A stretch of 64,000 nucleotides of DNA from Candidatus Liminaster caballi (GTDB lineage Bacteria > Bacteroidota > Bacteroidia > Bacteroidales > UBA3663), in the NCBI GenBank assembly GCA_018065085.1, contig JAGHUA010000048.1, positions 1-64,000 of the forward strand, read 5' to 3'. This document shows, one piece after another, positions 1-64,000 of the stretch; the stretch's first letter is position 1, and every line of letters starts with the position of its first letter. The translations under genes and the position numbers were made by a program. The notes beneath the pieces were generated by a model, which was not told where the DNA came from, searched no databases, and saw only the letters and a program-made list of their open reading frames with translations.

Positions 1-342
1 TATTATTTTCAAAACCACCGCGGTATATTTTCGATCGTCAATTTAAATAATATCAATAGTTTAACATTAATAATTTTGTCCGTTTATTGGACAGCAGTGA
101 TTGAAGTTGACTTTATTGACTTCGTTGACTTCACGAGATATGTAAAGAGAAAACAGACAGCGACAGGCCGGGTGTGCCCTAAATTGATTGTCATGCGAGT
201 CAAAAACTGCAGAAATAGTTAAAAAAAATGAAGCTGAGACGCTTCACAGCGCTCAGCTCCTGAAAAAATTGCTAGTTTTTCGGTTTGAAAAAATCCGTTT
301 GAACCCGATAAATCGGGATGGAGAACTACAAAATTATTTTTG
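1..342. other. Non-coding left edge
   Basis: No convincing reading frame is seen here. The stretch is AT-rich. It holds the minus-strand terminator at 221-258 and a short palindrome at 304-317 (CCCGAT, two bases, ATCGGG). Nothing else recognisable was found. Confidence 0.6.
221..258 (-). terminator. Intrinsic terminator downstream of tRNA-Val
   Basis: Arms AGCTGAG (232-238) and CTCAGCT (252-258) pair, with an inner CGC/GCG pairing. Read on the minus strand, the hairpin is followed by a run of eight T (bases 221-228 on the plus strand are all A). It lies where a transcript through the minus-strand tRNA would end. Confidence 0.6.
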
Positions 343-417
343 TGGTCGCTGACGGATTCGAACCGCCGACCCGCTGCTTGTAAGGCAGCCGCTCTGAACC
401 AACTGAGCTAAGCGACC
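343..417 (-). tRNA. tRNA-Val (anticodon UAC)
   Basis: The minus strand folds as a complete 75-nt tRNA. The 7-bp acceptor stem is GGTCGCT with AGCGACC, and the discriminator base is A. The D-arm carries TAGCTCAG. The anticodon stem is GCTGC/GCAGC around loop CTTACAA, giving anticodon TAC, so valine. The T-arm contains GGTTCGAATCC. The 3' CCA is not encoded and would be added after transcription, as is common in Bacteroidetes. Confidence 0.96.
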
Positions 418-515
418 GATAATTTTCGAATTGCGAGTGCAAAGATAAGGGGATTTTTCGGTGTCGCCAAATTTTTTTTCGAAAAAATGCAAAAAAACGC
501 CGATTTTTTTGTTTT

Positions 516-539
516 TTTGCCCAAAATATGCTATTTTTG
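516..539 (+). promoter_or_regulatory. Probable promoter of ygiQ-like gene
   Basis: TATTTTTG at 532-539 matches the Bacteroidetes -7 consensus TAnnTTTG. A TTTG lies at 516-519, but the spacing is shorter than the usual 19-20 bases, so only the -7 element is convincing. Confidence 0.5.
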
Positions 540-584
540 CACGCATAAATGGTGTTTTACGACAAAAAAGAGTGTTGATAACTC

Positions 585-2468
585 ATGATTACTGATTGGT
601 TGCCTACCTCTGCTAAGGAGGTACAGATGCGCGGATGGGATGAACTGGACGTTATTCTGTTCAGTGGTGATGCCTATGTGGATCATCCATCGTTCGGTGC
701 CGCAGTCATTGGACGAGTGCTCGAAGCTGCAGGTTATCGTGTGGCTATAGTGCCTCAGCCAAACTGGCGTGATGACCTGCGCGATTTCCGAAAGCTGGGA
801 CGTCCGCGACTTTTCTTCGGCGTGTCGCCGGGTGCCATGGACAGTATGGTCAACCACTACACAGCAGCACGTCGTCGCCGTTCGGATGATGCCTATACGC
901 CAGACGGACGTGCAGGTCAGCGTCCGGATATGCCGAGCATCGTATATTCGCGCATCTTGAAGCAGATCTTTCCTGACGTGCCTGTAGTGCTTGGCGGCAT
1001 TGAGGCAAGCCTTCGCCGACTCAGCTATTATGACTATTGGGAAGATCGTCTGCGTCCGTCGCTCCTTGTGGAGAGCGAGGCGGATGTGATCTGTTATGGA
1101 ATGGGAGAGAAGACGATGGTGGAGATTGCCCGCCGCATCGAGCAGGGATTGCCCTATGATGACATACCGCAGGTGGTGAGCCGTCAGCCGCAGGTCAAAG
1201 CTGAGGGCGATGACATCGTGTTGCATTCCTATGCCGACTGTCTGCGCAACAAGCGTTGCCAAGCCGAGAACTTCCGTCACATCGAGGAAGAATCGAACAA
1301 ATGGCATGCCGAACGTATCTGGCAGCTGTCGCCCGATATGCGCGAGGGTCATAAGGGCGAGGAGGTGGCTGTGCTGGTCAATCCGCCTTATCCGCCATTG
1401 ACCACCGAGGAGGTCGATGCATCGTTCGACCTTCCTTACACCCGTATGCCGCATCCCAGATACAATGGTAAGCGCATTCCGGCTTACGAGATGATCCGTC
1501 ACAGTATCTGCATGCATCGCGGCTGTTTCGGAGGCTGTTCGTTTTGCACAATATCGGCTCATCAGGGCAAGTTCATCTCGTCGCGCAGCAAGGAGAGTAT
1601 CCTTCGCGAGGCGCGACAGGTCACACAGATGCCCGATTTCAAGGGTTACATCAGCGATTTGGGCGGTCCGTCGGCCAACATGTACCGTATGAGAGGTAAA
1701 GACCTTTCGCTGTGTGAGAAGTGCAAGAAACCGTCATGTCTGGCTCCAGGCGTGTGTCCGAATCTCAATGCCGACCATCGTCCGCTCATCGAGATCTATA
1801 AGGCTGTCGATGCCCTGCCGGGTGTCAAGAAGTCGTTTATAGGTTCGGGCGTCCGTTATGACCTAATCCTTCACGAGGGAAAGGACGGAGAGTATCGCGA
1901 CGTCAATCGCCGCTATGCCGAGGAACTTATCTGCAACCACGTGTCCGGCCGACTGAAGGTAGCGCCTGAACATACCAATGAGGAGGTGCTCAAGGTGATG
2001 CGCAAGCCTCCGTTTACGCTTTTCCATAGGTTCAAAGCAATGTTTGACGACATCAACCGCCGTTTCGGACTTCGCCAGCAGATCATCCCATATTTCATTT
2101 CGAGCCATCCGGGAAGCACGGAGATTGCCATGGCCGAACTTGCCGCCGAGACAAAGAGCCTTGACTTCCAGCTCGAACAGGTACAGGATTTCACTCCGAC
2201 GCCGATGACCGTATCGACCGAGATTTATTATACAGGTCTTCATCCTTATACACTCCAACCATGTTACTGCGCCCATAACCCGCAGGAGAAGCAGCGTCAG
2301 CGTGCATATTTCTTCTGGTATCAGAAAGAGAATGTGCCGGGTCTTCGCTCGTCGCTCATCCGGCTCGGCAGAAAGGATCTTGCCGACCGGCTGTTCGGCA
2401 GCGGCGTGAGGTCGTATAACAATAATGAAAAGAAGGTGAACAAAAACAATAATAATAAAAGAAGGTGA
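585..2468 (+). CDS. YgiQ family radical SAM protein
   Basis: 627 residues, typical of the YgiQ/UPF0313 family. The N-terminal half contains family blocks such as LFSGDAYVDHPSFG and the VLGGIEASLRR region. A radical SAM cluster motif C-x3-C-x2-C occurs at C314, C318 and C321 and would bind a [4Fe-4S] cluster and S-adenosylmethionine. A second Cys-rich patch (CEKCKKPSCLAPGVC) follows around residue 380. The physiological reaction of the family is not established. The C-terminus is a low-complexity Asn/Lys tail encoded by AT-rich sequence, and the stop codon lies inside the terminator hairpin. It looks monocistronic. A long antisense frame across its first half is a shadow. Confidence 0.93.
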   Translation: MITDWLPTSAKEVQMRGWDELDVILFSGDAYVDHPSFGAAVIGRVLEAAGYRVAIVPQPNWRDDLRDFRKLGRPRLFFGVSPGAMDSMVNHYTAARRRRSDDAYTPDGRAGQRPDMPSIVYSRILKQIFPDVPVVLGGIEASLRRLSYYDYWEDRLRPSLLVESEADVICYGMGEKTMVEIARRIEQGLPYDDIPQVVSRQPQVKAEGDDIVLHSYADCLRNKRCQAENFRHIEEESNKWHAERIWQLSPDMREGHKGEEVAVLVNPPYPPLTTEEVDASFDLPYTRMPHPRYNGKRIPAYEMIRHSICMHRGCFGGCSFCTISAHQGKFISSRSKESILREARQVTQMPDFKGYISDLGGPSANMYRMRGKDLSLCEKCKKPSCLAPGVCPNLNADHRPLIEIYKAVDALPGVKKSFIGSGVRYDLILHEGKDGEYRDVNRRYAEELICNHVSGRLKVAPEHTNEEVLKVMRKPPFTLFHRFKAMFDDINRRFGLRQQIIPYFISSHPGSTEIAMAELAAETKSLDFQLEQVQDFTPTPMTVSTEIYYTGLHPYTLQPCYCAHNPQEKQRQRAYFFWYQKENVPGLRSSLIRLGRKDLADRLFGSGVRSYNNNEKKVNKNNNNKRR

Positions 2469-2490
2469 CCCGTGAGCCACCTTCTTTTTA
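2457..2490. terminator. Bidirectional intrinsic terminator between convergent genes
   Basis: GAAGGTG (2461-2467) pairs with CACCTTC (2478-2484) and is followed by TTTTT. The opposite strand also reads into a T-rich stretch, so it can serve both the plus-strand radical SAM gene and the minus-strand porin gene. Confidence 0.75.
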
Positions 2491-2560
2491 TGTCATAAAT
2501 GTTGTTCCTACTCTGCATGAGTAATGCAGGAAGAATGTTCTTTGACTTTATTCCAAGAGA

Positions 2561-4048
2561 TTAAAACTTGTAGTTCAAACCGATACCGAGCACACGGTTG
2601 GTGCGTGTATAGACGTCCTTCTTGTTGCCTTCTTCTGGTTTGATTACGGTGCGATCGTCATAGAGAGTCTGCATGAAGCCAAGGTCAAGGCTTAGCTTCT
2701 CTGTGCAGTTGATGCGAGCGCCGAGGCCGTAGCTCCAAGAGTCAACAACAAATGAGAGGTCGTTCATGTAGCCATCGCTCAAACCGTACTTTGTTGTCTG
2801 ATAGCTGCAAGAGAGTGTGATGAGCTTGCAAACATCCCATTCAACGCCGGCAGTGACCTCGAAGGTGTTGTCGTCGATAAGATCCTGCTTGTTGTTGTAC
2901 TGAGTGGCCTTCTTGTCGCCATAGAAGTGATAGCCGGCATTGAGACGAATGCTCTCGATAGGGCTGTACTGAACACCGGCAAAGAGAACCGAAGGAATGT
3001 CAGCTGCAATCTTGCTGCCGTCGGCAAACTGGCCGAGAGTGGCATTCTCCTTAGCAGTGGCAGCGGCAAACTCGTTCATCTCTGACTTGTTCTCAAGGCG
3101 CATACGTGTCTTGAACTCATACTTGGCAGCAACGTTCCAGTGCTCGTTGATCTTCCAGTCAACACCAATCATTGGCGTGAAGCCAAAACCTGTCTGATCG
3201 GCATTGAGTGCAAGTTCGCGGTCGGCAAGTGATGTCTGACCCTTGTCAGCACCTGTGAGATTGTCCATGCCTGGAACCGGCACGTCGAAGCTGTAGGCAT
3301 AAGAGGCATTGATGTCCTGAACGTAGCCGTTGTAGTTGCAGGTGGCGTAAACACCGCGCAAGCCGGCAAAAACAGCAAGGTTGTCGAGAGCCTTGTATGT
3401 TGCGCCAAGCTGAAGGCCGAAGTAATACTGCTTGCCCTTCATATAGGCATTGAGCGAGTAACCGGTCATCTGGCTGTTGAATGTGCCACCGGCAACAAGA
3501 GCATCAGCAGCAGCTTCTGGCAGTCCTTTGCCCATGAGGCCAGCCTTGACATTGTCCATGACCATTCCGTTGACTTTTGTAGGAACAAGCTTGTACATTT
3601 CGCTTGCATAGAGAGCTTCGAATGAACCAAGACCCTTGTCGAACTCGCACTTGCCACCGCCGCCGGTGAGGGCGAAGTGTGCGTTGATGCTCCACTTATC
3701 CCAGTTGTAGCTGTAGTGGATGCTTGGGATTACAGGAGCGTATGCCTCACCCTTGAAGTTGTGTGTGGCCTCGCCTGGAGTATTGGCGTTGAGTGCGAAC
3801 AGAGGATTGAGGGTTGTCTCGATCTCGCGTGTCTGCTTTGCATTCTGGATATTGATGCTGAAGTGTGAACCTGGAGCAAGGAAAGCAGTACCTGCAGGGT
3901 TTGCGTAAAGGCCGGTAATGTCGATGACAGCCTCTTGGCTCAGCTGACGGAGGAATGCTGCATTCTGGTTGGTGTTGGTGTTGATACCACCTGCAAAAGC
4001 AGTCGCTGCGGAAGCAATAGCCAATGCTGAAATGATAAGTTTTTTCAT
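2561..4048 (-). CDS. OmpP1/FadL family outer membrane transporter
   Basis: 495 residues. A signal peptide ends near AFAGG (residue 20). The mature N-terminus contains the FadL/toluene_X signature region (N-NQNAAFLRQL-QEAV-DI-GLYANPAGTAFL), where the family forms the hatch plug. The rest alternates in the manner of a 14-stranded beta-barrel, and the protein ends in an aromatic residue (LNYKF), as expected for BAM-dependent insertion. Family members pass long-chain fatty acids or other hydrophobic molecules across the outer membrane; the substrate here cannot be read. It is divergent from the hybrid two-component regulator and has its own promoter about 90 bases upstream. Confidence 0.9.
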   Translation of the reverse strand: MKKLIISALAIASAATAFAGGINTNTNQNAAFLRQLSQEAVIDITGLYANPAGTAFLAPGSHFSINIQNAKQTREIETTLNPLFALNANTPGEATHNFKGEAYAPVIPSIHYSYNWDKWSINAHFALTGGGGKCEFDKGLGSFEALYASEMYKLVPTKVNGMVMDNVKAGLMGKGLPEAAADALVAGGTFNSQMTGYSLNAYMKGKQYYFGLQLGATYKALDNLAVFAGLRGVYATCNYNGYVQDINASYAYSFDVPVPGMDNLTGADKGQTSLADRELALNADQTGFGFTPMIGVDWKINEHWNVAAKYEFKTRMRLENKSEMNEFAAATAKENATLGQFADGSKIAADIPSVLFAGVQYSPIESIRLNAGYHFYGDKKATQYNNKQDLIDDNTFEVTAGVEWDVCKLITLSCSYQTTKYGLSDGYMNDLSFVVDSWSYGLGARINCTEKLSLDLGFMQTLYDDRTVIKPEEGNKKDVYTRTNRVLGIGLNYKF

Positions 4049-4133
4049 CTTTATAATATATTAATGAGAAATTTTATTTCAATTGAAGACTGCCTGTCGG
4101 TCAGAAAAGAGTGAAAATTTTGTCTTACGGGTG

Positions 4134-4141
4134 CAAAGATA
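4134..4141 (-). promoter_or_regulatory. -7 element of the FadL-like gene promoter
   Basis: On the minus strand the bases read TATCTTTG, a full match to TAnnTTTG, about 90 bases before the start codon. No clear TTTG at -33 is seen. With 4409-4416 it defines a divergent promoter region; the 388-base gap 4049-4436 holds no gene that I can see. Confidence 0.6.
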
Positions 4142-4408
4142 GCAAGTTTTGCACACTTTTTGTAATTGTGTGTCGAGAACTTGCGTTTTTGTACAGAATA
4201 TTACTAATAAATGTATAAAATGTAACATATTCATGCCAAAACTGTGCACATAATTATTGATTGTGAGCAAATTTTGAGGCTCTGTCTGTTCTTTGACAGG
4301 CTTTGCAAGAATTCCTATTCACCGGATATTATTACGATTTTTGGATTATTTGTTGGTATTGTACTAACTTTTGACCCGATTTTACCATAGTTTGTTATTT
4401 ATGTTGAT

Positions 4409-4416
4409 TACCTTTG
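4409..4416 (+). promoter_or_regulatory. -7 element of the hybrid regulator promoter
   Basis: TACCTTTG matches TAnnTTTG. It lies inside the longest open frame (first possible start 4371), so the true translation start is probably downstream, at ATG 4437. A TTTG at 4391-4394 is closer than usual. Confidence 0.5.
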
Positions 4417-4436
4417 CCGCCGAAAAAGAAAAGATT

Positions 4437-7244
4437 ATGATGGTCCGTTCGGTAAGCAAACACAAACTCGCCTGGCTCGCTGCCACATTGATGGCATGCC
4501 TTCTGATTGTTGGGTGTGATGTGTTTCTTGCCGACGGATCTTCAGCCGACCAGCAGCGACGCAAGAAACTGAGTGAAGAAGCCGCCGCCCTGCGTAACCA
4601 GGGAAAATCGCTGCGTGAGAAATCTCTGTTCTCCGAAGCATTGCCTATCCAGAACGAAGCGCTCGGCATGGCAATACTTTCTGGCGATACAATCGAGATG
4701 GCGCTCAACTATAACCAGCTTGGCACCACTTTCCGCCGAATGGGACGCATGGCCGAAGCGTTGGAGTATCACTATGCAGCGCTCAGGATCACCGAACTCT
4801 CAGGCGATACATCTTATCAGGCACGCAAGAATCGCGTGGTGTCTCTCAACGGACTTGGCAACATCAGCCTGTCATTGAGCGATGAGGATGAGGCGGAATC
4901 ATATTTCCGTCAGGCTCTTGCCGGTGAGATATCGTTGGGCAGTCAGCTTGGTCAGGCCATCAACTATGCCAACATCGGAAGTATCTTTGAGCAGCGCAAC
5001 GAACTGGATTCGGCCCGTCTCTATTACCAGCGTTCGATGGCTCTCAACGAATCGATCGGCAATCAGCTGGGCATCGGTCTTTGTCATTCTTATTTCGGTC
5101 ATTTGGCTGAATGCATGGGCGACGTCAACCTGGCAATACTTGAGTATCAGACATCATACGAAATACTTCAAGCCACTGACGACGACTGGCATGAACTGGA
5201 ACCTCTGATCCAGCTTGCCCGCTGTATGCTTGAAAATGGTTATCCCGAGGCCAAGGCTACGCTCGATAAGGCAGAACAGATTGCACGAAGCATCGGTTCC
5301 ATCGAGCATCAGCAGGAGATTTCTTCGCTTATGGCTCTGTATTATAGCAAGAATGGTGATTTGAGTTCAGCCATTGATCAATACAAGCTTTGCATCGCCT
5401 ATCGTGACTCGCTTAGCGATCCTTCCGAAGAACATCGAATGCGAGAGGCGTATATCGAATATGAGCGACAGAAGGTTCGCAATGAGATTTCGACAATGCG
5501 CCAGGCTTACGAATCCGAACAGACACTATACCGCTGGAGCAGCGTGCTGTTTATCATCCTGCTTGTGGCTCTTGTAGTGGTTTTGTCAATACTTGTCTAT
5601 GCAAACCGTATGCGCAAACAGCGTCACGAAGCTCTTACGAGCATCGAGAGCATGCGCACAACGTTCTTTAGAAATATTACTCACGAATTCCGCACACCGC
5701 TCACAGTCATTCTGGGCCTTGCTGATCAACTCAAGGACGAGACGCTCTCTGAGCCTACACGTGTGCATTATCTCCGCTCAATCGAGAAGCAGGGGAAGTC
5801 CCTCCTCGATTTAGTTAATCAGCTCCTCTCTCTCTCAAAGCTGATTGCGGGCTATGGTCAAGGAGAGTGGCGTCATGGCGACGCCCTCTCTTTCATCCGT
5901 ATGACAATCGCAGGATACTCTGACTTTGCACAGATGCACAACGTGCAGCTGAACGTCAGCACCACGCTCAATGAGGTGCAGATGGACTTCGTGCCAGAGT
6001 ATTTCAACCGCATAATCCGCAACTTACTATCTAATTCCTTTAAATATACACCTGTCGGAGGTCAGATAACCCTCACGGTTGATATCCGTGAGGGCCACCT
6101 CGTTCTCGATGTTCGTGACACAGGATGCGGCATTCCTCCAAATGAGGTACCGCATGTGTTCGAACTTTTCCACAAAGGTACTGATACCCCGCAGCAGGGA
6201 AGCATCGGCATCGGATTGCCTTTCGTCTATCAGATGGTGCGCCAGATGGGTGGCGTAGTGTCGGTGAGTGAGACGAGTTCGCATGGCACAACTATACATC
6301 TGGTCATTCCTCTTCGCCGTGCGTTGTCGGGCGAACAAATCCGGCCATGGTCGCTTGAGGACGAACTGAAGGCCACACCTTCTCCGCGTCCGGAAGAACT
6401 TCAGAATATTGCCAATCTCCCTGAGCAGATGCCTGACGAAAAGAGTAATGTGCCTATTCCTCCGTTGGTGATGATTGTGGAAGACAACCGCGATGTGGCT
6501 GAGTATATCCACATGCTCCTGAATATCCATTATCGTGTCATCACGGCTACTGATGGCTATGATGCCCTTCATAAGGCCGAACAACAGTTGCCGGATCTTA
6601 TCATCACCGACCTGATGATGCCGGGAATGGACGGTTATGCACTTTGTCACATGGTGCGCCAAAGTCAGGTGATGGCTGACGTGCCGATCGTAGTCGTTTC
6701 TGCGCGTTCGGAAGATGACGACCGTGTTCGAGTGATCGAAGAGGGCGCAGATGCATTCCTGCTGAAACCTTTCAACGCCAATGAGTTGCTGGCCATAGTC
6801 AGCAGGTTGCTCAGTCAGCGTCGCCAGCAGCAGCAACATCTTCGTGACCTTATTTCCAACAGTGCCGAAGCCTCGTCATCGGATGATGTGCAGCTGACAC
6901 AGGCCGACCGTGAATATCTCGACCGTCTGCATAACGTGGTCATACAGGATATGGCCGGCGGAGATATCTCGGTCGATGGCATCGCATCGTCAATGGCAAC
7001 GAGCAGATCGGTGCTCAACCGCCATATCCGCCAGCTTACCGGCACATCTGCTGCGGCTTATGTCCTGCAGATACGTATGCAGCATGCCCGTCAGCTTTTG
7101 CTCGATTCCAATGATTCCGTAGGAGAGATTTCTCTTGCGTGCGGTTTTGATGATATGAGTTATTTCAGCCGTGTGTTCCGTCAGACATTCGGCGCAACCC
7201 CAAGCCAGTTCCGCAATGAAAATAATCGCTCACATAGAAACTGA
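4437..7244 (+). CDS. TPR-sensor hybrid two-component regulator (histidine kinase, receiver, AraC HTH)
   Basis: 935 residues from ATG 4437, chosen because a promoter -7 box overlaps the longer frame. An N-terminal hydrophobic segment ends in IVGC (possible lipobox). TPR-like helical repeats span roughly residues 60-330, then a membrane segment near 367-390. The kinase follows: HisKA with NITHEFRTP (phospho-acceptor H416), then HATPase with NLLSNSFKYTP, DTGCGIP and GIGLPF. A receiver domain carries ITDLMMPGMDG (phospho-acceptor D725) and LKPF. A C-terminal AraC helix-turn-helix ends near PSQFR. The layout puts the TPR sensor in the periplasm and the DNA-binding end in the cytoplasm. Targets are unknown. 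The divergent FadL-like gene is the obvious candidate, but that is inference. The 3' end overlaps trmO by 29 bases. Confidence 0.92.
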   Translation: MMVRSVSKHKLAWLAATLMACLLIVGCDVFLADGSSADQQRRKKLSEEAAALRNQGKSLREKSLFSEALPIQNEALGMAILSGDTIEMALNYNQLGTTFRRMGRMAEALEYHYAALRITELSGDTSYQARKNRVVSLNGLGNISLSLSDEDEAESYFRQALAGEISLGSQLGQAINYANIGSIFEQRNELDSARLYYQRSMALNESIGNQLGIGLCHSYFGHLAECMGDVNLAILEYQTSYEILQATDDDWHELEPLIQLARCMLENGYPEAKATLDKAEQIARSIGSIEHQQEISSLMALYYSKNGDLSSAIDQYKLCIAYRDSLSDPSEEHRMREAYIEYERQKVRNEISTMRQAYESEQTLYRWSSVLFIILLVALVVVLSILVYANRMRKQRHEALTSIESMRTTFFRNITHEFRTPLTVILGLADQLKDETLSEPTRVHYLRSIEKQGKSLLDLVNQLLSLSKLIAGYGQGEWRHGDALSFIRMTIAGYSDFAQMHNVQLNVSTTLNEVQMDFVPEYFNRIIRNLLSNSFKYTPVGGQITLTVDIREGHLVLDVRDTGCGIPPNEVPHVFELFHKGTDTPQQGSIGIGLPFVYQMVRQMGGVVSVSETSSHGTTIHLVIPLRRALSGEQIRPWSLEDELKATPSPRPEELQNIANLPEQMPDEKSNVPIPPLVMIVEDNRDVAEYIHMLLNIHYRVITATDGYDALHKAEQQLPDLIITDLMMPGMDGYALCHMVRQSQVMADVPIVVVSARSEDDDRVRVIEEGADAFLLKPFNANELLAIVSRLLSQRRQQQQHLRDLISNSAEASSSDDVQLTQADREYLDRLHNVVIQDMAGGDISVDGIASSMATSRSVLNRHIRQLTGTSAAAYVLQIRMQHARQLLLDSNDSVGEISLACGFDDMSYFSRVFRQTFGATPSQFRNENNRSHRN

Positions 7245-7878
7245 TTTCGATTCGAAGTTCGGCATTCCCCGTCAGAGCGGCATTGTGCCTCAGCTGATCG
7301 GACGCATTGTGTTCGAACCTGAATACCGTGTGCCTGAGGCTTTTCGCGGATTGGATGGATTCTCTCATATCTGGCTCGTCTGGGATTTCTCGGAGTGTCA
7401 TCAGGAGTCGTGGTCGCCTACTGTGCGTCCGCCGCGTCTCGGAGGCAATCAGAGAGTCGGTGTCTTTGCCACCCGATCGCCTTTCCGCCCGAATCCGATC
7501 GGTCTTTCGTGTGTGGAAATTGACCATATAGACCTACAGACGCCCGATGGTCCTGTCATCTGGGTGAAAGGTGCTGATCTGATGAATGGTACGCCTATCT
7601 TCGACATCAAACCATACATTTCGTTTGCCGATTGCAAACCCGAAGCAAAGGCTGGATTTACACAGCAGACACTGCAGCAACCCGAGTTGATTGTCGTGTT
7701 CTCTGACGAGGTCAAAGCATTGTTCAAGGCTGACAAACTTGAGTCGTTGCGCGCCGTTCTTGCCCAGGATCCACGACCACATTATCAAACTGATGAGTCG
7801 CGTGTCTATGGGATGCTTTTCGCAGGAAAAGACTTGCATTTTGAAGTGAAAGGTGACGAAATTCGTGTTTTCTGTTGA
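7216..7878 (+). CDS. trmO: tRNA m6t6A37 methyltransferase TrmO (TsaA/UPF0066)
   Basis: 220 residues from ATG 7216; an earlier in-frame start adds 15 residues without family similarity. The family methylates N6-threonylcarbamoyladenosine at position 37 of certain tRNA-Thr. Visible family blocks are PRQSG near the N-terminus, FRGLDGFSHIWLVWDF, RPPRLGGNQRVGVFATRSPFRPNPIGLS and the VKGADLMNGTPIFDIKPYI region. The gene starts inside the end of the upstream regulator gene, so translation may be coupled, although the functions look unrelated. Confidence 0.92.
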   Translation: MKIIAHIETDFDSKFGIPRQSGIVPQLIGRIVFEPEYRVPEAFRGLDGFSHIWLVWDFSECHQESWSPTVRPPRLGGNQRVGVFATRSPFRPNPIGLSCVEIDHIDLQTPDGPVIWVKGADLMNGTPIFDIKPYISFADCKPEAKAGFTQQTLQQPELIVVFSDEVKALFKADKLESLRAVLAQDPRPHYQTDESRVYGMLFAGKDLHFEVKGDEIRVFC

Positions 7879-7912
7879 AAATCTGCTTGAAAATGCATTT
7901 TTTAGTGAATAA

Positions 7913-7945
7913 TTGACAAATATTAGAAAAAAATCTTTATATTTG
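7913..7945 (+). promoter_or_regulatory. Promoter of the pilus locus (DUF3575 gene)
   Basis: TATATTTG (7938-7945) matches TAnnTTTG, with TTG at 7913-7915 about 22 bases upstream. The -7 element ends only 4 bases before ATG 7950. If it is used, the transcript would have almost no leader. Confidence 0.55.
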
Positions 7946-7949
7946 CCGC

Positions 7950-8618
7950 ATGAAATATAAGGTATTAACTATAGTTTTGACGGCTGTATTTGCGGTTCCA
8001 TCATTTCTTTTCGCCCAGAAAAAAAATGTGGAGGAGCCTTCGTTGCTGAGGCAGACTCCGTTTGCTGTCAAAACCAACATATTATATGACGAGGCTTCGT
8101 TCGTCAACTTTAGCGTCGAGGCAGGCTTAGGTTCGAACTGGGGTGTTCAGTTTGATGCAATCTGCCCTTGGTGGAAAGATGACGACAATCTCCGTGTCAC
8201 ACAGATGATCAATCTCGGACTTGAGGGCCGTTACTATTGGCGTGGATGGACTGACAATTCGCGTGCAATCAGCGGACCTTATGTCGGTGCCATGGTGTCG
8301 GGCGGTATCTATGATTTGTGCCGTCGCAGTTCGAGCAAGAACAAATACCGTGGATTCCAGGGTGATTATTTCTTTATGGGAGGCATCACATGCGGCTATG
8401 TTTGGGCTCCTTCTCCATGGTGGCGTTTAGAGGCATCGGCAGGCTTGGGTGCGATGCAGACAGCCTATACCCACTACGATATGGTCGAGAATGGTCAGTA
8501 CCTTATGCTTCACAACGAGGGAACCTACACATATTTCGGTCCTACAAAGATTAACTTCAGCATCGCATGGCTCTTCAGCCAATGCTGGCAGCAGAAAAAG
8601 AAAGGAGTATGGCGATGA
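7950..8618 (+). CDS. DUF3575 family protein of the pilus locus
   Basis: 222 residues with a clear signal peptide (MKYKVLTIVLTAVFAVPSFLFA is the hydrophobic start, with cleavage near FAQ). The mature part has the DUF3575 pattern: FAVKTNILYD near residue 38, then alternating beta-strand segments with many aromatics (YYWRGW, YVWAPSPWWRLEA, INFSIAWLF), suggesting a small outer-membrane barrel. DUF3575 genes commonly sit at the head of fimbrillin loci in Bacteroidales; their exact role is not established. The stop codon overlaps the downstream DUF5119 gene start. Confidence 0.82.
   Translation: MKYKVLTIVLTAVFAVPSFLFAQKKNVEEPSLLRQTPFAVKTNILYDEASFVNFSVEAGLGSNWGVQFDAICPWWKDDDNLRVTQMINLGLEGRYYWRGWTDNSRAISGPYVGAMVSGGIYDLCRRSSSKNKYRGFQGDYFFMGGITCGYVWAPSPWWRLEASAGLGAMQTAYTHYDMVENGQYLMLHNEGTYTYFGPTKINFSIAWLFSQCWQQKKKGVWR
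8601..8607 (+). promoter_or_regulatory. Ribosome binding site deciding the DUF5119 gene start
   Basis: AAAGGAG is a strong Shine-Dalgarno site, unusual in this window. ATG 8615 lies 7 bases after it and ATG 8609 only one base after it, so 8615 is the better start. Confidence 0.6.
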
Positions 8619-9829
8619 AAAATATTCTCATGCATATCCGTCTGGCATTTGTTGCCCTGGCAGCTTTGTGTGCCGTCTCGTCATGCGAGTTCCGTCGCAT
8701 CATGACATACGACGAGATTTATCTTGACCACATGTGCGTGGTTGACTATGATATTGATTGGAGTCAGCTGAATGAGGCTCCTTCGGGCATGACCATTATC
8801 TTCTATGGTTGCGACGATCAGAAATCATATTCCTTCCACACAAATACGGTCAACCATTTTCATGCCGTATTGCCTGATCAGGATTACCAGATGATCTGTT
8901 TCAACCAGAGTGAGTCGGAGTTCGCCCTTCTCAATTTCTCGGGTTTTGACAGTTTCTACACTGCAGAGGTCAACATGAAGCCAGATGCCGAAAACCTCCT
9001 TCATGACATGCTCAACTATATCAATGGCAAGAATGACGGTACGCGTGGTTTTAATGCTTCCGGTTCGTTGCAGCCTGGTTCGCTGGCTTCGGCTTCATTC
9101 TCATCTGTCAAGAAGGGAACAAAACCTACTGGCGTCGCTCCAATGGGCGGTGGCACTATGCAGGGAAGCACCACCACGGGCGGTACAACCGCTGGCGGCA
9201 CATCGCGCGGTTTCAATGCTTCCGGTTCGCTCCAGCCGGGCAACCTCGTGTCAAACCTTACCATTGCTATCCACGTCGTTGGTCTTAAATATGCTCTCAA
9301 TGTTCGCGGTACGCTCGACGGACTTAGTGCCGGTCGCAGTCTTGCCACTAAATTTCCGAGTGCTACAACCGTAAACCAGTCGCTCCCTAATTGGAATATT
9401 GACGCATCTGATTCGGATGACGAACCGGGCGTAATCACAACATCAGTCGGTACTTTCGGTGTGCCAGTTTCCGGTTCACGTGCCGATGGCGATCCCGATC
9501 CTAATATTCTCAACCTTGTGTTCACTATGAACGACTATTCAGAAGTGAACTTCACCGTCAACCTCACAGAAGAGATTCATGAACAATATGAAGAGATTTT
9601 TGAGGAGGAGCAGGAACGTGAGGTAAACGGCGAAACAGGACAGGGTCCAAACCTCGAAATCAACATTGAGGTCGGTACGGAAACACGTCCAAGCGGTGAT
9701 CCTCTTGACGATAATCCTGACGGTACCGACAGCAATGGTACTCTTATCCTTCACCGCACGGAGGGTAGCGGATTCCATATCGGTGTGGATGGATGGGATG
9801 ATGAGGTTATTCACCATATCGAATTCTGA
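8615..9829 (+). CDS. DUF5119-type lipoprotein of the pilus locus
   Basis: 404 residues from ATG 8615. The N-terminus is a lipoprotein signal ending in AVSSC, with C24 the likely lipidated Cys. The first domain (residues about 25-130) resembles DUF5119, a family found beside fimbrillins. A Gly/Thr/Ser-rich linker follows, flanked by two near-identical copies of RGFNASGSLQPG. The C-terminal half has Mfa/FimA-like beta-strand segments and an acidic stretch (EEIFEEEQERE). It may be an anchor or assembly subunit; this is inference from position. It is translationally coupled to the DUF3575 gene. Confidence 0.75.
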   Translation: MKNILMHIRLAFVALAALCAVSSCEFRRIMTYDEIYLDHMCVVDYDIDWSQLNEAPSGMTIIFYGCDDQKSYSFHTNTVNHFHAVLPDQDYQMICFNQSESEFALLNFSGFDSFYTAEVNMKPDAENLLHDMLNYINGKNDGTRGFNASGSLQPGSLASASFSSVKKGTKPTGVAPMGGGTMQGSTTTGGTTAGGTSRGFNASGSLQPGNLVSNLTIAIHVVGLKYALNVRGTLDGLSAGRSLATKFPSATTVNQSLPNWNIDASDSDDEPGVITTSVGTFGVPVSGSRADGDPDPNILNLVFTMNDYSEVNFTVNLTEEIHEQYEEIFEEEQEREVNGETGQGPNLEINIEVGTETRPSGDPLDDNPDGTDSNGTLILHRTEGSGFHIGVDGWDDEVIHHIEF

Positions 9830-9906
9830 TTGTTTGCACATCTTAATCAATTAGAGAATAAATCCAAAACTTTTTTAATTAACTCTTATTTATTTAATTT
9901 ACGATT

Positions 9907-10896
9907 ATGAAGAAGATTCTTTTCGTTGCTGCTACTGCAGCTCTCGTGCTGAGCTCTTGCTCGAACGAGATTAGCGAGAGCTTCCAGACCAAGAAGTCTG
10001 ATCGCACAGCTCTCGAAGTTAAGGCTTACATGCCAGGTATGACACGTGCTGCTGTTGTTGCTGACTTTGAAACTCTCACAGCAAATGGTTTCCGCCTTGT
10101 TGCTACTTCTGAGAACGAACAGTTCGATCCAATCAACGAACTCTATGCCTATGACGAAGGCAATAAGTCGTGGACTGCTAATGGCACGTTCTACTGGCCA
10201 ATTGATCCAACTGCTGTAGTTTCTTTCGTTGGTGTTTATGACCCAACTGGAACATACGAGGGTGGCGAGACAATTGACGTTACCACAACCTCAAATGATG
10301 ATGAGGAGTGTGCTAACGACTATCTTGTTGCAAAGAAGGACCTCTCACTTGCAACCAGCAATGGCGGTGCTGTTACCCTCCAGTTCAAGCACATCCTTGC
10401 TGAGGTTCAGGTTGAAGTTATGGGTAACTCAGACATTACCGGTTATGCTTATCAGGTTGCTCCTGTTGTGATCAAGGCTGCTGCTACAGGTACTTATGAC
10501 ATCGCCTCTGAGGAATTCGAGGCTGGCGAGCTCCAGGAGTTCAAGGTAAACAGTGCTTTCGTATCTTCATACAATCCTCAGGATGGTACCTATGATGTTG
10601 AGTACAGCTCTTTTGATAAGGTTGGAACCAAGGACTACACAGAGATCGGTAACCCTATCATGATTGTTCCTTCTGACTACTGCGAGATTTCTTTCCAGTA
10701 CGTTGTAACTATCGAAGGCTCAAATGAGCGACCAACATTGAAGGAGGCTCACGCTTACTTTATGCCAGTAGCTGGTTCGCTCAACCGTCTTCAGATCGTT
10801 CTTAACCCAGAAAAGGTTGAGATCAAGGTTAAGGTTGATGGCGTTGATGAGATGGGCGAAGAGACTCCAGAGTTGCTCGATCAGCTTCCTTGGTAA
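9907..10896 (+). CDS. Fimbrillin family lipoprotein 1 (probable major subunit)
   Basis: 329 residues. The lipoprotein signal ends LSSC (C18), followed by SNEISESFQT, a start shared with the next three genes. R47 in GMTR is the likely site for trypsin-like cleavage that exposes the donor-strand groove in type V pilins. Fimbrillin features follow: FYWPI near residue 96, a VTLQFKHILAEVQV block near 155, and a late SLNRLQIVLNPEKVEI block. Codon choice is biased toward a restricted set (many GCT, AAG, GTT), unlike the more AT-rich second pilin, and a strong hairpin follows at 10914. Both fit higher expression, as for a major shaft subunit; this is inference. Confidence 0.85.
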   Translation: MKKILFVAATAALVLSSCSNEISESFQTKKSDRTALEVKAYMPGMTRAAVVADFETLTANGFRLVATSENEQFDPINELYAYDEGNKSWTANGTFYWPIDPTAVVSFVGVYDPTGTYEGGETIDVTTTSNDDEECANDYLVAKKDLSLATSNGGAVTLQFKHILAEVQVEVMGNSDITGYAYQVAPVVIKAAATGTYDIASEEFEAGELQEFKVNSAFVSSYNPQDGTYDVEYSSFDKVGTKDYTEIGNPIMIVPSDYCEISFQYVVTIEGSNERPTLKEAHAYFMPVAGSLNRLQIVLNPEKVEIKVKVDGVDEMGEETPELLDQLPW

Positions 10897-10913
10897 TTCC
10901 CTTTTCAATATAT

Positions 10914-10963
10914 CTTATCATCTCAGGGGGCTTCCCTGAGATGATAAGTTCTCCCTTTTTTTT
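10914..10963 (+). terminator. Strong hairpin after the first pilin gene (terminator or attenuator)
   Basis: A perfect 15-bp stem: 10914-10928 pairs with 10934-10948 around a 5-base loop. Seven bases then separate the stem from eight T at 10956-10963. That gap makes it a less classic intrinsic terminator, so partial termination or 3'-end protection of the first pilin message is equally possible. Confidence 0.7.
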
Positions 10964-10991
10964 GTTTCTATAATACATATAATAATAAAAT

Positions 10992-11999
10992 ATGAAGCAG
11001 ATTCTACTTGTTTTGATCTGTATAATGTCGCTCTTCAGTTGCTCGAACGAGATTTCGGACAGCTTCAAGACTGCAGACGATGGCCGTAAGCCAATCAAGG
11101 TTGATACCTACGCAATGGGTGTGACCAAGGCTGACGCTATTACTATTGATGATATCAAGCAGAACAGCTTCTGGCTTTATGCCGACATTGATGGTGATGG
11201 AACCAATGTAATCGATGATTACGTGTGGTGGGATGAGGAGACACAAGAATGGATTATTGGAGATGGACAGACCACTTATTATTGGCCTGAGGACATTTCC
11301 TCTAAAGTAACTTTTTATGCGGTGACCGCTACCGACTGTGATTTGTCTGAAGGAGATGGCTCTCCGTTCAATAGTGACATTGTGGTTTCCGGTATGGTGC
11401 TCGATGGAGACAGGGATTATGTGACGGCAATGCAGACTGTGTCGCTTGCCGCAAATCCCAGCGGAACCGTGACATTGAATTTCGGACATATTCTTGCTGC
11501 TGTCAAGATTCTGGCGAGGGGTACGTCTGAAGCCCATATTCATACAATAGGTCCGATTTTTCTTTATGGCTTTGTTAGCCAGGCAGGATATTATATTACA
11601 GACAAAATGTTCTTTTATGAACCTATAGAAGTCGATTTTGAAGACTGGGAGAATATGATGAATCATAGATTGGAAATGAATGATTCTTATCTAATTGCTG
11701 ATGTTTTTAGATATGGTAATGGATACGAACTTGATCTAGAAAAGTATATCGAGGTGTCGGATACCAAATTCATACTTCCAGACATTGAATATCCATTGGA
11801 GGTGTACTATTTTGTAAGACCCCTTGACGGAGTTCAGACATATTATCCGTCCAAATTCGCTAAATTCACACCAAAGGCAGGTTGCATGAACATACTAAAG
11901 ATCGATCTTTCTCCGGAAGCAACTGAGATCAGTGTCGATGTCGTGCCAATGGCTGATTGGAAGAATAACAATACAGATACCCCTAATTTGAATGATTAA
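10992..11999 (+). CDS. Fimbrillin family lipoprotein 2
   Basis: 335 residues. Signal and lipobox end at C17, then SNEISDSFKT. The maturation-site equivalent is GVTK (K46), Lys rather than Arg. The conserved VTLNFGHILAAVKI block lies near residue 160 and CMNILKIDLSPEATEI near 298. The coding region is more AT-rich and less codon-biased than the first pilin, especially its middle (about 11580-11780), which fits a less expressed or faster-diverging subunit. It lies 95 bases after pilin 1, across the hairpin at 10914, and 18 bases before pilin 3. The exact role (shaft, accessory or tip) cannot be told. Confidence 0.8.
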   Translation: MKQILLVLICIMSLFSCSNEISDSFKTADDGRKPIKVDTYAMGVTKADAITIDDIKQNSFWLYADIDGDGTNVIDDYVWWDEETQEWIIGDGQTTYYWPEDISSKVTFYAVTATDCDLSEGDGSPFNSDIVVSGMVLDGDRDYVTAMQTVSLAANPSGTVTLNFGHILAAVKILARGTSEAHIHTIGPIFLYGFVSQAGYYITDKMFFYEPIEVDFEDWENMMNHRLEMNDSYLIADVFRYGNGYELDLEKYIEVSDTKFILPDIEYPLEVYYFVRPLDGVQTYYPSKFAKFTPKAGCMNILKIDLSPEATEISVDVVPMADWKNNNTDTPNLND

Positions 12000-12017
12000 A
12001 CAAATACTGTTCACGAT

Positions 12018-13073
12018 ATGAGAAAGATTTTATTTGCCGCAAGCGTTGCGCTCGTTTTGGGCAGCTGCTCGAACGAGATCAGTGAGTCATACAAGACTCC
12101 TGGCGACTTGCGTGAAATGACCGTTCAGACCTACACGGCTGGCAATACACGCTTGTATAATGAGGCAAATGATCAGACGCTCGTCAGTGATGGCTTTATG
12201 CTCTATGTGGAATCGGCTGGTGAGCTTAAGTATAACCAGATGATGTATTTTGTGAAAGGTCAGGACAACGACCCTGGACATTTTATGTTTGGCACAGTCG
12301 ATGAGCCGGTCAAAGTCACATGGCCTTACGATGAGACCCAGCAGGTCAATTTCATCGGTCTGCATTATGCCTATATGTATTATCCTGATGGCTTTGACGC
12401 TGACAATGGCTTCAAACTTGATGTCGCTCAGATTCTCACTCATGGTATCACTTCATACGATCATGACAGCGCTCCTTTGGCTTTGAGTTCGTCGGGTAGC
12501 GAGACGACAGACATCATCGTGACACGTAAGTCTGCAACATTTGCCGATACGAATGAGACCGGTGTTATCGAACTTCAGTTCGGACACATCCTCTCGAAGG
12601 TTAAAATGATGCTTAAGGGCGAAGCAGGAAAGACATATGATGTGTCTGAAGTCATTATGACTGCCAAGAGCGCTGCGTCTGTCTATGATCTCAGTACTGG
12701 CGATTGGTCTTCAGCAAGCGACGCTGATGCCAAGCCTATCGTATATATGTTCTCGGGTGGCGCAGCTTGGATCTCAAGCATTGCTTTTGACGGCGGAACA
12801 GATGCTGTCGCCCTTGCCAAGAATGAGAATGACTACGACCGTTCGATGGTTCTCATTCCAGGCGATTATACTATCAGCATTTCTTATCAATATGCTCAAT
12901 CGGGCACTTACAGCTACTCTGAAGTCATCACAAAGCAGGCTGATGTGTCGATCAACGCTGGCGAGAGCAACGTGTTTGTGCTCAATATCGGTCCAAACAA
13001 GACTCAGCTTGTAATTGATGCTTCTTTGTCTGATTGGAGTACAGCCGACGCTCAGACTCCGGAGCTTGACTGA
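12018..13073 (+). CDS. Fimbrillin family lipoprotein 3
   Basis: 351 residues. The lipobox ends GSC (C17), followed by SNEISESYKT. GNTR places the putative maturation Arg at R45. Fimbrillin blocks VIELQFGHILSKVKM (about residue 190) and NVFVLNIGPNKTQLVI (about 320) are visible, as is the PYDETQQVNFIGLH segment corresponding to the FYWP region of paralogue 1. It begins 18 bases after pilin 2 and is probably co-transcribed. Its divergence from the other three pilins suggests a separate structural role, not a recent duplicate. Confidence 0.8.
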   Translation: MRKILFAASVALVLGSCSNEISESYKTPGDLREMTVQTYTAGNTRLYNEANDQTLVSDGFMLYVESAGELKYNQMMYFVKGQDNDPGHFMFGTVDEPVKVTWPYDETQQVNFIGLHYAYMYYPDGFDADNGFKLDVAQILTHGITSYDHDSAPLALSSSGSETTDIIVTRKSATFADTNETGVIELQFGHILSKVKMMLKGEAGKTYDVSEVIMTAKSAASVYDLSTGDWSSASDADAKPIVYMFSGGAAWISSIAFDGGTDAVALAKNENDYDRSMVLIPGDYTISISYQYAQSGTYSYSEVITKQADVSINAGESNVFVLNIGPNKTQLVIDASLSDWSTADAQTPELD

Positions 13074-13124
13074 TGGTTTTTGCAATCAACTGCATTTTTT
13101 TTGAAACAAAAGATATAATTATAT

Positions 13125-14159
13125 ATGAAAAAGTTATTTTTTGCATCTGTTGCTGCTGTTATCTTGAGTTCTTGCTCAAACGACATTACTGAGACTTTCA
13201 AGACTACATCAGAGAACAACAATGGCCGTACCCCTTTGACCATCCAGACATACGCAGCTGGTCAGACACGTACGCTTGCCACTCTCGATGACCTTCAAGC
13301 AAATGGCTTCTACCTGCTTGCTGATTGCTTTGACAATGGTGCTACAAGTCCTATCTACTCTCCTTATTTCTACACTCCTGGTAAGGACAATGATCCTGGT
13401 TTCTGGTCTGACGCTAAGCCTGGCACAAGTTCTGAGCCTACTGTGGTTTATTGGCCAACTAATCCAGCTGCTACAATCCGCATGATGGCTTTCTATACAG
13501 GCGAGGAACTTACAGAGGAAGACGAAACTCCTATTTCCGGTACGTGTGTTACTCTTTCAGACGTAAGCGAGACCAATGACCTGATGTCGGCATTCTTGCC
13601 AGAGACTTCGCTTGAGAAAAATCCTTCGGGTGCCGTAACACTGTCATTCGAGCATATCCTCTCGCAGGTTCGTGTGCTTGTGTCTAACGACCCTACATTG
13701 CCTGATTATACTGCATTCGTGCGCAGAATCACTATCTATGCTCCTTCAACTATAGACTTTGATATCTCAACCAAGACATATTATCCTCTGCACGACACAG
13801 AGACAGACGAACCGCTTGAAATCGAAACAATCGGATATGAATATGCTGCCCCTTACGTGAGCCCAGGTTACCCTGATGGTGCCATCAAGGGACAGAAAGA
13901 CCTTGATCTGCGTGCAGATGCCGAAGACCCTACTTTCCTAGTTGTTCCTATGGAAGACCTTGTCCTTGAGATTCAATATGCACTCTCCAAGGATACAACA
14001 ATGTCTGGCGATGAGATGATCCGCACCGCTACCTTTACTCCTGTAATGGGCGCCCTCAATACACTGAAGGTTGTATTGTCACCAGAGACCGTTCAGATGA
14101 CTATCGATGTTTCTGCATCAGAATGGGAAGAACAGGATCCATCGAATGTAGATTTTTAA
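13125..14159 (+). CDS. Fimbrillin family lipoprotein 4
   Basis: 344 residues. The lipobox ends SSC (C17), followed by SNDITETFKT, the most divergent version of the shared start. GQTR gives the predicted maturation Arg at R49. Conserved blocks are VVYWPTNPAATIRM, AVTLSFEHILSQVRV and ALNTLKVVLSPETVQM. It lies 51 bases after pilin 3 and 18 bases before the GH2 gene. Being last of the pilins, it could be an accessory or tip subunit; the sequence does not decide this. Confidence 0.8.
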   Translation: MKKLFFASVAAVILSSCSNDITETFKTTSENNNGRTPLTIQTYAAGQTRTLATLDDLQANGFYLLADCFDNGATSPIYSPYFYTPGKDNDPGFWSDAKPGTSSEPTVVYWPTNPAATIRMMAFYTGEELTEEDETPISGTCVTLSDVSETNDLMSAFLPETSLEKNPSGAVTLSFEHILSQVRVLVSNDPTLPDYTAFVRRITIYAPSTIDFDISTKTYYPLHDTETDEPLEIETIGYEYAAPYVSPGYPDGAIKGQKDLDLRADAEDPTFLVVPMEDLVLEIQYALSKDTTMSGDEMIRTATFTPVMGALNTLKVVLSPETVQMTIDVSASEWEEQDPSNVDF

Positions 14160-14177
14160 TAATACCGATTAATAAAG

Positions 14178-17030
14178 ATGCGCCAGCTGATTGTTATATT
14201 TCTGCTGTTGCTTGCCATACAAATACAAGCCCGTCAGGTCATTGACTTGCCGGGTTTGTGTTTGAGTAAGCAAGCCACACCTCCGAATGTCAAGACTCAA
14301 TGGACATACCAACCATACGACAAATCTTTTTATGAGAATCCATGGTATGAACCATATCGTCAGGACGGCTCTTTTCTGATTCCGTATTTTCTTACGCCAA
14401 AGACCTATTTCATTGGCGAGGAGGATTATGTGCGCCATGTTCAGGTGCCTGCCGATTGGGCAGATAAGCACATTACGCTCGAACTTGAACGTGTTCATAT
14501 CAAAAGCCGTGTCTGGGTCAATGGTGTCGAGGCTCAGTCTCTGTATCATTGTCCAGAGATGCAGAATGGTGCCCGTTCGCTTGCCGTTCCTCATCGTTAC
14601 GATCTTTCCGGGCTTATCAATGCCGGCTCAGACAATGAACTTCGGTTTTCAATCAGTAATACGCTCGACAGTGTGCCAGTAGGTCACAATTCCTATAGTG
14701 TCAGTGACGACGATCAAGGCAACTGGAATGGAATAGTCGGTAATATCCGTCTGATTGCCCAGCCGTCAGTTCATCTTGACTATCTGAATACCGCGGTCCA
14801 TCCTGAGGTTTCTTCCTCACGTGCGCGCGTGTATATTAATATATGTGTAAACCGAACGCAATCCAATCCTTCGGCAGACAACGAAAAGAAGCGTCCAAAA
14901 CCTTCCTCTAAGCCTCAGCAATATACTATCCGACTGACAACAGAGGCTGGAACCGTCGAACAGGCAGTTTTACTTTCGTCCGACACTTTGCGTCAGGAAC
15001 TTGTTCTCGTTAATCTTGACCGACGTTGGGATGAATGGACTCCAAACCTATATCATCTGAATATCGAACTGCTTGACAGGAAGAAAAACCTTGTTGACTC
15101 GCAGCAACTGACATTCGGAATGCGCGAAGTCAGGACTAACGGTCATTTCGTGGAGGTCAACGGATGCACTACGCTTGTGCGTGGTAACGTCGATGGTGCT
15201 CATTTCCCTCTGACTGGCTATCCGCCGACGGATGTAGACTTCTGGATGAAATATCTAAAGACTGTTAAGGATTGGGGCGCAAATACAATTAGATTTCATA
15301 GCTGGTGTCCGCCTGAGGCAGCTTTTGTAGCAGCCGACAGCATTGGTCTGTATCTGCAACCTGAATGTTCGTCATGGCCGAATCACAGCGTGTCGCTCAA
15401 TGACGGTAATCCGACTGCCAATTATCTGTGGCAGGAAGCCGAACAGATTATCAGCGAGTATGGCAACCATCCGTCGTTTGTTTTTCTGGCTTTGGGCAAC
15501 GAACCGCGAGGAGGCACGTGGCAGGAGTTCTCGGCTCGTTGGCTTAACTATTGGAAGACGAACGATTCCCGAAGACTTTATACTTCTTTCTCTGTGGGTG
15601 GCAGTTGGCCTTGGGTCGATGAGAATCAGATAAATGTGCGTGCCGGTCAGCGCGGATTGGAATGGGGCAGACGTTATCCGGAGAGTATGTCTGACTTCCA
15701 TGAGGCCATCGACTCGCTAAGCGTCCCGTTTGTCGGTCATGAGGTCGGACAGTGGTGTTCATATCCTGATCTCAATGAGATTGACCAATATACAGGCTTC
15801 ATGCAGCCGGGCAATCTGATAATATTCCGTGACAAGATGCGCGAGATGGGACTTCTTCATCTGGCCGACAGTTTCCTTCTTGCCTCAGGACGTCTTCAGA
15901 CTGTTTGGTACAAGCACGAACTCGAAAAGATACGCCGAACAGCCAGTTATGGCGGTTATCATCTTCAGGCTCTTGCCGATTACCCCGGTCAGGGCACGGC
16001 TACGGAAGGCGTGCTTAATGTTTTCTATCAGCCTAAGGGTTATTGTCAGCGTGAGGAGTGGATGCAATGGGCGGGACCGGTTGTGCCGTTGATGCGTACT
16101 CCGCGTTTCATATACCAGGATGCTGACACGTTGCGCTTTTCGCTCGAAGTGTCGAATTTCGGTCCTGCCGACCTGATTGACGTTCCAGTGTGTTATCAGT
16201 TCGTAGATGAATCCGGACATGTATGTTACGAGAAGAGTTTCGACAACGGCACATACGCCCAGGGTAAGCTTTCGACTATTGCCAAGCAGCAGATTGCACT
16301 TTCTGGAGGTTTTTTATCGAACGTTGATTTGGCAAACACCCCAACAAAGCTCAAGATGATACTCCGAGTCGGTGAAAACAGCAACAGCTGGGATTTCTGG
16401 TTCTATCCCGAAAACCCGAGGAAGACTGCGGACGCAACTCCGTCTGACCGTATGTTTACGTTACGTGATCCGGGTAATGTCTATGTGACATCTGTGCCTG
16501 ACGAACAGGCGCTTAGAGTCCTCCGCGATGGCGGCAATGTCCTTCTGCTCTGTCATAATCAGGTCAATTACGGTCGCGACATCAAGCAGATGTTCCAGCC
16601 GGTGTTCTGGAACGTTTTGTGGCTAAGCCGTTATTCGCCAGATACTCATGGACTGCTCATTGCCGACAAGCATCCGGCATTCCGTCATTTCCCGACATCA
16701 TGGCATAGCGACTTGCAGTGGTGGGAACTGGTTAACCGCTGCTATCCGATGCTGCTTGATGAGATGCCAGCCGATCTGAAACCGCTTGTACGTGTTATCG
16801 ACAATGCCTATAAGAACCGTCCTCTTGGCATGATGTTTGAGGCAAAGGTTGGCAAGGGCAGGATAATAGTTACGAACATGGATCTGAAGAACAACCTGCA
16901 ATCTCGCATCGTTGCCCGCCAGTTGCTCCGTTCGTTGCTCATCTACATGAATTCCGAAGAGTTCGCTCCGTCGTGCACCCTTGAAGAACAGCAGATCGTC
17001 AACCTGTTTGTCAAGTTCAAGCATACATAA
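14178..17030 (+). CDS. Secreted glycoside hydrolase family 2 protein
   Basis: 950 residues with an N-terminal signal peptide (hydrophobic residues 3-17, cleavage near QAR). A sugar-binding jelly-roll domain comes first (about 30-200), then an immunoglobulin-like domain (about 200-330) carrying a Lys/Pro-rich insertion near 250, and then a TIM barrel. The acid/base is expected at E442 in GNEPRG and the nucleophile at E522 in GHEVGQ, both intact. Family members cleave beta-galactosides, beta-mannosides or beta-glucuronides, or related linkages; the exact substrate is not readable. A C-terminal region of about 250 residues follows the barrel. It starts 18 bases after the fourth pilin, so it is probably part of that operon. 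Confidence 0.85.
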   Translation: MRQLIVIFLLLLAIQIQARQVIDLPGLCLSKQATPPNVKTQWTYQPYDKSFYENPWYEPYRQDGSFLIPYFLTPKTYFIGEEDYVRHVQVPADWADKHITLELERVHIKSRVWVNGVEAQSLYHCPEMQNGARSLAVPHRYDLSGLINAGSDNELRFSISNTLDSVPVGHNSYSVSDDDQGNWNGIVGNIRLIAQPSVHLDYLNTAVHPEVSSSRARVYINICVNRTQSNPSADNEKKRPKPSSKPQQYTIRLTTEAGTVEQAVLLSSDTLRQELVLVNLDRRWDEWTPNLYHLNIELLDRKKNLVDSQQLTFGMREVRTNGHFVEVNGCTTLVRGNVDGAHFPLTGYPPTDVDFWMKYLKTVKDWGANTIRFHSWCPPEAAFVAADSIGLYLQPECSSWPNHSVSLNDGNPTANYLWQEAEQIISEYGNHPSFVFLALGNEPRGGTWQEFSARWLNYWKTNDSRRLYTSFSVGGSWPWVDENQINVRAGQRGLEWGRRYPESMSDFHEAIDSLSVPFVGHEVGQWCSYPDLNEIDQYTGFMQPGNLIIFRDKMREMGLLHLADSFLLASGRLQTVWYKHELEKIRRTASYGGYHLQALADYPGQGTATEGVLNVFYQPKGYCQREEWMQWAGPVVPLMRTPRFIYQDADTLRFSLEVSNFGPADLIDVPVCYQFVDESGHVCYEKSFDNGTYAQGKLSTIAKQQIALSGGFLSNVDLANTPTKLKMILRVGENSNSWDFWFYPENPRKTADATPSDRMFTLRDPGNVYVTSVPDEQALRVLRDGGNVLLLCHNQVNYGRDIKQMFQPVFWNVLWLSRYSPDTHGLLIADKHPAFRHFPTSWHSDLQWWELVNRCYPMLLDEMPADLKPLVRVIDNAYKNRPLGMMFEAKVGKGRIIVTNMDLKNNLQSRIVARQLLRSLLIYMNSEEFAPSCTLEEQQIVNLFVKFKHT

Positions 17031-17124
17031 AAGGGTAAAAATCGTCCAGAATTAAAGAAAACTCAGTCTTTTGGGCAATAAACAAACGAACCGGACGTTA
17101 TAATAAAAAATCATCTGTAATACA

Positions 17125-18003
17125 TTGATCGTGGTAACAGCCTCGATTGTCACATACGAACACCACCTGTTGGACATTGAGCCAGTGTTGCGAAGTCTGT
17201 TCGCTTCACCGGTCGATGTGGTGTATATTATCGATCATTCCCCGAATCCGACATTCCTTCTGCCCGAATTGCAGGAGTTTGCCGAGCGTGTACTCAATGG
17301 CGAACCGGCACTTAAGGTGAAGGTGCAGAACGGATTCCGCATGGAATATTTCCCTCACGAGAACAACGGCTATGGCGGCGGCCATAACTATGCCATCCGC
17401 ATGGCTCAAAAACTTGGCAGTCAGTATCATCTCGTTGTCAATCCAGATATCTGGTTCGGTCCCGAGGTTATGCCTCAGCTGATTTCCTACATGGTGCTTC
17501 ATCCTGAGGTTGGCCAGATGATGCCCAAGGTGCTTTATCCTGATGGATCCATCCAGCGCCTTGCCAAGCTTCTCCCCACACCGCTTGACATGTTCGGCCG
17601 TCTCTGTCTGCCACGCTTCATTGTCAATCATCGTAACATTCGTTTCGAACTCCAGAAATCAGGCTTCACCATGACGCTCAATGTGCCTTATCTGTCTGGT
17701 TGCTTTATGTTCTTCAGGATGGAGGCATTGGAGAAGATCAATATGTTCGATGAGGAGCGTTTCTTCATGTATGCTGAGGACATCGACATCACCCGTCGTA
17801 TGCACGAGCACTATCAGACGCTCTACTATCCGCCTACAACCATCTATCATAAGTTCAGCCGTGCATCTCGTCGCAGTCTTTGGCTCTTCTGGGTGCATAC
17901 CATCAACATTGTCAAGTATTTCAATAAGTGGGGATGGATACGCGACGAGCAACGTACACGTTGGAACCGTGAGGTTATAAAGGACATTGCAAGACAATTG
18001 TGA
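17125..18003 (+). CDS. Family 2 glycosyltransferase
   Basis: 292 residues from TTG 17125; no in-frame ATG occurs upstream, and GTG 17131 is an alternative. The GT-A fold start VTASIVTYEHH is followed by GYGGGHNYAIR (about residue 88) and a VVNPDIWF motif (DxD-like metal and nucleotide-sugar binding, about 108). A PYLSGCFMFFR and FMYAEDIDITRR region holds the acceptor-side acidic residues. This resembles rhamnosyl or other O-antigen-type transferases (WbbL-like). Its product is probably cell-surface polysaccharide. The stop overlaps the next gene by 4 bases (GTGA), suggesting translational coupling. Confidence 0.87.
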   Translation: MIVVTASIVTYEHHLLDIEPVLRSLFASPVDVVYIIDHSPNPTFLLPELQEFAERVLNGEPALKVKVQNGFRMEYFPHENNGYGGGHNYAIRMAQKLGSQYHLVVNPDIWFGPEVMPQLISYMVLHPEVGQMMPKVLYPDGSIQRLAKLLPTPLDMFGRLCLPRFIVNHRNIRFELQKSGFTMTLNVPYLSGCFMFFRMEALEKINMFDEERFFMYAEDIDITRRMHEHYQTLYYPPTTIYHKFSRASRRSLWLFWVHTINIVKYFNKWGWIRDEQRTRWNREVIKDIARQL

Positions 18004-19904
18004 AAAAGCAAAAGATTGAATTACTGGCCCCTGCCCGCGATGCTGAAATAGGCATTGAGGCATTTCGTCATGGTGCCGATGCCGTGTATATCGGATCTCC
18101 ACGCTTCAGTGCCAGGGCTGCTGCCGGCAACAGTGTCGGCGACATTGAACGTATGGCTGCCTTTGGTCATCAGTTTGGTGCTCACACCATGGTGGCTTTC
18201 AACACAATACTCCGAGACGATGAACTTGAAGAGGCTCAACGTCTCATCTGGCAGTTGTATGATGCCGGCGTTGATTCGCTCATCGTACAGGATTTCGGCA
18301 TCCTTCAGCTCGACCTTCCGCCCATCGAACTCCATGCTTCGACCCAGACCGACAATCGCACGATTGAGAAAGTGCGCTTGATGCGCGATCTGGGATTCTC
18401 GCGTGTCGTTCTTGCCCGTGAGCTTAGCGTGTCGCAGATTGCCGATATTCATCGCGAAGTGCCGGATGTCGAGCTGGAGTGTTTCGTACACGGTGCGTTG
18501 TGTGTATGCTACAGCGGACAGTGCTATCTGAGTGCGGCTCTGACCCGACGTAGTGCCAATCGTGGTGAATGTGCCCAACCTTGCCGTCTGCCGATGGATT
18601 TGCTCGATGCCGACGGACGTGTTCTTGTGTCGCAAAAACATCTCTTGTCATTGCGCGACATGAACCGAAGCCGATATGTGGCACAGTTGATGGATGCCGG
18701 AGTCAGTTCGTTGAAGATTGAGGGTCGCCTGAAGGACATGACCTATGTCAAGAATGTCGTGGCATATTACAGACAACTCATCGATGGACTTCTGTCGGAA
18801 GACGGCAGGTCAGAGCAGTTTGAACCGTTGAGTCAGGGTCATTGCACCTACACTTTTACGCCAGACGTCAAAAAATCATTCAACCGAGGCTTTACTTCAT
18901 ATTTCGCTGAGAATAAGCGTGATGTGATGTGGAATCACGATAGTCCCAAATCGATGGGAGAGGAGATCGGCTCGATACGTCAGGTGGGCAGGGATTTCTT
19001 TTCTATCGTGACTGATGATGGGAAGGAGCTGCATAATGGCGACGGATTGGTAGCCAATCGTACTCTTGGCTTCCGTCTCAATCGATTTGATCAGAATACA
19101 GGTCGCATTTATCCGCTTGGCGGTGCAGAGGTATGCCGGCAGTTGCGTCCTGGCATGGAGTTGCGTCGTAATCTCGATGTGGCGTTTGACCAGTTGCTTG
19201 CCCGAAATTCGGCTGACAGGCGAGTGGCTTTGACGGCAGTCTTGGATGTGACCAGGACAAGTATAAGCCTGACCTTGCGCGATGACCGAGGTGTGGAGGC
19301 TTCGTGTGTGATGAAAGGCGAATTCGAACCGGCTCAGCGTCCGCAGCAGGATAGGCAACGTCAACAGGTTGTGAAGATGGGCGAAAGCATTTACACTGTC
19401 AGCCATCTTGACATCACCGGCGAAGATTGCTTCCTGCAGGCATCGCTGCTCAATCAGTTGCGTCGCGAAACGGTTGGACTTCTCGACAAAAAGCGCAAAC
19501 AGAGTTACGAATGTCTGCGAAAGTCATACGTCTTGCCTGATTATAAGACGCGCGCTGCGTCAATTTCTGCGGCATCAGTTTTGCCTCACGATTTCAAGGC
19601 GAATGTAAGCAACAAAAACGCGCGTGAAATGTATGCTCTCATGGATGTTCCCGATGTTGCACAAGCGTTTGAAAATAAGCCTGTAAGCGATGCTGTAGTG
19701 ATGCAGACAAAATACTGTTTGAAGCAGGCCCTCGGATGCTGTCCGAAATATGCCTCCGACAAGGCTCCCGATCAGGAGTTATCAACACTCTTTCGCGCAT
19801 CGTCCGCGCAGTTGCGCGTAGGAAATAAAAAAATTATTTTAAAATTTGGTTGCAAAAATTTGTGCAATTCAGAAATTATTACTACATTTGCACCAGAATT
19901 TTGA
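18000..19904 (+). CDS. Peptidase U32 family protein (RlhA/YdcP-like)
   Basis: 634 residues from GTG 18000, overlapping the upstream stop. The N-terminal TIM-barrel-like U32 domain begins [26 protein letters not shown]. The U32 signature region [34 protein letters not shown] lies at about residues 160-200 with conserved Cys residues. A collagenase-like domain occupies the C-terminal half, and late Cys pairs (GCC, CKNLC) may bind an Fe-S cluster. E. coli RlhA of this family hydroxylates C2501 of 23S rRNA; others modify tRNA. RNA hydroxylation is more likely than proteolysis, but the substrate is not proven. The last 20 codons contain the promoter of the next gene. Confidence 0.87.
   Translation: [634 protein letters not shown]
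19859..19890 (+). promoter_or_regulatory. Promoter of the IMP cyclohydrolase/mre operon
   Basis: TTTG (19859-19862), 20 bases, TACATTTG (19883-19890): a complete Bacteroidetes promoter, lying inside the 3' end of the U32 gene. Confidence 0.75.
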
Positions 19905-19934
19905 ATGTTAAATTAAAAAACAATTCCGACTTAT

Positions 19935-20531
19935 ATGGATCAGAAAAAAATCAAGACAGCACTCGTGTCGGTATTCCACAAGGATGGCCTTGACGAGATT
20001 ATCAAGAAGCTTCATGCCGAGGGTGTAACTTTGCTTTCGACAGGCGGTACGCAGAACTTCATCGAGAGCCTCGGCGTTCCTTGCAACGCAGTTGAGGATC
20101 TTACAACATATCCAAGCATTCTCGGTGGCCGAGTTAAGACTCTTCACCCAAAGGTGTTCGGTGGCATTCTTGGCCGTCGCGACAATGAGGGCGATCAGCA
20201 GCAGATGGCTCAGTACGAGATTCCAGAGATTGACCTTGTCATTGTTGACCTCTATCCATTCGAGCAGACTGTAGCAAGCGGTGCCGACTTCCAGAGCATC
20301 ATCGAGAAGATTGACATTGGTGGCATCTCTTTGATCCGTGCTGCAGCTAAGAACTTCAAGGATGTCATCATTGTGGCTTCAAAGGCTCAGTATCAGCAGT
20401 TGGCAGACATGCTTGCCAAGAAGGGTGCAGTGAGCGACTATGAGGATCGCATCTCATTCGCAGAGCAGGCATTCGGCGTTTCGTCACACTATGACACCGC
20501 CATCCACTCTTGGTTCGAAAGCCAGAAGTAA
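19935..20531 (+). CDS. Stand-alone IMP cyclohydrolase (N-terminal half of PurH)
   Basis: 198 residues that match only the MGS-like IMP cyclohydrolase domain of PurH: KTALVSVFHKDGL, LLSTGGT, GGRVKTLHPKVFGGIL, IDLVIVDLYPFE and IDIGGISLIRAAAKN. It closes FAICAR to IMP, the last step of purine synthesis. Bifunctional PurH is about 510-530 residues; here the frame stops exactly at the domain boundary, and mreB starts 49 bases later, so the AICAR transformylase domain is absent. The missing activity must lie elsewhere in the genome. It heads the mre/rod operon. Confidence 0.88.
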   Translation: MDQKKIKTALVSVFHKDGLDEIIKKLHAEGVTLLSTGGTQNFIESLGVPCNAVEDLTTYPSILGGRVKTLHPKVFGGILGRRDNEGDQQQMAQYEIPEIDLVIVDLYPFEQTVASGADFQSIIEKIDIGGISLIRAAAKNFKDVIIVASKAQYQQLADMLAKKGAVSDYEDRISFAEQAFGVSSHYDTAIHSWFESQK

Positions 20532-20579
20532 TCAGAGACAGCAACTGTAATCAAACAGCACAGTAACGCAAATCAAAAC

Positions 20580-21599
20580 ATGGGTTTCTTTAAGATAACA
20601 CAGGATATCGCCATTGACCTCGGTACGGCCAACACGGTGATTATTCATAACGGCAAGATTGTCGTCAACGCTCCTTCGATCGTTGCCCTTGAGAGCCGTG
20701 ACGGCAAGATGATGGCCGTCGGTCACAAGGCACAACAGATGGAAGGTCGTACTCCAGACGGCATTAAGACCGTCCGCCCGTTGCGCGACGGTGTCATTGC
20801 CGACTTTAACGCCGCAGAGCAGATGATCAGAGGTATGATCAAGATGGCATTCGGCGGACATCATTTCTTCTCGCCACAGCTCCGCATGGTAGTAGGCATT
20901 CCATCCGGTAGTACCGAAGTTGAGATCCGAGCCGTGCGCGACTCAAGCGAACATGCCGGTGGCAAGGATGTCTATATGCTCTATGAGCCAATGGCGGCTG
21001 CAATCGGTATCGGTATCGACGTACTTGCCCCAGAGGGTAACATGGTGGTGGATATCGGTGGCGGTTCATCTGAGATTGCCGTTATCTCTCTCGGCGGTCT
21101 TGTGACCAACAATTCCATCCGTGTGGCAGGCAATGACCTTACACATGACATTGAGGACTATATGCGTCGTCAGCACAACATTCGCGTAGGTCTTCCAACA
21201 GCCGAGCAGATTAAGATCAAGGTGGGCTCTGCGCTTACAATGCTTGAGGATCCGCCGGAGGATTTCATTGTACGTGGTCCGAACCTCATGACAGCCCTTC
21301 CTATGGAGGTGCCGGTCAGCTATCAGGAGATTGCACACTGCATTGAGAAGTCTATCTCTAAGATCGAGGCTGCTGTGCTCAAGGGTCTTGAGGAGACTCC
21401 ACCTGAGCTTTATTCCGATATCGTACGCAACGGTATCTGGCTTACCGGTGGTGGTGCGCTGCTCCGTGGTCTTGACAAGCGTCTTCAGGACAAGATCGGC
21501 ATCAAGTTCCATGTCGCAGAGGATCCGCTCCTTTCAGTGGCAAAGGGCACAGGCATTGCTCTTAAGAACATCGAGAACTATCCATTCCTCTTGAGGTAA
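20580..21599 (+). CDS. mreB: Rod shape-determining actin-like protein MreB
   Basis: 339 residues, normal family length. Actin-fold nucleotide motifs are visible: DLGTANTVI (phosphate 1), VVDIGGGSSEIAVI (phosphate 2) and WLTGGGALLRGLD (adenosine). The family polymerises along the inner membrane and directs lateral peptidoglycan synthesis. It is followed at 30 bases by mreC and then mreD, PBP2 and rodA, the classic elongasome order. No truncation or missing motif is seen. Confidence 0.97.
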   Translation: MGFFKITQDIAIDLGTANTVIIHNGKIVVNAPSIVALESRDGKMMAVGHKAQQMEGRTPDGIKTVRPLRDGVIADFNAAEQMIRGMIKMAFGGHHFFSPQLRMVVGIPSGSTEVEIRAVRDSSEHAGGKDVYMLYEPMAAAIGIGIDVLAPEGNMVVDIGGGSSEIAVISLGGLVTNNSIRVAGNDLTHDIEDYMRRQHNIRVGLPTAEQIKIKVGSALTMLEDPPEDFIVRGPNLMTALPMEVPVSYQEIAHCIEKSISKIEAAVLKGLEETPPELYSDIVRNGIWLTGGGALLRGLDKRLQDKIGIKFHVAEDPLLSVAKGTGIALKNIENYPFLLR

Positions 21600-21629
21600 T
21601 CAGTTAGCAAAACCTTGTTGTTGGGATAA

Positions 21630-22445
21630 ATGCTCAATCTGCTTCGTTTTTTTGCTAAGAACCTGCCGTTTTTCACATGGCTCTTGCTGGCTTTGGTCAG
21701 TTCGGTGCTGCTTTTCCAGCGCAATCCGTATCAGCGGAGTGTCTGGTTTGGCAGTGCCAATGCCGTATGTGGCAGTCTCTATGAGATGTCGAGCAATGTG
21801 ACGGGCTATTTCGGACTTCGCCAGATCAACGAGGATCTTCTTGTAAGGATTGGCAACATTGAGGAGGAGAATCTCATGTTGCGTCAGCAGTTGCAACGCT
21901 ATGCTGATGCCGATTCCGTGCTTCTTGTTCCTCGTCAGTATAATTATCAGATTGCCCATGTAATCAACAACAGCATCACCTCGGCCGAGAACTATCTGAC
22001 CCTTGATAAGGGCGAGAATGACGGTGTGCGCGTAGGTATGTCTGTTGCCGATCAGAATGGCGCGATTGGAATTGTGTCTAAGGTCAGTTCTCGATTCTCG
22101 CAGGTTATCAGCGTGCTCAATCCCAAACTCCGTCTTTCGGTTTGTCTGAAAGAGACCGACACTTTCGGTTCACTTGTTTGGGACGGCAAGGATCCTGCCT
22201 ATGCGTGGCTTGAAGACCTTCCTCGTAATGTCCGTTTTCAGGAGGGCGACACTGTTATAACCACTGGCTATGGCAGTTCGTTCCCAAGAGGCATCAATGT
22301 CGGACGTGTCGTGTCTGCCAAAGATGCGTCTGACAATAACTTCCTGAGTTTCCGTATCGAGTTGTTCACTCATTTTGACTGTATCCATGACGTGCTCGTC
22401 ATTGACAACCGACTGCGTGATGAAGAATTGCAAATCAACCAATAA
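21630..22445 (+). CDS. mreC: Rod shape-determining protein MreC
   Basis: 271 residues. One N-terminal membrane segment (about 12-30) is followed by a coiled coil (about 65-95) and the periplasmic beta-barrel core with LTLDKGENDGVRVGMSV, the usual MreC block, and GDTVITTGYGSSFPRGINVG. MreC bridges MreB to the PBP2-RodA synthase in the periplasm. It sits between mreB and mreD (9-base gap) in the operon. Confidence 0.94.
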   Translation: MLNLLRFFAKNLPFFTWLLLALVSSVLLFQRNPYQRSVWFGSANAVCGSLYEMSSNVTGYFGLRQINEDLLVRIGNIEEENLMLRQQLQRYADADSVLLVPRQYNYQIAHVINNSITSAENYLTLDKGENDGVRVGMSVADQNGAIGIVSKVSSRFSQVISVLNPKLRLSVCLKETDTFGSLVWDGKDPAYAWLEDLPRNVRFQEGDTVITTGYGSSFPRGINVGRVVSAKDASDNNFLSFRIELFTHFDCIHDVLVIDNRLRDEELQINQ

Positions 22446-22454
22446 CCCTGTCGT

Positions 22455-22949
22455 ATGCCAGCTCTCATAGCCTTGCTTTGGATTGTCATCAGCCTGTTTG
22501 CACAGGTTTTGATATTCAATCATCTGTCGTTGGCAGGTGGCGTCGTTCTGTTCTATCTCTATATGGCTGTCAAGTTGCCTGTCGAACTGCCTCGTCCGCT
22601 TCAGATATTCATTGGTTTCATCGTTGGCTTTATCCTTGATATGTTCAGCAGTACGCCGGGTCTGCATGCCTTTGCATGTACCACAATCATGTGGATGCGC
22701 CTTCCTTTGCTGCACATGTACGTCGTGGCAGAAGATATCAAGAATGGTGCTCCGACTCTTCAGAAGCTGGGCTTCGAGACTTTCATGCGATATCTGATTT
22801 CTATTACCATTGTTTACAGTTTGCTGCTCTATCTGACTGAGGCATTCACACTGTTCAACATCGTAAGTTTCCTTTGCCGTGTGTCATTGTCTGTCATCTT
22901 GACATTCATCGTGCTGATGGCTGTTGAGATTGCAAGTACACGACGTTAG
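22455..22949 (+). CDS. mreD: Rod shape-determining protein MreD
   Basis: 164 residues, almost entirely hydrophobic, with about five membrane segments, normal for MreD. Recognition rests on size, topology and position between mreC and PBP2; sequence motifs in this family are weak. It is an inner-membrane partner of MreC in the elongasome. Confidence 0.88.
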   Translation: MPALIALLWIVISLFAQVLIFNHLSLAGGVVLFYLYMAVKLPVELPRPLQIFIGFIVGFILDMFSSTPGLHAFACTTIMWMRLPLLHMYVVAEDIKNGAPTLQKLGFETFMRYLISITIVYSLLLYLTEAFTLFNIVSFLCRVSLSVILTFIVLMAVEIASTRR

Positions 22950-22990
22950 CAAACCTGCTGCATTCTGCTGCACTCTTTTTTCTTTCTTTC

Positions 22991-24871
22991 ATGCAACACG
23001 ACTTCAAACTTGAGCGCAGGAAGTATGTTATTGGTGCGCTGGTTGTGGTCATTATCTTAATCTATATTGTGCGTCTCTTCTCCCTTCAGGTGCTGGAAGA
23101 CAAGTACAAGGATATGGCGAGAGACAATGCGTTCTACAACCGTACCATCTATCCTGCGCGTGGAATAATATACGATCGTCAGGGACGTGAGCTGGTTTAC
23201 AATCAGCCGGCGCACGATCTCATGGTCACCATGCGTAGTGTCAAGAACCTTGACACGCTTGCCTTCTGTCAGATGATGGGTATGACACGTGAGAGGTTCA
23301 ACCAGCGTATGACCGAGATAAAGGACCGGTCACGCAACCCGGGCTACAGCAGCTACACACCTCAGACATTCGCCACACAGATTCTTGGCGACGAGTATGC
23401 CCGCATTTCTGAGTCCCTGCACCGTTTCGATGGATTCGACACCAGCAAGCGAACGATCCGTCAATATAAGTATGCCATTGCCCCGCACATTCTTGGTAAT
23501 ATACGAGAGGTGTCGCCGAAGGAACTTAAGGCCGATAAGGATAACTACTACCGAAGAGGTGACTTTGTCGGAGATATGGGTGTGGAGAAGACATACGAGA
23601 AATTTCTCAGGGGCAAGAAAGGCAAGGAACTGCTTCTGCGCGATGCTCACGGACGCATCAAAGGCCATTATGAAAACGGCAAGTATGACGTGGCTCCAGT
23701 GCCAGGCAACGACATCACTCTCACCATCGATGCCGAACTCCAGGCCTATGCCGAGTCGCTGATGGGCAATAAGATCGGAGCTCTTGTTGCCATCGAACCG
23801 AAGACCGGAGAGATTCTTGCCATGGTTTCCAGTCCGACGTTCGATCCGCGCCTTCTTGTCGGCAATCAGCGAGGCAAGAACTACAACGCTCTTGTGGCCA
23901 ATCCCTATCGTCCGCTCTATGACCGAGCTGTTTCTGCTTCGTATCCTCCGGGTTCGACGTTCAAGCCAACACAGGGTCTTATCGGCTTGCAGGATGGTGC
24001 CATCACCCCTAACACTGTGTTGAACTGCAACCATGGCTTCAGGTTCGGCAATTTCAAGATGGGATGTCATGACGGAGTAGCCTCATGGACCATTGTGCCA
24101 GCCATCGCCACATCGTGCAACGGTTATTTCGGCTGGTGTCTTGTCAAGATTCTTGAGAACAAGAAATATGCCACTGTTCAGGACGCTTTCGAACAGTGGA
24201 AGAACTATATGGTGTCGATGGGCTACGGCTATAAGCTTGGTGTGGATATCCCGGGTGAGACCCGAGGATTCATCCCTAACCGCGCCTACTATTCAAAGGC
24301 TTTCCGCACCGACAAGTGGAAGCCTATCAACATCATCTCAATCTCCATCGGTCAGGGCGAAATTCTTGCCACACCGCTTCAGATCGCCAATCTCGCAGCC
24401 ACCATTGCCAACCGAGGCTATTACTACATACCTCACGTAATCAAGCACATTGCCGGATACGAGCAGATTCCCGACACCTTCCTCCAGCCGCACCGCACGA
24501 TGGTCGATAGCGTGAACTACGAGTGGGTCGTTCAGGGTATGCGTCAGGCTGCTGTCAATGGTACCGTATGGCGTGCCGGAAACATGGACGCTGAGGGCAT
24601 CGAGCTATGCGGCAAGACCGGAACAGCGCAGAATCCTCATGGCAAGGATCATTCCGTGTTCATGGGCTTTGCACCAATGGATGATCCTAAGATTGCAGTC
24701 TGCTGTTTCGTAGAGAATGGCGGATTCGGTGCTGTCTATGGTGTGCCGATTGGCACCCTTGTTATTGAGAAGTATATCAATGGCGAAATCTCAGACCGTC
24801 GTAAGTGGCAGGAGCAGAACATGCTCAACGCTTCGACGATGCAGAACATGGGAGCGTATAAAAAGAAATGA
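22991..24871 (+). CDS. mrdA: Penicillin-binding protein 2 (MrdA)
   Basis: 626 residues. One N-terminal membrane anchor (about 13-33) is followed by the PBP dimerisation domain (RGIIYDRQGRELVYN near residue 55) and the transpeptidase domain. All three active-site motifs are present: SxxK with nucleophile S322 in PPGSTFKP, SxN in TSCNGYF, and KTG in CGKTGTAQNPHG. It cross-links peptidoglycan with RodA as glycosyltransferase. The stop overlaps the rodA start (ATGA), implying coupled translation in a stoichiometric pair. Confidence 0.96.
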   Translation: MQHDFKLERRKYVIGALVVVIILIYIVRLFSLQVLEDKYKDMARDNAFYNRTIYPARGIIYDRQGRELVYNQPAHDLMVTMRSVKNLDTLAFCQMMGMTRERFNQRMTEIKDRSRNPGYSSYTPQTFATQILGDEYARISESLHRFDGFDTSKRTIRQYKYAIAPHILGNIREVSPKELKADKDNYYRRGDFVGDMGVEKTYEKFLRGKKGKELLLRDAHGRIKGHYENGKYDVAPVPGNDITLTIDAELQAYAESLMGNKIGALVAIEPKTGEILAMVSSPTFDPRLLVGNQRGKNYNALVANPYRPLYDRAVSASYPPGSTFKPTQGLIGLQDGAITPNTVLNCNHGFRFGNFKMGCHDGVASWTIVPAIATSCNGYFGWCLVKILENKKYATVQDAFEQWKNYMVSMGYGYKLGVDIPGETRGFIPNRAYYSKAFRTDKWKPINIISISIGQGEILATPLQIANLAATIANRGYYYIPHVIKHIAGYEQIPDTFLQPHRTMVDSVNYEWVVQGMRQAAVNGTVWRAGNMDAEGIELCGKTGTAQNPHGKDHSVFMGFAPMDDPKIAVCCFVENGGFGAVYGVPIGTLVIEKYINGEISDRRKWQEQNMLNASTMQNMGAYKKK

Positions 24872-26367
24872 CTATGAGCTTCTTCAAATCATTCGACTGG
24901 ATAACATTGATCATATACATAATGCTGGTGGTGATGGGTTGGTTCACCATCAATGCTGCCAGCTACACCTTTGACAATGCCAGCATATTCGACTTCAGCC
25001 GTCCGTCAGGCAAGCAAGCCGTGTGGTTTGGTCTGTCGGTGTTCCTTATTATACTGCTACTCTGCATCGATGCCAAGACATACATGGGGTGGGCTCCGTT
25101 CATCTACATTGGAATGATGATCCTGCTCCTTGTCACCATTTTCATAGGCACTAATATCAACGGTTCGCATTCATGGATAAAGATTGGCACGTTCTCAATC
25201 CAGCCGGCTGAGTTCGGTAAGTTCTCCACCTCGCTGATGGTTGCGTGGCTGTTCAGCCAGTATGGATTCAAGTTCACCAACCCAATGGACTTTGCCAAAG
25301 TTTGTCTCGTGGTCATCCTGCCCGTGATCCTCATCATCCTTCAGAATGAGACAGGTTCGGCTTTGGTCTATTTCTCGCTCATCCTGCTGTTCTATAGGCA
25401 GGGACTCTCGGGAGTATTTCTTTGGGGTGTTTTCTGCGCCATTCTGATCTTCGTGCTTGGCGTAAAATACAGTGTCGAACCTCTGCCGGATGGCGTTGTG
25501 CTTGGCAAGGATGAAGTTGCACCACCGTCTATGCGAGGCGAACATCTGGTGCTTGCTATCATCCCGTTCCTCACAGCCTCCATGCTCTGGGGATATGCTG
25601 GTAATGCTGCTGCGGCGATACGTCTGGCTTTGATTTCTCTGGTCGTGTTGATAGCCTATAAGGTAGTGAAGCGCTATGTCGAGATTCCGGCAGAGATATT
25701 GCCATATTTTACATTCCGCATTGTCGGCCAGTCCCTCTGCGTCGGATCTATTATCTATGCATTGTGGCGCTGGATATACGACAACAAGCGCGAATATCTA
25801 CTTGTCGCAGCCTTCGCCATCGGATTCATCGCCTTCCAATATAGTGTCGGATATGCCTTCCATAATGTGTTGAAAGATCACCAGCGCGGACGTATTGAGA
25901 TCCTGCTTGGCATGAAGGAAGACCTCAAGGGTGATGGCTATAATGTCAATCAGGCTAAGATTGCCATCGGCTCGGGCGGCATCATTGGCAAGGGCTATCT
26001 GCAGGGAACACAGACCAAGCTCTCGTACGTGCCAGAGCAGGAGACCGACTTCATCTTCTGTACCATCGGCGAGGAGAAAGGTTTCATCGGCACATCATTC
26101 CTCCTGCTCACATATCTGGTGCTCATTCTCCGCATCATTGTCATAGCCGAACGGCAACGCACCATCTTTGCTCAGGTCTATTCCTATTGCGTCGCGTGCA
26201 TCTTTATGTTCCATGTCTTCATCAACGTAGGCATGGTCATCGGATTGGTGCCTGTCATCGGCATCCCGCTGCCGTTCTTCAGCTATGGCGGATCGGGTCT
26301 TTGGTCGTTCACTATTCTGTTGTTTATAATGCTCAAACTCGATGCCTCACGCATTGAACGTTACTGA
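24868..26367 (+). CDS. rodA: Rod shape-determining SEDS glycosyltransferase RodA
   Basis: 499 residues, longer than the roughly 370 of E. coli. About ten membrane segments are visible. SEDS features include HSWIKIG-FSIQPAEFGK near residue 95-115, the long periplasmic loop before GRIEILLG, and the late block GYLQGTQTKLSYVPEQETDFIF and GIPLPFFSYGGSG. The extra length is mainly one loop/TM region around residues 200-330, typical of Bacteroidales RodA. It polymerises glycan strands with PBP2. Translation starts within the PBP2 stop; ATG 24874 is also possible. Confidence 0.95.
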   Translation: MTMSFFKSFDWITLIIYIMLVVMGWFTINAASYTFDNASIFDFSRPSGKQAVWFGLSVFLIILLLCIDAKTYMGWAPFIYIGMMILLLVTIFIGTNINGSHSWIKIGTFSIQPAEFGKFSTSLMVAWLFSQYGFKFTNPMDFAKVCLVVILPVILIILQNETGSALVYFSLILLFYRQGLSGVFLWGVFCAILIFVLGVKYSVEPLPDGVVLGKDEVAPPSMRGEHLVLAIIPFLTASMLWGYAGNAAAAIRLALISLVVLIAYKVVKRYVEIPAEILPYFTFRIVGQSLCVGSIIYALWRWIYDNKREYLLVAAFAIGFIAFQYSVGYAFHNVLKDHQRGRIEILLGMKEDLKGDGYNVNQAKIAIGSGGIIGKGYLQGTQTKLSYVPEQETDFIFCTIGEEKGFIGTSFLLLTYLVLILRIIVIAERQRTIFAQVYSYCVACIFMFHVFINVGMVIGLVPVIGIPLPFFSYGGSGLWSFTILLFIMLKLDASRIERY

Positions 26368-26368
26368 T

Positions 26369-27007
26369 ATGGACAAACAATCGCAGCACTATACCGTACG
26401 TGATGGCATGACACCGTTTGGACGATTCTCCAAGCGCACGTTCGACATCCTTGTCAGTGCCTCGTGCCTGACCTTCTTCTCTCCGCTCATCCTCTGGTGC
26501 TGGTGGAGAGTCAGACATGAAGGCAGCGGTGAGGCAGCCATCTATTCGCAGGAGCGTATCGGTCGCTATGGTCGTCCGTTCATGATTTATAAGTTCCGTT
26601 CGATGACGCCTAATGCCGAAGCTTCCGGTGTGCCTCAGCTTTTCAATCAGGATGATGATCCGCGACTGACTAAAGTCGGACGTTTCCTTCGTCAGCATCA
26701 TCTCGATGAGTTGCCTCAGTTCTGGAATGTGCTGATCGGAGATATGAGTTTTATCGGACCACGTCCCGAACGCAAATATTTTATTGATCAGATCATGGCG
26801 CATGACAGTCGCTATGAGTGTTTGTATCAGATTCGTCCGGGAATCACTTCCTATGCCACACTTTACAATGGCTACACTGATACGATGGAGAAAATGCTTC
26901 GTCGCCTAAATCTCGATCTTTATTATCTCGAACATCGATCTTTCTGGTTTGATGTCAAGATTCTCTGGCTTACGTTCTACCGTATCGTGAAAGGTGACAA
27001 GTTCTGA
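26369..27007 (+). CDS. Bacterial sugar transferase (phosphoglycosyl transferase, PglC/WcaJ-like)
   Basis: 212 residues from ATG 26369, one base after the rodA stop. A single N-terminal reentrant/hydrophobic segment (about 25-45) is followed by the monotopic PGT catalytic core: IYKFRSM, DPRLTKVGRFLRQHHLDELPQ (with the Asp-Glu dyad) and GDMSFIGPRPE, then QIRPGIT. These enzymes move a phospho-sugar from UDP-sugar to undecaprenyl phosphate and start a surface glycan. It is co-oriented and nearly contiguous with the elongasome operon, which would tie glycan initiation to cell elongation genes; this link is inference. Confidence 0.9.
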   Translation: MDKQSQHYTVRDGMTPFGRFSKRTFDILVSASCLTFFSPLILWCWWRVRHEGSGEAAIYSQERIGRYGRPFMIYKFRSMTPNAEASGVPQLFNQDDDPRLTKVGRFLRQHHLDELPQFWNVLIGDMSFIGPRPERKYFIDQIMAHDSRYECLYQIRPGITSYATLYNGYTDTMEKMLRRLNLDLYYLEHRSFWFDVKILWLTFYRIVKGDKF

Positions 27008-27177
27008 GTTCTTCCTATCCTGATCGAAGACCAGATGCAGCAGCATGTTCATGGTTTCTCCATCATTTTTCCGTTGTGTTTGCTGTATTTTGACACTCTC
27101 AATCATTATGTAGGAGTTCTGTGATGTGGCATTTTACCTAAATATGGGTATTTTTATACATGTTTGTTGTCATTGGC

Positions 27178-27208
27178 TTTGTTATTATGTAAATAGTTCG
27201 TATCTTTG
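27178..27208 (+). promoter_or_regulatory. Promoter of feoAB
   Basis: TTTG (27178-27181), 19 bases, TATCTTTG (27201-27208): a full consensus promoter 19 bases before ATG 27227. No Fur or DtxR box was recognised by eye. Confidence 0.75.
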
Positions 27209-27226
27209 CGGCAAATTTTGAAAGAT

Positions 27227-29569
27227 ATGACACTGAAAGATCTGCATGTTAACGAGACGGGACACATTCTGAGTGTGGGCGGCGAGGGCGCGTTGCGTCA
27301 GCATCTGCTCGACATGGGAATGATTCCGGGTGTGGACGTCCGAATAGTGAAGTTCGCGCCTATGGGCGATCCTGTCCAGATCAATCTGCAAGGCTATGAG
27401 CTTACACTCCGTCTGGACGATGCCGCAAAAGTGGAGATTGAGAAAGTGAACCCATTGAGCCACCATCATATTGACAAGGCGTTGGACGACACACTCATCA
27501 CCGTTCACGAGAACGAGCATCCTGGTCTTGGCGAGGGCGGACGATATCATGTGGAACACACGGCGCCAAACAACGGACAGCTGAAGTTCGCCCTGGTGGG
27601 CAACCAGAACTGTGGCAAGACCACACTCTTCAACCAACTGACAGGTTCCAACCAGCATGTGGGCAACTTCCCGGGAGTGACCGTCGACAGGAAAAGCGGT
27701 CAGATACGCGGATATCAGAATACTGAGGTTGTGGATCTGCCTGGCATCTACAGCCTCTCGCCATATACGAACGAGGAAATAGTGTCGCGCGACTTTGTGC
27801 TCGGCGAGCATCCTCATGGCATCATCAACATTGTGGATGCAACGAATATCGAGCGCAACCTCTATCTGACGATGCAACTCATGGAACTTGGCATTCCGAT
27901 GGTGCTGGCATTGAACATGATGGACGAGGTGGATGGCAACGGCGGAACTATACGTATCAACGTGATGGAGGAGGCCCTGGGCATTCCTGTCGTGGCGATT
28001 TCGGCAATGAAGAATCAGGGCATCGAAGAGTTGATTCGCCATGCCGTGCATGTGGCGAAATACAATGAGTCGCCGTCGCGTAAGGATTTCTGTTCGCCTA
28101 ACGACCATGGCGGCGCCGTTCACCGTTGCCTTCATGCCGTGATGCACCTTATCGAGGATCATGCCGAGGCGGCTAACATACCCGTGCGCTTTGCCGCAAG
28201 CAAGGTGGTCGAAGGCGACGCGTTGGTCATCGAAGCCCTGAATCTCAGCGACAACGAACTTGCCACAGTACGCCACATCGTACGTCAACTTGAACAAGAA
28301 CGCGGACTTGACGCGCCGGCAGCAATGGCCGACATGCGCTTTGCGTTCATCAGCCGCCTGTGTGAAAAGACCGTAGTGCATCCGAAACGCAGCAAGGAAC
28401 ATGTGCGCAGCCTTCGCCTTGACAGTATTCTGACCGGACGATTCACGGCTCTGCCTTCATTCATCCTTATCATCGGCCTTGTGTTCTGGCTGACGTTCGA
28501 GAGTCTCGGCGCATGGCTTCAGGACCTGCTGGAGAATGGAATAGGATGGGCGACCGAGATGACAGACATGCTGCTAACGCAGTGGAATATCAATGACGCC
28601 ATTCATTCGCTCATCATCGACGGTGCATTTGCCGGTGTGGGTTCGGTGCTCAGTTTTGTGCCGCTCATCGTGCTTCTGTTCTTCTTCCTGTCGATGCTCG
28701 AAGACTCAGGATATATGGCACGCATCGCCTTTGTCACCGACCCGATGCTGCGCCGCATAGGTCTGTCGGGTCGAAGCATTGTGCCGATGCTGGTGGGCTT
28801 TGGCTGTTCTGTGCCGAGCGTCATGGCTTCGCGAACCCTGCCTTCCGACCGTGACCGCAAGCTCACCATCCTGCTCACACCATTCATGTCGTGCACGGCA
28901 AAGGTGGCTATCTAAGCGTTCATCGTCGAACCGTTTTTCGGAGATGACGGATGGATGGTGATGGTGGGACTGTACCTGTTGGGCATTGTGACTGGCATTA
29001 TCGTGGCGCTCATCGCCAAGACCTTCGTGCTCAAGGGAGAGGCAGCTCCGTTTGTGATGGAACTGCCTAACTACCGAATGCCTGGCGTCAAGAACGTCGG
29101 CCATCTGCTTTGGGACAAGACGCGCGATTTCCTGCAGCGAGCCTTCACCGTCATCTTCGTCGCATCGATCATCATTTGGTTCCTCCAGAACTTCAACTTC
29201 CGCCTGCAGATGACCGATCCTGCCGGCACGGACTCGATTCTCGCAACCGTTGCAGGTTGGATCTCGCCGATCTTTTCGCCGCTCGGATTTGGCGACTGGC
29301 GCATCACCACAGCGTTGGTGACAGGTTTCATGGCCAAGGAGAGTGTGGTCAGCACATTGGAAACGCTCACTTCGGGAATGGCTGTGACCGATCTGCTCGA
29401 TATTTCGGCTGCCTGCTGTCTGCTGGTATTCTGTCTGCTCTACACACCGTGTGTTGCCGCCATTGCCGCTATCAAGCGCGAACTCGGTTCGCATTACGCC
29501 GCGCTGATCGTGGTGCTGCAATGTGCAGTGGCGTGGGTTGCCGCATGGATTGTCAGTCTTTGCCTTTGA
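27227..29569 (+). pseudogene. feoB: FeoA-FeoB ferrous iron transporter with an in-frame stop codon
   Basis: One continuous reading frame of 780 codons is interrupted by TAA at codon 563 (28913-28915). The first ~75 residues are a FeoA (SH3-like) domain (LRQHLLDMGMIPGVDV). FeoB follows: G-protein motifs GNQNCGKTTLFN, VDLPGIYSL and NMMDEV, then membrane segments and the first gate region ending SCTAKVAI. The same frame continues after the stop with AFIVEPFF and the remaining membrane segments (GLYLLGIVTGIIVALIAKT, second gate TGFMAKESVVSTLETL). The stop stands where family members have Tyr, so a single base change (TAT or TAC to TAA) explains it. It could be a real nonsense mutation, a sequencing error or readthrough. 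If real, Fe(II) uptake through this copy is probably lost. Confidence 0.85.
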
Positions 29570-29579
29570 AAACTTGAAA

Positions 29580-29735
29580 ATGAACATTCAGAGCATAATC
29601 ATACTCATAGTCGTGCTCGCATGCTTTGTATGGGCGATAGTGCACATCAGGCGCAAACCGACACACTGCGACGGATGCAGTGCGTGTGACCGTTGCGGCG
29701 ACACGCATTGCCAATTACGCAATAAAAAGAAATAA
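29580..29735 (+). CDS. FeoB-associated Cys-rich membrane protein
   Basis: 51 residues from ATG 29580, which follows the feoB stop by 10 bases. One N-terminal membrane helix (about 4-23) is followed by a short cytoplasmic tail with C-x2-C-x2-C-x2-C spacing (CDGCSACDRCGDTHC). This matches the small Cys-rich proteins that follow feoB in many anaerobes and may replace FeoC. A metal or Fe-S binding role is likely but unproven. The gene is intact even though feoB carries a stop. Confidence 0.85.
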   Translation: MNIQSIIILIVVLACFVWAIVHIRRKPTHCDGCSACDRCGDTHCQLRNKKK

Positions 29736-29739
29736 GTGA

Positions 29740-31260
29740 TTACCTGCGTGCCGATTGAGGCGCCAGCGAGCTCAACCAGAGACCAAGCATGGTGATGGCA
29801 GCATTGATGAGAAGGAGTTCAAAACCGATCTGATAGCCGCCAAACCATGCTTCGCTATTGAGCGACAGCACAAGACAGACAAGCGGCGAGAGGACGCAGA
29901 TGTATGGAATCCATGAGTCGCGAGCCTTTACGCGCGTATAGAGTCCTGACAGGTACAGACCGAGAAGAGGCCCATAGGTATAACTGGCGATGACATAGAC
30001 CGCGTTGATGACCGAGCCCGACCCGATAACGCGGAACAGCCAGATAAGCACACCCATTACTATCGTATTGACAATATGGACGCGCATACGTGTGCGTCGC
30101 AGTTGCTGTTCGTCCTGACGGCTTGGGGCATCGAGCAGATCGATTGTGACCGATGTGGTTAGAGCCGTGATGGCCGAACCGGCGCTTGAGAAGGCGGCTG
30201 CAATGAGTCCGAGTACGAACAGAATGCCCACGGCAATGGGCAGGAACGGTGTGCCGTCAGGCATCGAACCTGTGGCGATGGCAGGGAAGAGCTCATCAGG
30301 CTTCATCGCCGAACCGTCGATGGTGTGGAGTCCAGAGGCATCGAACATGCCGAGCGAAGAGGCGTAGCTGTAGAGCAGGATGCCGAGCGCAAGGAAAAGG
30401 ATGTTGACAGGAAGGAATCCGAAACCGTAGCTGATCACGTTCTTGCGGGCGTCCTTGAGGTTGCGGCATGAGAGGTTTTTCTGCATCATGTCCTGATCCA
30501 GTCCGGTCATGGCAATGGTGGTGAACATGCCTGCAAGAAACTGTTTCCAGAAATATCGCTTATCGTTGACATCGTCAAAATACCATGTGCGCGACATCGG
30601 GCTGTCGGTCAGCGTTTGCCACAGTCCGCTGGCATCGAGATGCATTGCCACGCATACATAATAGATACACAGCACCACGGCTGCGATGAGCGAAAGGGTC
30701 TGTAGCATGTCTGTCCACACCAGAGTCTTGACACCTCCGCGGAATGTGTAGAGCCACACCACAAGCATCGTGACCGTCACGTTGAGCCCGAACGGAATGC
30801 CAAGCCCATCGAACAGAACCAACTGGAGCACCAATGCCGTCAGATACATACGTACACCGCACCCGAGAAACTTGCTGAGCAGGAAGAAGATGGCGCCGGT
30901 GCGATATGCGCGTGTGCCAAAGCGTTGCTGAAGGTAACCGTAGATGCTGCTGAGATTCAGGCGGTAATAGAGAGGCAGCAGGACGTAGGCAATGGCAAAG
31001 TAACCAGCCACGAAGCCCAGCACCATCTGCATGTAGCTGAACTGAGTGCCTGCCACCATGCCCGGCACGGAGATGAACGTCACACCTGAGATACTGGTGC
31101 CGATCATGGCTATGGCGACAACCCACCAGGGCGACTGGCGCGAGCCGGTGAAGAATGCCTGGTTGTCGTTGCTGCCGGCGCGGCGTGTGGTGAGCCACGT
31201 GACGAAGAAGATGACGCCGAAATAAAGGGCTATGATGAGTAGGACTAAGAACGATGACAT
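29740..31260 (-). CDS. Sodium:solute symporter family transporter (SSS)
   Basis: 506 residues with about 13 membrane segments. SSS features include WWVVAIAMIGTSISGVTFISVPG near residue 45-67 (Na+ site region), RFGTRAYRTGA, YTFRGGVKTLVWTD (the GG-K--WTD block), GLDQDMMQKNLSCRNLKDARKN and FSSAGSAITALTTSVTIDL. Substrate is unknown; SSS members carry sugars, amino acids, sialic acid or organic acids. It converges on the feoAB locus with only 4 bases between stops and overlaps the upstream glycosyltransferase by 16 bases. Confidence 0.92.
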   Translation of the reverse strand: MSSFLVLLIIALYFGVIFFVTWLTTRRAGSNDNQAFFTGSRQSPWWVVAIAMIGTSISGVTFISVPGMVAGTQFSYMQMVLGFVAGYFAIAYVLLPLYYRLNLSSIYGYLQQRFGTRAYRTGAIFFLLSKFLGCGVRMYLTALVLQLVLFDGLGIPFGLNVTVTMLVVWLYTFRGGVKTLVWTDMLQTLSLIAAVVLCIYYVCVAMHLDASGLWQTLTDSPMSRTWYFDDVNDKRYFWKQFLAGMFTTIAMTGLDQDMMQKNLSCRNLKDARKNVISYGFGFLPVNILFLALGILLYSYASSLGMFDASGLHTIDGSAMKPDELFPAIATGSMPDGTPFLPIAVGILFVLGLIAAAFSSAGSAITALTTSVTIDLLDAPSRQDEQQLRRTRMRVHIVNTIVMGVLIWLFRVIGSGSVINAVYVIASYTYGPLLGLYLSGLYTRVKARDSWIPYICVLSPLVCLVLSLNSEAWFGGYQIGFELLLINAAITMLGLWLSSLAPQSARR

Positions 31261-32270
31261 GGGAGATCAGAGAATTTGTGATGACGGCCGATGTAATATT
31301 GCCAGATGATGCTATGGTTGCGCAATGGAGCCTCCTTGGAATATTCGCTGCCTGTGCTGCCAGTGCCGTAATAATCCTTTATCATGCGCGATGCCTCGCG
31401 ATGGGCCTGCCAGATGGCGCGGATATGGGCAAACTGTCCGTGTGCGAGGAAGTTGAGCGCAGCCACTCCGTCGAGCAGTTTGCGGCGCAGGATTATGCCC
31501 TTGCGTTTGTTCGCCGGAAGGTTTTTATGGAGCATCAGGAGTGAATTGCGGAAGTTGAGCATCGTCTTGCGCGGATTGCCGGCATTGAGCGAGGCTCCTC
31601 CGAGATGAAAGGCGCTTGACTCAGGCACGCATGCCAGTTTGTAACCCATCCTTCTCAGTCGCCAGCAGAGGTCAATCTCTTCCATGTGGGCGAAGAAGTG
31701 TGAGTCAAGTCCTCCTGCCTTGCGGTAAAGGTCGGTGCGTATGAGTATGGCAGCGCCAGTCGCCCAGTCAATCTCCGTTGGCAGGTCATATTGTCCATGG
31801 TCGGTTTCGACATCCTGGAAGATTCGTCCGCGGCAATACGGATAGCCAAGGCAGTCGAGATAACCGCCGGCAGCGCCTGCATATTCAAACTGGGAATGGT
31901 CGCGGTCGCTGAGCAGTTTAGGTTGCACGGCTCCTGCCTCCGTGTGATTGTCGAGATAGGCTACAAGCGGCTCAAGCCAGCCCTCGGGCACAGCCACGTC
32001 ATCGTTGAGCAGCAGGACGTATGGCGTGTCGATCTGCGCAATGGCCTGATTGTAGCCTTCGGCAAAACCGTAGTTCTCAGGCAAGGCGATGACCCTGACT
32101 TCGGGAAACTCTTCGGCAAGGACTTTCAGCGAATCGTCGGTCGATCCGTTGTCGGCCACAATCACCTGACCGATCTCGCTATTGGTGTTAGCGATGACCG
32201 ATGGCAGATAGCGGCGTATCAGTCCGTGTTCGATGCCGTTCCAGTTAAGTATGATGACGGAGACTTTCAT
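31245..32270 (-). CDS. Family 2 glycosyltransferase
   Basis: 341 residues from ATG 32270; a GTG two codons earlier is less likely. The GT2 core is clear: VSVIILNWNG, VADNGSTDDSL, NYGFAEGYNQAI, LLLNDDVAVPEGWLEPL (DxD-type motif), GAAILIRTDLYRKAGGLD and FFAHMEEIDLCWRLRRMGYK. It most resembles rhamnosyl/hexosyl transferases acting on surface glycans. The 3' end overlaps the symporter gene by 16 bases, so the two are probably co-transcribed with no obvious functional link. Confidence 0.93.
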   Translation of the reverse strand: MKVSVIILNWNGIEHGLIRRYLPSVIANTNSEIGQVIVADNGSTDDSLKVLAEEFPEVRVIALPENYGFAEGYNQAIAQIDTPYVLLLNDDVAVPEGWLEPLVAYLDNHTEAGAVQPKLLSDRDHSQFEYAGAAGGYLDCLGYPYCRGRIFQDVETDHGQYDLPTEIDWATGAAILIRTDLYRKAGGLDSHFFAHMEEIDLCWRLRRMGYKLACVPESSAFHLGGASLNAGNPRKTMLNFRNSLLMLHKNLPANKRKGIILRRKLLDGVAALNFLAHGQFAHIRAIWQAHREASRMIKDYYGTGSTGSEYSKEAPLRNHSIIWQYYIGRHHKFSDLPCHRS

Positions 32271-32306
32271 GTTCACCTTTCCTCTTTATTGCTTCTGTGT
32301 TGCATG

Positions 32307-33086
32307 TTATTTGCATCTCCTTCTGAACTCGCTGACCGTGATGGCGGTGGCTATGCCTACGTTGAGCGATTCGCTGGTGAGGGCATCGGCAGGGTATGGA
32401 GGGATGAAGAGCTTGTGGCTGACGGTCTGACGCACCTCGTCTGAGATGCCGCGACCTTCATTGCCCATGACGATGATGCCCGAAGGCGAGAGGGGAGAGG
32501 CATAGATGTTGTCGCCTTCGAGGAAAGTGCCATAGACAGGCACCTGACGCTGTCGCATCTGTGACAGGAAGTCTGGCAACGGCGTGTAGAAGACCTTGAC
32601 GCGTGCAATGGCGCCCATCGTAGCCTGAACCACCTTTGGCGCATAGCAGTCGGCAGTGTTCGGACTGCAGATGATATTGCGAATGCCGAACCAGTCGCAC
32701 AGACGGATTATGGTGCCGAGGTTTCCTGGATCCTGAACCTCATCGAGAGCAACGGTCAGGGATTGTGCAAGAGTATCGCACACGTCGGACGACAGCTGGC
32801 GGTCGGGGATGCTGAATGTGGCAAGCACATCCTGCGGCGACTGCATGAGCGAGAGCCTTTGCATGTCGGCAGGAGAGATGGTGTAGCATTCATCGGCCAT
32901 TCGCTGGGCATTGGAATTAGCCTGCCACCAATCGGACGTTGCCACCAGACGGTGACAATGCATCGCCGAGAGATTGTCATGCACCAGTTTGTTGCCCTCT
33001 GCCACAAACTCGCCTTCCTGACGACGGAACTTGCGTTGCTCCAGACTTCGTATCTGCTTGATGAGATTTTTTGAGATTGCCTCCAT
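32307..33086 (-). CDS. TrmH/SpoU family RNA 2'-O-methyltransferase
   Basis: 259 residues from ATG 33086; the frame extends 20 codons upstream but that part overlaps the promoter. An N-terminal RNA-binding domain (about 1-95, IRSLEQRKFRRQEGEFVAEG) precedes the SPOUT knot with its three motifs: LDEVQDPGNLGTIIRLCDWFG (motif 1), IIVMGNEGRGISDEV (motif 2) and LNVGIATAI (motif 3). SAM-dependent ribose methylation of rRNA or tRNA is expected; the target is not readable. Confidence 0.92.
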   Translation of the reverse strand: MEAISKNLIKQIRSLEQRKFRRQEGEFVAEGNKLVHDNLSAMHCHRLVATSDWWQANSNAQRMADECYTISPADMQRLSLMQSPQDVLATFSIPDRQLSSDVCDTLAQSLTVALDEVQDPGNLGTIIRLCDWFGIRNIICSPNTADCYAPKVVQATMGAIARVKVFYTPLPDFLSQMRQRQVPVYGTFLEGDNIYASPLSPSGIIVMGNEGRGISDEVRQTVSHKLFIPPYPADALTSESLNVGIATAITVSEFRRRCK

Positions 33087-33106
33087 TTTTATGCTATTTA
33101 TGTGTG

Positions 33107-33114
33107 CAAAAATA
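33107..33114 (-). promoter_or_regulatory. -7 element of the SpoU methyltransferase promoter
   Basis: The minus strand reads TATTTTTG, about 20 bases before ATG 33086, with a TTG about 20 bases further upstream. It is back to back with the uridine kinase promoter. Confidence 0.6.
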
Positions 33115-33199
33115 GTCCAATTTTGCCGAAAAAACAAGAAAAACACGGGGCAATAGCAGTTTTTCGCGTGAAATCATGGTTTCTTTCATCGAAAATTAG

Positions 33200-33207
33200 T
33201 ATTTTTG
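33200..33207 (+). promoter_or_regulatory. -7 element of the udk promoter
   Basis: TATTTTTG lies 29 bases before ATG 33237, inside a longer open frame, and so supports the ATG 33237 start. Confidence 0.55.
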
Positions 33208-33236
33208 CGCAAATTAAAACCATAAACACACAGATC

Positions 33237-33845
33237 ATGATCATCGGAATAGCAGGCGGAACGGGTTCAGGAAAGACCACCGTCGTTCGCAAAATCATCG
33301 AGAGCCTACCGGAAGGAAGCGTAACCGTAGTGTCGCAGGATTCATATTATAAAGACAGCAGTCACATGCCTTGGGAGGAACGCAGAGCCCAGAACTTTGA
33401 CGAGCCGAGGGCGTTCGACTGGCAGTTGCTCTATCAGCATCTGGCTTTGTTGCGCGAAGGCAAGGCCGTCGATGAGCCTGTCTATGACTACACCACCTGC
33501 AGCCGTCTGAAGGAGACCAAGCACATCGAGCCTCGTCGAGTCATCATCCTTGAGGGCATCATGGCTCTGGTCGATCCTACCATTCGTGCCATTCTCGACA
33601 TGAAGGTTTTTGTCGATGCCGACAGCGACGAACGACTGATTCGCGTGTTGCGCCGTGACGTGGTGGAGCGCGGTCGTACGGTCGAGGATCTTGTGAACCG
33701 TTACCAGAGCATCATCAAACCGATGCACAACCTTCACATCGAGCCGACAAAGCAGTTTGCCGACATCATCGTGCCTCAGGGCGGCAGCAACAGTGTGGCT
33801 ATTGACCTGTTGAAACAGTTTATTCAGAAGGTACTGGCAAGTTGA
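33237..33845 (+). CDS. udk: Uridine kinase
   Basis: 202 residues from ATG 33237. An upstream extension of 45 codons in the same frame covers the promoter and has no family similarity. The P-loop is GGTGSGKTT (about residues 7-15), followed by SQDSYYKD, NFDEPRAFDW (nucleoside site), PVYDY and ILEGIMAL. It phosphorylates uridine and cytidine to UMP and CMP in salvage. Its stop overlaps the next gene by 4 bases. Confidence 0.94.
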   Translation: MIIGIAGGTGSGKTTVVRKIIESLPEGSVTVVSQDSYYKDSSHMPWEERRAQNFDEPRAFDWQLLYQHLALLREGKAVDEPVYDYTTCSRLKETKHIEPRRVIILEGIMALVDPTIRAILDMKVFVDADSDERLIRVLRRDVVERGRTVEDLVNRYQSIIKPMHNLHIEPTKQFADIIVPQGGSNSVAIDLLKQFIQKVLAS

Positions 33846-35314
33846 AACGTTATCTCTTTGCAATTATCTGTGGCGTAATCGTAGGCCTTGGCGTCGGAAG
33901 CTACTTCACGTATGAAGCGTTCTTCGACGACGACGGCCGTGACCCTGTTTGCAGGTCATGGTCGGAGATAGTTGCGAGCGATACTCTCCGTGTGGTGAGC
34001 GTGCCGTCATCGTTCAGCGTGTTCGAATATAAGGGAGCCTGGCGCGGTCACGAATATGAGATGATCTCGCAGGTGGCTCATGAACTTGGTCTTGTGCTCG
34101 ACGTGATGCTGGTAAGAGACGAACAGGCATTGCTCGACAGCATCCGTAGCGGAGCCGCCGATGTTGCTGTGTGGCCGACGTTCTACAGCATGGCAAGGCA
34201 GGATGGCGCCGTGCGGGCATGTGGCTATAAATATGAGGTCGGACTTGTGCCGATGATGCGCAAAGACATCACGGTACGGGCTGCCGACAGTGCCGCATAC
34301 TCGCTCATCGTGGCTGAGGGCCGACGTCCGTGGGTGGCTCTGCATGACACCACCGTGTTGCGCCATTTCGACCTTACGCCATTCCGTCTTGAAGTGACCG
34401 AGGCTGATTCGCTAACGATGGAGATGCTTGTCGATCGTGTTGCGGCTGGCGATTATGATGCCACGCTTGTGCCTACCAACCTGGCCCAGCTGCTGCGCAC
34501 GTTCTACAGCAACCTGAAGGTGGGCAGTCCTTTGGTCGAAAGTGAGGATTCTGTGTCGTGGGTGGTGTCGGTCAAAGCCGATACGCTGGCGATGAAGATT
34601 GACTCGGTTTGCCGCTTCGACCGCACGGCTCCGCGTTATGCTGCCATCGCCAAACGCTATTTCGAGAAGAGCCGAGGCAACGATGTGAAGATACGCTACC
34701 TGCTCAATGACGGTCGTCTGTCGGTCTTCGACGGCATCTTCAAGCTCCACTCACAGCGCATAGGTTGGGACTGGCGAATGCTGGCTGCCGTGGCATACGT
34801 CGAGTCGAGGTTCGATCCGCATGAGATTTCATCCAAGGGTGCGCGAGGCTTGATGCAGCTTATGCCTGCCACAGCCGAGAGCTACGGTTGTCATGAGGCT
34901 ATGATGACCGAACCCGATGCAAATGTGGCAGCCGGTGCAAGGCTGATCGAGAGTCTTGAGAACTCTCTGCGCAGCCGTATATCGCGAGTCAAGGAGCCCG
35001 GCATCGAACGTTATGCCGATGCCAGTCAGGAGACACGCGATGCCATCGAGCGTGACTTGCCTTATTTCACACTCGCTGGCTATAATGCAGGTCTTGGCCA
35101 TATTTTCGATGCCATCGCGCTGGCCGATACGCTTGGCTATGATCCTGCCGTGTGGAAGGACAACGTGGAGCATTGTCTCAACCTCAAGATCGAGGAACAT
35201 TACTACACGATGCCATGCGTTCGCCTTGGCCGCTTCAATGCCGAGGTGACTGTGGGCTACGTGCAGGAGGTGCTCGATACGTATGAGGAGTTCTGTAGAA
35301 GAGTAAAGAATTGA
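33842..35314 (+). CDS. MltF-like membrane-bound lytic transglycosylase
   Basis: 490 residues from TTG 33842, which overlaps the udk stop (TTGA). One N-terminal membrane anchor (about 5-25) precedes a family 3 solute-binding-like domain (about 45-280; DTLRVVSVPSSFSVFEYKG), then a lytic transglycosylase domain: VAYVESRFDPHEISSKGARGLMQLMP with catalytic E321, and LAGYNAGLGH. MltF cleaves peptidoglycan to 1,6-anhydro products, with the binding-protein-like domain modulating activity. The operon with udk looks like positional coupling, not shared function. Confidence 0.92.
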   Translation: MKRYLFAIICGVIVGLGVGSYFTYEAFFDDDGRDPVCRSWSEIVASDTLRVVSVPSSFSVFEYKGAWRGHEYEMISQVAHELGLVLDVMLVRDEQALLDSIRSGAADVAVWPTFYSMARQDGAVRACGYKYEVGLVPMMRKDITVRAADSAAYSLIVAEGRRPWVALHDTTVLRHFDLTPFRLEVTEADSLTMEMLVDRVAAGDYDATLVPTNLAQLLRTFYSNLKVGSPLVESEDSVSWVVSVKADTLAMKIDSVCRFDRTAPRYAAIAKRYFEKSRGNDVKIRYLLNDGRLSVFDGIFKLHSQRIGWDWRMLAAVAYVESRFDPHEISSKGARGLMQLMPATAESYGCHEAMMTEPDANVAAGARLIESLENSLRSRISRVKEPGIERYADASQETRDAIERDLPYFTLAGYNAGLGHIFDAIALADTLGYDPAVWKDNVEHCLNLKIEEHYYTMPCVRLGRFNAEVTVGYVQEVLDTYEEFCRRVKN

Positions 35315-35363
35315 GAATTCATAATTCATGATTCATGATTGAGAATTCATAATTTATAATTGC
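35312..35363 (+). repeat. Short direct repeats with GAATTCAT/ATTCATGATT words
   Basis: The gap after the MltF gene is built from repeated words such as GAGAATTCATAATT and ATTCATGATT. It contains no gene. Similar AATTATGCATTCTGA words occur at 55783-55818, so this may be a family of spacer repeats. Confidence 0.6.
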
Positions 35364-35366
35364 GCA

Positions 35367-36338
35367 TTGAAAAAGTTTCTTAAGATATTCGTTCCTTTTT
35401 TGCTCGGCCTGTTTATGGTGTGGAGCCTGACACGCAAGGTCGATTGGCCTGTGGTGATCGATGAACTTGAAAAGGGAATTGCGTGGCAGTGGGTGGCTGT
35501 GTCTGTCGTGTTCGCCCTGCTTAGCCACATCATACGAGGTCTTCGCTGGCGCCTCCAGCTGCGTACGCTTGGCATCTATCCGTCGGGCCACGAGATGGCT
35601 GTGTCTGTGTTTGGCAACTATGGCCTCAACCTTGTCTTTCCGCGCATCGGCGAGGTGTGGCGCTGCAGTTTCATCGCCCAGCGCCATAATGTGCCGTTCT
35701 CCACTACCGTCGGAACGATGGTTAGCGAACGTCTGGTGGATATGATTGTGGCTGGCGTGATGACTGTGGCTGCATTTGTCCACGAGCGCCAGCATTTCGC
35801 CACATTCCTCTCGGGCAGCGACTTCGGTCAGCGTGTGCTCGACATGATTGCGTCTCCATATCTCTGGTGTGGCTTGGCTGCCGTTGTGCTGCTGATGGCC
35901 GTGGCGGTACGCTTCCTGCGTCATACACGGCTCTATGCTTTCGTGTCGGGATTTGTGGGCAACATGTGGGTAGGCATCAAGGGACTCAAGGACGTGCCTC
36001 ACAGGTGGGAGTATGCCGCTTGGAGCATTGCCCTGTGGCTCTGCTATTATCTCAACAGCTATACGTGCTGCTTCTTTTTCGGCTTTACCGAACATCTTGA
36101 TGCCTGGGCAGGTCTTGCCATCTTCGTGATGGGCAGTCTGTCGCTTGTGCTGCCGGTGCAGGGCGGTCTCGGACCTTGGCACTATGCCGTCGGCACGGCT
36201 TTGCTCTGCTATGGCATAGGACACGAACTGACCGATCCTCTCGTTCAGGCTTTCATCTGGACCAGCTGGAGCATCGAACAGGGATTTGTCCTTCTCCTTG
36301 GCCTTTATGCCATGGTGGTGATGAGTATTAAGAAATAA
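35367..36338 (+). CDS. Flippase-like integral membrane protein (LPG synthase TM / YbhN family)
   Basis: 323 residues from TTG 35367; no upstream ATG in frame. Seven to eight membrane segments and the family motifs RGLRW and GEVWRC (about residue 90), ERLVDMIVAG and LPVQGGLGPWHYAVG (about 255) match the UPF0104/lysylphosphatidylglycerol synthetase transmembrane family. The catalytic synthase domain is absent, so lipid flipping or a related role is more likely. It follows the MltF gene in the same orientation. Confidence 0.87.
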   Translation: MKKFLKIFVPFLLGLFMVWSLTRKVDWPVVIDELEKGIAWQWVAVSVVFALLSHIIRGLRWRLQLRTLGIYPSGHEMAVSVFGNYGLNLVFPRIGEVWRCSFIAQRHNVPFSTTVGTMVSERLVDMIVAGVMTVAAFVHERQHFATFLSGSDFGQRVLDMIASPYLWCGLAAVVLLMAVAVRFLRHTRLYAFVSGFVGNMWVGIKGLKDVPHRWEYAAWSIALWLCYYLNSYTCCFFFGFTEHLDAWAGLAIFVMGSLSLVLPVQGGLGPWHYAVGTALLCYGIGHELTDPLVQAFIWTSWSIEQGFVLLLGLYAMVVMSIKK

Positions 36339-36362
36339 ACAGGAAATAAACATTTTCGGCCT

Positions 36363-37814
36363 ATGTTACTGACCCAGTTTAAGGCTATCTGCCAGATTCC
36401 GCATCCGTCGGGTCATCTCGACGCCTTGCGTGCGTATATTATAAATAATGTGTCGGCCTGCGGACTGACTGCCGAGGTTGACCGCGTGGGCAATATCAAG
36501 GTCGATGTGCCAGCCTCCGAGGGTTGGGCTGCCAAGGCTGAGGCTCAGGGCAGGAATGCCGGTGAGGTGACCGTGCTCCAGGCTCATTATGACATGGTGC
36601 CGCAAGCCAATCAGGAGCTTCATCATGACTTCGAGCACGATCCGCTGAAGCTGCGGCGCGTTGGCGACCTGCTGATGGCCACCGGCACAACGCTCGGTGC
36701 TGACAACGGCATCGGCGTGGCTGCTATGCTTGCCATCGCCAATGATGATACGCTCGTACACGGTCCGCTCGAACTGCTCTTCACCGTCGATGAGGAGGTG
36801 GGCATGGCAGGCGTGCGCCAGATGCGAGGCGACTGGCTGAAGGGCACAACCCTGCTTAACCTCGACACCGAGAAGGAGGGCGAACTGATGGTTGGTTGTG
36901 CCGGAGCCGTTGACATCACGGCTTCTTACCGTTATAAGCTGGAGGAGGGAATGCCCGACGGCGACGTGCCTGTGCTTCTGAGTCTCAAAGGACTCAAGGG
37001 CGGACATTCGGGCATGGATATCCACCTCGGACGAGGCAATGCCTGTAAGCTGATGGCGCGTTTCCTCAAACATGCGGTGGTGAACTTCGAGGCGCGCCTT
37101 GCATGGATGAACGGTGGAGGCGTGAGAAATGCCATTCCGCGCGAGGCAGAGGCTTTGATCACCGTGCCGGCCGAGGTCGTTGACGAACTGATGGACGAGG
37201 TGGCTTATTATGCCGAGCTTTTCCGCTATGAGTTGCGTGGCGCAGATGACGGTGTGGTGTTTACGGCTATTGAGACGAGTGCGCCTGACACCCTGTTGCC
37301 CGAAGAGGTGCAGGACGACATTCTCAATTCGCTCGAAGCTGTTCATGACGGTGTGTTGCGTTTCTCGCCCGACGTGCCGGGAGTGGTCGAGACATCGAGC
37401 AACCTTGCCACCGTTGAGATGACTCGTCAGGGAGATGCAGGAATCTGCAACGTAGTGATCATGGCGCGCGGATTGAACGAGGAGATGAAACGAGCCATCG
37501 CGTCGCGTATCCAGAGCACTTTCATTCTCAGTGGTGCCCGTGTGGATTTCTCTGCCGCCTATCCAGGTTGGGAACTTCCTCTCAATTCGCCTCTTCTGCG
37601 TCGTATGCGTCAGCTATACGCTTCTTTGTTCGGCACAGAGGCGAGAATCAACTCTGTGCATTGCGGCCTTGAGTGCGGCATCATCCACGACCTCTATCCG
37701 CAGATGCAGATCATCAGCTTTGGTCCTACCATCCATCATCCTCACAGCCCGGAGGAAAGCGTCGAACTCAACAGCATCGACCGCTTCTGGCGTCTGCTCT
37801 GCGAGGCAATATGA
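36363..37814 (+). CDS. pepD: Aminoacyl-histidine dipeptidase (PepD, M20 family)
   Basis: 483 residues, normal PepD length. Metal-site motifs are visible: QAHYDMVPQ (His and Asp of site 1), LGADNGIGVAAMLAI, LFTVDEEVGMAGV (catalytic Glu pair), NLDTEKEGEL and the C-terminal FGPTIHHPHSPEE. The lid domain lies between about residues 200 and 360. It hydrolyses Xaa-His and other dipeptides in the cytoplasm. It sits 24 bases after the flippase-like gene. Confidence 0.95.
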   Translation: MLLTQFKAICQIPHPSGHLDALRAYIINNVSACGLTAEVDRVGNIKVDVPASEGWAAKAEAQGRNAGEVTVLQAHYDMVPQANQELHHDFEHDPLKLRRVGDLLMATGTTLGADNGIGVAAMLAIANDDTLVHGPLELLFTVDEEVGMAGVRQMRGDWLKGTTLLNLDTEKEGELMVGCAGAVDITASYRYKLEEGMPDGDVPVLLSLKGLKGGHSGMDIHLGRGNACKLMARFLKHAVVNFEARLAWMNGGGVRNAIPREAEALITVPAEVVDELMDEVAYYAELFRYELRGADDGVVFTAIETSAPDTLLPEEVQDDILNSLEAVHDGVLRFSPDVPGVVETSSNLATVEMTRQGDAGICNVVIMARGLNEEMKRAIASRIQSTFILSGARVDFSAAYPGWELPLNSPLLRRMRQLYASLFGTEARINSVHCGLECGIIHDLYPQMQIISFGPTIHHPHSPEESVELNSIDRFWRLLCEAI

Positions 37815-37839
37815 ACGAAAAATATAACAAAGATAACAA

Positions 37840-39642
37840 ATGTTGCGCTCTTTAATTCTCTCATTGTTGTTGCTGTTGTCAACGGCATTGCATGCACAGA
37901 TAGCGGTTGAGTCTTTCGAGCTCGATGAGTTCGACCTTACTGCCAATCGTCCTGCCACCCAGGTCTTTGACCTCGATGGCAATCCTTGCGCATTGATTAA
38001 GGTAGAGACTACGCTAAAGGGACTGACTTTTGACACCGGTATGCTTGCTATCATGAAGTCTGATTATCGTGTTGGCGAAATTTGGCTTTATGTGCCGCGT
38101 GGCGTCCGGTATATCTCAATATTCCATCCCGACCTCGGTGTGCTGCGTAAACATGACCTTGGCATGTCGGTGCAGAAAGCAAAGACCTATATCCTGAAAC
38201 TTCGTGCCGGCACGGTCAAGACCATTGTTGAAGAGGCAGTAACATCGCAGTTCCTGGTCATTCAGGTGGAACCAGCCAACGCCACGGTCATCGTGAACAA
38301 TGAGGTGTGGCCTGTCAACGACGGTGTGGCGCGTAAGTATGTGCCGTTTGGCGACTATCAGTTCTCGGTCATGGCTCCTGACTATGTGACCCACAAAAGT
38401 GCAGCGCGTGTTGCCGACCCAGAGAACAACATTATGGTCAAGGTGCAGCTCAAGCCGAACTTCGTGCCTATTACGGTCAACGTGGGCTTGAATGCAGATA
38501 TCTGGATTGATGGCGAACGCCGAGGCTCTGGCATTTGGACAGGCAATCTCGGTGCTGGCGATCATCGTTTTGAGGCACGTAAGGACGGATACATCTCAAC
38601 CTCGCAGCAACAGACTGTCAACATCGAAGAAGGCGCAAAGAGCTTTACCCTTACTGATCCTACGCCTATTTATGGCCGCCTTATGGTCAACACTTTGCCT
38701 GATCTCGCTGACATCTATATTGATGGCGAGAAAGTAGGCCAGACTCCTAAGGCAATCAATAAAGTTGTGATTGGCACTCGCAAGGTGACCATCCGCAAGG
38801 AAGGATATGAAGACTTTACAAAAGACGTTATCATCAGCGAGGGTCAGACTGCATCCGTCGATGGACAGATGACGAAAAGTGCTGCGCCTACATCTGTTTA
38901 CGCTGGTCAGTCTTTAAATGCCAACTCAATTTATGAATCAAGTCCTAGTTCTTCGACTCAATCATTTGTTGTCAATGGAGTCTCCTTTTCAATGGTGGCT
39001 GTCAGTGGCGGAACATTCCAGATGGGAGCGACACGCGAACAATTAGCACCATGGAACGATGAGAAACCTGTGCATAGTGTTACTCTTTCAAATTATTACA
39101 TAGGAGAGTCAGAGGTAACGCAAGCTTTATGGATTGCTGTCATGGGTCAAAATCCTTCAAAAATTAAAGGAGACAACCTTCCTGTTGAAAAAGTGTCTTG
39201 GAAGGATTGTCAGGTGTTCATTCAAAAGCTAAATCAGCTAACGGGAAAGAACTTCCGTTTGCCAACCGAGGCTGAATGGGAATATGCTGCGCGTGGTGGC
39301 AAGGAGAGTAAAGGCTATCAGCATTCTGGAAGCAATGAACTAGATAAAGTCGCATGGTATAATGGTAATTGTAATGAGAGAACTCATGCGGTAAAAACAT
39401 TGCAGCCAAATGAACTTGGAGTTTATGATATGAATGGCAATGTGTGGGAATGGTGTCAAGATGTATATGCCGATTACGTTGTCAATTCACAGACAAATCC
39501 TACAGGTCCGACCTCTGGGTCAGAACGAGTACTCCGTGGTGGCAGTTGGGATGTTGATGGAAGACGTTGCCGTATCACAAATCGTACTTCAGAATCTGTA
39601 AAAGAACGAGAAGAAGATTATGGTTTCCGCCTCGCTCTTTAG
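37840..39642 (+). CDS. Secreted PEGA-domain protein with formylglycine-generating-enzyme-like domain
   Basis: 600 residues. The signal peptide ends near HAQ (residue 20). A beta-rich N-terminal part is followed by about three PEGA-type repeats (residues about 135-200, 205-275, 280-345; IYIDGEKVGQTPKAI is typical). The C-terminal SUMF1/FGE-sulfatase domain (about 370-600) includes GGTFQMGATREQ, FRLPTEAEWEYAARGG, NVWEWCQDVYADY and VLRGGSWD. The paired Cys of true formylglycine enzymes is not obvious, so a structural or other iron/copper-type activity is likelier. From about 38,900 onward the coding sequence turns clearly more AT-rich, which suggests the FGE part was acquired or swapped separately. 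It faces the TIR/TPR locus convergently. Confidence 0.82.
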   Translation: MLRSLILSLLLLLSTALHAQIAVESFELDEFDLTANRPATQVFDLDGNPCALIKVETTLKGLTFDTGMLAIMKSDYRVGEIWLYVPRGVRYISIFHPDLGVLRKHDLGMSVQKAKTYILKLRAGTVKTIVEEAVTSQFLVIQVEPANATVIVNNEVWPVNDGVARKYVPFGDYQFSVMAPDYVTHKSAARVADPENNIMVKVQLKPNFVPITVNVGLNADIWIDGERRGSGIWTGNLGAGDHRFEARKDGYISTSQQQTVNIEEGAKSFTLTDPTPIYGRLMVNTLPDLADIYIDGEKVGQTPKAINKVVIGTRKVTIRKEGYEDFTKDVIISEGQTASVDGQMTKSAAPTSVYAGQSLNANSIYESSPSSSTQSFVVNGVSFSMVAVSGGTFQMGATREQLAPWNDEKPVHSVTLSNYYIGESEVTQALWIAVMGQNPSKIKGDNLPVEKVSWKDCQVFIQKLNQLTGKNFRLPTEAEWEYAARGGKESKGYQHSGSNELDKVAWYNGNCNERTHAVKTLQPNELGVYDMNGNVWEWCQDVYADYVVNSQTNPTGPTSGSERVLRGGSWDVDGRRCRITNRTSESVKEREEDYGFRLAL

Positions 39643-39780
39643 GTTATTTTCAATCCCTTCGGGTGGTTTAGGTTAATCTGGATAATGATTAACTTATTAG
39701 CTAATTTTGCCCATGAAATCATGGCAATATCTGTAGTTTTGAGTGAAAAACATAAAAGATTGCTTAAAATCTTATTAAAG

Positions 39781-39814
39781 TTTGCATGTGTTTGAGAAAT
39801 ATTACATATATTTG
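39781..39814 (+). promoter_or_regulatory. Promoter of the 72-residue gene
   Basis: TTTG (39781-39784), 22 bases, TATATTTG (39807-39814), about 33 bases before ATG 39848. The gap 39643-39847 has no other visible feature. Confidence 0.6.
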
Positions 39815-39847
39815 CGCAGACAAATGTTATATTAAAACAAATAAAGC

Positions 39848-40066
39848 ATGAGTTACTCAGAAATGGCACAACTTGATGTGCTTAATGTAGTTCGTGGCAT
39901 CAAGACAGATGCTGACTATATGGAATTCCGCAATCTTCTTGCTCGCTATTTTGCTGACAAGGCGCAGAAGGCGATCGACGCTATGTGGGACAGTGGAGAA
40001 ATTAATGAAGAAACAATCGAAGAATGGGGTAACACCAAAATGAGGACTCCTTATCGCAGAAGTTAG
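39848..40066 (+). CDS. Small conserved hypothetical protein, antitoxin-like
   Basis: 72 residues, acidic in the middle and ending WGNTKMRTPYRRS. A small protein with a C-terminal EEWG--HxRTPY-type ending is a form I associate with short Bacteroidetes genes lying before PIN-family toxins, but this is from memory and uncertain. No toxin gene follows; a repeat array begins 38 bases after the stop. It has its own good promoter, which supports it being a real gene. The function is unknown; an orphan antitoxin or a stand-alone regulator are possibilities. Confidence 0.65.
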   Translation: MSYSEMAQLDVLNVVRGIKTDADYMEFRNLLARYFADKAQKAIDAMWDSGEINEETIEEWGNTKMRTPYRRS

Positions 40067-40103
40067 AGAATACCAAAAAACTTTCGTTAGGACTTCCCAA
40101 CAC

Positions 40104-40278
40104 TTGGGAACTAACCAATACGATTGCGTTGGTTAGATTTAAGAGTTGGGAACTAACCAATACGATTGCATTGGTTAGATTTAAGAGTTGGGAACTAACC
40201 AATACGATTGCGTTGGTTAGAACTAAGAGTTGGGAACTAACAAAAAAAGTTTTGTTGGTTAGAACTAAGACTTGGGAA
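40104..40278 (+). repeat. 42-bp tandem repeats with nested inverted repeats
   Basis: Four exact-length 42-bp units start at 40104, 40146, 40188 and 40230, with a partial fifth at 40272. Each begins TTGGGAACTAACC and holds CTAACCAA/TTGGTTAG arms around a 10-base loop. GGTTAG of one unit can also pair with CTAACC of the next, so two mutually exclusive folds exist. Unit 4 has a changed, A-rich loop. There are no unique spacers, so this is not a CRISPR array. Confidence 0.9.
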
Positions 40279-40290
40279 ATGCAAAAATAA

Positions 40291-40340
40291 GTTTCGTGAG
40301 GACTTCCTCAGAGTTGGGAGGTCCTCACGAAACATTTTTT
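40291..40340. terminator. Long-stem bidirectional terminator
   Basis: GTTTCGTGAGGAC (40291-40303) pairs perfectly with GTCCTCACGAAAC (40321-40333); the inner TTCC/GGGA can add pairs. Six T follow at 40335-40340, and the other strand is also T-rich past the stem. It separates the convergent small gene and the minus-strand TPR gene, and may also be a diverged member of the adjacent repeat array. Confidence 0.75.
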
Positions 40341-40376
40341 GACATCACAACAAAGTTGCGAGCTATCGAACAGAGT

Positions 40377-42206
40377 TTAGTGGCTGTCGCGAATCTTGAT
40401 CAAGGCATCAAAAAGCTCGCGGTTGGAGTCCTGATCGGCTTTGTTCATCTTGCCGAAAGCGCTGATGGCACGTTCAACATAGTTGTCGGACTTCACGCGG
40501 TTGCCCATAGCCTCGTAAAGGTGTGCACCAATGTCGCAGAGATTGAATTCGTCATATCGATGAGCCTCAGGGTCGGTGACCATAATCTCGTTGAGAAGCT
40601 GCTCGGACTTGAGCAGGTATTTCTCGCATTCCTCAAGGTTAGGGAGATGGAGGTTAGCCTCGGCGAGATTGTTGTAGCCCGACTGCAGGTATTGAATGGT
40701 CGATAGAGGATTCTGCTCGTAGAACTTCTCCTGGATGTGGACGTATTCCGACTGAGCCTCGATGAGTCCCTTCCAGTCGTTGGTCATATAGTAGATCTGA
40801 CTCTGGTTGGTCAGAGCCACGTTGAGCGATACGAAGCTCTCGTACTGGTCCTTCGAGATGGTGCGGGCAATCTCCACGGCCTTCTTCGACGTGCTGACAG
40901 CCTCGTCGGCCTTGCCGCCATAGAGCAGGCAGAGAGCCTGTTCGGCATACATATTGCTGGCAATCTCGGCATACGACTCAGGTTCCTCGGCATACAGGCG
41001 GTCGCTGACCTCAATGCCACGCGCAAGCGTCTCGGTAAGCTTGGCGAGGTTGTTGGTCCAGCGATAGAACAGGGCCAGCTGGCGCAGATCCTGCGCAAGG
41101 CGTGGAGCAAAGCGTCCGGGTTCGGCAGCCGAGAGCGAGTCGTCGATGTGATAAGAGATCTGGAAGCAGCGGTTTGCCTCGTCGAACTTACGCCAGCGCA
41201 TGTAGGCCTGACCCTGGCGACGCCAGCCATCGGCATAACGTTCAGGATTGTTCTTGCAGCCACGGATGTAGATCATACGATAGCGGACAGACTCATCGAG
41301 GTCGTTCTGCTTCAGGGCGTGTTCGGCGTATTCCCACACGGCGAGCAGCTGAGTGGTGTCGGCATCAGCCACGGCCTTGAGCAGGTCGGTGACCTTCTGG
41401 AAGTTCTCGCGACCGCCAGCCAGACGGTAGGTAGCCACCTGACGACCGATGGCAGCGTGTATGCTCTCGCGCTGGCTGCGTTTCTTAGCCTCAAGCTTGG
41501 AGAGCTGTTCCTGAGCCTGGTCGATCTTGGCAATCTCCTGTGACTGCTTCTCATACTGGGCCTGGAAATCCTCCGACTCATACTGGCGGATAGCCTCGTC
41601 GATCTTACCGTCCTTGACAAGCTTGATGAGTTTCTGCTGCTTGCCGTTGAGTTCGGAGAGGTCGATGCGTGCAAACTGATCGACGTAGTTCTCCAGATCT
41701 TCGAGCTGCTGCTGATACTGGTTCTCAAGGTCGGTGAGTTTCTTCTGATATTCCTCTTCGAGCATGGCGGTCTTCTTGCGCTCGGCGGCAAGGCGTGCCT
41801 GTTCCTGCTTGTACTGGCGTTCGTAACTTTCGCTTGCCACGCGGCTGTACTGGTCGCGCAGGGCACGCAGGCGGTCGGCCTTACACAGGACGATCATGAA
41901 CGGACGCTGAGGCGAGACGTTCCATTGTTCGAGAGCCTGTTTGTTGAAGATTTCATATCCACTCTTCTCGATGCGGCGCACGGTGACGCGGTCGCCGGCA
42001 TGGAGGGTGCGGAAGCGCAGGGTGGCAAGGCCGTTCTGATCGGACATTGCTGCACCGGCGTTGAGCACCGTCACGCCGACATCGGCCAACGGAGTCTTCT
42101 GCTGTTTCTCGTTATATTCGCGCACCTCGATCTGCTGTTCGCTCTGCGCAAAGCCGGCAAGGGCAAACGCCATGAGGGCGGCGGTCAGGAAATAGTGTTT
42201 CATCAT
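40377..42206 (-). CDS. Periplasmic coiled-coil and TPR protein with carboxypeptidase-regulatory-like domain
   Basis: 609 residues. The signal peptide ends near GFAQ (residue 20). Residues about 25-100 form a beta-sandwich of CarboxypepD-regulatory type (TPLADVGVTVLNAGAAMSDQNGLATLRF). A Gln/Glu-rich coiled coil follows (about 115-240), then TPR-like helical repeats (about 270-600). No enzyme motif is seen, and the protein is predicted to be periplasmic. The N-terminal 240 residues are paralogous to the gene just upstream. Start and upstream stop overlap by 4 bases, so translation is coupled in the TIR operon. Confidence 0.78.
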   Translation of the reverse strand: MMKHYFLTAALMAFALAGFAQSEQQIEVREYNEKQQKTPLADVGVTVLNAGAAMSDQNGLATLRFRTLHAGDRVTVRRIEKSGYEIFNKQALEQWNVSPQRPFMIVLCKADRLRALRDQYSRVASESYERQYKQEQARLAAERKKTAMLEEEYQKKLTDLENQYQQQLEDLENYVDQFARIDLSELNGKQQKLIKLVKDGKIDEAIRQYESEDFQAQYEKQSQEIAKIDQAQEQLSKLEAKKRSQRESIHAAIGRQVATYRLAGGRENFQKVTDLLKAVADADTTQLLAVWEYAEHALKQNDLDESVRYRMIYIRGCKNNPERYADGWRRQGQAYMRWRKFDEANRCFQISYHIDDSLSAAEPGRFAPRLAQDLRQLALFYRWTNNLAKLTETLARGIEVSDRLYAEEPESYAEIASNMYAEQALCLLYGGKADEAVSTSKKAVEIARTISKDQYESFVSLNVALTNQSQIYYMTNDWKGLIEAQSEYVHIQEKFYEQNPLSTIQYLQSGYNNLAEANLHLPNLEECEKYLLKSEQLLNEIMVTDPEAHRYDEFNLCDIGAHLYEAMGNRVKSDNYVERAISAFGKMNKADQDSNRELFDALIKIRDSH

Positions 42207-42985
42207 TGTCTGATACCTTCCATGAAGTCAATAATCTGTCTGATTGAGTCGCGGGCCTCCACCTTGTTCTGACGAATCACGGAGAGGCTGTCCTGAGCGC
42301 TGTTGATCTGTTTGATCTCGCGGCTCTGTGTCTGATACTGTCCGAGCAGGTTCATCTGTTCGTAGCGGAGAATGGCATCGTCGATCTTGCCTTCCTGCAC
42401 GAGAGCGATGATGTTCTGTTCGGCCTCCGAGAGTTCGGAAAGGTCGAAGCGTGCAAACTTCTCGACGTAGAGATCGAGGTTCTCAAGCTGTTCGTCGTAC
42501 TGATCCTGAACGGCCTGGAGTTTTGACTGATATTCAGCCTCCTTGAGCTTGCCAGCCTCGCGTTCGGCACGGATGCGGGCCTTGTCCTTCTCCAACTGGC
42601 GTGCATAGCTTTCGCTTGCCACCTGGTTATACTGATCGCAGAGGGCGCGGAACCTGTCGCTGCGACACAGGATGAGCTGGAAGGTCTGCTGTGGAGCCAC
42701 GGTCCATTGTTCGACGGCCTCCTGGTTGAAGACCTCATAGCCTGCCTTCTCCAGACGGCGCAGCACCACGGCATCGCCAGCCTTCAGCGTGCGGAATGAG
42801 AGAGTCAGGAGTCCCTGGTCGTCGCTCATGGCAGCACCGGCATTATTGACCGTGAGGCCCACACCCTTGAGAGGCGTCTTTGAGTCCTTGCCGTTGTATT
42901 CCAGAATCTGCACAGGCTGTGTGCTCTGGGCAAAGGCTCCGAGCGCGAGTGCAAACAGGGCGGCAACAAATGTGAGTCGTTTCAT
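42203..42985 (-). CDS. Short paralogue: periplasmic regulatory-domain and coiled-coil protein
   Basis: 260 residues. The signal peptide ends near GAFAQ (residue 20). The CarboxypepD-regulatory-like domain (TPLKGVGLTVNNAGAAMSDDQG) and the coiled coil match the first 240 residues of the downstream 609-residue protein throughout, including LCRSDRFRALCDQYNQVASESY against LCKADRLRALRDQYSRVASESY. The TPR half is absent; the protein ends soon after the coiled coil. It looks like a partial tandem duplication kept as an intact gene. It begins 3 bases after the TIR gene stop. Confidence 0.76.
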   Translation of the reverse strand: MKRLTFVAALFALALGAFAQSTQPVQILEYNGKDSKTPLKGVGLTVNNAGAAMSDDQGLLTLSFRTLKAGDAVVLRRLEKAGYEVFNQEAVEQWTVAPQQTFQLILCRSDRFRALCDQYNQVASESYARQLEKDKARIRAEREAGKLKEAEYQSKLQAVQDQYDEQLENLDLYVEKFARFDLSELSEAEQNIIALVQEGKIDDAILRYEQMNLLGQYQTQSREIKQINSAQDSLSVIRQNKVEARDSIRQIIDFMEGIRQ

Positions 42986-42988
42986 CGT

Positions 42989-44116
42989 TTACTTGGCTTT
43001 GTGCAGGAGGAACACGACATCCGAGGCAACTGTCTCTTCAGGGCTGTCGAATATCTGGTATCCCTCAGCAGTGATTATTACGTCTTTATATTCGCGCTGA
43101 GCCTCGATTGGGAGGTCAATGCAGAAGTGTCCGTCAGCATCGGTCAGAACCTTGAAGTCGCCCTCATCGATCGAGAACTCGGCGCCGACGATAGGCTCCT
43201 GAGTGTCGAAGTCGAGGATGCGGCCCGAGAAGAAGCGGAAGGTGTCGTCGCGCTTGAGGTCGAGGCTGAGCTTCGAGCCGAGTCCTGCGCTCACAACCGG
43301 CGAGGCGCTGATGCTGTCATAGTACGGAGCCTTGAACGACACATCGATAGGCTGCAGACGGTGATAGCCAGCCGCGCTGTGGAGCTGAATGGTGGTGTCG
43401 AGCGTGGTGAGCTGATATTCGTTGCCATCGACGGTCAGAACGCCACCCACGCCATCGGCTGTGGTGCCGAACGGAAGCTGATGCTGAGCATCGTGGAGCG
43501 TCATGGTGAGCTGAACAGGCAGGGCGAACCAATAGATAAGGAACAGGGCTGCGGCAGCAGAAAGGCTGTTGATGGCGATGCGGCGGCGACGTTCGCGCTC
43601 GTGACGTTTCCAGAGGGTGTCGAACGAGACGTCGAGCATCTTCGACACGACGCGGATGAAGGCCTTGCGCTCGCCAACCTCAGCGATGCTGACACCGAGA
43701 AGCTCGGCTTCGGGATGAGCCTGGGTGTATTCTTTCAGATAGCGAGGGAAGCACTCAAGGTCGGGATTGTAGCAGTTGGGCTGACCATCGACGATGAGCG
43801 GGATGATGCAGTCGAGACGACCCCATTCGATGAATGACTGAACCTCCTTGCTTACCCATTCAGACTTGGCTGAGTTAGGCGAGCAGAGCACGATGAGGAA
43901 CTTGGAGGCGAGCAGGTTGTCGCGCAAAACATTGCCCAATACGCCGGTGTTGAGGTCGGTCTGATCGCGGAACACAGGACGGATGAATCGGCTGTCGTCG
44001 AACTCATTGTGAATCTCGGTCGGCAACTTGTATGTCTCAAGATTCTTCTGCAGCCATTTGGCCCACTTCACATCTTTGTGGTTGTAGCTGATAAAGGCAA
44101 AGTTTTTTCTTTCCAT
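42989..44116 (-). CDS. Membrane TIR-domain protein with periplasmic regulatory-like domain
   Basis: 375 residues. An N-terminal TIR domain (about 1-160) starts NFAFISYNHKD (the SYxxxD box) and has a BB-loop-like RPVFRDQTDLNTG. SEWVSKEV holds a candidate catalytic Glu, E91, next to the conserved Trp W87, so NADase activity is possible. A basic stretch and one membrane helix (about 180-201) follow. The remainder is predicted periplasmic and ends in a CarboxypepD-regulatory-like beta-sandwich (TQEPIVGAEFSIDEGDFKV, about 290-375). No signal peptide is present, so the TIR domain faces the cytoplasm. It heads a three-gene operon with the two periplasmic proteins. Function is unknown; stress sensing or defence signalling are inferences. 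Confidence 0.82.
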   Translation of the reverse strand: MERKNFAFISYNHKDVKWAKWLQKNLETYKLPTEIHNEFDDSRFIRPVFRDQTDLNTGVLGNVLRDNLLASKFLIVLCSPNSAKSEWVSKEVQSFIEWGRLDCIIPLIVDGQPNCYNPDLECFPRYLKEYTQAHPEAELLGVSIAEVGERKAFIRVVSKMLDVSFDTLWKRHERERRRRIAINSLSAAAALFLIYWFALPVQLTMTLHDAQHQLPFGTTADGVGGVLTVDGNEYQLTTLDTTIQLHSAAGYHRLQPIDVSFKAPYYDSISASPVVSAGLGSKLSLDLKRDDTFRFFSGRILDFDTQEPIVGAEFSIDEGDFKVLTDADGHFCIDLPIEAQREYKDVIITAEGYQIFDSPEETVASDVVFLLHKAK

Positions 44117-44183
44117 AATTATAAGAGTGTTTATTAATTGTTTCGTTTAATCGGGATGTTTCTTTTTTGTCGTTGTGCGTGGC

Positions 44184-46292
44184 TCAGAAGCAGAAGCCCA
44201 CGTTGAGCATGACCTTGAACTGACGTGTGTAGTCGCTCCAATAGGTGTAGAGCGAGATCGGTCCTGCGAGGCTGCTGTAGCTGTATCCTGCCTGGACGCC
44301 CCAGCTGACGCGCTCGGGCATCAGGAAGTCATTGACGTTGTTGGCAAACGAGCATCCGTCGATGGCGGCCTGGATGTAGTGCTTGCTGCCCATGCGCTGC
44401 TGAATGCCCATGCCTGCGATGGCTATGGCATTGTCTGAGAGGATCTCAAGACGCGGTATGCCAGCCATGGTGAGTTCGTGTCCGACCTTCATGCCTTCCA
44501 TCAGTCCGCCAAAGACGTTCTGGAGTGCCGCCGGCTCCTGATTGTGGTGGGTGAGGAGTATTCGGGTGGAGGCGTGAGGGATGAACGTGAACCTTGAGCC
44601 TGCCGTGGCTGCTGTGCTCCATGACAGCGAGCCGATGGGGATGGCATTCTGGCTGTCGAAGGTGTAGAAGTTGTCGGTGACAAGTTCCAGACAGCATGAC
44701 ACGCGGCTGCCCACGGTAGGGAAATAGATCGAGTTCTGGTTGCTGAACTCAGAATGGATGAAGTATTTCAGATAGCGTTCGGTGGAGCCGCTGAGCTTAG
44801 GTGCCATTCCAGCCACAGACACATGAACCAGCATGTCGGAGTAGTTATGGACGTCGTAGCTCAGGCCGAAGGTGTAGAGGACGTTGTGCCACGTCTGACC
44901 GAAACTCAGCTGCATGTGCTGATGGTTGCTCGTCACGTCGGCAACGCGGTTTCCCTTGTGGGAATACTGTATGTCGCTATGTTCGAAAGAATAGTCGAGG
45001 CAGGTCTTGATGTTGTTCTCGCCACGGTGATTGACCGACAGACCGCCTTTGAGTCGCTGACCCAACCGGCCATAGATGCTCGCCGAGAGATTGCGTCGTC
45101 GGGTGGGCAGGATGACGTCGGCAAGCATCTGGACGGATGCGTACTCGTCGTTGTCGAATCGGGCGCCGAGGTTGATCGAGCTCGATAGGTAATTGTTCCT
45201 CACCTGCCTGAGCCATCGTTCGTGCAGGATGCTGTCAGAGCGCTGGGCGTTGCCGCCGGCAAGGTTCCTGCCCGATCGGACTGTCTCGCGGCGCTGCTTT
45301 TGGGCAATCACATAGCGCGGAGTCTCCTCGCCATAGATAGCAGCAAGGCTGTCACGCAGATGGGTGAGCTGCGGAAGCATCTGGCGTGCCCTCTGTTCGC
45401 CGCGCATCAGCATCGAGTCAATCTCGACCTTGGTGAAGCTTGCCTGATTATACTCCGTGACATCGATGTCAATATAGATGTCGCTCTGCCGGATGTTGTC
45501 CTCATAGAGATGCGTGCCGCTGACGTCGATCATGTGGGTAACCAGTTCAAGGAGGTTGGTGTATCGCTCAGCCGGCTCTTTTGAACTGACGAGATCAAGG
45601 CCGATGACGATGTCCGCACCCAGACGTTTGGCAACGTCCACAGGATAGTTGTTTGTGACGAAGCCATCGACAAAAAGAAGCGAATCCATCTTAACAGGAG
45701 TGAAGACGCCTGGTATGGCCATTGACGAACGCATGGCATTGACAAGGCTGCCGCTGTGAAACTCATAGACCTTGCCGCTCACGGCCTCGGTGGCGTTACA
45801 TGCAAATGGGATGGGCAGACTGTTGAAGTCAATCGAGTCGGGAACGTTCCAAGTGAGTCGCTTGAGCAACTGTTCGATATTTCGGCCCTGGATGATGCCG
45901 CCCCTGCCCGTGCTGCTGTTCTGGCGAGAAGGGTCGAGCGACACTCTCAGCTGATAGCTCTCGCTGAGTTTCTTGACCGAGAGAAGGTCGTTGCCGAAGT
46001 CAGGCGCATCAATGAGAAGCTTGACCCAGTCGGTGGATCTGACCACGCTGTCCATCTCCTGTGGGGTAAAGCCGATGGCATAGAGTCCGCCGACAATCGA
46101 CCCCATGGAATTGCCCACCACGATGTCAATCGGAACACCGCTCTCCTCGATGACTTTGAGCGCTCCGATATGAGCAAGACCCTTGGCGCCGCCACCGGCC
46201 AAAACTACTGCCACACGCGGACGTTCGGCAGCCTGACACATCAGGCAGCAAGTCAGGATGAGGGTCAGAAGTATCGTCAGGCGCTTACTCAT
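44184..46292 (-). CDS. PlpD-like patatin phospholipase with C-terminal beta-barrel
   Basis: 702 residues with a signal peptide (about 1-21). The patatin domain has the oxyanion loop GGGAKG (33-38), catalytic Ser S62 in GNSMG and partner Asp D209 in VDGF. A long linker of POTRA type and a C-terminal outer-membrane barrel (about 390-702) follow, ending in an aromatic (VGFCF). This is the PlpD/type Vd architecture, where the lipase is secreted or displayed. It acts on phospholipids. The patatin gene is 67 bases upstream of the TIR gene on the same strand; whether they share a transcript is not clear. It has its own promoter. Confidence 0.88.
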   Translation of the reverse strand: MSKRLTILLTLILTCCLMCQAAERPRVAVVLAGGGAKGLAHIGALKVIEESGVPIDIVVGNSMGSIVGGLYAIGFTPQEMDSVVRSTDWVKLLIDAPDFGNDLLSVKKLSESYQLRVSLDPSRQNSSTGRGGIIQGRNIEQLLKRLTWNVPDSIDFNSLPIPFACNATEAVSGKVYEFHSGSLVNAMRSSMAIPGVFTPVKMDSLLFVDGFVTNNYPVDVAKRLGADIVIGLDLVSSKEPAERYTNLLELVTHMIDVSGTHLYEDNIRQSDIYIDIDVTEYNQASFTKVEIDSMLMRGEQRARQMLPQLTHLRDSLAAIYGEETPRYVIAQKQRRETVRSGRNLAGGNAQRSDSILHERWLRQVRNNYLSSSINLGARFDNDEYASVQMLADVILPTRRRNLSASIYGRLGQRLKGGLSVNHRGENNIKTCLDYSFEHSDIQYSHKGNRVADVTSNHQHMQLSFGQTWHNVLYTFGLSYDVHNYSDMLVHVSVAGMAPKLSGSTERYLKYFIHSEFSNQNSIYFPTVGSRVSCCLELVTDNFYTFDSQNAIPIGSLSWSTAATAGSRFTFIPHASTRILLTHHNQEPAALQNVFGGLMEGMKVGHELTMAGIPRLEILSDNAIAIAGMGIQQRMGSKHYIQAAIDGCSFANNVNDFLMPERVSWGVQAGYSYSSLAGPISLYTYWSDYTRQFKVMLNVGFCF

Positions 46293-46313
46293 ATTTTATA
46301 TATTATATGGCCG

Positions 46314-46321
46314 CAAATATA
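46314..46321 (-). promoter_or_regulatory. -7 element of the patatin gene promoter
   Basis: The minus strand reads TATATTTG, about 22 bases before ATG 46292. A -33 TTTG is not clear. Confidence 0.55.
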
Positions 46322-46422
46322 GTCAAATAATTCTAAACGCTGGGATAAAACTGCAAAAAAGTTTTGTAAATTTGCAAATTAAGGCGGAAATTACCATTTT
46401 TTGTGAAATAATTACTAATAAT

Positions 46423-46454
46423 TTTGGCGTTTATGCCGAAAAATCATATATTTG
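46423..46454 (+). promoter_or_regulatory. Promoter of nfnA
   Basis: TTTG (46423-46426), 20 bases, TATATTTG (46447-46454): a complete consensus. The ATG follows at 46531. Confidence 0.75.
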
Positions 46455-46530
46455 CACCCGCGTTATTATCGAATAAACAACAACATAGAACCATCCAAAA
46501 TAGTATAAATTGAATAAAACCATTTATAAG

Positions 46531-47349
46531 ATGAACAAGATTGTAAGCAAGAAAATGTTCTCTGAGAAGGTGGCCTGCCTTGAGGTAGAAGCCCCACTCA
46601 TTGCCCGCAGCCGCAAGGCCGGTCATTTCGTCATCGTGCGTCTTGATGAGAAGGGCGAACGTATTCCTCTCACCATTGCCGATGCCGACGTAGAGCGTGG
46701 CACCATCACTCTCGTGGTGCAGGCAGTCGGTGCAAGCAGCACCCGTATCAATGCCCTTCAGCCTGGCGACATGCTGGCTGACGTGGTCGGTCCTCTTGGA
46801 CATGCCACAGAGATTGAGAAGTTCGGCACCGTTGTATGCTGCGGTGGCGGCGTTGGCGTGGCTCCTCTTCTTCCTATCGTCAAGGCTATGCACGAGGCTG
46901 GCAACCGCGTTATCGTGGTGCTGGCTGCCCGCACCAAGGACCTTATCATCCTTGAGGACGAGATGCGTGCCAACTCGGATGAGGTTATCATCATGACCGA
47001 CGACGGTTCGTATGGCAAGCAGGGCGTAATCACCGTTGGCGTTGAGGAGGTGATCAACCGCGAGAAGGTTGACAAGTGTGTCTGCATCGGCCCAACCATC
47101 ATGATGAAGTTCGTCTCGCTTCTCACCAAGAAGTATGAGGTTCCTACCATCGTGAGCCTTAATACCATCATGGTCGATGGCACTGGCATGTGCGGCGCCT
47201 GCCGTGTGACTGTGGGCGGCAAGACCAAGTTCGTCTGCGTCGATGGTCCAGAGTTCGATGCCCATGAGGTGAACTTCGATGAGATGATGATGCGTATGCG
47301 TGCCTACAAGGCCGAGGAAACCGAGGCTATGGCAGCACTTAATAAATAA
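46531..47349 (+). CDS. NfnA-type FAD/NAD-binding protein (sulfide/dihydroorotate dehydrogenase-like)
   Basis: 272 residues from ATG 46531; the longer frame starts at a TTG before the likely ribosome site. The FAD-binding barrel (about 1-95, with RIPLTIADAD) is followed by the NAD domain with CCGGGVGVAPLLPIV. A C-terminal [2Fe-2S] cluster site sits in DGTGMCGACRVTV and FVCVDGPEFD. The partner is the GltA-like subunit after the insertion. Together they form the NADH-dependent ferredoxin:NADP+ oxidoreductase (flavin-based bifurcation) in anaerobes. The two genes are normally adjacent; here the 534 bases between them carry a GxxExxY gene. Confidence 0.88.
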   Translation: MNKIVSKKMFSEKVACLEVEAPLIARSRKAGHFVIVRLDEKGERIPLTIADADVERGTITLVVQAVGASSTRINALQPGDMLADVVGPLGHATEIEKFGTVVCCGGGVGVAPLLPIVKAMHEAGNRVIVVLAARTKDLIILEDEMRANSDEVIIMTDDGSYGKQGVITVGVEEVINREKVDKCVCIGPTIMMKFVSLLTKKYEVPTIVSLNTIMVDGTGMCGACRVTVGGKTKFVCVDGPEFDAHEVNFDEMMMRMRAYKAEETEAMAALNK

Positions 47350-47357
47350 CTCAATCC

Positions 47358-47384
47358 TCCATCAAAGGAAATCAAAGAAAATCA
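47358..47384 (+). repeat. Left terminal inverted repeat of the GxxExxY element
   Basis: A 27-base arm beginning TCCATCAAAGGAAATC. It is imperfectly complementary (about 21 of 27) to the right arm at 47841-47867, and near-identical to the arm at 60955-60981. Confidence 0.65.
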
Positions 47385-47397
47385 TTTTTTATCTGCC

Positions 47398-47835
47398 ATG
47401 CAAGTTGCTGACTCAATCATAAATGATCTGATAAATAAAATATATTTCTTGTCAAAGGATGTATTGGAATATTATCATTATGGCTTGCAGGAATCAGCTT
47501 ACCAGGCAGCCCTCATCTGGGAATTGAATCATGCGCGAATAAAGACTGATTTTGAACAGTTGTTTCATCAATGGTATAAAAACAACCGTCTGGAAAAGGC
47601 ATTTCGCATTGATCTTGTAGTTGCAGATTCAATCATTGTAGAATTGAAAACCAAGGAAGAACTAACTTCCGAACATAGATTGCAACTATTCAATTACCTT
47701 CGATTGGTGAACATGTCATGGGGTGTCTTGCTGAATTTTAGTCCCCATGGTGTGGAAATAGAGCGATATCATTATGACGCAGCACACAATCAAATGATTC
47801 TTTTTGATCGATTTGGAAATTCGGTGTTCTCATAA
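47398..47835 (+). CDS. GxxExxY protein (PD-(D/E)XK nuclease-like)
   Basis: 145 residues. The family motif GLQESAY sits at residues 29-35. Later, RIDLVVADSIIVELKTK supplies D72, E82 and K84, the PD-(D/E)XK metal-site pattern, so the nuclease fold looks catalytically intact. The family is widespread and often multicopy in Bacteroidetes, but its role is unsettled. The gene is AT-rich relative to both neighbours and sits between two 27-base inverted repeats that interrupt nfnA-nfnB. That arrangement looks like a small mobile or domesticated element, which is inference. Confidence 0.85.
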   Translation: MQVADSIINDLINKIYFLSKDVLEYYHYGLQESAYQAALIWELNHARIKTDFEQLFHQWYKNNRLEKAFRIDLVVADSIIVELKTKEELTSEHRLQLFNYLRLVNMSWGVLLNFSPHGVEIERYHYDAAHNQMILFDRFGNSVFS

Positions 47836-47840
47836 TTATT

Positions 47841-47867
47841 TGATTTCTTATGAATTCCTATGATGGA
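47841..47867 (+). repeat. Right terminal inverted repeat of the GxxExxY element
   Basis: A 27-base arm ending CCTATGATGGA, imperfectly complementary to 47358-47384 and like the arm at 61005-61031. It overlaps a spurious upstream ATG of nfnB at 47850. Confidence 0.65.
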
Positions 47868-47882
47868 TTAAAAAATACAAAT

Positions 47883-49349
47883 ATGACAAAAGAAGAAATA
47901 TTGGCTCTTCGCAATGAGCCATGGCGTGAAGAGCTTCGTAAGGCAATCTCGCCAAAAGATCGTGGCGCAATAGAGCGCGTGGCAATGCCAGAGCTCACAC
48001 CTGAATATCGTGTAACCACATTTACCGAGGAGGTGCAGCAGGGTCTGACCAAGGAAATGGCCATGCAGGAGGCACAGCGCTGTCTCGACTGTGCCGACCC
48101 ATCGTGCATGAAGGGCTGCCCTGTCGGTATCAATATCCCAACATTCGTAAAGCATATCGAGAAGGGAGAGTTCGACGAGGCCATCAAGACAATCAAGAAG
48201 ACATCGTCGCTCCCAGCCGTCTGCGGACGTGTATGTCCACAGGAGAAGCAGTGTGAGGGCCAGTGTATCAAGCTCAAGATGAAGCAGAAGCCGGTTGCCA
48301 TCGGTTACCTTGAGCGTTTTGCTGCCGACTATGAGCGTGAGAGTGGCAAGATGCAGGCACCTGAGTGTGCACCAAAGAATGGCAAGAAGGTCTGCGTCGT
48401 TGGTTCTGGTCCTTCAGGCCTTGCCTTTGCTGCCGACATGGTAAAGTTCGGCTATGACGTGACAGTATATGAGGCCCTGCACGAGATCGGCGGTGTGCTG
48501 AAGTACGGCATTCCAGAGTTCCGTCTGCCAAACAGCGTCGTTGAGGCCGAGATCAATACCCTGCGTCAGATGGGCGTCAACTTCCAGCCGGATGTGATTG
48601 TTGGCAAGACAGTAAGCTATGAGCAGCTTCACGAGATGGGCTTCGAGGGAATCTTCGTAGGTTCAGGTGCTGGTCTTCCACGTTTCATGAACATTCCAGG
48701 TGAGAACCTTATCGGCGTAATGTCATCGAACGAGTATCTGACACGTATCAACCTCATGGGTGCAGGTCGCGGACAGGGCTTCGACACTCCTGTGCTCAAG
48801 GGCAAGAACGTTGTCGTATGCGGCGGTGGCAACACAGCCATGGACTCGGCTCGTACGGCAAAGCGTATGGGCGCCGAGACAGTTACTCTGGTTTATCGCC
48901 GTGGTCTTGACGAGCTGCCAGCCCGTGCCGAGGAGGTTCACCATGCAATGGAGGAGGGCATCGACTTCCATGTGCTCCACAACCCATTGGAGTATGTTGG
49001 CGATGAGAACGGTCGCGTAAAGGAGGCTGTGCTCCAGGTAATGGAACTTGGCGAACCGGACGCATCTGGACGTCGCAGTCCTGTGCCTGTTGAGGGCAAG
49101 ACCGAGACCATTCCAGCCGACCTCGTCATCGTGGCTATCGGCGTGTCGCCAAACCCAATCATTCCTTCGGCATTCAAGGGTCTTGAGATCAGCCGCAAGG
49201 GAACTATCGTGGTAGGTGAGGAGACAATGCAGGCCGCTGTCAAGGACGTGTTTGCAGGTGGCGACATCGTGCGTGGCGGTGCTACCGTGATCCTGGCAAT
49301 GGGCGACGGACGCCGTGCTGCTGCCAACATGCATGCCTATCTCAGCTGA
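47883..49349 (+). CDS. NfnB/GltA-type NADPH-dependent oxidoreductase subunit
   Basis: 488 residues from ATG 47883; the earlier in-frame ATG 47850 lies inside the inverted repeat and is rejected. The N-terminal Cys motifs (CLDCADPSCMKGCPVGI and CGRVCPQEKQCEGQC, about 60-125) bind two [4Fe-4S] clusters. Two Rossmann dinucleotide sites follow: VVGSGPSGLAFAADM and VVCGGGNTAMDSA. It is usually annotated as homotetrameric glutamate synthase (GltA), but with a NfnA partner it is better read as the NADPH-binding subunit of a bifurcating ferredoxin:NADP+ reductase. Confidence 0.9.
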   Translation: MTKEEILALRNEPWREELRKAISPKDRGAIERVAMPELTPEYRVTTFTEEVQQGLTKEMAMQEAQRCLDCADPSCMKGCPVGINIPTFVKHIEKGEFDEAIKTIKKTSSLPAVCGRVCPQEKQCEGQCIKLKMKQKPVAIGYLERFAADYERESGKMQAPECAPKNGKKVCVVGSGPSGLAFAADMVKFGYDVTVYEALHEIGGVLKYGIPEFRLPNSVVEAEINTLRQMGVNFQPDVIVGKTVSYEQLHEMGFEGIFVGSGAGLPRFMNIPGENLIGVMSSNEYLTRINLMGAGRGQGFDTPVLKGKNVVVCGGGNTAMDSARTAKRMGAETVTLVYRRGLDELPARAEEVHHAMEEGIDFHVLHNPLEYVGDENGRVKEAVLQVMELGEPDASGRRSPVPVEGKTETIPADLVIVAIGVSPNPIIPSAFKGLEISRKGTIVVGEETMQAAVKDVFAGGDIVRGGATVILAMGDGRRAAANMHAYLS

Positions 49350-49423
49350 TATCATAACCTTTGAACAGAGGAACAAACCGACAAAAGGACCTTTGAGCAA
49401 AAGAACCTAAAATAACCAAAATT

Positions 49424-50761
49424 ATGCCAGACAAAATGCAATGGGATCGCCTGTTGTCAACCGTCAGGTTCGGACAGGAGGCATTGACTACGGGTCAGCA
49501 TGCCCGTACGGAATTTCAGCGCGATTATGACCGATTGATCTTCTCGTCGCCTTTCCGCCGTCTTCAGAACAAGACACAGGTGTTCCCATTGCCTGGCAGT
49601 ATCTTTGTGCACAACCGCCTGACGCATAGCCTTGAGGTGAGCTGCGTTGGCCGTTCGCTTGCCAACAACGCTGCCACCTTCCTGCTCGAAAAATATGCGG
49701 GCGAAGAGTGGACGCAGAAGCTGCAGAGCCTTGATGACATCGTGGCTACCGCATGTCTGGCTCACGATATGGGCAACCCGCCGTTCGGACATAGCGGCGA
49801 GCGTGCCATAATCTCTTATTTCCTTGAGGGCAACGGTCAGCGCTATCGCGATATGATCAACCCACAGCAATGGTCGGATCTCACACATTATGACGGCAAT
49901 GCCAATGCCTTCCGTCTGCTGAGCCACCAGTTCGTGGGTCGCCGTCAGGGTGGATTTGCTCTCACATATTCGTCTCTCGCCTCAATTATCAAATATCCGT
50001 ATTCATCGCTCGAGATCGGAAAGAAGCCAAAGTTCGGATTCTTCGAACCAGAGATGGAATCTTTCCGCAAGGTGGTCGATGAACTTGGCATGCTGCCGCT
50101 CAATGAGGAGCGTACGCAGTATTGCCGTCATCCGTTGGTCTATCTGGTCGAGGCAGCGGATGATATCTGCTATCAGGTCATGGACATTGAGGACGCCCAT
50201 CACCTGAAGCTTCTCACACAGGAAGAGACCCATGACCTTCTGCTCCGTTTCTTCGAGGGCGAGACGCGTGCCAAGATTGAGCGCGGACTGACTCACCTCG
50301 ATGACAATAACGAGAAGGTGGCATACTTGCGGAGCCGTGTCATCGGCCTTCTGGTATATGAGTGTTCGGAGGTGTTCTGCAAGAACGAGGACAAGATACT
50401 TGAAGGCTCATTCACCGGTGCGCTCATCGACAAGATCAGTCCTGCTGTCGCCGAGGCCTACGAACATTGCTCAGAGGTGGCATACCGTAAGATCTATCGT
50501 GCATCTGATGTTGTCGATATTGAGGTGGCAGGCTATCAGATCATTTCCGTGCTGCTCGACAAGCTGCTCGACGCTGTGATCCATCCGCAGAAGGCATACT
50601 CAAAACTCCTGCTCGACCGCGTGCCGTCGCAATACGAGATTCACGCAGAGGGAGTCTATACGCGCATCCTTGCCGTGCTCGATTACATTAGTGGAATGAC
50701 CGACGTCTATGCGCTCGACCTCTATCGCAAGATCTACGGTATGTCGTTGCCGAGCCTTTGA
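49424..50761 (+). CDS. dgt: Deoxyguanosinetriphosphate triphosphohydrolase (dGTPase)
   Basis: 445 residues. HD-domain motifs are intact: HNRLTHSLEVS (first His), CLAHDMGNPPFGH (HD pair and the NPPFGH signature) and VEAADDICYQ (late Asp). It hydrolyses dGTP to deoxyguanosine and triphosphate and adjusts dNTP pools; some members limit phage replication. The gap before the next gene (50762-50870) has repeated CTCGACTCAT-type words but no gene. Confidence 0.95.
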   Translation: MPDKMQWDRLLSTVRFGQEALTTGQHARTEFQRDYDRLIFSSPFRRLQNKTQVFPLPGSIFVHNRLTHSLEVSCVGRSLANNAATFLLEKYAGEEWTQKLQSLDDIVATACLAHDMGNPPFGHSGERAIISYFLEGNGQRYRDMINPQQWSDLTHYDGNANAFRLLSHQFVGRRQGGFALTYSSLASIIKYPYSSLEIGKKPKFGFFEPEMESFRKVVDELGMLPLNEERTQYCRHPLVYLVEAADDICYQVMDIEDAHHLKLLTQEETHDLLLRFFEGETRAKIERGLTHLDDNNEKVAYLRSRVIGLLVYECSEVFCKNEDKILEGSFTGALIDKISPAVAEAYEHCSEVAYRKIYRASDVVDIEVAGYQIISVLLDKLLDAVIHPQKAYSKLLLDRVPSQYEIHAEGVYTRILAVLDYISGMTDVYALDLYRKIYGMSLPSL

Positions 50762-50870
50762 TTTCCATCGATTAATCGACCTCTCGACTCATCGACTCCT
50801 CAACTCCTCGAAAACACGAAACTCTAAAATAAACTCCAAAATCCAAATAATACTTTAATAAATAATAATC

Positions 50871-52457
50871 ATGAAACTAACCGATATCAAGTCTGGTAGC
50901 TATAATGCTGCAGAATGGGAGTCAAAAGGTTACGAACTCCCAAAGTTCGATATTGAGGCAGTTGCCCGCAAGACACACGATGCTCCGACATGGGTGCACT
51001 TTGGCGGCGGCAATATTTTCCGCGCATTCCCAGCTGCATTGCTCAACGATGCGCTCAATACCGGCAAGTATGACCGCGGTGTGATCGTGGCTGAGACATT
51101 CGACTTTGAGGTGGTCGATAAGGCATACCGTCCGTATGACAACCTTTCGCTGCTTGTAAGCCTTCAGTCGTTAGGCACCATCGAGAAGAAGGTCATCGCT
51201 TCTGTCACCGAGAGCCTTAAGGCCGACTATCAATTTGAGGACTGGGCCCGTCTGGTAGAGATTTTCAAGAATCCAAGCCTTCAGATGATTTCGTTCACCA
51301 TCACAGAGAAGGGCTACAGCGTTGCTCCAGCCGACCTTGAGCGCGGTCTCAAGCCTGTGCTTGCGATGGGCAAGGTTTGTGCGTTGCTCCTTGAGCGCTA
51401 CAATGCCGGCAAGCTGCCACTCACCGTACAGAGCATGGACAACTGTTCGCATAACGGCGACAAGGTTAAGGCCGGTGTGATGGCATACGCAGAGAAGTGG
51501 GTTGCCGATGGTCTTGTGCCAGCCGATTTCCTCGCCTATCTTAAAGACGAGAGCAAGATCACCTTCCCATGGTCGATGATCGATAAGATCACTCCACGTC
51601 CACACGTCAAGGTTAAGGAACTTCTTGCTGCCGATGGTTTCGAGGATAATGACTATATCGAGACAGAGAAGCACACTTTCACAGCTCCATTCGTCAATGC
51701 TGAGGAGGTTCAGTATCTCGTCGTTGAGGATAACTACACCAACGGTCGTCCGCCACTTGAGCTCGGCGGCACTCTCTATACCACACGCGAGACCGTAGAT
51801 AAGGTAGAGACAATGAAGGTGACAACCTGCCTCAACCCGTTGCACACCGCAATGTCAATCTATGGCGTGATGCTTGGCTATACTCTCATTTCGGCTGAGA
51901 TGGCCGATGAGGATCTCCGTCCGTTCATCCAGAAGATCGGCTATATGGAGGCAATGCCTGTAGTGACCGATCCAGGCGTGCTCAATCCATACGAGTTCAT
52001 CGGTGCCGTGATCAACAAGCGTCTGCCTAACCCATTCATGCCTGATGCTCCTCAGCGTATCTCTACCGACACATCGCAGAAGCTGCCAATCCGTTTTGGT
52101 GAGACAATCAAGAAGTATGTGGCTCGCGGCCTTGACATGAACAATCTCGTGCTCATTCCGCTCACATTGGCAGGCTATGCCCGCTTCCTCAAGGCGCTCG
52201 ACGACGATCTGCAGCCATTCACTCCTTCTTCTGATCCTAAGCTCGACGAGCTCATGGCTATCGTTGCTCCTCTCGAGATCGGCAAGCCTGATCAGGATTG
52301 GTCGCCATTGCGCAAGCTCTTCTCTCGCGACGATATCTTCGGCATCAACCTCTATGAGGCTGGCCTTGGCGAGAAGATCGAGGGCATGGTCAAGGAACTC
52401 TATGCAGGCAAGGGCGCTGTGCGTGCTACACTCCATAAGTACACACAGGCAAGATAA
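50871..52457 (+). CDS. Mannitol dehydrogenase family protein (probable fructuronate reductase)
   Basis: 528 residues. The long-chain mannitol dehydrogenase fold is seen: an N-terminal Rossmann region (WVHFGGGNIFRAF, about 41-53), VQSMDNCSHNGDKVK and KITPRPH, plus the late TDPGVLNPYEFIG block. UxuB of this family reduces D-fructuronate to D-mannonate with NADH. The next gene is uxuA (mannonate dehydratase), which strongly favours fructuronate reductase; mannitol or altronate oxidation remain alternatives. A hairpin-containing repeat separates the two genes. Confidence 0.85.
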   Translation: MKLTDIKSGSYNAAEWESKGYELPKFDIEAVARKTHDAPTWVHFGGGNIFRAFPAALLNDALNTGKYDRGVIVAETFDFEVVDKAYRPYDNLSLLVSLQSLGTIEKKVIASVTESLKADYQFEDWARLVEIFKNPSLQMISFTITEKGYSVAPADLERGLKPVLAMGKVCALLLERYNAGKLPLTVQSMDNCSHNGDKVKAGVMAYAEKWVADGLVPADFLAYLKDESKITFPWSMIDKITPRPHVKVKELLAADGFEDNDYIETEKHTFTAPFVNAEEVQYLVVEDNYTNGRPPLELGGTLYTTRETVDKVETMKVTTCLNPLHTAMSIYGVMLGYTLISAEMADEDLRPFIQKIGYMEAMPVVTDPGVLNPYEFIGAVINKRLPNPFMPDAPQRISTDTSQKLPIRFGETIKKYVARGLDMNNLVLIPLTLAGYARFLKALDDDLQPFTPSSDPKLDELMAIVAPLEIGKPDQDWSPLRKLFSRDDIFGINLYEAGLGEKIEGMVKELYAGKGAVRATLHKYTQAR

Positions 52458-52468
52458 GGTTCTTTCAA

Positions 52469-52524
52469 CGCGCACTCCAACAAAGTGCCACTCCAATAAA
52501 GTAAAGTGGCACTCCAACAAAGTG
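52469..52524 (+). repeat. Short repeats forming a hairpin between uxuB-like and uxuA
   Basis: The word CACTCCAACAAAGTG occurs twice and a diverged copy (CACTCCAATAAAGT) lies between them. GTGCCACT (52483-52490) pairs with AGTGGCAC (52503-52510). There is no T-run, so it is a candidate processing or stability element, not a terminator. Confidence 0.7.
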
Positions 52525-52575
52525 GCAAGAGAACAGAAATAACAAAAGAACAATTAACAAAGCAACAATATTCAA

Positions 52576-53847
52576 ATGGAAAGAACATGGCGCTGGTTCG
52601 GCAAGAAAGATAAGATTACGCTTGCCCAGCTTAAGCAGATTGGTGTGGAGGGTATCGTAACCGCCCTTCACGACGTGCCTCTCGGCGAGGTATGGACACG
52701 TGAGAAGATTCATGAACTCAAGGAATATATTGAGAGTTATGGAATGAAGTGGAGCGTTGTTGAGTCGCTTCCTGTTGTCGAAACCCTGAAGTATGGCGGT
52801 CCTGACCGCGATCATCAGATTGAGGTTTATAAGCAGTCGCTTCGTAACCTCGGCGAGGAAGGCATCAAGTGTATCTGCTACAACTTCATGCCTGTGCTCG
52901 ACTGGGCTCGTACCGATCTCTCGCACGATAATCCTAACGGTGCAAACAATCTCTATATGGATTGGGGTGAGTTCGCTTACTTCGACATTCACATCCTCAA
53001 GCGTGAAGATGCACGCAAGGATTGGGCTGCATTCTCTGTTGAGCACAAGTGGGGACGCGATCTCGTTGCCGAGGCTGACAAGATCAAGGAGACAGCAACT
53101 CCAGAGTTTGATCATGAGATGGTGAACAATATCATCATCAAGACTCAGGGCTTTGTGTCGGGCAACTTCAGCGAGGGCGATTCTGCTCCTGTCCAGAAGT
53201 TCCGCGACCTTCTGAAACTCTATGATGGAATCGACAAGCAGCAGCTCCAGGCCAACATGAAGTACTGGCTTGAGGCAATCATGCCAATCTGTGATGAATA
53301 CGATATCAATATGTGCGTTCATCCGGACGATCCTCCTTATCCTGTATTCGGTCTGCCTCGTATCATCGGCCGTACAGAGGATATCCAGTGGATGCTCGAT
53401 GCCGTGCCTAACAAGCATAACGGTCTCACATTCTGCGCCGGTTCGTTCTCTGCAGGCGAACACAACGACTGTGTGGCAATGGCCAAGCAGTTTGCCGATC
53501 GCACTCATTTCGTACACCTCCGCAGCTGCCACATCTTCCCTAATGGCAACTTCACCGAGGCTTCGCACCTTGGCGGACGTGGCAACCTTATCGAGCTCTG
53601 CCGCATCTTCGAGCAGGCCGAGAAGGACGGTAAGTGCAACTCAGGTCGCCGTCTTCCAATGCGCGTGGATCATGGTATGACATTCACCGATGTTCCTGGT
53701 GGCGTATTCGATGAGAGCAACCACGGTCATAACTCTGGCTACACTCTCCTTGGCCGTATGTTCGCCATGGGTCAGATTCAGGGCGTGCTCGCCACTGTCG
53801 ATCGCGAACTCGGCATCGAGTACAAGCAGCCTGGCTTCTATGATTGA
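52576..53847 (+). CDS. uxuA: Mannonate dehydratase
   Basis: 423 residues, slightly longer than E. coli UxuA. TIM-barrel family blocks are visible: MERTWRWFG, GVEGIVTALHDVP, CICYNFMPVLDWARTDL, CVHPDDPPYPVFGLPRI (metal-site His and Asp) and RVDHGMTFTDVPGG. It removes water from D-mannonate to give 2-keto-3-deoxygluconate, the step after UxuB in hexuronate catabolism. A terminator follows at 53872. Confidence 0.96.
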   Translation: MERTWRWFGKKDKITLAQLKQIGVEGIVTALHDVPLGEVWTREKIHELKEYIESYGMKWSVVESLPVVETLKYGGPDRDHQIEVYKQSLRNLGEEGIKCICYNFMPVLDWARTDLSHDNPNGANNLYMDWGEFAYFDIHILKREDARKDWAAFSVEHKWGRDLVAEADKIKETATPEFDHEMVNNIIIKTQGFVSGNFSEGDSAPVQKFRDLLKLYDGIDKQQLQANMKYWLEAIMPICDEYDINMCVHPDDPPYPVFGLPRIIGRTEDIQWMLDAVPNKHNGLTFCAGSFSAGEHNDCVAMAKQFADRTHFVHLRSCHIFPNGNFTEASHLGGRGNLIELCRIFEQAEKDGKCNSGRRLPMRVDHGMTFTDVPGGVFDESNHGHNSGYTLLGRMFAMGQIQGVLATVDRELGIEYKQPGFYD

Positions 53848-53871
53848 TCGTAGAGTCTATTGACTGAGAAT

Positions 53872-53906
53872 AAAAAAGACCGCCCCGGATAGGGCGGCCT
53901 TTTTTA
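53872..53906. terminator. Bidirectional intrinsic terminator after uxuA
   Basis: CCGCCC pairs with GGGCGG around CGGATA, with AAAAAA before and TTTTTT after. It works for both the plus-strand uxuA and the minus-strand ettA. The 9-bp array begins inside its T-run. Confidence 0.85.
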
Positions 53907-54027
53907 TTGGTCATATTGGACTGATTAGCCTAATTAGCCTAATTGGTCTTATTGGCCTAATTGGTCTAATTGGTCTAATTGGTCTTATTGGCCTAATTGG
54001 CCTAATTGGTCTCATTGGCCTAATAGG
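53902..54027 (+). repeat. 9-bp tandem array (14 units, YCTAATTGG-type)
   Basis: Fourteen consecutive 9-base units in exact register, most of them CCTAATTGG, TCTAATTGG or TCTTATTGG. It lies between the convergent ends of uxuA and ettA. The units differ by one or two bases, so it is old or under slippage. Reading it in any frame gives no plausible protein. Confidence 0.9.
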
Positions 54028-54047
54028 ACTAACTTCCTCTCAGATAA

Positions 54048-55739
54048 TCAGTCATCCATGAGCTTGCGGTAGCGAGCACGTTTAGGTTCTTCAATGCCGA
54101 GACGCTTTGCCTTGTTGATCTCATAGTCGGTGTATGAGCCCTCGAAGAAGAACACCTCACCGTTGCCCTCGAACGCGAGGATGTGGGTGCAGATACGATC
54201 GAGGAACCAGCGGTCGTGGCTGATTACCACAGCACAGCCTGCAAACTGTTCGAGACCTTCTTCTAATGCGCGCAATGTGTTAACGTCAATGTCATTGGTC
54301 GGCTCGTCGAGGAGCAATACGTTGCCTTCTTCCTTCAGGGCCATTGCCAGATGCAGACGGTTGCGTTCGCCGCCGGAAAGCACGCCGCAGAGTTTGCCCT
54401 GATCGGCGCCAGAGAAGTTGAAGCGCGAAAGGTAAGCGCGGACGTTGATGTCCCTGCCTCCCATGCGCATCAGTTCGTTGCCGCCACTCACCACCTCGAA
54501 GATTGACTTCTTTGGGTCGATGTCCTTGTGCTGCTGGTCAACGTATGCAAGTTTCACGGTCTCGCCTTCTGTAAATTCGCCAGAATCCTGATGCTCAAGG
54601 CCCATGATCATTCGGAAGAGCGTAGTCTTGCCAGCACCGTTAGGACCGATGATACCTACGATTCCGTTAGGTGGAAGCATGAAGTTGAGGTCGTTCATCA
54701 GCACCTTATCGCCGAATGCCTTCTTGACGTGGATGGCTTCGATGACCTTATTGCCAAGACGCGGTCCGTTAGGGATGAAGATCTCAAGCTTCTCTTCGCG
54801 TTCCTTCTGCTCCTCGTTCATCATCTTGTCGTACGAATTCAGACGGGCCTTGCCCTTTGCCTGACGGGCTTTCGGTGCCATGCGCACCCATTCCAACTCG
54901 CGTTCCAAAGTCTTGCGACGCTTTGATGCGGTCTTCTCCTCCTGAGCCATACGTGTGGTCTTCTGGTCGAGCCATGATGAGTAGTTGCCCTTCCATGGAA
55001 TGCCCTCGCCGCGGTCCAGTTCGAGAATCCATTCTGAAACATCGTCAAGGAAATAACGGTCGTGAGTAACGGCGATAACCGTTCCCTCATATTGCTGGAG
55101 GTGCTGCTCAAGCCAGTCGATTGATTCTGCATCGAGGTGGTTGGTCGGCTCATCGAGGAGGAGCACGTCCGGCTTCTGGAGCAGGAGTCGGCAAAGAGCC
55201 ACACGTCGGCGTTCGCCGCCCGAGAGAGTTGTCACAGGCGAGTCGCCAGACGGACAGTGGAGAGCTGCCATTGCGCGATCGAGTTTTGAATCGATGTTCC
55301 ATGCGTCTGTTGCATCGATGATGTCCTGCAGTTCTGCCTGACGGTTGATGAGCTTATCCATCTTGTCAGGATCCTCAAGGTATTCAGGTTCGGCGAACTT
55401 CATGTTCACCTCCTCGTATTCAGCAAGGGCATCGTAGATGTGCTGGACGCCTTCCATGACGTTCTCCTTGACAGTCTTCTGCTCGTCGAGCTTTGGATCC
55501 TGTTCGAGGTAGCCTACGCTGTATCCAGGGCTCCAAACCACTTCGCCCTGCGATGGCTGGATGATGCCGGCAATGATCTTCATAAGCGTAGATTTACCAG
55601 CACCGTTAAGACCTATGATGCCGATCTTGGCTCCATAGAAGAAGCTGATGTAGATGTTCTTAAGTACTGTTTTCTGCGTTTGTGGGATGGTGTGTGTACA
55701 ATTCACCAAAGAGAAGATGATTTTCTTGTCGTCAGCCAT
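54048..55739 (-). CDS. ettA: ABC-F ATPase EttA (energy-dependent translational throttle)
   Basis: 563 residues, normal length. Two ABC domains are present: Walker A GLNGAGKST with LSGGERRR and LLLDEPTNHLD, then GPNGAGKTT with LSGGERNR and LLLDEPTNDID. The linker between them (about 240-320, rich in Lys/Arg/Glu) is the P-site-tRNA interaction motif of ABC-F proteins. There are no membrane segments. EttA binds the ribosomal E site and gates the first elongation step according to ATP/ADP. No own TAnnTTTG box is evident just upstream. Confidence 0.95.
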   Translation of the reverse strand: MADDKKIIFSLVNCTHTIPQTQKTVLKNIYISFFYGAKIGIIGLNGAGKSTLMKIIAGIIQPSQGEVVWSPGYSVGYLEQDPKLDEQKTVKENVMEGVQHIYDALAEYEEVNMKFAEPEYLEDPDKMDKLINRQAELQDIIDATDAWNIDSKLDRAMAALHCPSGDSPVTTLSGGERRRVALCRLLLQKPDVLLLDEPTNHLDAESIDWLEQHLQQYEGTVIAVTHDRYFLDDVSEWILELDRGEGIPWKGNYSSWLDQKTTRMAQEEKTASKRRKTLERELEWVRMAPKARQAKGKARLNSYDKMMNEEQKEREEKLEIFIPNGPRLGNKVIEAIHVKKAFGDKVLMNDLNFMLPPNGIVGIIGPNGAGKTTLFRMIMGLEHQDSGEFTEGETVKLAYVDQQHKDIDPKKSIFEVVSGGNELMRMGGRDINVRAYLSRFNFSGADQGKLCGVLSGGERNRLHLAMALKEEGNVLLLDEPTNDIDVNTLRALEEGLEQFAGCAVVISHDRWFLDRICTHILAFEGNGEVFFFEGSYTDYEINKAKRLGIEEPKRARYRKLMDD

Positions 55740-55782
55740 ATTTACAATTTTACGAGTTACGGTTTATCAATTATCAATTTTG

Positions 55783-55818
55783 AATTATGCATTCTGAGTT
55801 GTCAATTATGCATTCTGA
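55783..55818 (+). repeat. 15-bp direct repeat (AATTATGCATTCTGA)
   Basis: Two exact copies, 55783-55797 and 55804-55818, lie in the 86-base gap between the membrane AraC-type gene and ettA. Similar AT-rich words occur at 35312-35363. Confidence 0.7.
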
Positions 55819-55825
55819 TCAGAAT

Positions 55826-57007
55826 TCAATAATTCTCTCCAGCCACCTCCTTGTAGGTTCTCATCATCAGTCCGATTGAGTGGAAGCCGCATTGGGCAGC
55901 AAGGAGTGGGAGAGGAGTGTTTGGGTGTGCTTTGCGATAACGCGAGAGATAGGCCACGCGCTGGATGTCAACATACTGGTTGTAGTTCACACCATGGAAA
56001 TGATGCAGGAGATTGTCGAGCACATGTGTGCTGATGCCGAGCATCGAACTGACGGCATACCTGCTCATGCCAGGCATACGGTAACACTCTTTTTCGCGCA
56101 TGATCACGTGCAGTTCCTTTCTAAGGTTAAGGGCGTTATAGCCAAGCGAATCTTCCTCCTCGTCATCAAATTCATGCTTGCGCTCGATGTGGACGGGCAG
56201 ATCTTCGAAGAACGTATCGTCCTGTCTTCTGAGCGAGATTAGAGGCTTGTCCAGTTGAAGTCCCAGCCAACCATACAGGCACATGCCGATGCCCACGCTT
56301 ACGAAGAGCGCCACAGCCATCCAAGGATTATCGAGATAGTAGCTGCGGTCAACGAACATGCGCAGGGCCGATGACGGGAAGATGCCGGCATAGGCGAAGA
56401 TCTGGAGATGCAGCGGGCGGATGCGTCCACCACGGAACAGGAACCGGAAGATGTCGCCGGGCTTGTAGTTGCTCGACCACAGCAGATAGATCATGTAGCC
56501 AAGAAGTACATCCAGCGAGCCGAAGATAAGGAACTCGTGTATGTCTATCGTGCAGACATCAAACATCTTGTAGAGCAGTTTGTCGGTCATCGAGATGTCG
56601 GCAGGCATGATTCGTTCGGCTGTGATGAAGTCCGCAGTACGTTCTACGCCCAGCATCATACAGCTGATGAGCGAAAGGATACCATTGGACAACGGCAGGA
56701 TGAAGCACAGCAGTATCTTCCAGTCGAATTTCTGTGAGTTGCTATAGAGCGACCAAAGGAACAGCAAAGTGACCCAAGGCAATATTGGGGCAAGTATTCG
56801 TAGGACGATACCTGTCGCAACCGTAACCAGATCAACCTTGACTTCGAGGAAGACAAACGTATCGGCAAGCAGGTAGATGGCCGTCAGAATCGACAGGCAC
56901 GCAAGAATTCTCATTGACAGAGTCTTGTGCTTTTGCGACAGAAAGACAGCAAACCAAACAACGCCTATGGCGAACGGTGTCAGCAAAAGAAACAGAAGAG
57001 GTTGCAT
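55826..57007 (-). CDS. Membrane-bound AraC-type HTH regulator
   Basis: 393 residues. The N-terminal half has about six to seven membrane segments (residues 3-25, 32-55 and onward to about 255). The C-terminal half is cytoplasmic, with an AraC-like helix-turn-helix (about 310-390; ISTHVLDNLLHHFHGVNYNQYVDIQRVAYL and a second helix pair ending GLMMRTYKEVAG). It probably senses a membrane or lipid-soluble signal and binds DNA directly. It lies 31 bases after xylB on the same strand, and its target is unknown. Confidence 0.8.
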   Translation of the reverse strand: MQPLLFLLLTPFAIGVVWFAVFLSQKHKTLSMRILACLSILTAIYLLADTFVFLEVKVDLVTVATGIVLRILAPILPWVTLLFLWSLYSNSQKFDWKILLCFILPLSNGILSLISCMMLGVERTADFITAERIMPADISMTDKLLYKMFDVCTIDIHEFLIFGSLDVLLGYMIYLLWSSNYKPGDIFRFLFRGGRIRPLHLQIFAYAGIFPSSALRMFVDRSYYLDNPWMAVALFVSVGIGMCLYGWLGLQLDKPLISLRRQDDTFFEDLPVHIERKHEFDDEEEDSLGYNALNLRKELHVIMREKECYRMPGMSRYAVSSMLGISTHVLDNLLHHFHGVNYNQYVDIQRVAYLSRYRKAHPNTPLPLLAAQCGFHSIGLMMRTYKEVAGENY

Positions 57008-57038
57008 CTGGATTACGGATTTGTTTTTTTGTGTGGGG

Positions 57039-58529
57039 TTATGCGTTCAATGCTTTCTTCCAGCGCTCGTATGCAGCCTTGTATTCGGCTGTCTCGGCAA
57101 CAGGAGCCTCCGTAGCGATGTGCTTGAGGGTCTTGAAGGCGTCGTCGCTGTCCTTGTAGATACCTGCACCGATACCAGCACCGTATGCTGCACCTACCGA
57201 ACCGTCGGTCTCATAGAGTTCGATCGAAGCGCCTGTTACGGCAGCAAGTGTGCGACGGAAGAGAGGCGAGAGGAAGAGGTTGGCATGACCTGCCTTGATG
57301 GTCTTGATGTCCATGCCCATGGCGGTCATGATCTCCATGCCGTATGCAAACGAGAAGGCGATACCTTCCTGAGCAGCACGGAGCATGTGTGCCTTGGTGT
57401 GGATGTTGAAGTTGATGCCGTGAACGCTGGCTCCTGGGTTCTGGTTCTGGAGAACGCGCTCGGCACCGTTGCCGAATGGGATTACCGAAAGTCCTTCAGC
57501 ACCAACAGGTACAGACTCGGCAAGATCGTTCATCGCACCGTAGGAGATGCCCTCTGGTGCCACTGTGCGACGCATCCATGCATTCAGGATACCTGTGCCG
57601 TTGATGCAGAGCAGGACGCCGAGACGTGTCTGGCCGTTCTCGCCGTGGTTGACGTGGGCGAATGTGTTGACGCGGCTCTTTGGATCGTAGTTGACATCGC
57701 CAAGCACACCATATACAACACCCGAGGTGCCGCCTGTAGCAGCAATCTCACCTGGTTTCATTACGTTGAGCGAAAGGGCATTGTTCGGCTGGTCGCCGCC
57801 ACGGTAGCTGATAGGTGTGCCGGCAGGCAGACCGAGTTCCTTGGCGATTGCCTCGCATACGCGGCTCTGAACTGAGAATGTAGGAACGATCTCAGAGATG
57901 ATTGACTCAGGGAAACCGAAGTGCTGCATCACATCCTTGCTCACGCAGTTGTTCTTGAAGTCCCAGAACATACCCTCTGACAGACCGCTGACGGTGGTCT
58001 TCTTGTCGCCGCCCGAAAGACGGAGCGCGATGTAGTCGCCAGGAAGCATGATCTTGTCAATCTTGGCAAAGAGCTCAGGTTCGTTCTCCTTGACCCATGC
58101 CAGCTTTGCAGCTGTGAAGTTGCCAGGGCTGTTGAGAAGGTGCGAAAGACACTTGTCGCCGCCGATTGCCTCGAATGCGGCATTGCCGTATGGCACTGCA
58201 CGACCGTCGCACCAGATGATACTTGGACGAAGTGGCTTGCCGTCCTTATCGACGCATACAAGTCCGTGCATCTGATATGAGATGCCGATGGCAGCAACCT
58301 GTGAGAGTGTGTCTGCGCTGCCTGCCTTCTCAGCCACGCGCTTGGTGGCCTGCTTCAGCTCGTCCCACCACATCTCCGGTTCCTGCTCAGCCCATCCTGC
58401 CTGCTTTGAGGTGATTGGTGCCTCGGCGTCTGGGTATTGAGCGCTTGCTACTGTTTTACCTGTCTCTGCATCGACCAGCGAAGCCTTCACTGACGATGTT
58501 CCGATGTCATATCCTAAAAGAAGTCTCAT
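57039..58529 (-). CDS. xylB: Xylulokinase (FGGY family)
   Basis: 496 residues, typical length. FGGY motifs include the N-terminal GYDIGTSSVKASLVD (phosphate-binding) and ISYQMHGLV with IIWCDGRA, and the second-domain ATGGTSGVVYG and GAAYGAGIGAG (adenine-binding). The QMHG motif and length favour D-xylulose; ribulose and other pentulose kinases are close relatives. It lies in a run with a Nudix-type regulator upstream (27 bases) and the AraC-type membrane regulator downstream, consistent with pentose use. Confidence 0.9.
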   Translation of the reverse strand: MRLLLGYDIGTSSVKASLVDAETGKTVASAQYPDAEAPITSKQAGWAEQEPEMWWDELKQATKRVAEKAGSADTLSQVAAIGISYQMHGLVCVDKDGKPLRPSIIWCDGRAVPYGNAAFEAIGGDKCLSHLLNSPGNFTAAKLAWVKENEPELFAKIDKIMLPGDYIALRLSGGDKKTTVSGLSEGMFWDFKNNCVSKDVMQHFGFPESIISEIVPTFSVQSRVCEAIAKELGLPAGTPISYRGGDQPNNALSLNVMKPGEIAATGGTSGVVYGVLGDVNYDPKSRVNTFAHVNHGENGQTRLGVLLCINGTGILNAWMRRTVAPEGISYGAMNDLAESVPVGAEGLSVIPFGNGAERVLQNQNPGASVHGINFNIHTKAHMLRAAQEGIAFSFAYGMEIMTAMGMDIKTIKAGHANLFLSPLFRRTLAAVTGASIELYETDGSVGAAYGAGIGAGIYKDSDDAFKTLKHIATEAPVAETAEYKAAYERWKKALNA

Positions 58530-58556
58530 GTGATTTTATTATATTAAATTAAACAA

Positions 58557-59297
58557 TTATTTCTTCATCTTTGATGCCTGGAACTTATAGTATCTTGCGG
58601 CGCGATGGCTCACGTTCTGTTCCCATTCGTCGAGCGGCACGATGTACGGCTTTGAGAGCACGAGTTTCGAGAAGTTGCGCACATCGATTTCGTGTCCGCA
58701 GATCTGTTCGTAGAGGTGGCGCATCTGCAAGGCGGTGAACTTGGCAGGCAGCATCTCGAAGATAACCTGCGGCTGCAGGCTCGACAGCTGTTCCAGTTCC
58801 TTCAGCACCTCGCGTATGATGTCGCCGTGATCGAAGGCAAGGTCGGGCATCTCGTTGACTTTATACCATGCCGCCTCATAGCCGGCAAACTTGCGGTGAG
58901 TGCGATTGTTGATCTTGACCACCGACAGATATGCAATGGTCACAATACGACCGATTTTCTGATTGATTGCATTCTCCAGCCAGAGCACATCCTTCGGGTC
59001 GTTGGTACGTGTGGGCGAACCGAAGGCGCGGAATTGCTTCACATAATGATTGCGCGTACCGGTCAATTGGTTGATGATGTCGTTGGCGGCATCATCTGGA
59101 TTTTCCATCGTATAGAGGAGTCGGCCAGGCAGCTTGGCTCGCGAATATCGTGCGTCTGGATTTTCATCGGCATGGCGTGTCAGGAGCACCTGCAGCGATT
59201 CGCCGTCAAATCCGAGTATGACGCAGTCGATTGAGACGTGCGGGTCGAATGTATGATCGATTGTGTTTTGTTTCATGAACGATAGCTGTGTTTTCAT
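58557..59297 (-). CDS. Nudix-domain transcriptional regulator (NrtR/AraR-like)
   Basis: 246 residues. A Nudix-like domain (about 20-150; VSIDCVILGFDGESLQVLLTRH) lacks the canonical GX5EX7REUXEEXGU catalytic box, so hydrolysis is unlikely. The C-terminal part (about 160-246) is a winged helix-turn-helix (FTALQMRHLYEQICGHEIDVRNFSKLVL). This is the NrtR-family regulator layout; in Bacteroides the arabinose regulator AraR belongs to it. Being directly upstream of xylB, it probably controls pentose genes; the effector is unknown. ATG 59276 is a second possible start. Confidence 0.85.
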   Translation of the reverse strand: MKTQLSFMKQNTIDHTFDPHVSIDCVILGFDGESLQVLLTRHADENPDARYSRAKLPGRLLYTMENPDDAANDIINQLTGTRNHYVKQFRAFGSPTRTNDPKDVLWLENAINQKIGRIVTIAYLSVVKINNRTHRKFAGYEAAWYKVNEMPDLAFDHGDIIREVLKELEQLSSLQPQVIFEMLPAKFTALQMRHLYEQICGHEIDVRNFSKLVLSKPYIVPLDEWEQNVSHRAARYYKFQASKMKK

Positions 59298-59311
59298 AAT
59301 GTTTTACGCGG

Positions 59312-59343
59312 CAAAGATAACAATAAAAACAATCTCTTGCAAA
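59312..59343 (-). promoter_or_regulatory. Promoter of the Nudix-regulator/xylB run
   Basis: On the minus strand: TTTG (59340-59343), 20 bases, TATCTTTG (59312-59319). Full consensus; the ATG at 59297 is only 14 bases away, so the leader is short. Confidence 0.78.
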
Positions 59344-59432
59344 TATTTTTCCGTTTTTTTATTAAACTATCGTTTATTATCTGCTGAGTTCGGGCAAAAA
59401 TATGGCGCAAATCATTGATTTTTGCCCTAAAA

Positions 59433-59464
59433 TTTGCTTATTACGATTATTTGCGCTATATTTG
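59433..59464 (+). promoter_or_regulatory. Promoter of the alkaline phosphatase gene
   Basis: TTTG (59433-59436), 20 bases, TATATTTG (59457-59464). Full consensus, diverging from the regulator promoter. No Pho box was recognised by eye. Confidence 0.78.
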
Positions 59465-59494
59465 CACGCAGAATAATGTAAAATGTACAACAAT

Positions 59495-60934
59495 ATGAAA
59501 AACCTCATTTTCTCATTTGCGACAGCCGTGCTTGCCTTCACTGGTTTTACTTCGTGCGCGCAGCAGGAACAGCCACAGAAGGCTAAGTATGTGTTCTATT
59601 TCATTACCGATGGAACAGGCGTCAACACCGTGCAGGGCACAGAATACTATCTCTCGCAGAAGCAGGGAGTTATCGGTCGCACACCTCTGTGCATGACACA
59701 GTTGCCTGTCGTTGGCGTTTCTGCCACATGGAGTGCTTCGAGCGATGTCACCGACTCGGCTGCTTCGGGCACGGCACTCGCATCGGGCACAAAGACTTAC
59801 AATAATTCCATTGGTATGGCAACCGACTCTGTGACGCCGCTTGTCGGCCTTGCCCAGAAAGCCAAGGATTCCGGATGGGCAGTTGGTGTCGGTTCTACGG
59901 CTCCTGTCAACCATGCCACACCTGCCGCCCAGTTTGCACATCAGGTGACACGTCATGACTATTTCCAGATTGCCTGCCAGATGACCACAGCAGGTTTTGA
60001 CTTTTACGGCGGCGGCAGCATTGCCATGCAGCGCGGCTATGACCGTCCGGAGGTGCGTGACTCTATTTATAATGCTTTGCGCGAAGCCGGTTACACCGTG
60101 ACCTTCAGCCTTGAGGACTATGAGGCAAACGGCCGCAATGCCGACAAGCTTGTGATGCTTCAGGGCGATGTGCCTGACAGCTACAGCATTCCTTACTGGA
60201 TCGACCGCAAGCCTGGACAGGTGACCATCGCCGATCAGGTAAAGGCTGAGCTTGACCTTCTCTATGCCAAGGCTCAGAAAAACGGCACCGGTTTCTTCCT
60301 CATGAACGAGGCAGGCGGTAAGGTCGATTTCGCATGTCATGCCAACGACGGTGCAACAGCCTTCGAGGAGGTTCTTGCCTGCGACAGCTGCGTGCGCATC
60401 GCCTATGATTTCTATCTCCAGCATCCGGACGAGACCCTCATCGTGATTACAGCCGATCATGAGACAGGCGGCCTCACACTCGGCTATGGCCCTGGCGGCT
60501 ACAGCATTCACACAGAGGTGTTTGCCAATCAGACATGCAGCAAGGACGAATCTACACGCCATTTCCAGGCTCTCCGTTCAGCCACTCACAACAAGGTGAC
60601 TTGGGATCAGGTCAAGGAACAGCTTGGCAAGGATTTCGGATTCTGGCAGGGTGTCGGTATCTCTGAAAGCGAGGAGAAGGAACTCGCTGATATCTACAAG
60701 CGTTCGTTTGTCGGCAAGATGGCCAACGAGGAGAACCTCTACAGCTCTAACGAACCTATCGTGGCTCTTGCCGTTCGCATCCTCAATAACAAGGCTTGCA
60801 TGGGTTGGACCACAGGCGGTCACACTGCTGGCCTTGTGCCTGTCTATGCCTGCGGCGTTGGTCAGGAACTCTTCATGGGCCATAACGACAATGCCCAGGT
60901 TCTGCTCAACATCGCCAAGGCCATGGGCTTCTGA
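59495..60934 (+). CDS. Alkaline phosphatase family lipoprotein
   Basis: 479 residues from ATG 59495; ATG 59483 adds four residues before the same signal. The lipoprotein signal ends FTSC (C21). Phosphomonoesterase features are present: ITDGTG (metal-site D39), DVTDSAASGTALASGTKT with nucleophile S88, a NEAGGKVDFACHAND block (metal His/Asp), ITADHETGG (metal Asp-His) and GGHTAGLVPVYACG (metal His). All metal ligands expected of the family appear present. It is anchored in the envelope and releases phosphate from organic esters. Confidence 0.92.
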   Translation: MKNLIFSFATAVLAFTGFTSCAQQEQPQKAKYVFYFITDGTGVNTVQGTEYYLSQKQGVIGRTPLCMTQLPVVGVSATWSASSDVTDSAASGTALASGTKTYNNSIGMATDSVTPLVGLAQKAKDSGWAVGVGSTAPVNHATPAAQFAHQVTRHDYFQIACQMTTAGFDFYGGGSIAMQRGYDRPEVRDSIYNALREAGYTVTFSLEDYEANGRNADKLVMLQGDVPDSYSIPYWIDRKPGQVTIADQVKAELDLLYAKAQKNGTGFFLMNEAGGKVDFACHANDGATAFEEVLACDSCVRIAYDFYLQHPDETLIVITADHETGGLTLGYGPGGYSIHTEVFANQTCSKDESTRHFQALRSATHNKVTWDQVKEQLGKDFGFWQGVGISESEEKELADIYKRSFVGKMANEENLYSSNEPIVALAVRILNNKACMGWTTGGHTAGLVPVYACGVGQELFMGHNDNAQVLLNIAKAMGF

Positions 60935-60954
60935 TCCCGTGCGTTTCTTTTTAC

Positions 60955-61031
60955 TCCGTCAAAGGAATTCAAAGGAAATCAATGTTCCAGACTTGACTTG
61001 AATATGATTTTCTATGATTTCGTATGATGGA
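60955..61031. repeat. Gene-less copy of the GxxExxY-element inverted repeats
   Basis: A left arm (60955-60981, TCCGTCAAAGGAATTC start) and right arm (61005-61031, CGTATGATGGA end) match the arms around the GxxExxY gene at 47.4-47.9 kb, but only 23 bases lie between them here. A partial further left arm begins at 61041 (TCCGTCAAGGGAAGG). It could be a remnant, a solo palindrome or a miniature element. Confidence 0.65.
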
Positions 61032-61126
61032 TGATTAAACTCCGTCAAGGGAAGGCAAATCTGCATGGCATTAATGGACGATTTATTGCGCGCAAAACAT
61101 AAATAATATAAAAAATCTGCGGAATA

Positions 61127-61158
61127 TTTGGTGGTTTCGCAGATTTTTTGTATCTTTG
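61127..61158 (+). promoter_or_regulatory. Promoter of the trigger factor gene
   Basis: TTTG (61127-61130), 20 bases, TATCTTTG (61151-61158). Full consensus, about 50 bases before ATG 61209. Confidence 0.8.
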
Positions 61159-61208
61159 CGCCCACGAAAATTGTGTTCGGAAATAATTATTAACTAAAAT
61201 ATACAGAA

Positions 61209-62558
61209 ATGAACATTACGAAGCAAGTGGTTGACGACGTAAATATCGTCCTCAGCCTTGAGATTGAGAAGGCCGACTATGCATCGGCTGTCGAGAAGGA
61301 GCTCAAAGAGGCTCGCAAGAAGATTCAGATGCCAGGTTTCCGCAAGGGCATGGTGCCTGCTGGCATGGTAAAGAAGATGTATGGCCAGTCAATCACCGTT
61401 GACGAGGTAAATAAGGTTATCAACAACTCTCTCTATAACTACATCGCCGAGAATAAGCTCAACGTGCTTGGCGAGCCAATGATCAATGGCGAGCAGGAGC
61501 CTGTTGACTTTGAGACAGCCGAGAAGTTCACCGTTAAGTTCGACATCGCTATCGCTCCTGAGTTCGCTATCACACTCGACAAGAGCGTCAAGGTTCCATA
61601 CTACACCATCAAGGTCGATGACAAGATGATGGACGAGCAGATCAACGGCATGCGCAACCAGTACGGCGAGACCGTTAAGGTTGATGTCGTAGGTGCTGAC
61701 GACGTTGTTAAGGGTAACATGGCCGAGCTCGACGAGAATGGCGAGATCAAGGAAGGCGGCATCGAGGTAACTGACGCTACCGTTTATCCACGTTACATGC
61801 AGGGCGAGGACGAGAAGAAGAAGTTCGAGGGTGCACAGAAGCTCACATCAGTTGACTTCAACCCAGCTGCTGCCTACAACAACAATCAGTCTGAGATCGC
61901 TTCCCTTCTCCAGAAGAAGCAGGACGAGGTAGCCGGCATCACAGCTAACTTCCGTTTCACCATCACCGAGATCACAAGCCGCGTTGCAGCCGAGATGAAC
62001 GAGGATTTCTTCAAGCTCGTCTATGGTGAGGAGTGCACCACCGAGGAGGCATTCCGCGAGAACGTTAAGAACGGCATTGCTGCTCAGCTTGCTTCTAACA
62101 GCGAGTATAAGTTCAATCTCGATGCTCAGGCAGCATTCAAGGCTCAGGTCGGCACTCTCAAGTTCCCAGAGGAGTCGCTCAAGAAGTGGCTGCTTGCTAA
62201 GGACGAGAACCGCGACGCCCAGAAGCTTGATGAGGATTTCCCACGCATGATGGAGGATCTCACATGGCAGCTCATCGAGGAGAAGATCGTTGCTGAGAAG
62301 GGCATCACACTCTCTGATGACGACATCAAGGCTGAGGCTGCTGCAATGGTACGCGCTCAGATGGCTCAGTACGGCATGAGCAACCTTCCTGAGGAGTACC
62401 TCAAGACCTACGTTGAGAGCATCGTTAAGGACGAGAAGCAGCGTGGTCAGCTCCGTGACAGCGCTATGACCCGCAAGATCATGGCAGTCATCAAGGAATC
62501 TGTCGAGCTCCAGAACAAGGAGATTGGCATCGAGGAATTCCAGGAGATGTTCAAGTAA
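61209..62558 (+). CDS. tig: Trigger factor
   Basis: 449 residues. The ribosome-binding domain carries MPGFRKGMVPAGMVKKMYG (GFRxGxxP signature, about residues 40-58). The middle PPIase-like domain (about 150-245) is weakly conserved, as in other Bacteroidetes. The C-terminal chaperone arms are long helices (about 250-440). It binds nascent chains at the exit tunnel. Codon choice is strongly biased, as for a highly expressed gene. In many relatives clpP and clpX follow; here a terminator and repeat array follow instead. Confidence 0.95.
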   Translation: MNITKQVVDDVNIVLSLEIEKADYASAVEKELKEARKKIQMPGFRKGMVPAGMVKKMYGQSITVDEVNKVINNSLYNYIAENKLNVLGEPMINGEQEPVDFETAEKFTVKFDIAIAPEFAITLDKSVKVPYYTIKVDDKMMDEQINGMRNQYGETVKVDVVGADDVVKGNMAELDENGEIKEGGIEVTDATVYPRYMQGEDEKKKFEGAQKLTSVDFNPAAAYNNNQSEIASLLQKKQDEVAGITANFRFTITEITSRVAAEMNEDFFKLVYGEECTTEEAFRENVKNGIAAQLASNSEYKFNLDAQAAFKAQVGTLKFPEESLKKWLLAKDENRDAQKLDEDFPRMMEDLTWQLIEEKIVAEKGITLSDDDIKAEAAAMVRAQMAQYGMSNLPEEYLKTYVESIVKDEKQRGQLRDSAMTRKIMAVIKESVELQNKEIGIEEFQEMFK

Positions 62559-62621
62559 GAATGTCTGGAACTGCCATTTAGCGTTCCAACTGAACTTACA
62601 CATTATTATATTTATATATAT

Positions 62622-62656
62622 AAACAGCATCGTGGCCTCACGATGCTGTTTTTTTC
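62622..62656 (+). terminator. Intrinsic terminator after tig
   Basis: AACAGCATCGTG (62623-62634) pairs perfectly with CACGATGCTGTT (62639-62650) around a 4-base loop, followed by TTTTT. A textbook 12-bp stem terminator. Confidence 0.92.
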
Positions 62657-62701
62657 GCTCACCAAGTCTTTTCCTTATGTCCTCAAATGTGGCAAATATT
62701 G

Positions 62702-62947
62702 AAAAATCTTTATTTATCATCGCAAGTTTACCAGGAGTGACAAAAAATCTTTATTTATCATCGCAAGTTTACTAGGAGTGACAAAAAATCTTTTTTTATC
62801 ATCGCTGCTCTACCGGGAATGACAAAAAATCTTTTTTTATCATCGCTGCTCTACCTGGAGTGAAAAAAATATTATTTTTATCATCGCAGCTCTACCGGGA
62901 ATGAAAAAAATATTATTTTTATCATCGCTGCTCTACCGGGAGTGATT
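62702..62947 (+). repeat. 41-bp tandem array (six units)
   Basis: Six units of exactly 41 bases (anchors ATCATCGC at 62716, 62757, 62798, 62839, 62880 and 62921). The unit has an AT-rich half (AAAAAATCTTTTTTTATC) and a conserved half (ATCGCTGCTCTACCGGGA). The first two copies differ from the later four (GCAAGTTTAC instead of GCTGCTCTAC), and the AT-rich half changes in the last two. There are no spacers and no reading frame, so this is not CRISPR. Confidence 0.92.
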
Positions 62948-63020
62948 TTTGCTTGTCAGGGAGCATCCAATGGTTATTGGTACTTGCCACAGCAAACTTT
63001 TATGAAGTATAACAGATTTT

Positions 63021-63046
63021 TGCCAATATCAAACAACATATTGGCA
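63021..63046. other. Perfect 9-bp palindromic hairpin
   Basis: TGCCAATAT (63021-63029) pairs with ATATTGGCA (63038-63046) around an 8-base loop, with no T-run. A second 7-bp hairpin (AAATGCA/TGCATTT, 63059-63081) lies just after. They may be an operator or RNA structure. The stretch 62948-63317 contains no gene. Confidence 0.5.
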
Positions 63047-63117
63047 CGTTTTCGTAAAAAATGCAAATAATTCATGCATTTTGGCTTTAGAGTTATCGAA
63101 AATTACAGAAAAAAGAT

Positions 63118-63125
63118 TACCTTTG
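63118..63125 (+). promoter_or_regulatory. Possible promoter of the structured RNA
   Basis: TACCTTTG matches TAnnTTTG, but no TTTG lies 20 bases upstream. No coding frame follows for 490 bases; the structured element at 63320 does. Transcription would give an RNA of about 410 nt. Confidence 0.4.
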
Positions 63126-63319
63126 CACTCAAGAGCGCGAAACACGAATTAACATAAAGTCAAACAAAAAAATCCCAACACATTAGTCTTTGCTTTCCTT
63201 CGATAAACTCAGGACAAGCTAATTGACGATACGAAACAGAAATAAATCCACGCCACTGCGATCGTTATGAGAGGTCAGAGAGTGGCAGACATAGAAAAAT
63301 AATGCATTGACTATTATTT

Positions 63320-63535
63320 TGCGTTCACCTGAAAAGCCTCGGAAACTCGTAAGGAAATAAGAACAGCCAAAATGATGGTTGGTATTCTCGGATAGGGGAT
63401 ACTTGTCATCACCTAAAAAAAGTAGTTAATGTCTATTCCGATTAGGTGTAGGCATTTTCTTCGTAAGGTGATGACAGGTTTCCAATCCGAGGCTACCTGG
63501 GTGAACGCACAAGAAGGGTGTCTATACCTTTTTTA
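63320..63535 (+). ncRNA. Candidate structured RNA (nested helices) with terminator
   Basis: Nested helices close a branched fold. P1: 63320-63329 with 63500-63509 (10 bp). P2: 63335-63343 with 63486-63494 (9 bp). Inside are three hairpins: GCCAA/TTGGT (63366-63382), TATTCTC/GGGGATA (63383-63401) and an 11-bp stem 63404-63414 with 63466-63476, which carries a further stem 63428-63435 with 63449-63456. A weak terminator stem with six T follows (63514-63534). No coding frame covers it. The layout (closing helix, two short hairpins, one long hairpin) is reminiscent of retron msr-msd RNA, but no reverse transcriptase is visible. It may also be a riboswitch-like leader or unknown RNA. Confidence 0.55.
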
Positions 63536-63616
63536 CGTTTACACCACGCCAACATGAGGAGTATCTCTTGCGTGATTTGATAGTTATGCGAATCAATAAC
63601 AATCAACAATATTGCA

Positions 63617-64000
63617 ATGAGATATTTAGGTAACAAGACATCCTTGTTAAACGAAATCAAAGCAGTCTTGGATAAGCATCATCTACTAATTCCTGGATTA
63701 CGATTCTTTGATGCTTGTTGCGGAACTGGTGTTGTTTCCTATATGTTTAAGGATTTGTATTCAATCATATTGAATGACAACCTTCGCATGGCAACAACAT
63801 TTGCAGCAGGTCATTTGTTTGAAAATAGGTGCAATTTTGAGAGACTTGGCTTCGATCCATTTTACTACTTCAATTCAAATACAGAAACTCTTCAAGGCTT
63901 CTTTTACAACAACTATGCGCCTTCATCAGGAGGACGCATGTATTTTTCTGATTTCAATGCAAGTAGAATTGACTACTTTAGAGCCACAATCGAGACATGG
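63617..64000 (+). CDS. D12-class adenine-specific DNA methyltransferase (partial, runs off the edge)
   Basis: The first 128 codons are in the window; the frame is open to the last base. MRYLGNKTSLL (motif X, SAM binding) and FFDACCGTGVVSYMF (motif I) mark the D12/Dam-type N6-adenine methyltransferase fold; the catalytic DPPY-type motif lies beyond the window. It may be a restriction partner, an orphan phage-type methylase or part of a defence island. It is AT-richer than the core genes to its left. The 81 bases between the structured RNA terminator and the ATG hold no clear promoter. Confidence 0.82.
   Translation, partial: MRYLGNKTSLLNEIKAVLDKHHLLIPGLRFFDACCGTGVVSYMFKDLYSIILNDNLRMATTFAAGHLFENRCNFERLGFDPFYYFNSNTETLQGFFYNNYAPSSGGRMYFSDFNASRIDYFRATIETW

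Follow-up and report, generated by a model that had tools for sequence, protein, structure and literature searches.

The window analysed here, a stretch of 64,000 nucleotides of contig JAGHUA010000048.1 of Candidatus Liminaster caballi, carries on its + strand an RNA element of ~200 bases (about 63304–63534). The region 63320–63535 is situated between the trigger factor gene (61209–62558) and the gene for a D12-class adenine methyltransferase, which starts at position 63617. Beyond the window, the D12 methylase gene is followed by genes for an HNH endonuclease (PF13391), an N6_N4 methylase (PF01555), a DUF418 protein and a Fic protein, the contig ending at 71158. Since an HNH protein and an N6_N4 methylase stand behind the D12 methylase, the operon is a restriction-modification (RM) system.

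The window ORF search found no + strand open reading frame of at least 50 aa over the element, in agreement with the original prediction of a region devoid of coding frames, and no HTH controller gene is present in the window between the RNA and the D12 methylase. The leader extends past the 3′ U-run of the element up to the start codon at 63617. Its candidate promoter lies farther upstream than in relatives, the TAnnTTTG motif of the sister subfamily described below being only a few tens of nucleotides away. In the interval that separates the leader from the trigger factor gene, window positions 62702–62945 are occupied by a tandem array of six 41-base units (AAAAATCTTTTTTTATCATCGCAGCTCTACCAGGAGTGACA, 90% matches).

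Fold of the element and covariation

The predicted folding energy of the segment 63310–63545 is −93.1 kcal/mol, as compared with −54.2 ± 4.5 kcal/mol for 200 dinucleotide shuffles (z = −8.56), none of which did as well. Three nested helices, P1, P2 and P3, of 10, 9 and 12 pairs (the last including one G–U), were found where the original prediction had placed them (Table 1). An arm comparable to P3 is present in single-sequence folds of homologues, P3 not having been counted column by column. The original prediction had overlooked two longer crossing helices, PK1 and PK2, as well as the 3′ U-run and the fact that the leader continues to 63617. The P5 hairpin precedes the start codon in most subfamily members examined, with compensatory differences that are visible by eye. 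A generic terminator scan called no terminator at the tail hairpin of the window, which is weak here.

Table 1. Features of the leader and of the operon in the window
Feature	Position	Strand	Remarks
Candidate leader promoter, Bacteroidetes-type −7 element TACCTTTG	63118–63125	+	Consensus match only; sister members have TAnnTTTG
5′ hairpin GCCACT..AGUGGC	63252–63286	+	From sequence; L047/L063 and sister members likewise have a 5′ hairpin before the element
Linker GACATAGAAAAA	63288–63299	+	Relatives: AACATATTA / GACATATTGAAAA
Best-conserved block GCATTnnCTATTAT	63304–63317	+	95–100% identity per column in 19 homologues, two n excepted
PK1 5′ strand UUGACUAUUAUUUUG	63307–63321	+	15 contiguous pairs (with G–U) to 63368–63382
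P1 5′ strand	63320–63329	+	10 Watson–Crick pairs with 63500–63509
P2 5′ strand, conserved AAA and AAACU flanks	63335–63343	+	9 pairs with 63486–63494
PK1 3′ strand CAAAAUGAUGGUUGG	63368–63382	+	Own-against-swapped test
Small hairpin, PK1–P3 interval	63382–63402	+	Single-sequence fold only
P3 5′ strand (long arm)	about 63401–63413	+	Fold; 12 pairs, one G–U, about 63402–63413 with 63467–63478
P4 hairpin	63428–63456	+	Fold; present in homologue folds; 3′ strand doubles as PK2 5′ strand
PK2 5′ strand (P4 3′ half and beyond)	63444–63462	+	Own-against-swapped test; column count
P3 3′ strand	about 63467–63479	+	Fold
P2 3′ strand, then ACCU	63486–63494	+	Covariation with 63335–63343
P1 3′ strand	63500–63509	+	Covariation with 63320–63329
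Alternative local tail hairpin and U-run, weak terminator-like	63511–63534	+	Similar hairpin in homologues
PK2 3′ strand, tail GAAGGGUGUCUAUACCU	63513–63529	+	Adjoins the U-run; pairs with 63444–63462
P5 hairpin, directly 5′ of start codon	63577–63596	+	UUGAU..AUCAA; relatives GAUUGAUAGU..ACUAUCAAUC
Operon gene 1, double D12-class adenine methyltransferase	63617–64000, to L002:2977	+	PF02086 in two stretches; PADLOC MTase_II

The prediction of a structured RNA upstream of the D12 methyltransferase is supported by the existence of homologues and by their covariation, in particular in P1 and P2, the helices for which such a comparison had been proposed. In an alignment of 19 homologues, which was fitted to a covariance model and hence leans towards that model, 16 of the 18 modelled P1/P2 pairs show at least one compensatory change: 8 of 9 in P1, in which 95.6% of the cells are paired, and 8 of 9 in P2. 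The two helices together contain 76 compensatory cells, against 22.8 ± 4.0 in shuffles, with 94.7% of cells paired, and their covariation score is 0.600, against 0.173 ± 0.023; the signal was lost when the partner strand was slid by one to three columns. With four sequences, 4 of the 9 modelled P1 pairs were already compensatory, and a MAFFT alignment of four sequences gave 8 compensatory cells, a number attained by none of 500 shuffles.

The crossing helices were examined by an own-against-swapped test, in which the strand of each of 20 leaders is confronted either with the partner strand from the same leader or with those taken from the others. Both PK1 and PK2 were better when the strands came from one leader (p = 5e-5 for each, the lowest value that 20,000 permutations allow, in a test that ignores relatedness among the leaders), and three control segment pairs gave p = 0.24, 0.46 and 0.53. 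By column count, 6 of the 17 PK2 pairs are compensatory in seven gapless sequences, which was equalled in 0 of 500 shuffles; in L004 this helix comprises 28 contiguous pairs. A U-run adjoins the PK2 3′ strand in 14 of the 20 leaders, as compared with 13% of control windows, and the local terminator-like tail hairpin is found in 11 of 20 homologues, as compared with 4.7% of random segments.

A conserved fold with at least four covarying helices (P1, P2, PK1 and PK2) is present in cis before RM and envelope genes. Its structure is preserved by compensatory changes and it lies upstream of the genes, on the same strand and at a near-constant distance, as is the case for cis-regulatory leaders; in loci with a clear first gene, the start codon is about 220–333 nt after the start of the core. 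The original prediction had further drawn attention to UCGGA/UCCGA words at 63339, 63388, 63437 and 63486. These are indeed spaced 49 bases apart, but none of the 19 homologues has the set or the spacing. Only the first and the last word fall within a conserved helix (P2), and the 49-base period is due to chance.

Distribution of the RNA family

No Rfam 15 family was matched at or above its gathering threshold (4227 models, with riboswitches, ribozymes and HEARO included), which upholds the earlier view that the element does not correspond to RNase P, tmRNA or SRP RNA; permissive searches of Rfam 15 gave no plausible match either. A search within the genus returned one relative, located before genes for a DpnII-type methylase, the DpnII nuclease and a second methylase. 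When named genomes were searched by pattern, two Bacteroidales records (L047 and L063) with EcoRI-type methylase genes behind the RNA were obtained, as well as six loci where a related leader precedes secreted-protein genes; most of the pattern matches were rejected, the element being absent on inspection. R2, a covariance model built from four RM leaders and restricted to P1 and P2, gave matches in 19 of the 393 Bacteroidales genomes scanned; the weakest of these, at L223, L225, L226 and L227, look like chance, the element being absent from their sequences on inspection. The second-round covariance model R3 found three copies in the genome of the window and one each in 3 of the 14 other genomes of the genus. 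No members were seen in Bacteroidia other than Bacteroidales, which is weak evidence because only six candidates were scored per genome. Searches for carriage of the element by phages or plasmids gave no match, and four pattern matches on viral contigs were rejected, as they had only the first motif in common with it.

The literature search, the scope of which excluded many subscription papers and preprints, returned no description of the element. As no paper found describes it, the RNA is an undescribed Bacteroidales family of a general kind that is already known.

Genes behind the leader

We followed 22 distinct model-found copies (R2 and R3 searches), several of which come from the same genus and are thus not all independent, to their downstream genes. 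Fifteen of these are followed by RM or restriction-like operons, which belong to seven unrelated types: the double D12–HNH–N6_N4 operon of the window, the DpnII system of the same-genus relative, nine EcoRI methylase loci (in most cases followed by a GmrSD-HNH gene), Tsp45I with its methylase, a further methylase–nuclease pair, the DrmD-type III set on contig C35 and a ResIII-HNH/Z1 helicase locus. The other seven are not located before known defence genes, and lead two sulfatases, a GDSL hydrolase, an acyltransferase, an LRR surface protein, an SPFH protein and one unclear gene.

Besides the copy in the window itself, two of these copies belong to the same genome. One (L236, G000:C35:62000-76000) precedes a defence-like locus with genes for a DrmD-like SNF2 helicase, a type III methylase of large size and a type III nuclease; two genes ahead of this set may, from their sequences, encode DUF4325-like and ATPase-like proteins. 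The other (L237, G000:C40:36500-41035) precedes a gene for an SPFH/Band_7 and GYF_2 protein, which has no PADLOC match, and then one for a small membrane protein.

EcoRI-type methylase loci were examined more broadly. The leader is present at 12 of 30, eight of which were identified by R3, one (L266) by R1, the covariance model of the sister leaders, and three (L285, L272 and L274) by reading. Four of the 30 loci (L261, L262, L263 and L269) possess instead an HTH_3 gene of 67–71 aa which ends 4–18 nt before the methylase. Their arrangement is that of a controller protein, and we regard them as candidate controller genes. Leader and HTH_3 gene were never found together (0 of 30 loci), a non-overlap with a chance of ~0.11 by a hypergeometric estimate, the numbers being too small for proof of exclusion. 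At L265 (G285:C14), two long near-perfect hairpins and a U-run, similar to PK1 and PK2, are found ~250 nt before the methylase without P1/P2; this may be a degenerate or a different leader of the same methylase family.

A sister subfamily before envelope genes

Matches to R1 were obtained in 39 of 295 Bacteroidales genomes, with up to nine copies per genome, and the genes behind these sister leaders encode mostly secreted or envelope proteins. The order of parts is TAnnTTTG promoter, 5′ hairpin, GACATATTGAAAA linker, PK1 (up to ~20 pairs), P1, P2, inner hairpin and tail, the start codon being mostly ~75–92 nt after the modelled core. The tail can pair both with the inner hairpin and, as a third helix, with a segment immediately 5′ of the start codon; own-pair ranks are 0.26 for PK1, 0.33 for PK2 and 0.37 for the third helix, as compared with 0.48–0.53 for controls. 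A relationship between the RM-type and sister subfamilies has independent support: of the 10 best matches in 131 kb to R3, a model built without sister members, 9 coincide exactly with sister elements, and the R1 match at L266 precedes an EcoRI-type methylase.

The genes led by the sister elements of L179–L208 include LemA and many that encode lipoproteins or secreted proteins. In many of these leaders the PK1 strand contains a short AUG frame (e.g. AUGCUUAUCUUGUAA), which is absent in others. On the opposite strand, too, the sister element reaches scores of up to 34 bits (reverse strand of L049, L031, L045 and L064), as expected from its near-palindromic plan.

Discussion

The best explanation of these observations, and probably the correct one, is that the element is a cis-acting attenuator or riboswitch-like leader which controls the RM operon. 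From the fold and its covariation, both shown here, we infer a control of read-through or translation by strand exchange. P1/P2 is a closing stem accompanied by conserved unpaired A-rich motifs and by a long P3–P4 arm, crossed by PK1 and PK2; P1, P2 and P3 would constitute a stable scaffold. The 3′ strand of P4 would have two possible partners, the P4 5′ strand and the tail that follows P1; since these two are alike in sequence, they would compete for it. With a U-run at the end of the tail, a hairpin often formed by the tail alone and P5 over the start-codon region, such an exchange would decide how much transcription or translation enters the methylase and nuclease genes. RM enzymes are toxic if out of balance. 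The leader plausibly does by RNA what controller proteins do, namely timing and limiting expression, inasmuch as a small HTH gene may hold the place of the leader in relatives. The position of the sister subfamily before surface-protein genes suggests that the cue is a general cellular signal, not the product of one operon. It is tempting to go further and to consider the element as a riboswitch-class RNA that responds to one cellular or phage-linked signal and serves as a portable cassette for unrelated RM systems and surface-protein genes; this remains a tentative and rather doubtful extension.

The energetics bear on how the exchange might operate. The P1/P2 fold is ~10–35 kcal/mol more stable than any fold that is made to contain PK2 at the expense of the nested pairs, as calculated with simple energy models that cannot represent pseudoknots. 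Given this penalty, PK1 and PK2 may, in terms of these models, be tertiary pseudoknots of one fixed fold instead of alternatives; P1/P2 and PK2 may coexist, or a ligand may be needed for the exchange. An entire replacement of P1/P2 by PK1 plus PK2 was rejected as thermodynamically poor. Leader-peptide attenuation was likewise considered: as judged by eye from the translations, a short frame lies over PK1 in a few members (e.g. L047 and some of the sister subfamily) but is not conserved, and control by ribosome stalling was set aside for this reason.

The stability of P1/P2 as the ground state, on top of which PK1 and PK2 could form, would also suit a fixed leader devoid of sensing, which by its pseudoknotted fold would shield the mRNA 5′ end or recruit or position the ribosome, and would thereby raise or set expression. 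The near-constant distance to the start codon, the location of P5 directly 5′ of it and the large number of unrelated downstream genes are all compatible with such a role. However, the likeness between the tail and the P4 5′ strand, which provides two rivals for one partner, and the enrichment of the U-run are hallmarks of attenuators, and we hold a non-switching leader to be rather unlikely; such complexity is seldom kept for passive leaders. Alternatively, the compact fold, with a terminator-like hairpin and a U-run at its 3′ end, could represent a free-standing small RNA (about 63304–63534) which acts in trans and is merely located upstream of the operon. This is less likely still, since a same-direction gene always stands behind the element within a narrow range of distances and with P5 directly 5′ of its start codon, no separate promoter of the operon is evident, and the presence of up to nine sister copies per genome before different genes fits a cis element better.

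Nested pseudoknots with conserved unpaired A-rich segments also occur in ribozymes, and none of the ribozymes in Rfam matches the element. A self-cleaving or self-splicing ribozyme of a class not known is nevertheless very improbable: the element has the position of a leader, with a U-run and P5, and no insertion or excision boundaries were seen. As for the retron-like plan put forward in the original prediction, a closing helix followed by hairpins does resemble msr-msd superficially, but the reading of the element as a retron ncRNA, or as another RNA serving a reverse transcriptase, is scarcely tenable because no such enzyme is encoded near any copy examined. None is found between position 64000 and the contig end at 71158; the four RVT_1 matches of the genome are on contigs C36, C41, C90 and C21, none of them among the three that bear the RNA; and the Pfam-identified downstream genes at homologous loci include no reverse transcriptase. 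The element further differs from msr-msd in its conserved motifs and in leading RM and surface-protein genes.

The leader shares with riboswitches and attenuators its location in the 5′ leader, the succession of a folded domain, putatively competing helices, U-run and gene, and, in the sister subfamily, the presence of several copies before diverse genes. It is unlike them in having no Rfam match, in its RM targets and in a plan of P1/P2, PK1 and PK2 that we could not assign to a recognised class. Other leader RNAs are known from the same bacteria, such as L13-Bacteroidia (RF03127), one of which is present in L063, but these are unrelated to the element in sequence and target. Reviews of RM control list promoter methylation, methylase repressors, antisense RNA and controller proteins (PMC3874152, PMC12707154). 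Like the controller (C) proteins of type II systems, the leader precedes RM genes, and an HTH_3 gene occupies its place in four EcoRI-methylase loci; it is, however, an RNA with no gene within it. The antisense RNAs of EcoRI and Eco29kI provide a precedent for control of an RM operon at the RNA level (PMC3874152, PMC12707154), but these are reverse transcripts inside genes, whereas the element is a sense leader with a conserved structure common to unrelated RM systems. The word 'riboswitch' does not occur in either text, although hairpins that limit nuclease translation are mentioned (PMC12707154). Control of RM systems by a structured leader has no prior description in the literature searched.

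If the favoured reading of a controlling leader is correct, it would add a further mode of RM control, by a conserved structured leader that at least seven RM or restriction-like systems, unrelated to one another, have in common. It could also explain why the host survives when such systems become established in Bacteroidales. Since the same RNA plan leads envelope genes, identification of the signal would link the phage defence of gut and rumen bacteria with their cell surface. The family is large and portable, and the RNA model may also be used for seeking new defence operons behind the leader. At one locus (L241, G032:C33), the leader precedes genes for a ResIII-HNH helicase–nuclease, an M48 peptidase and a Z1-domain protein, which may represent a restriction-like system that is little known.
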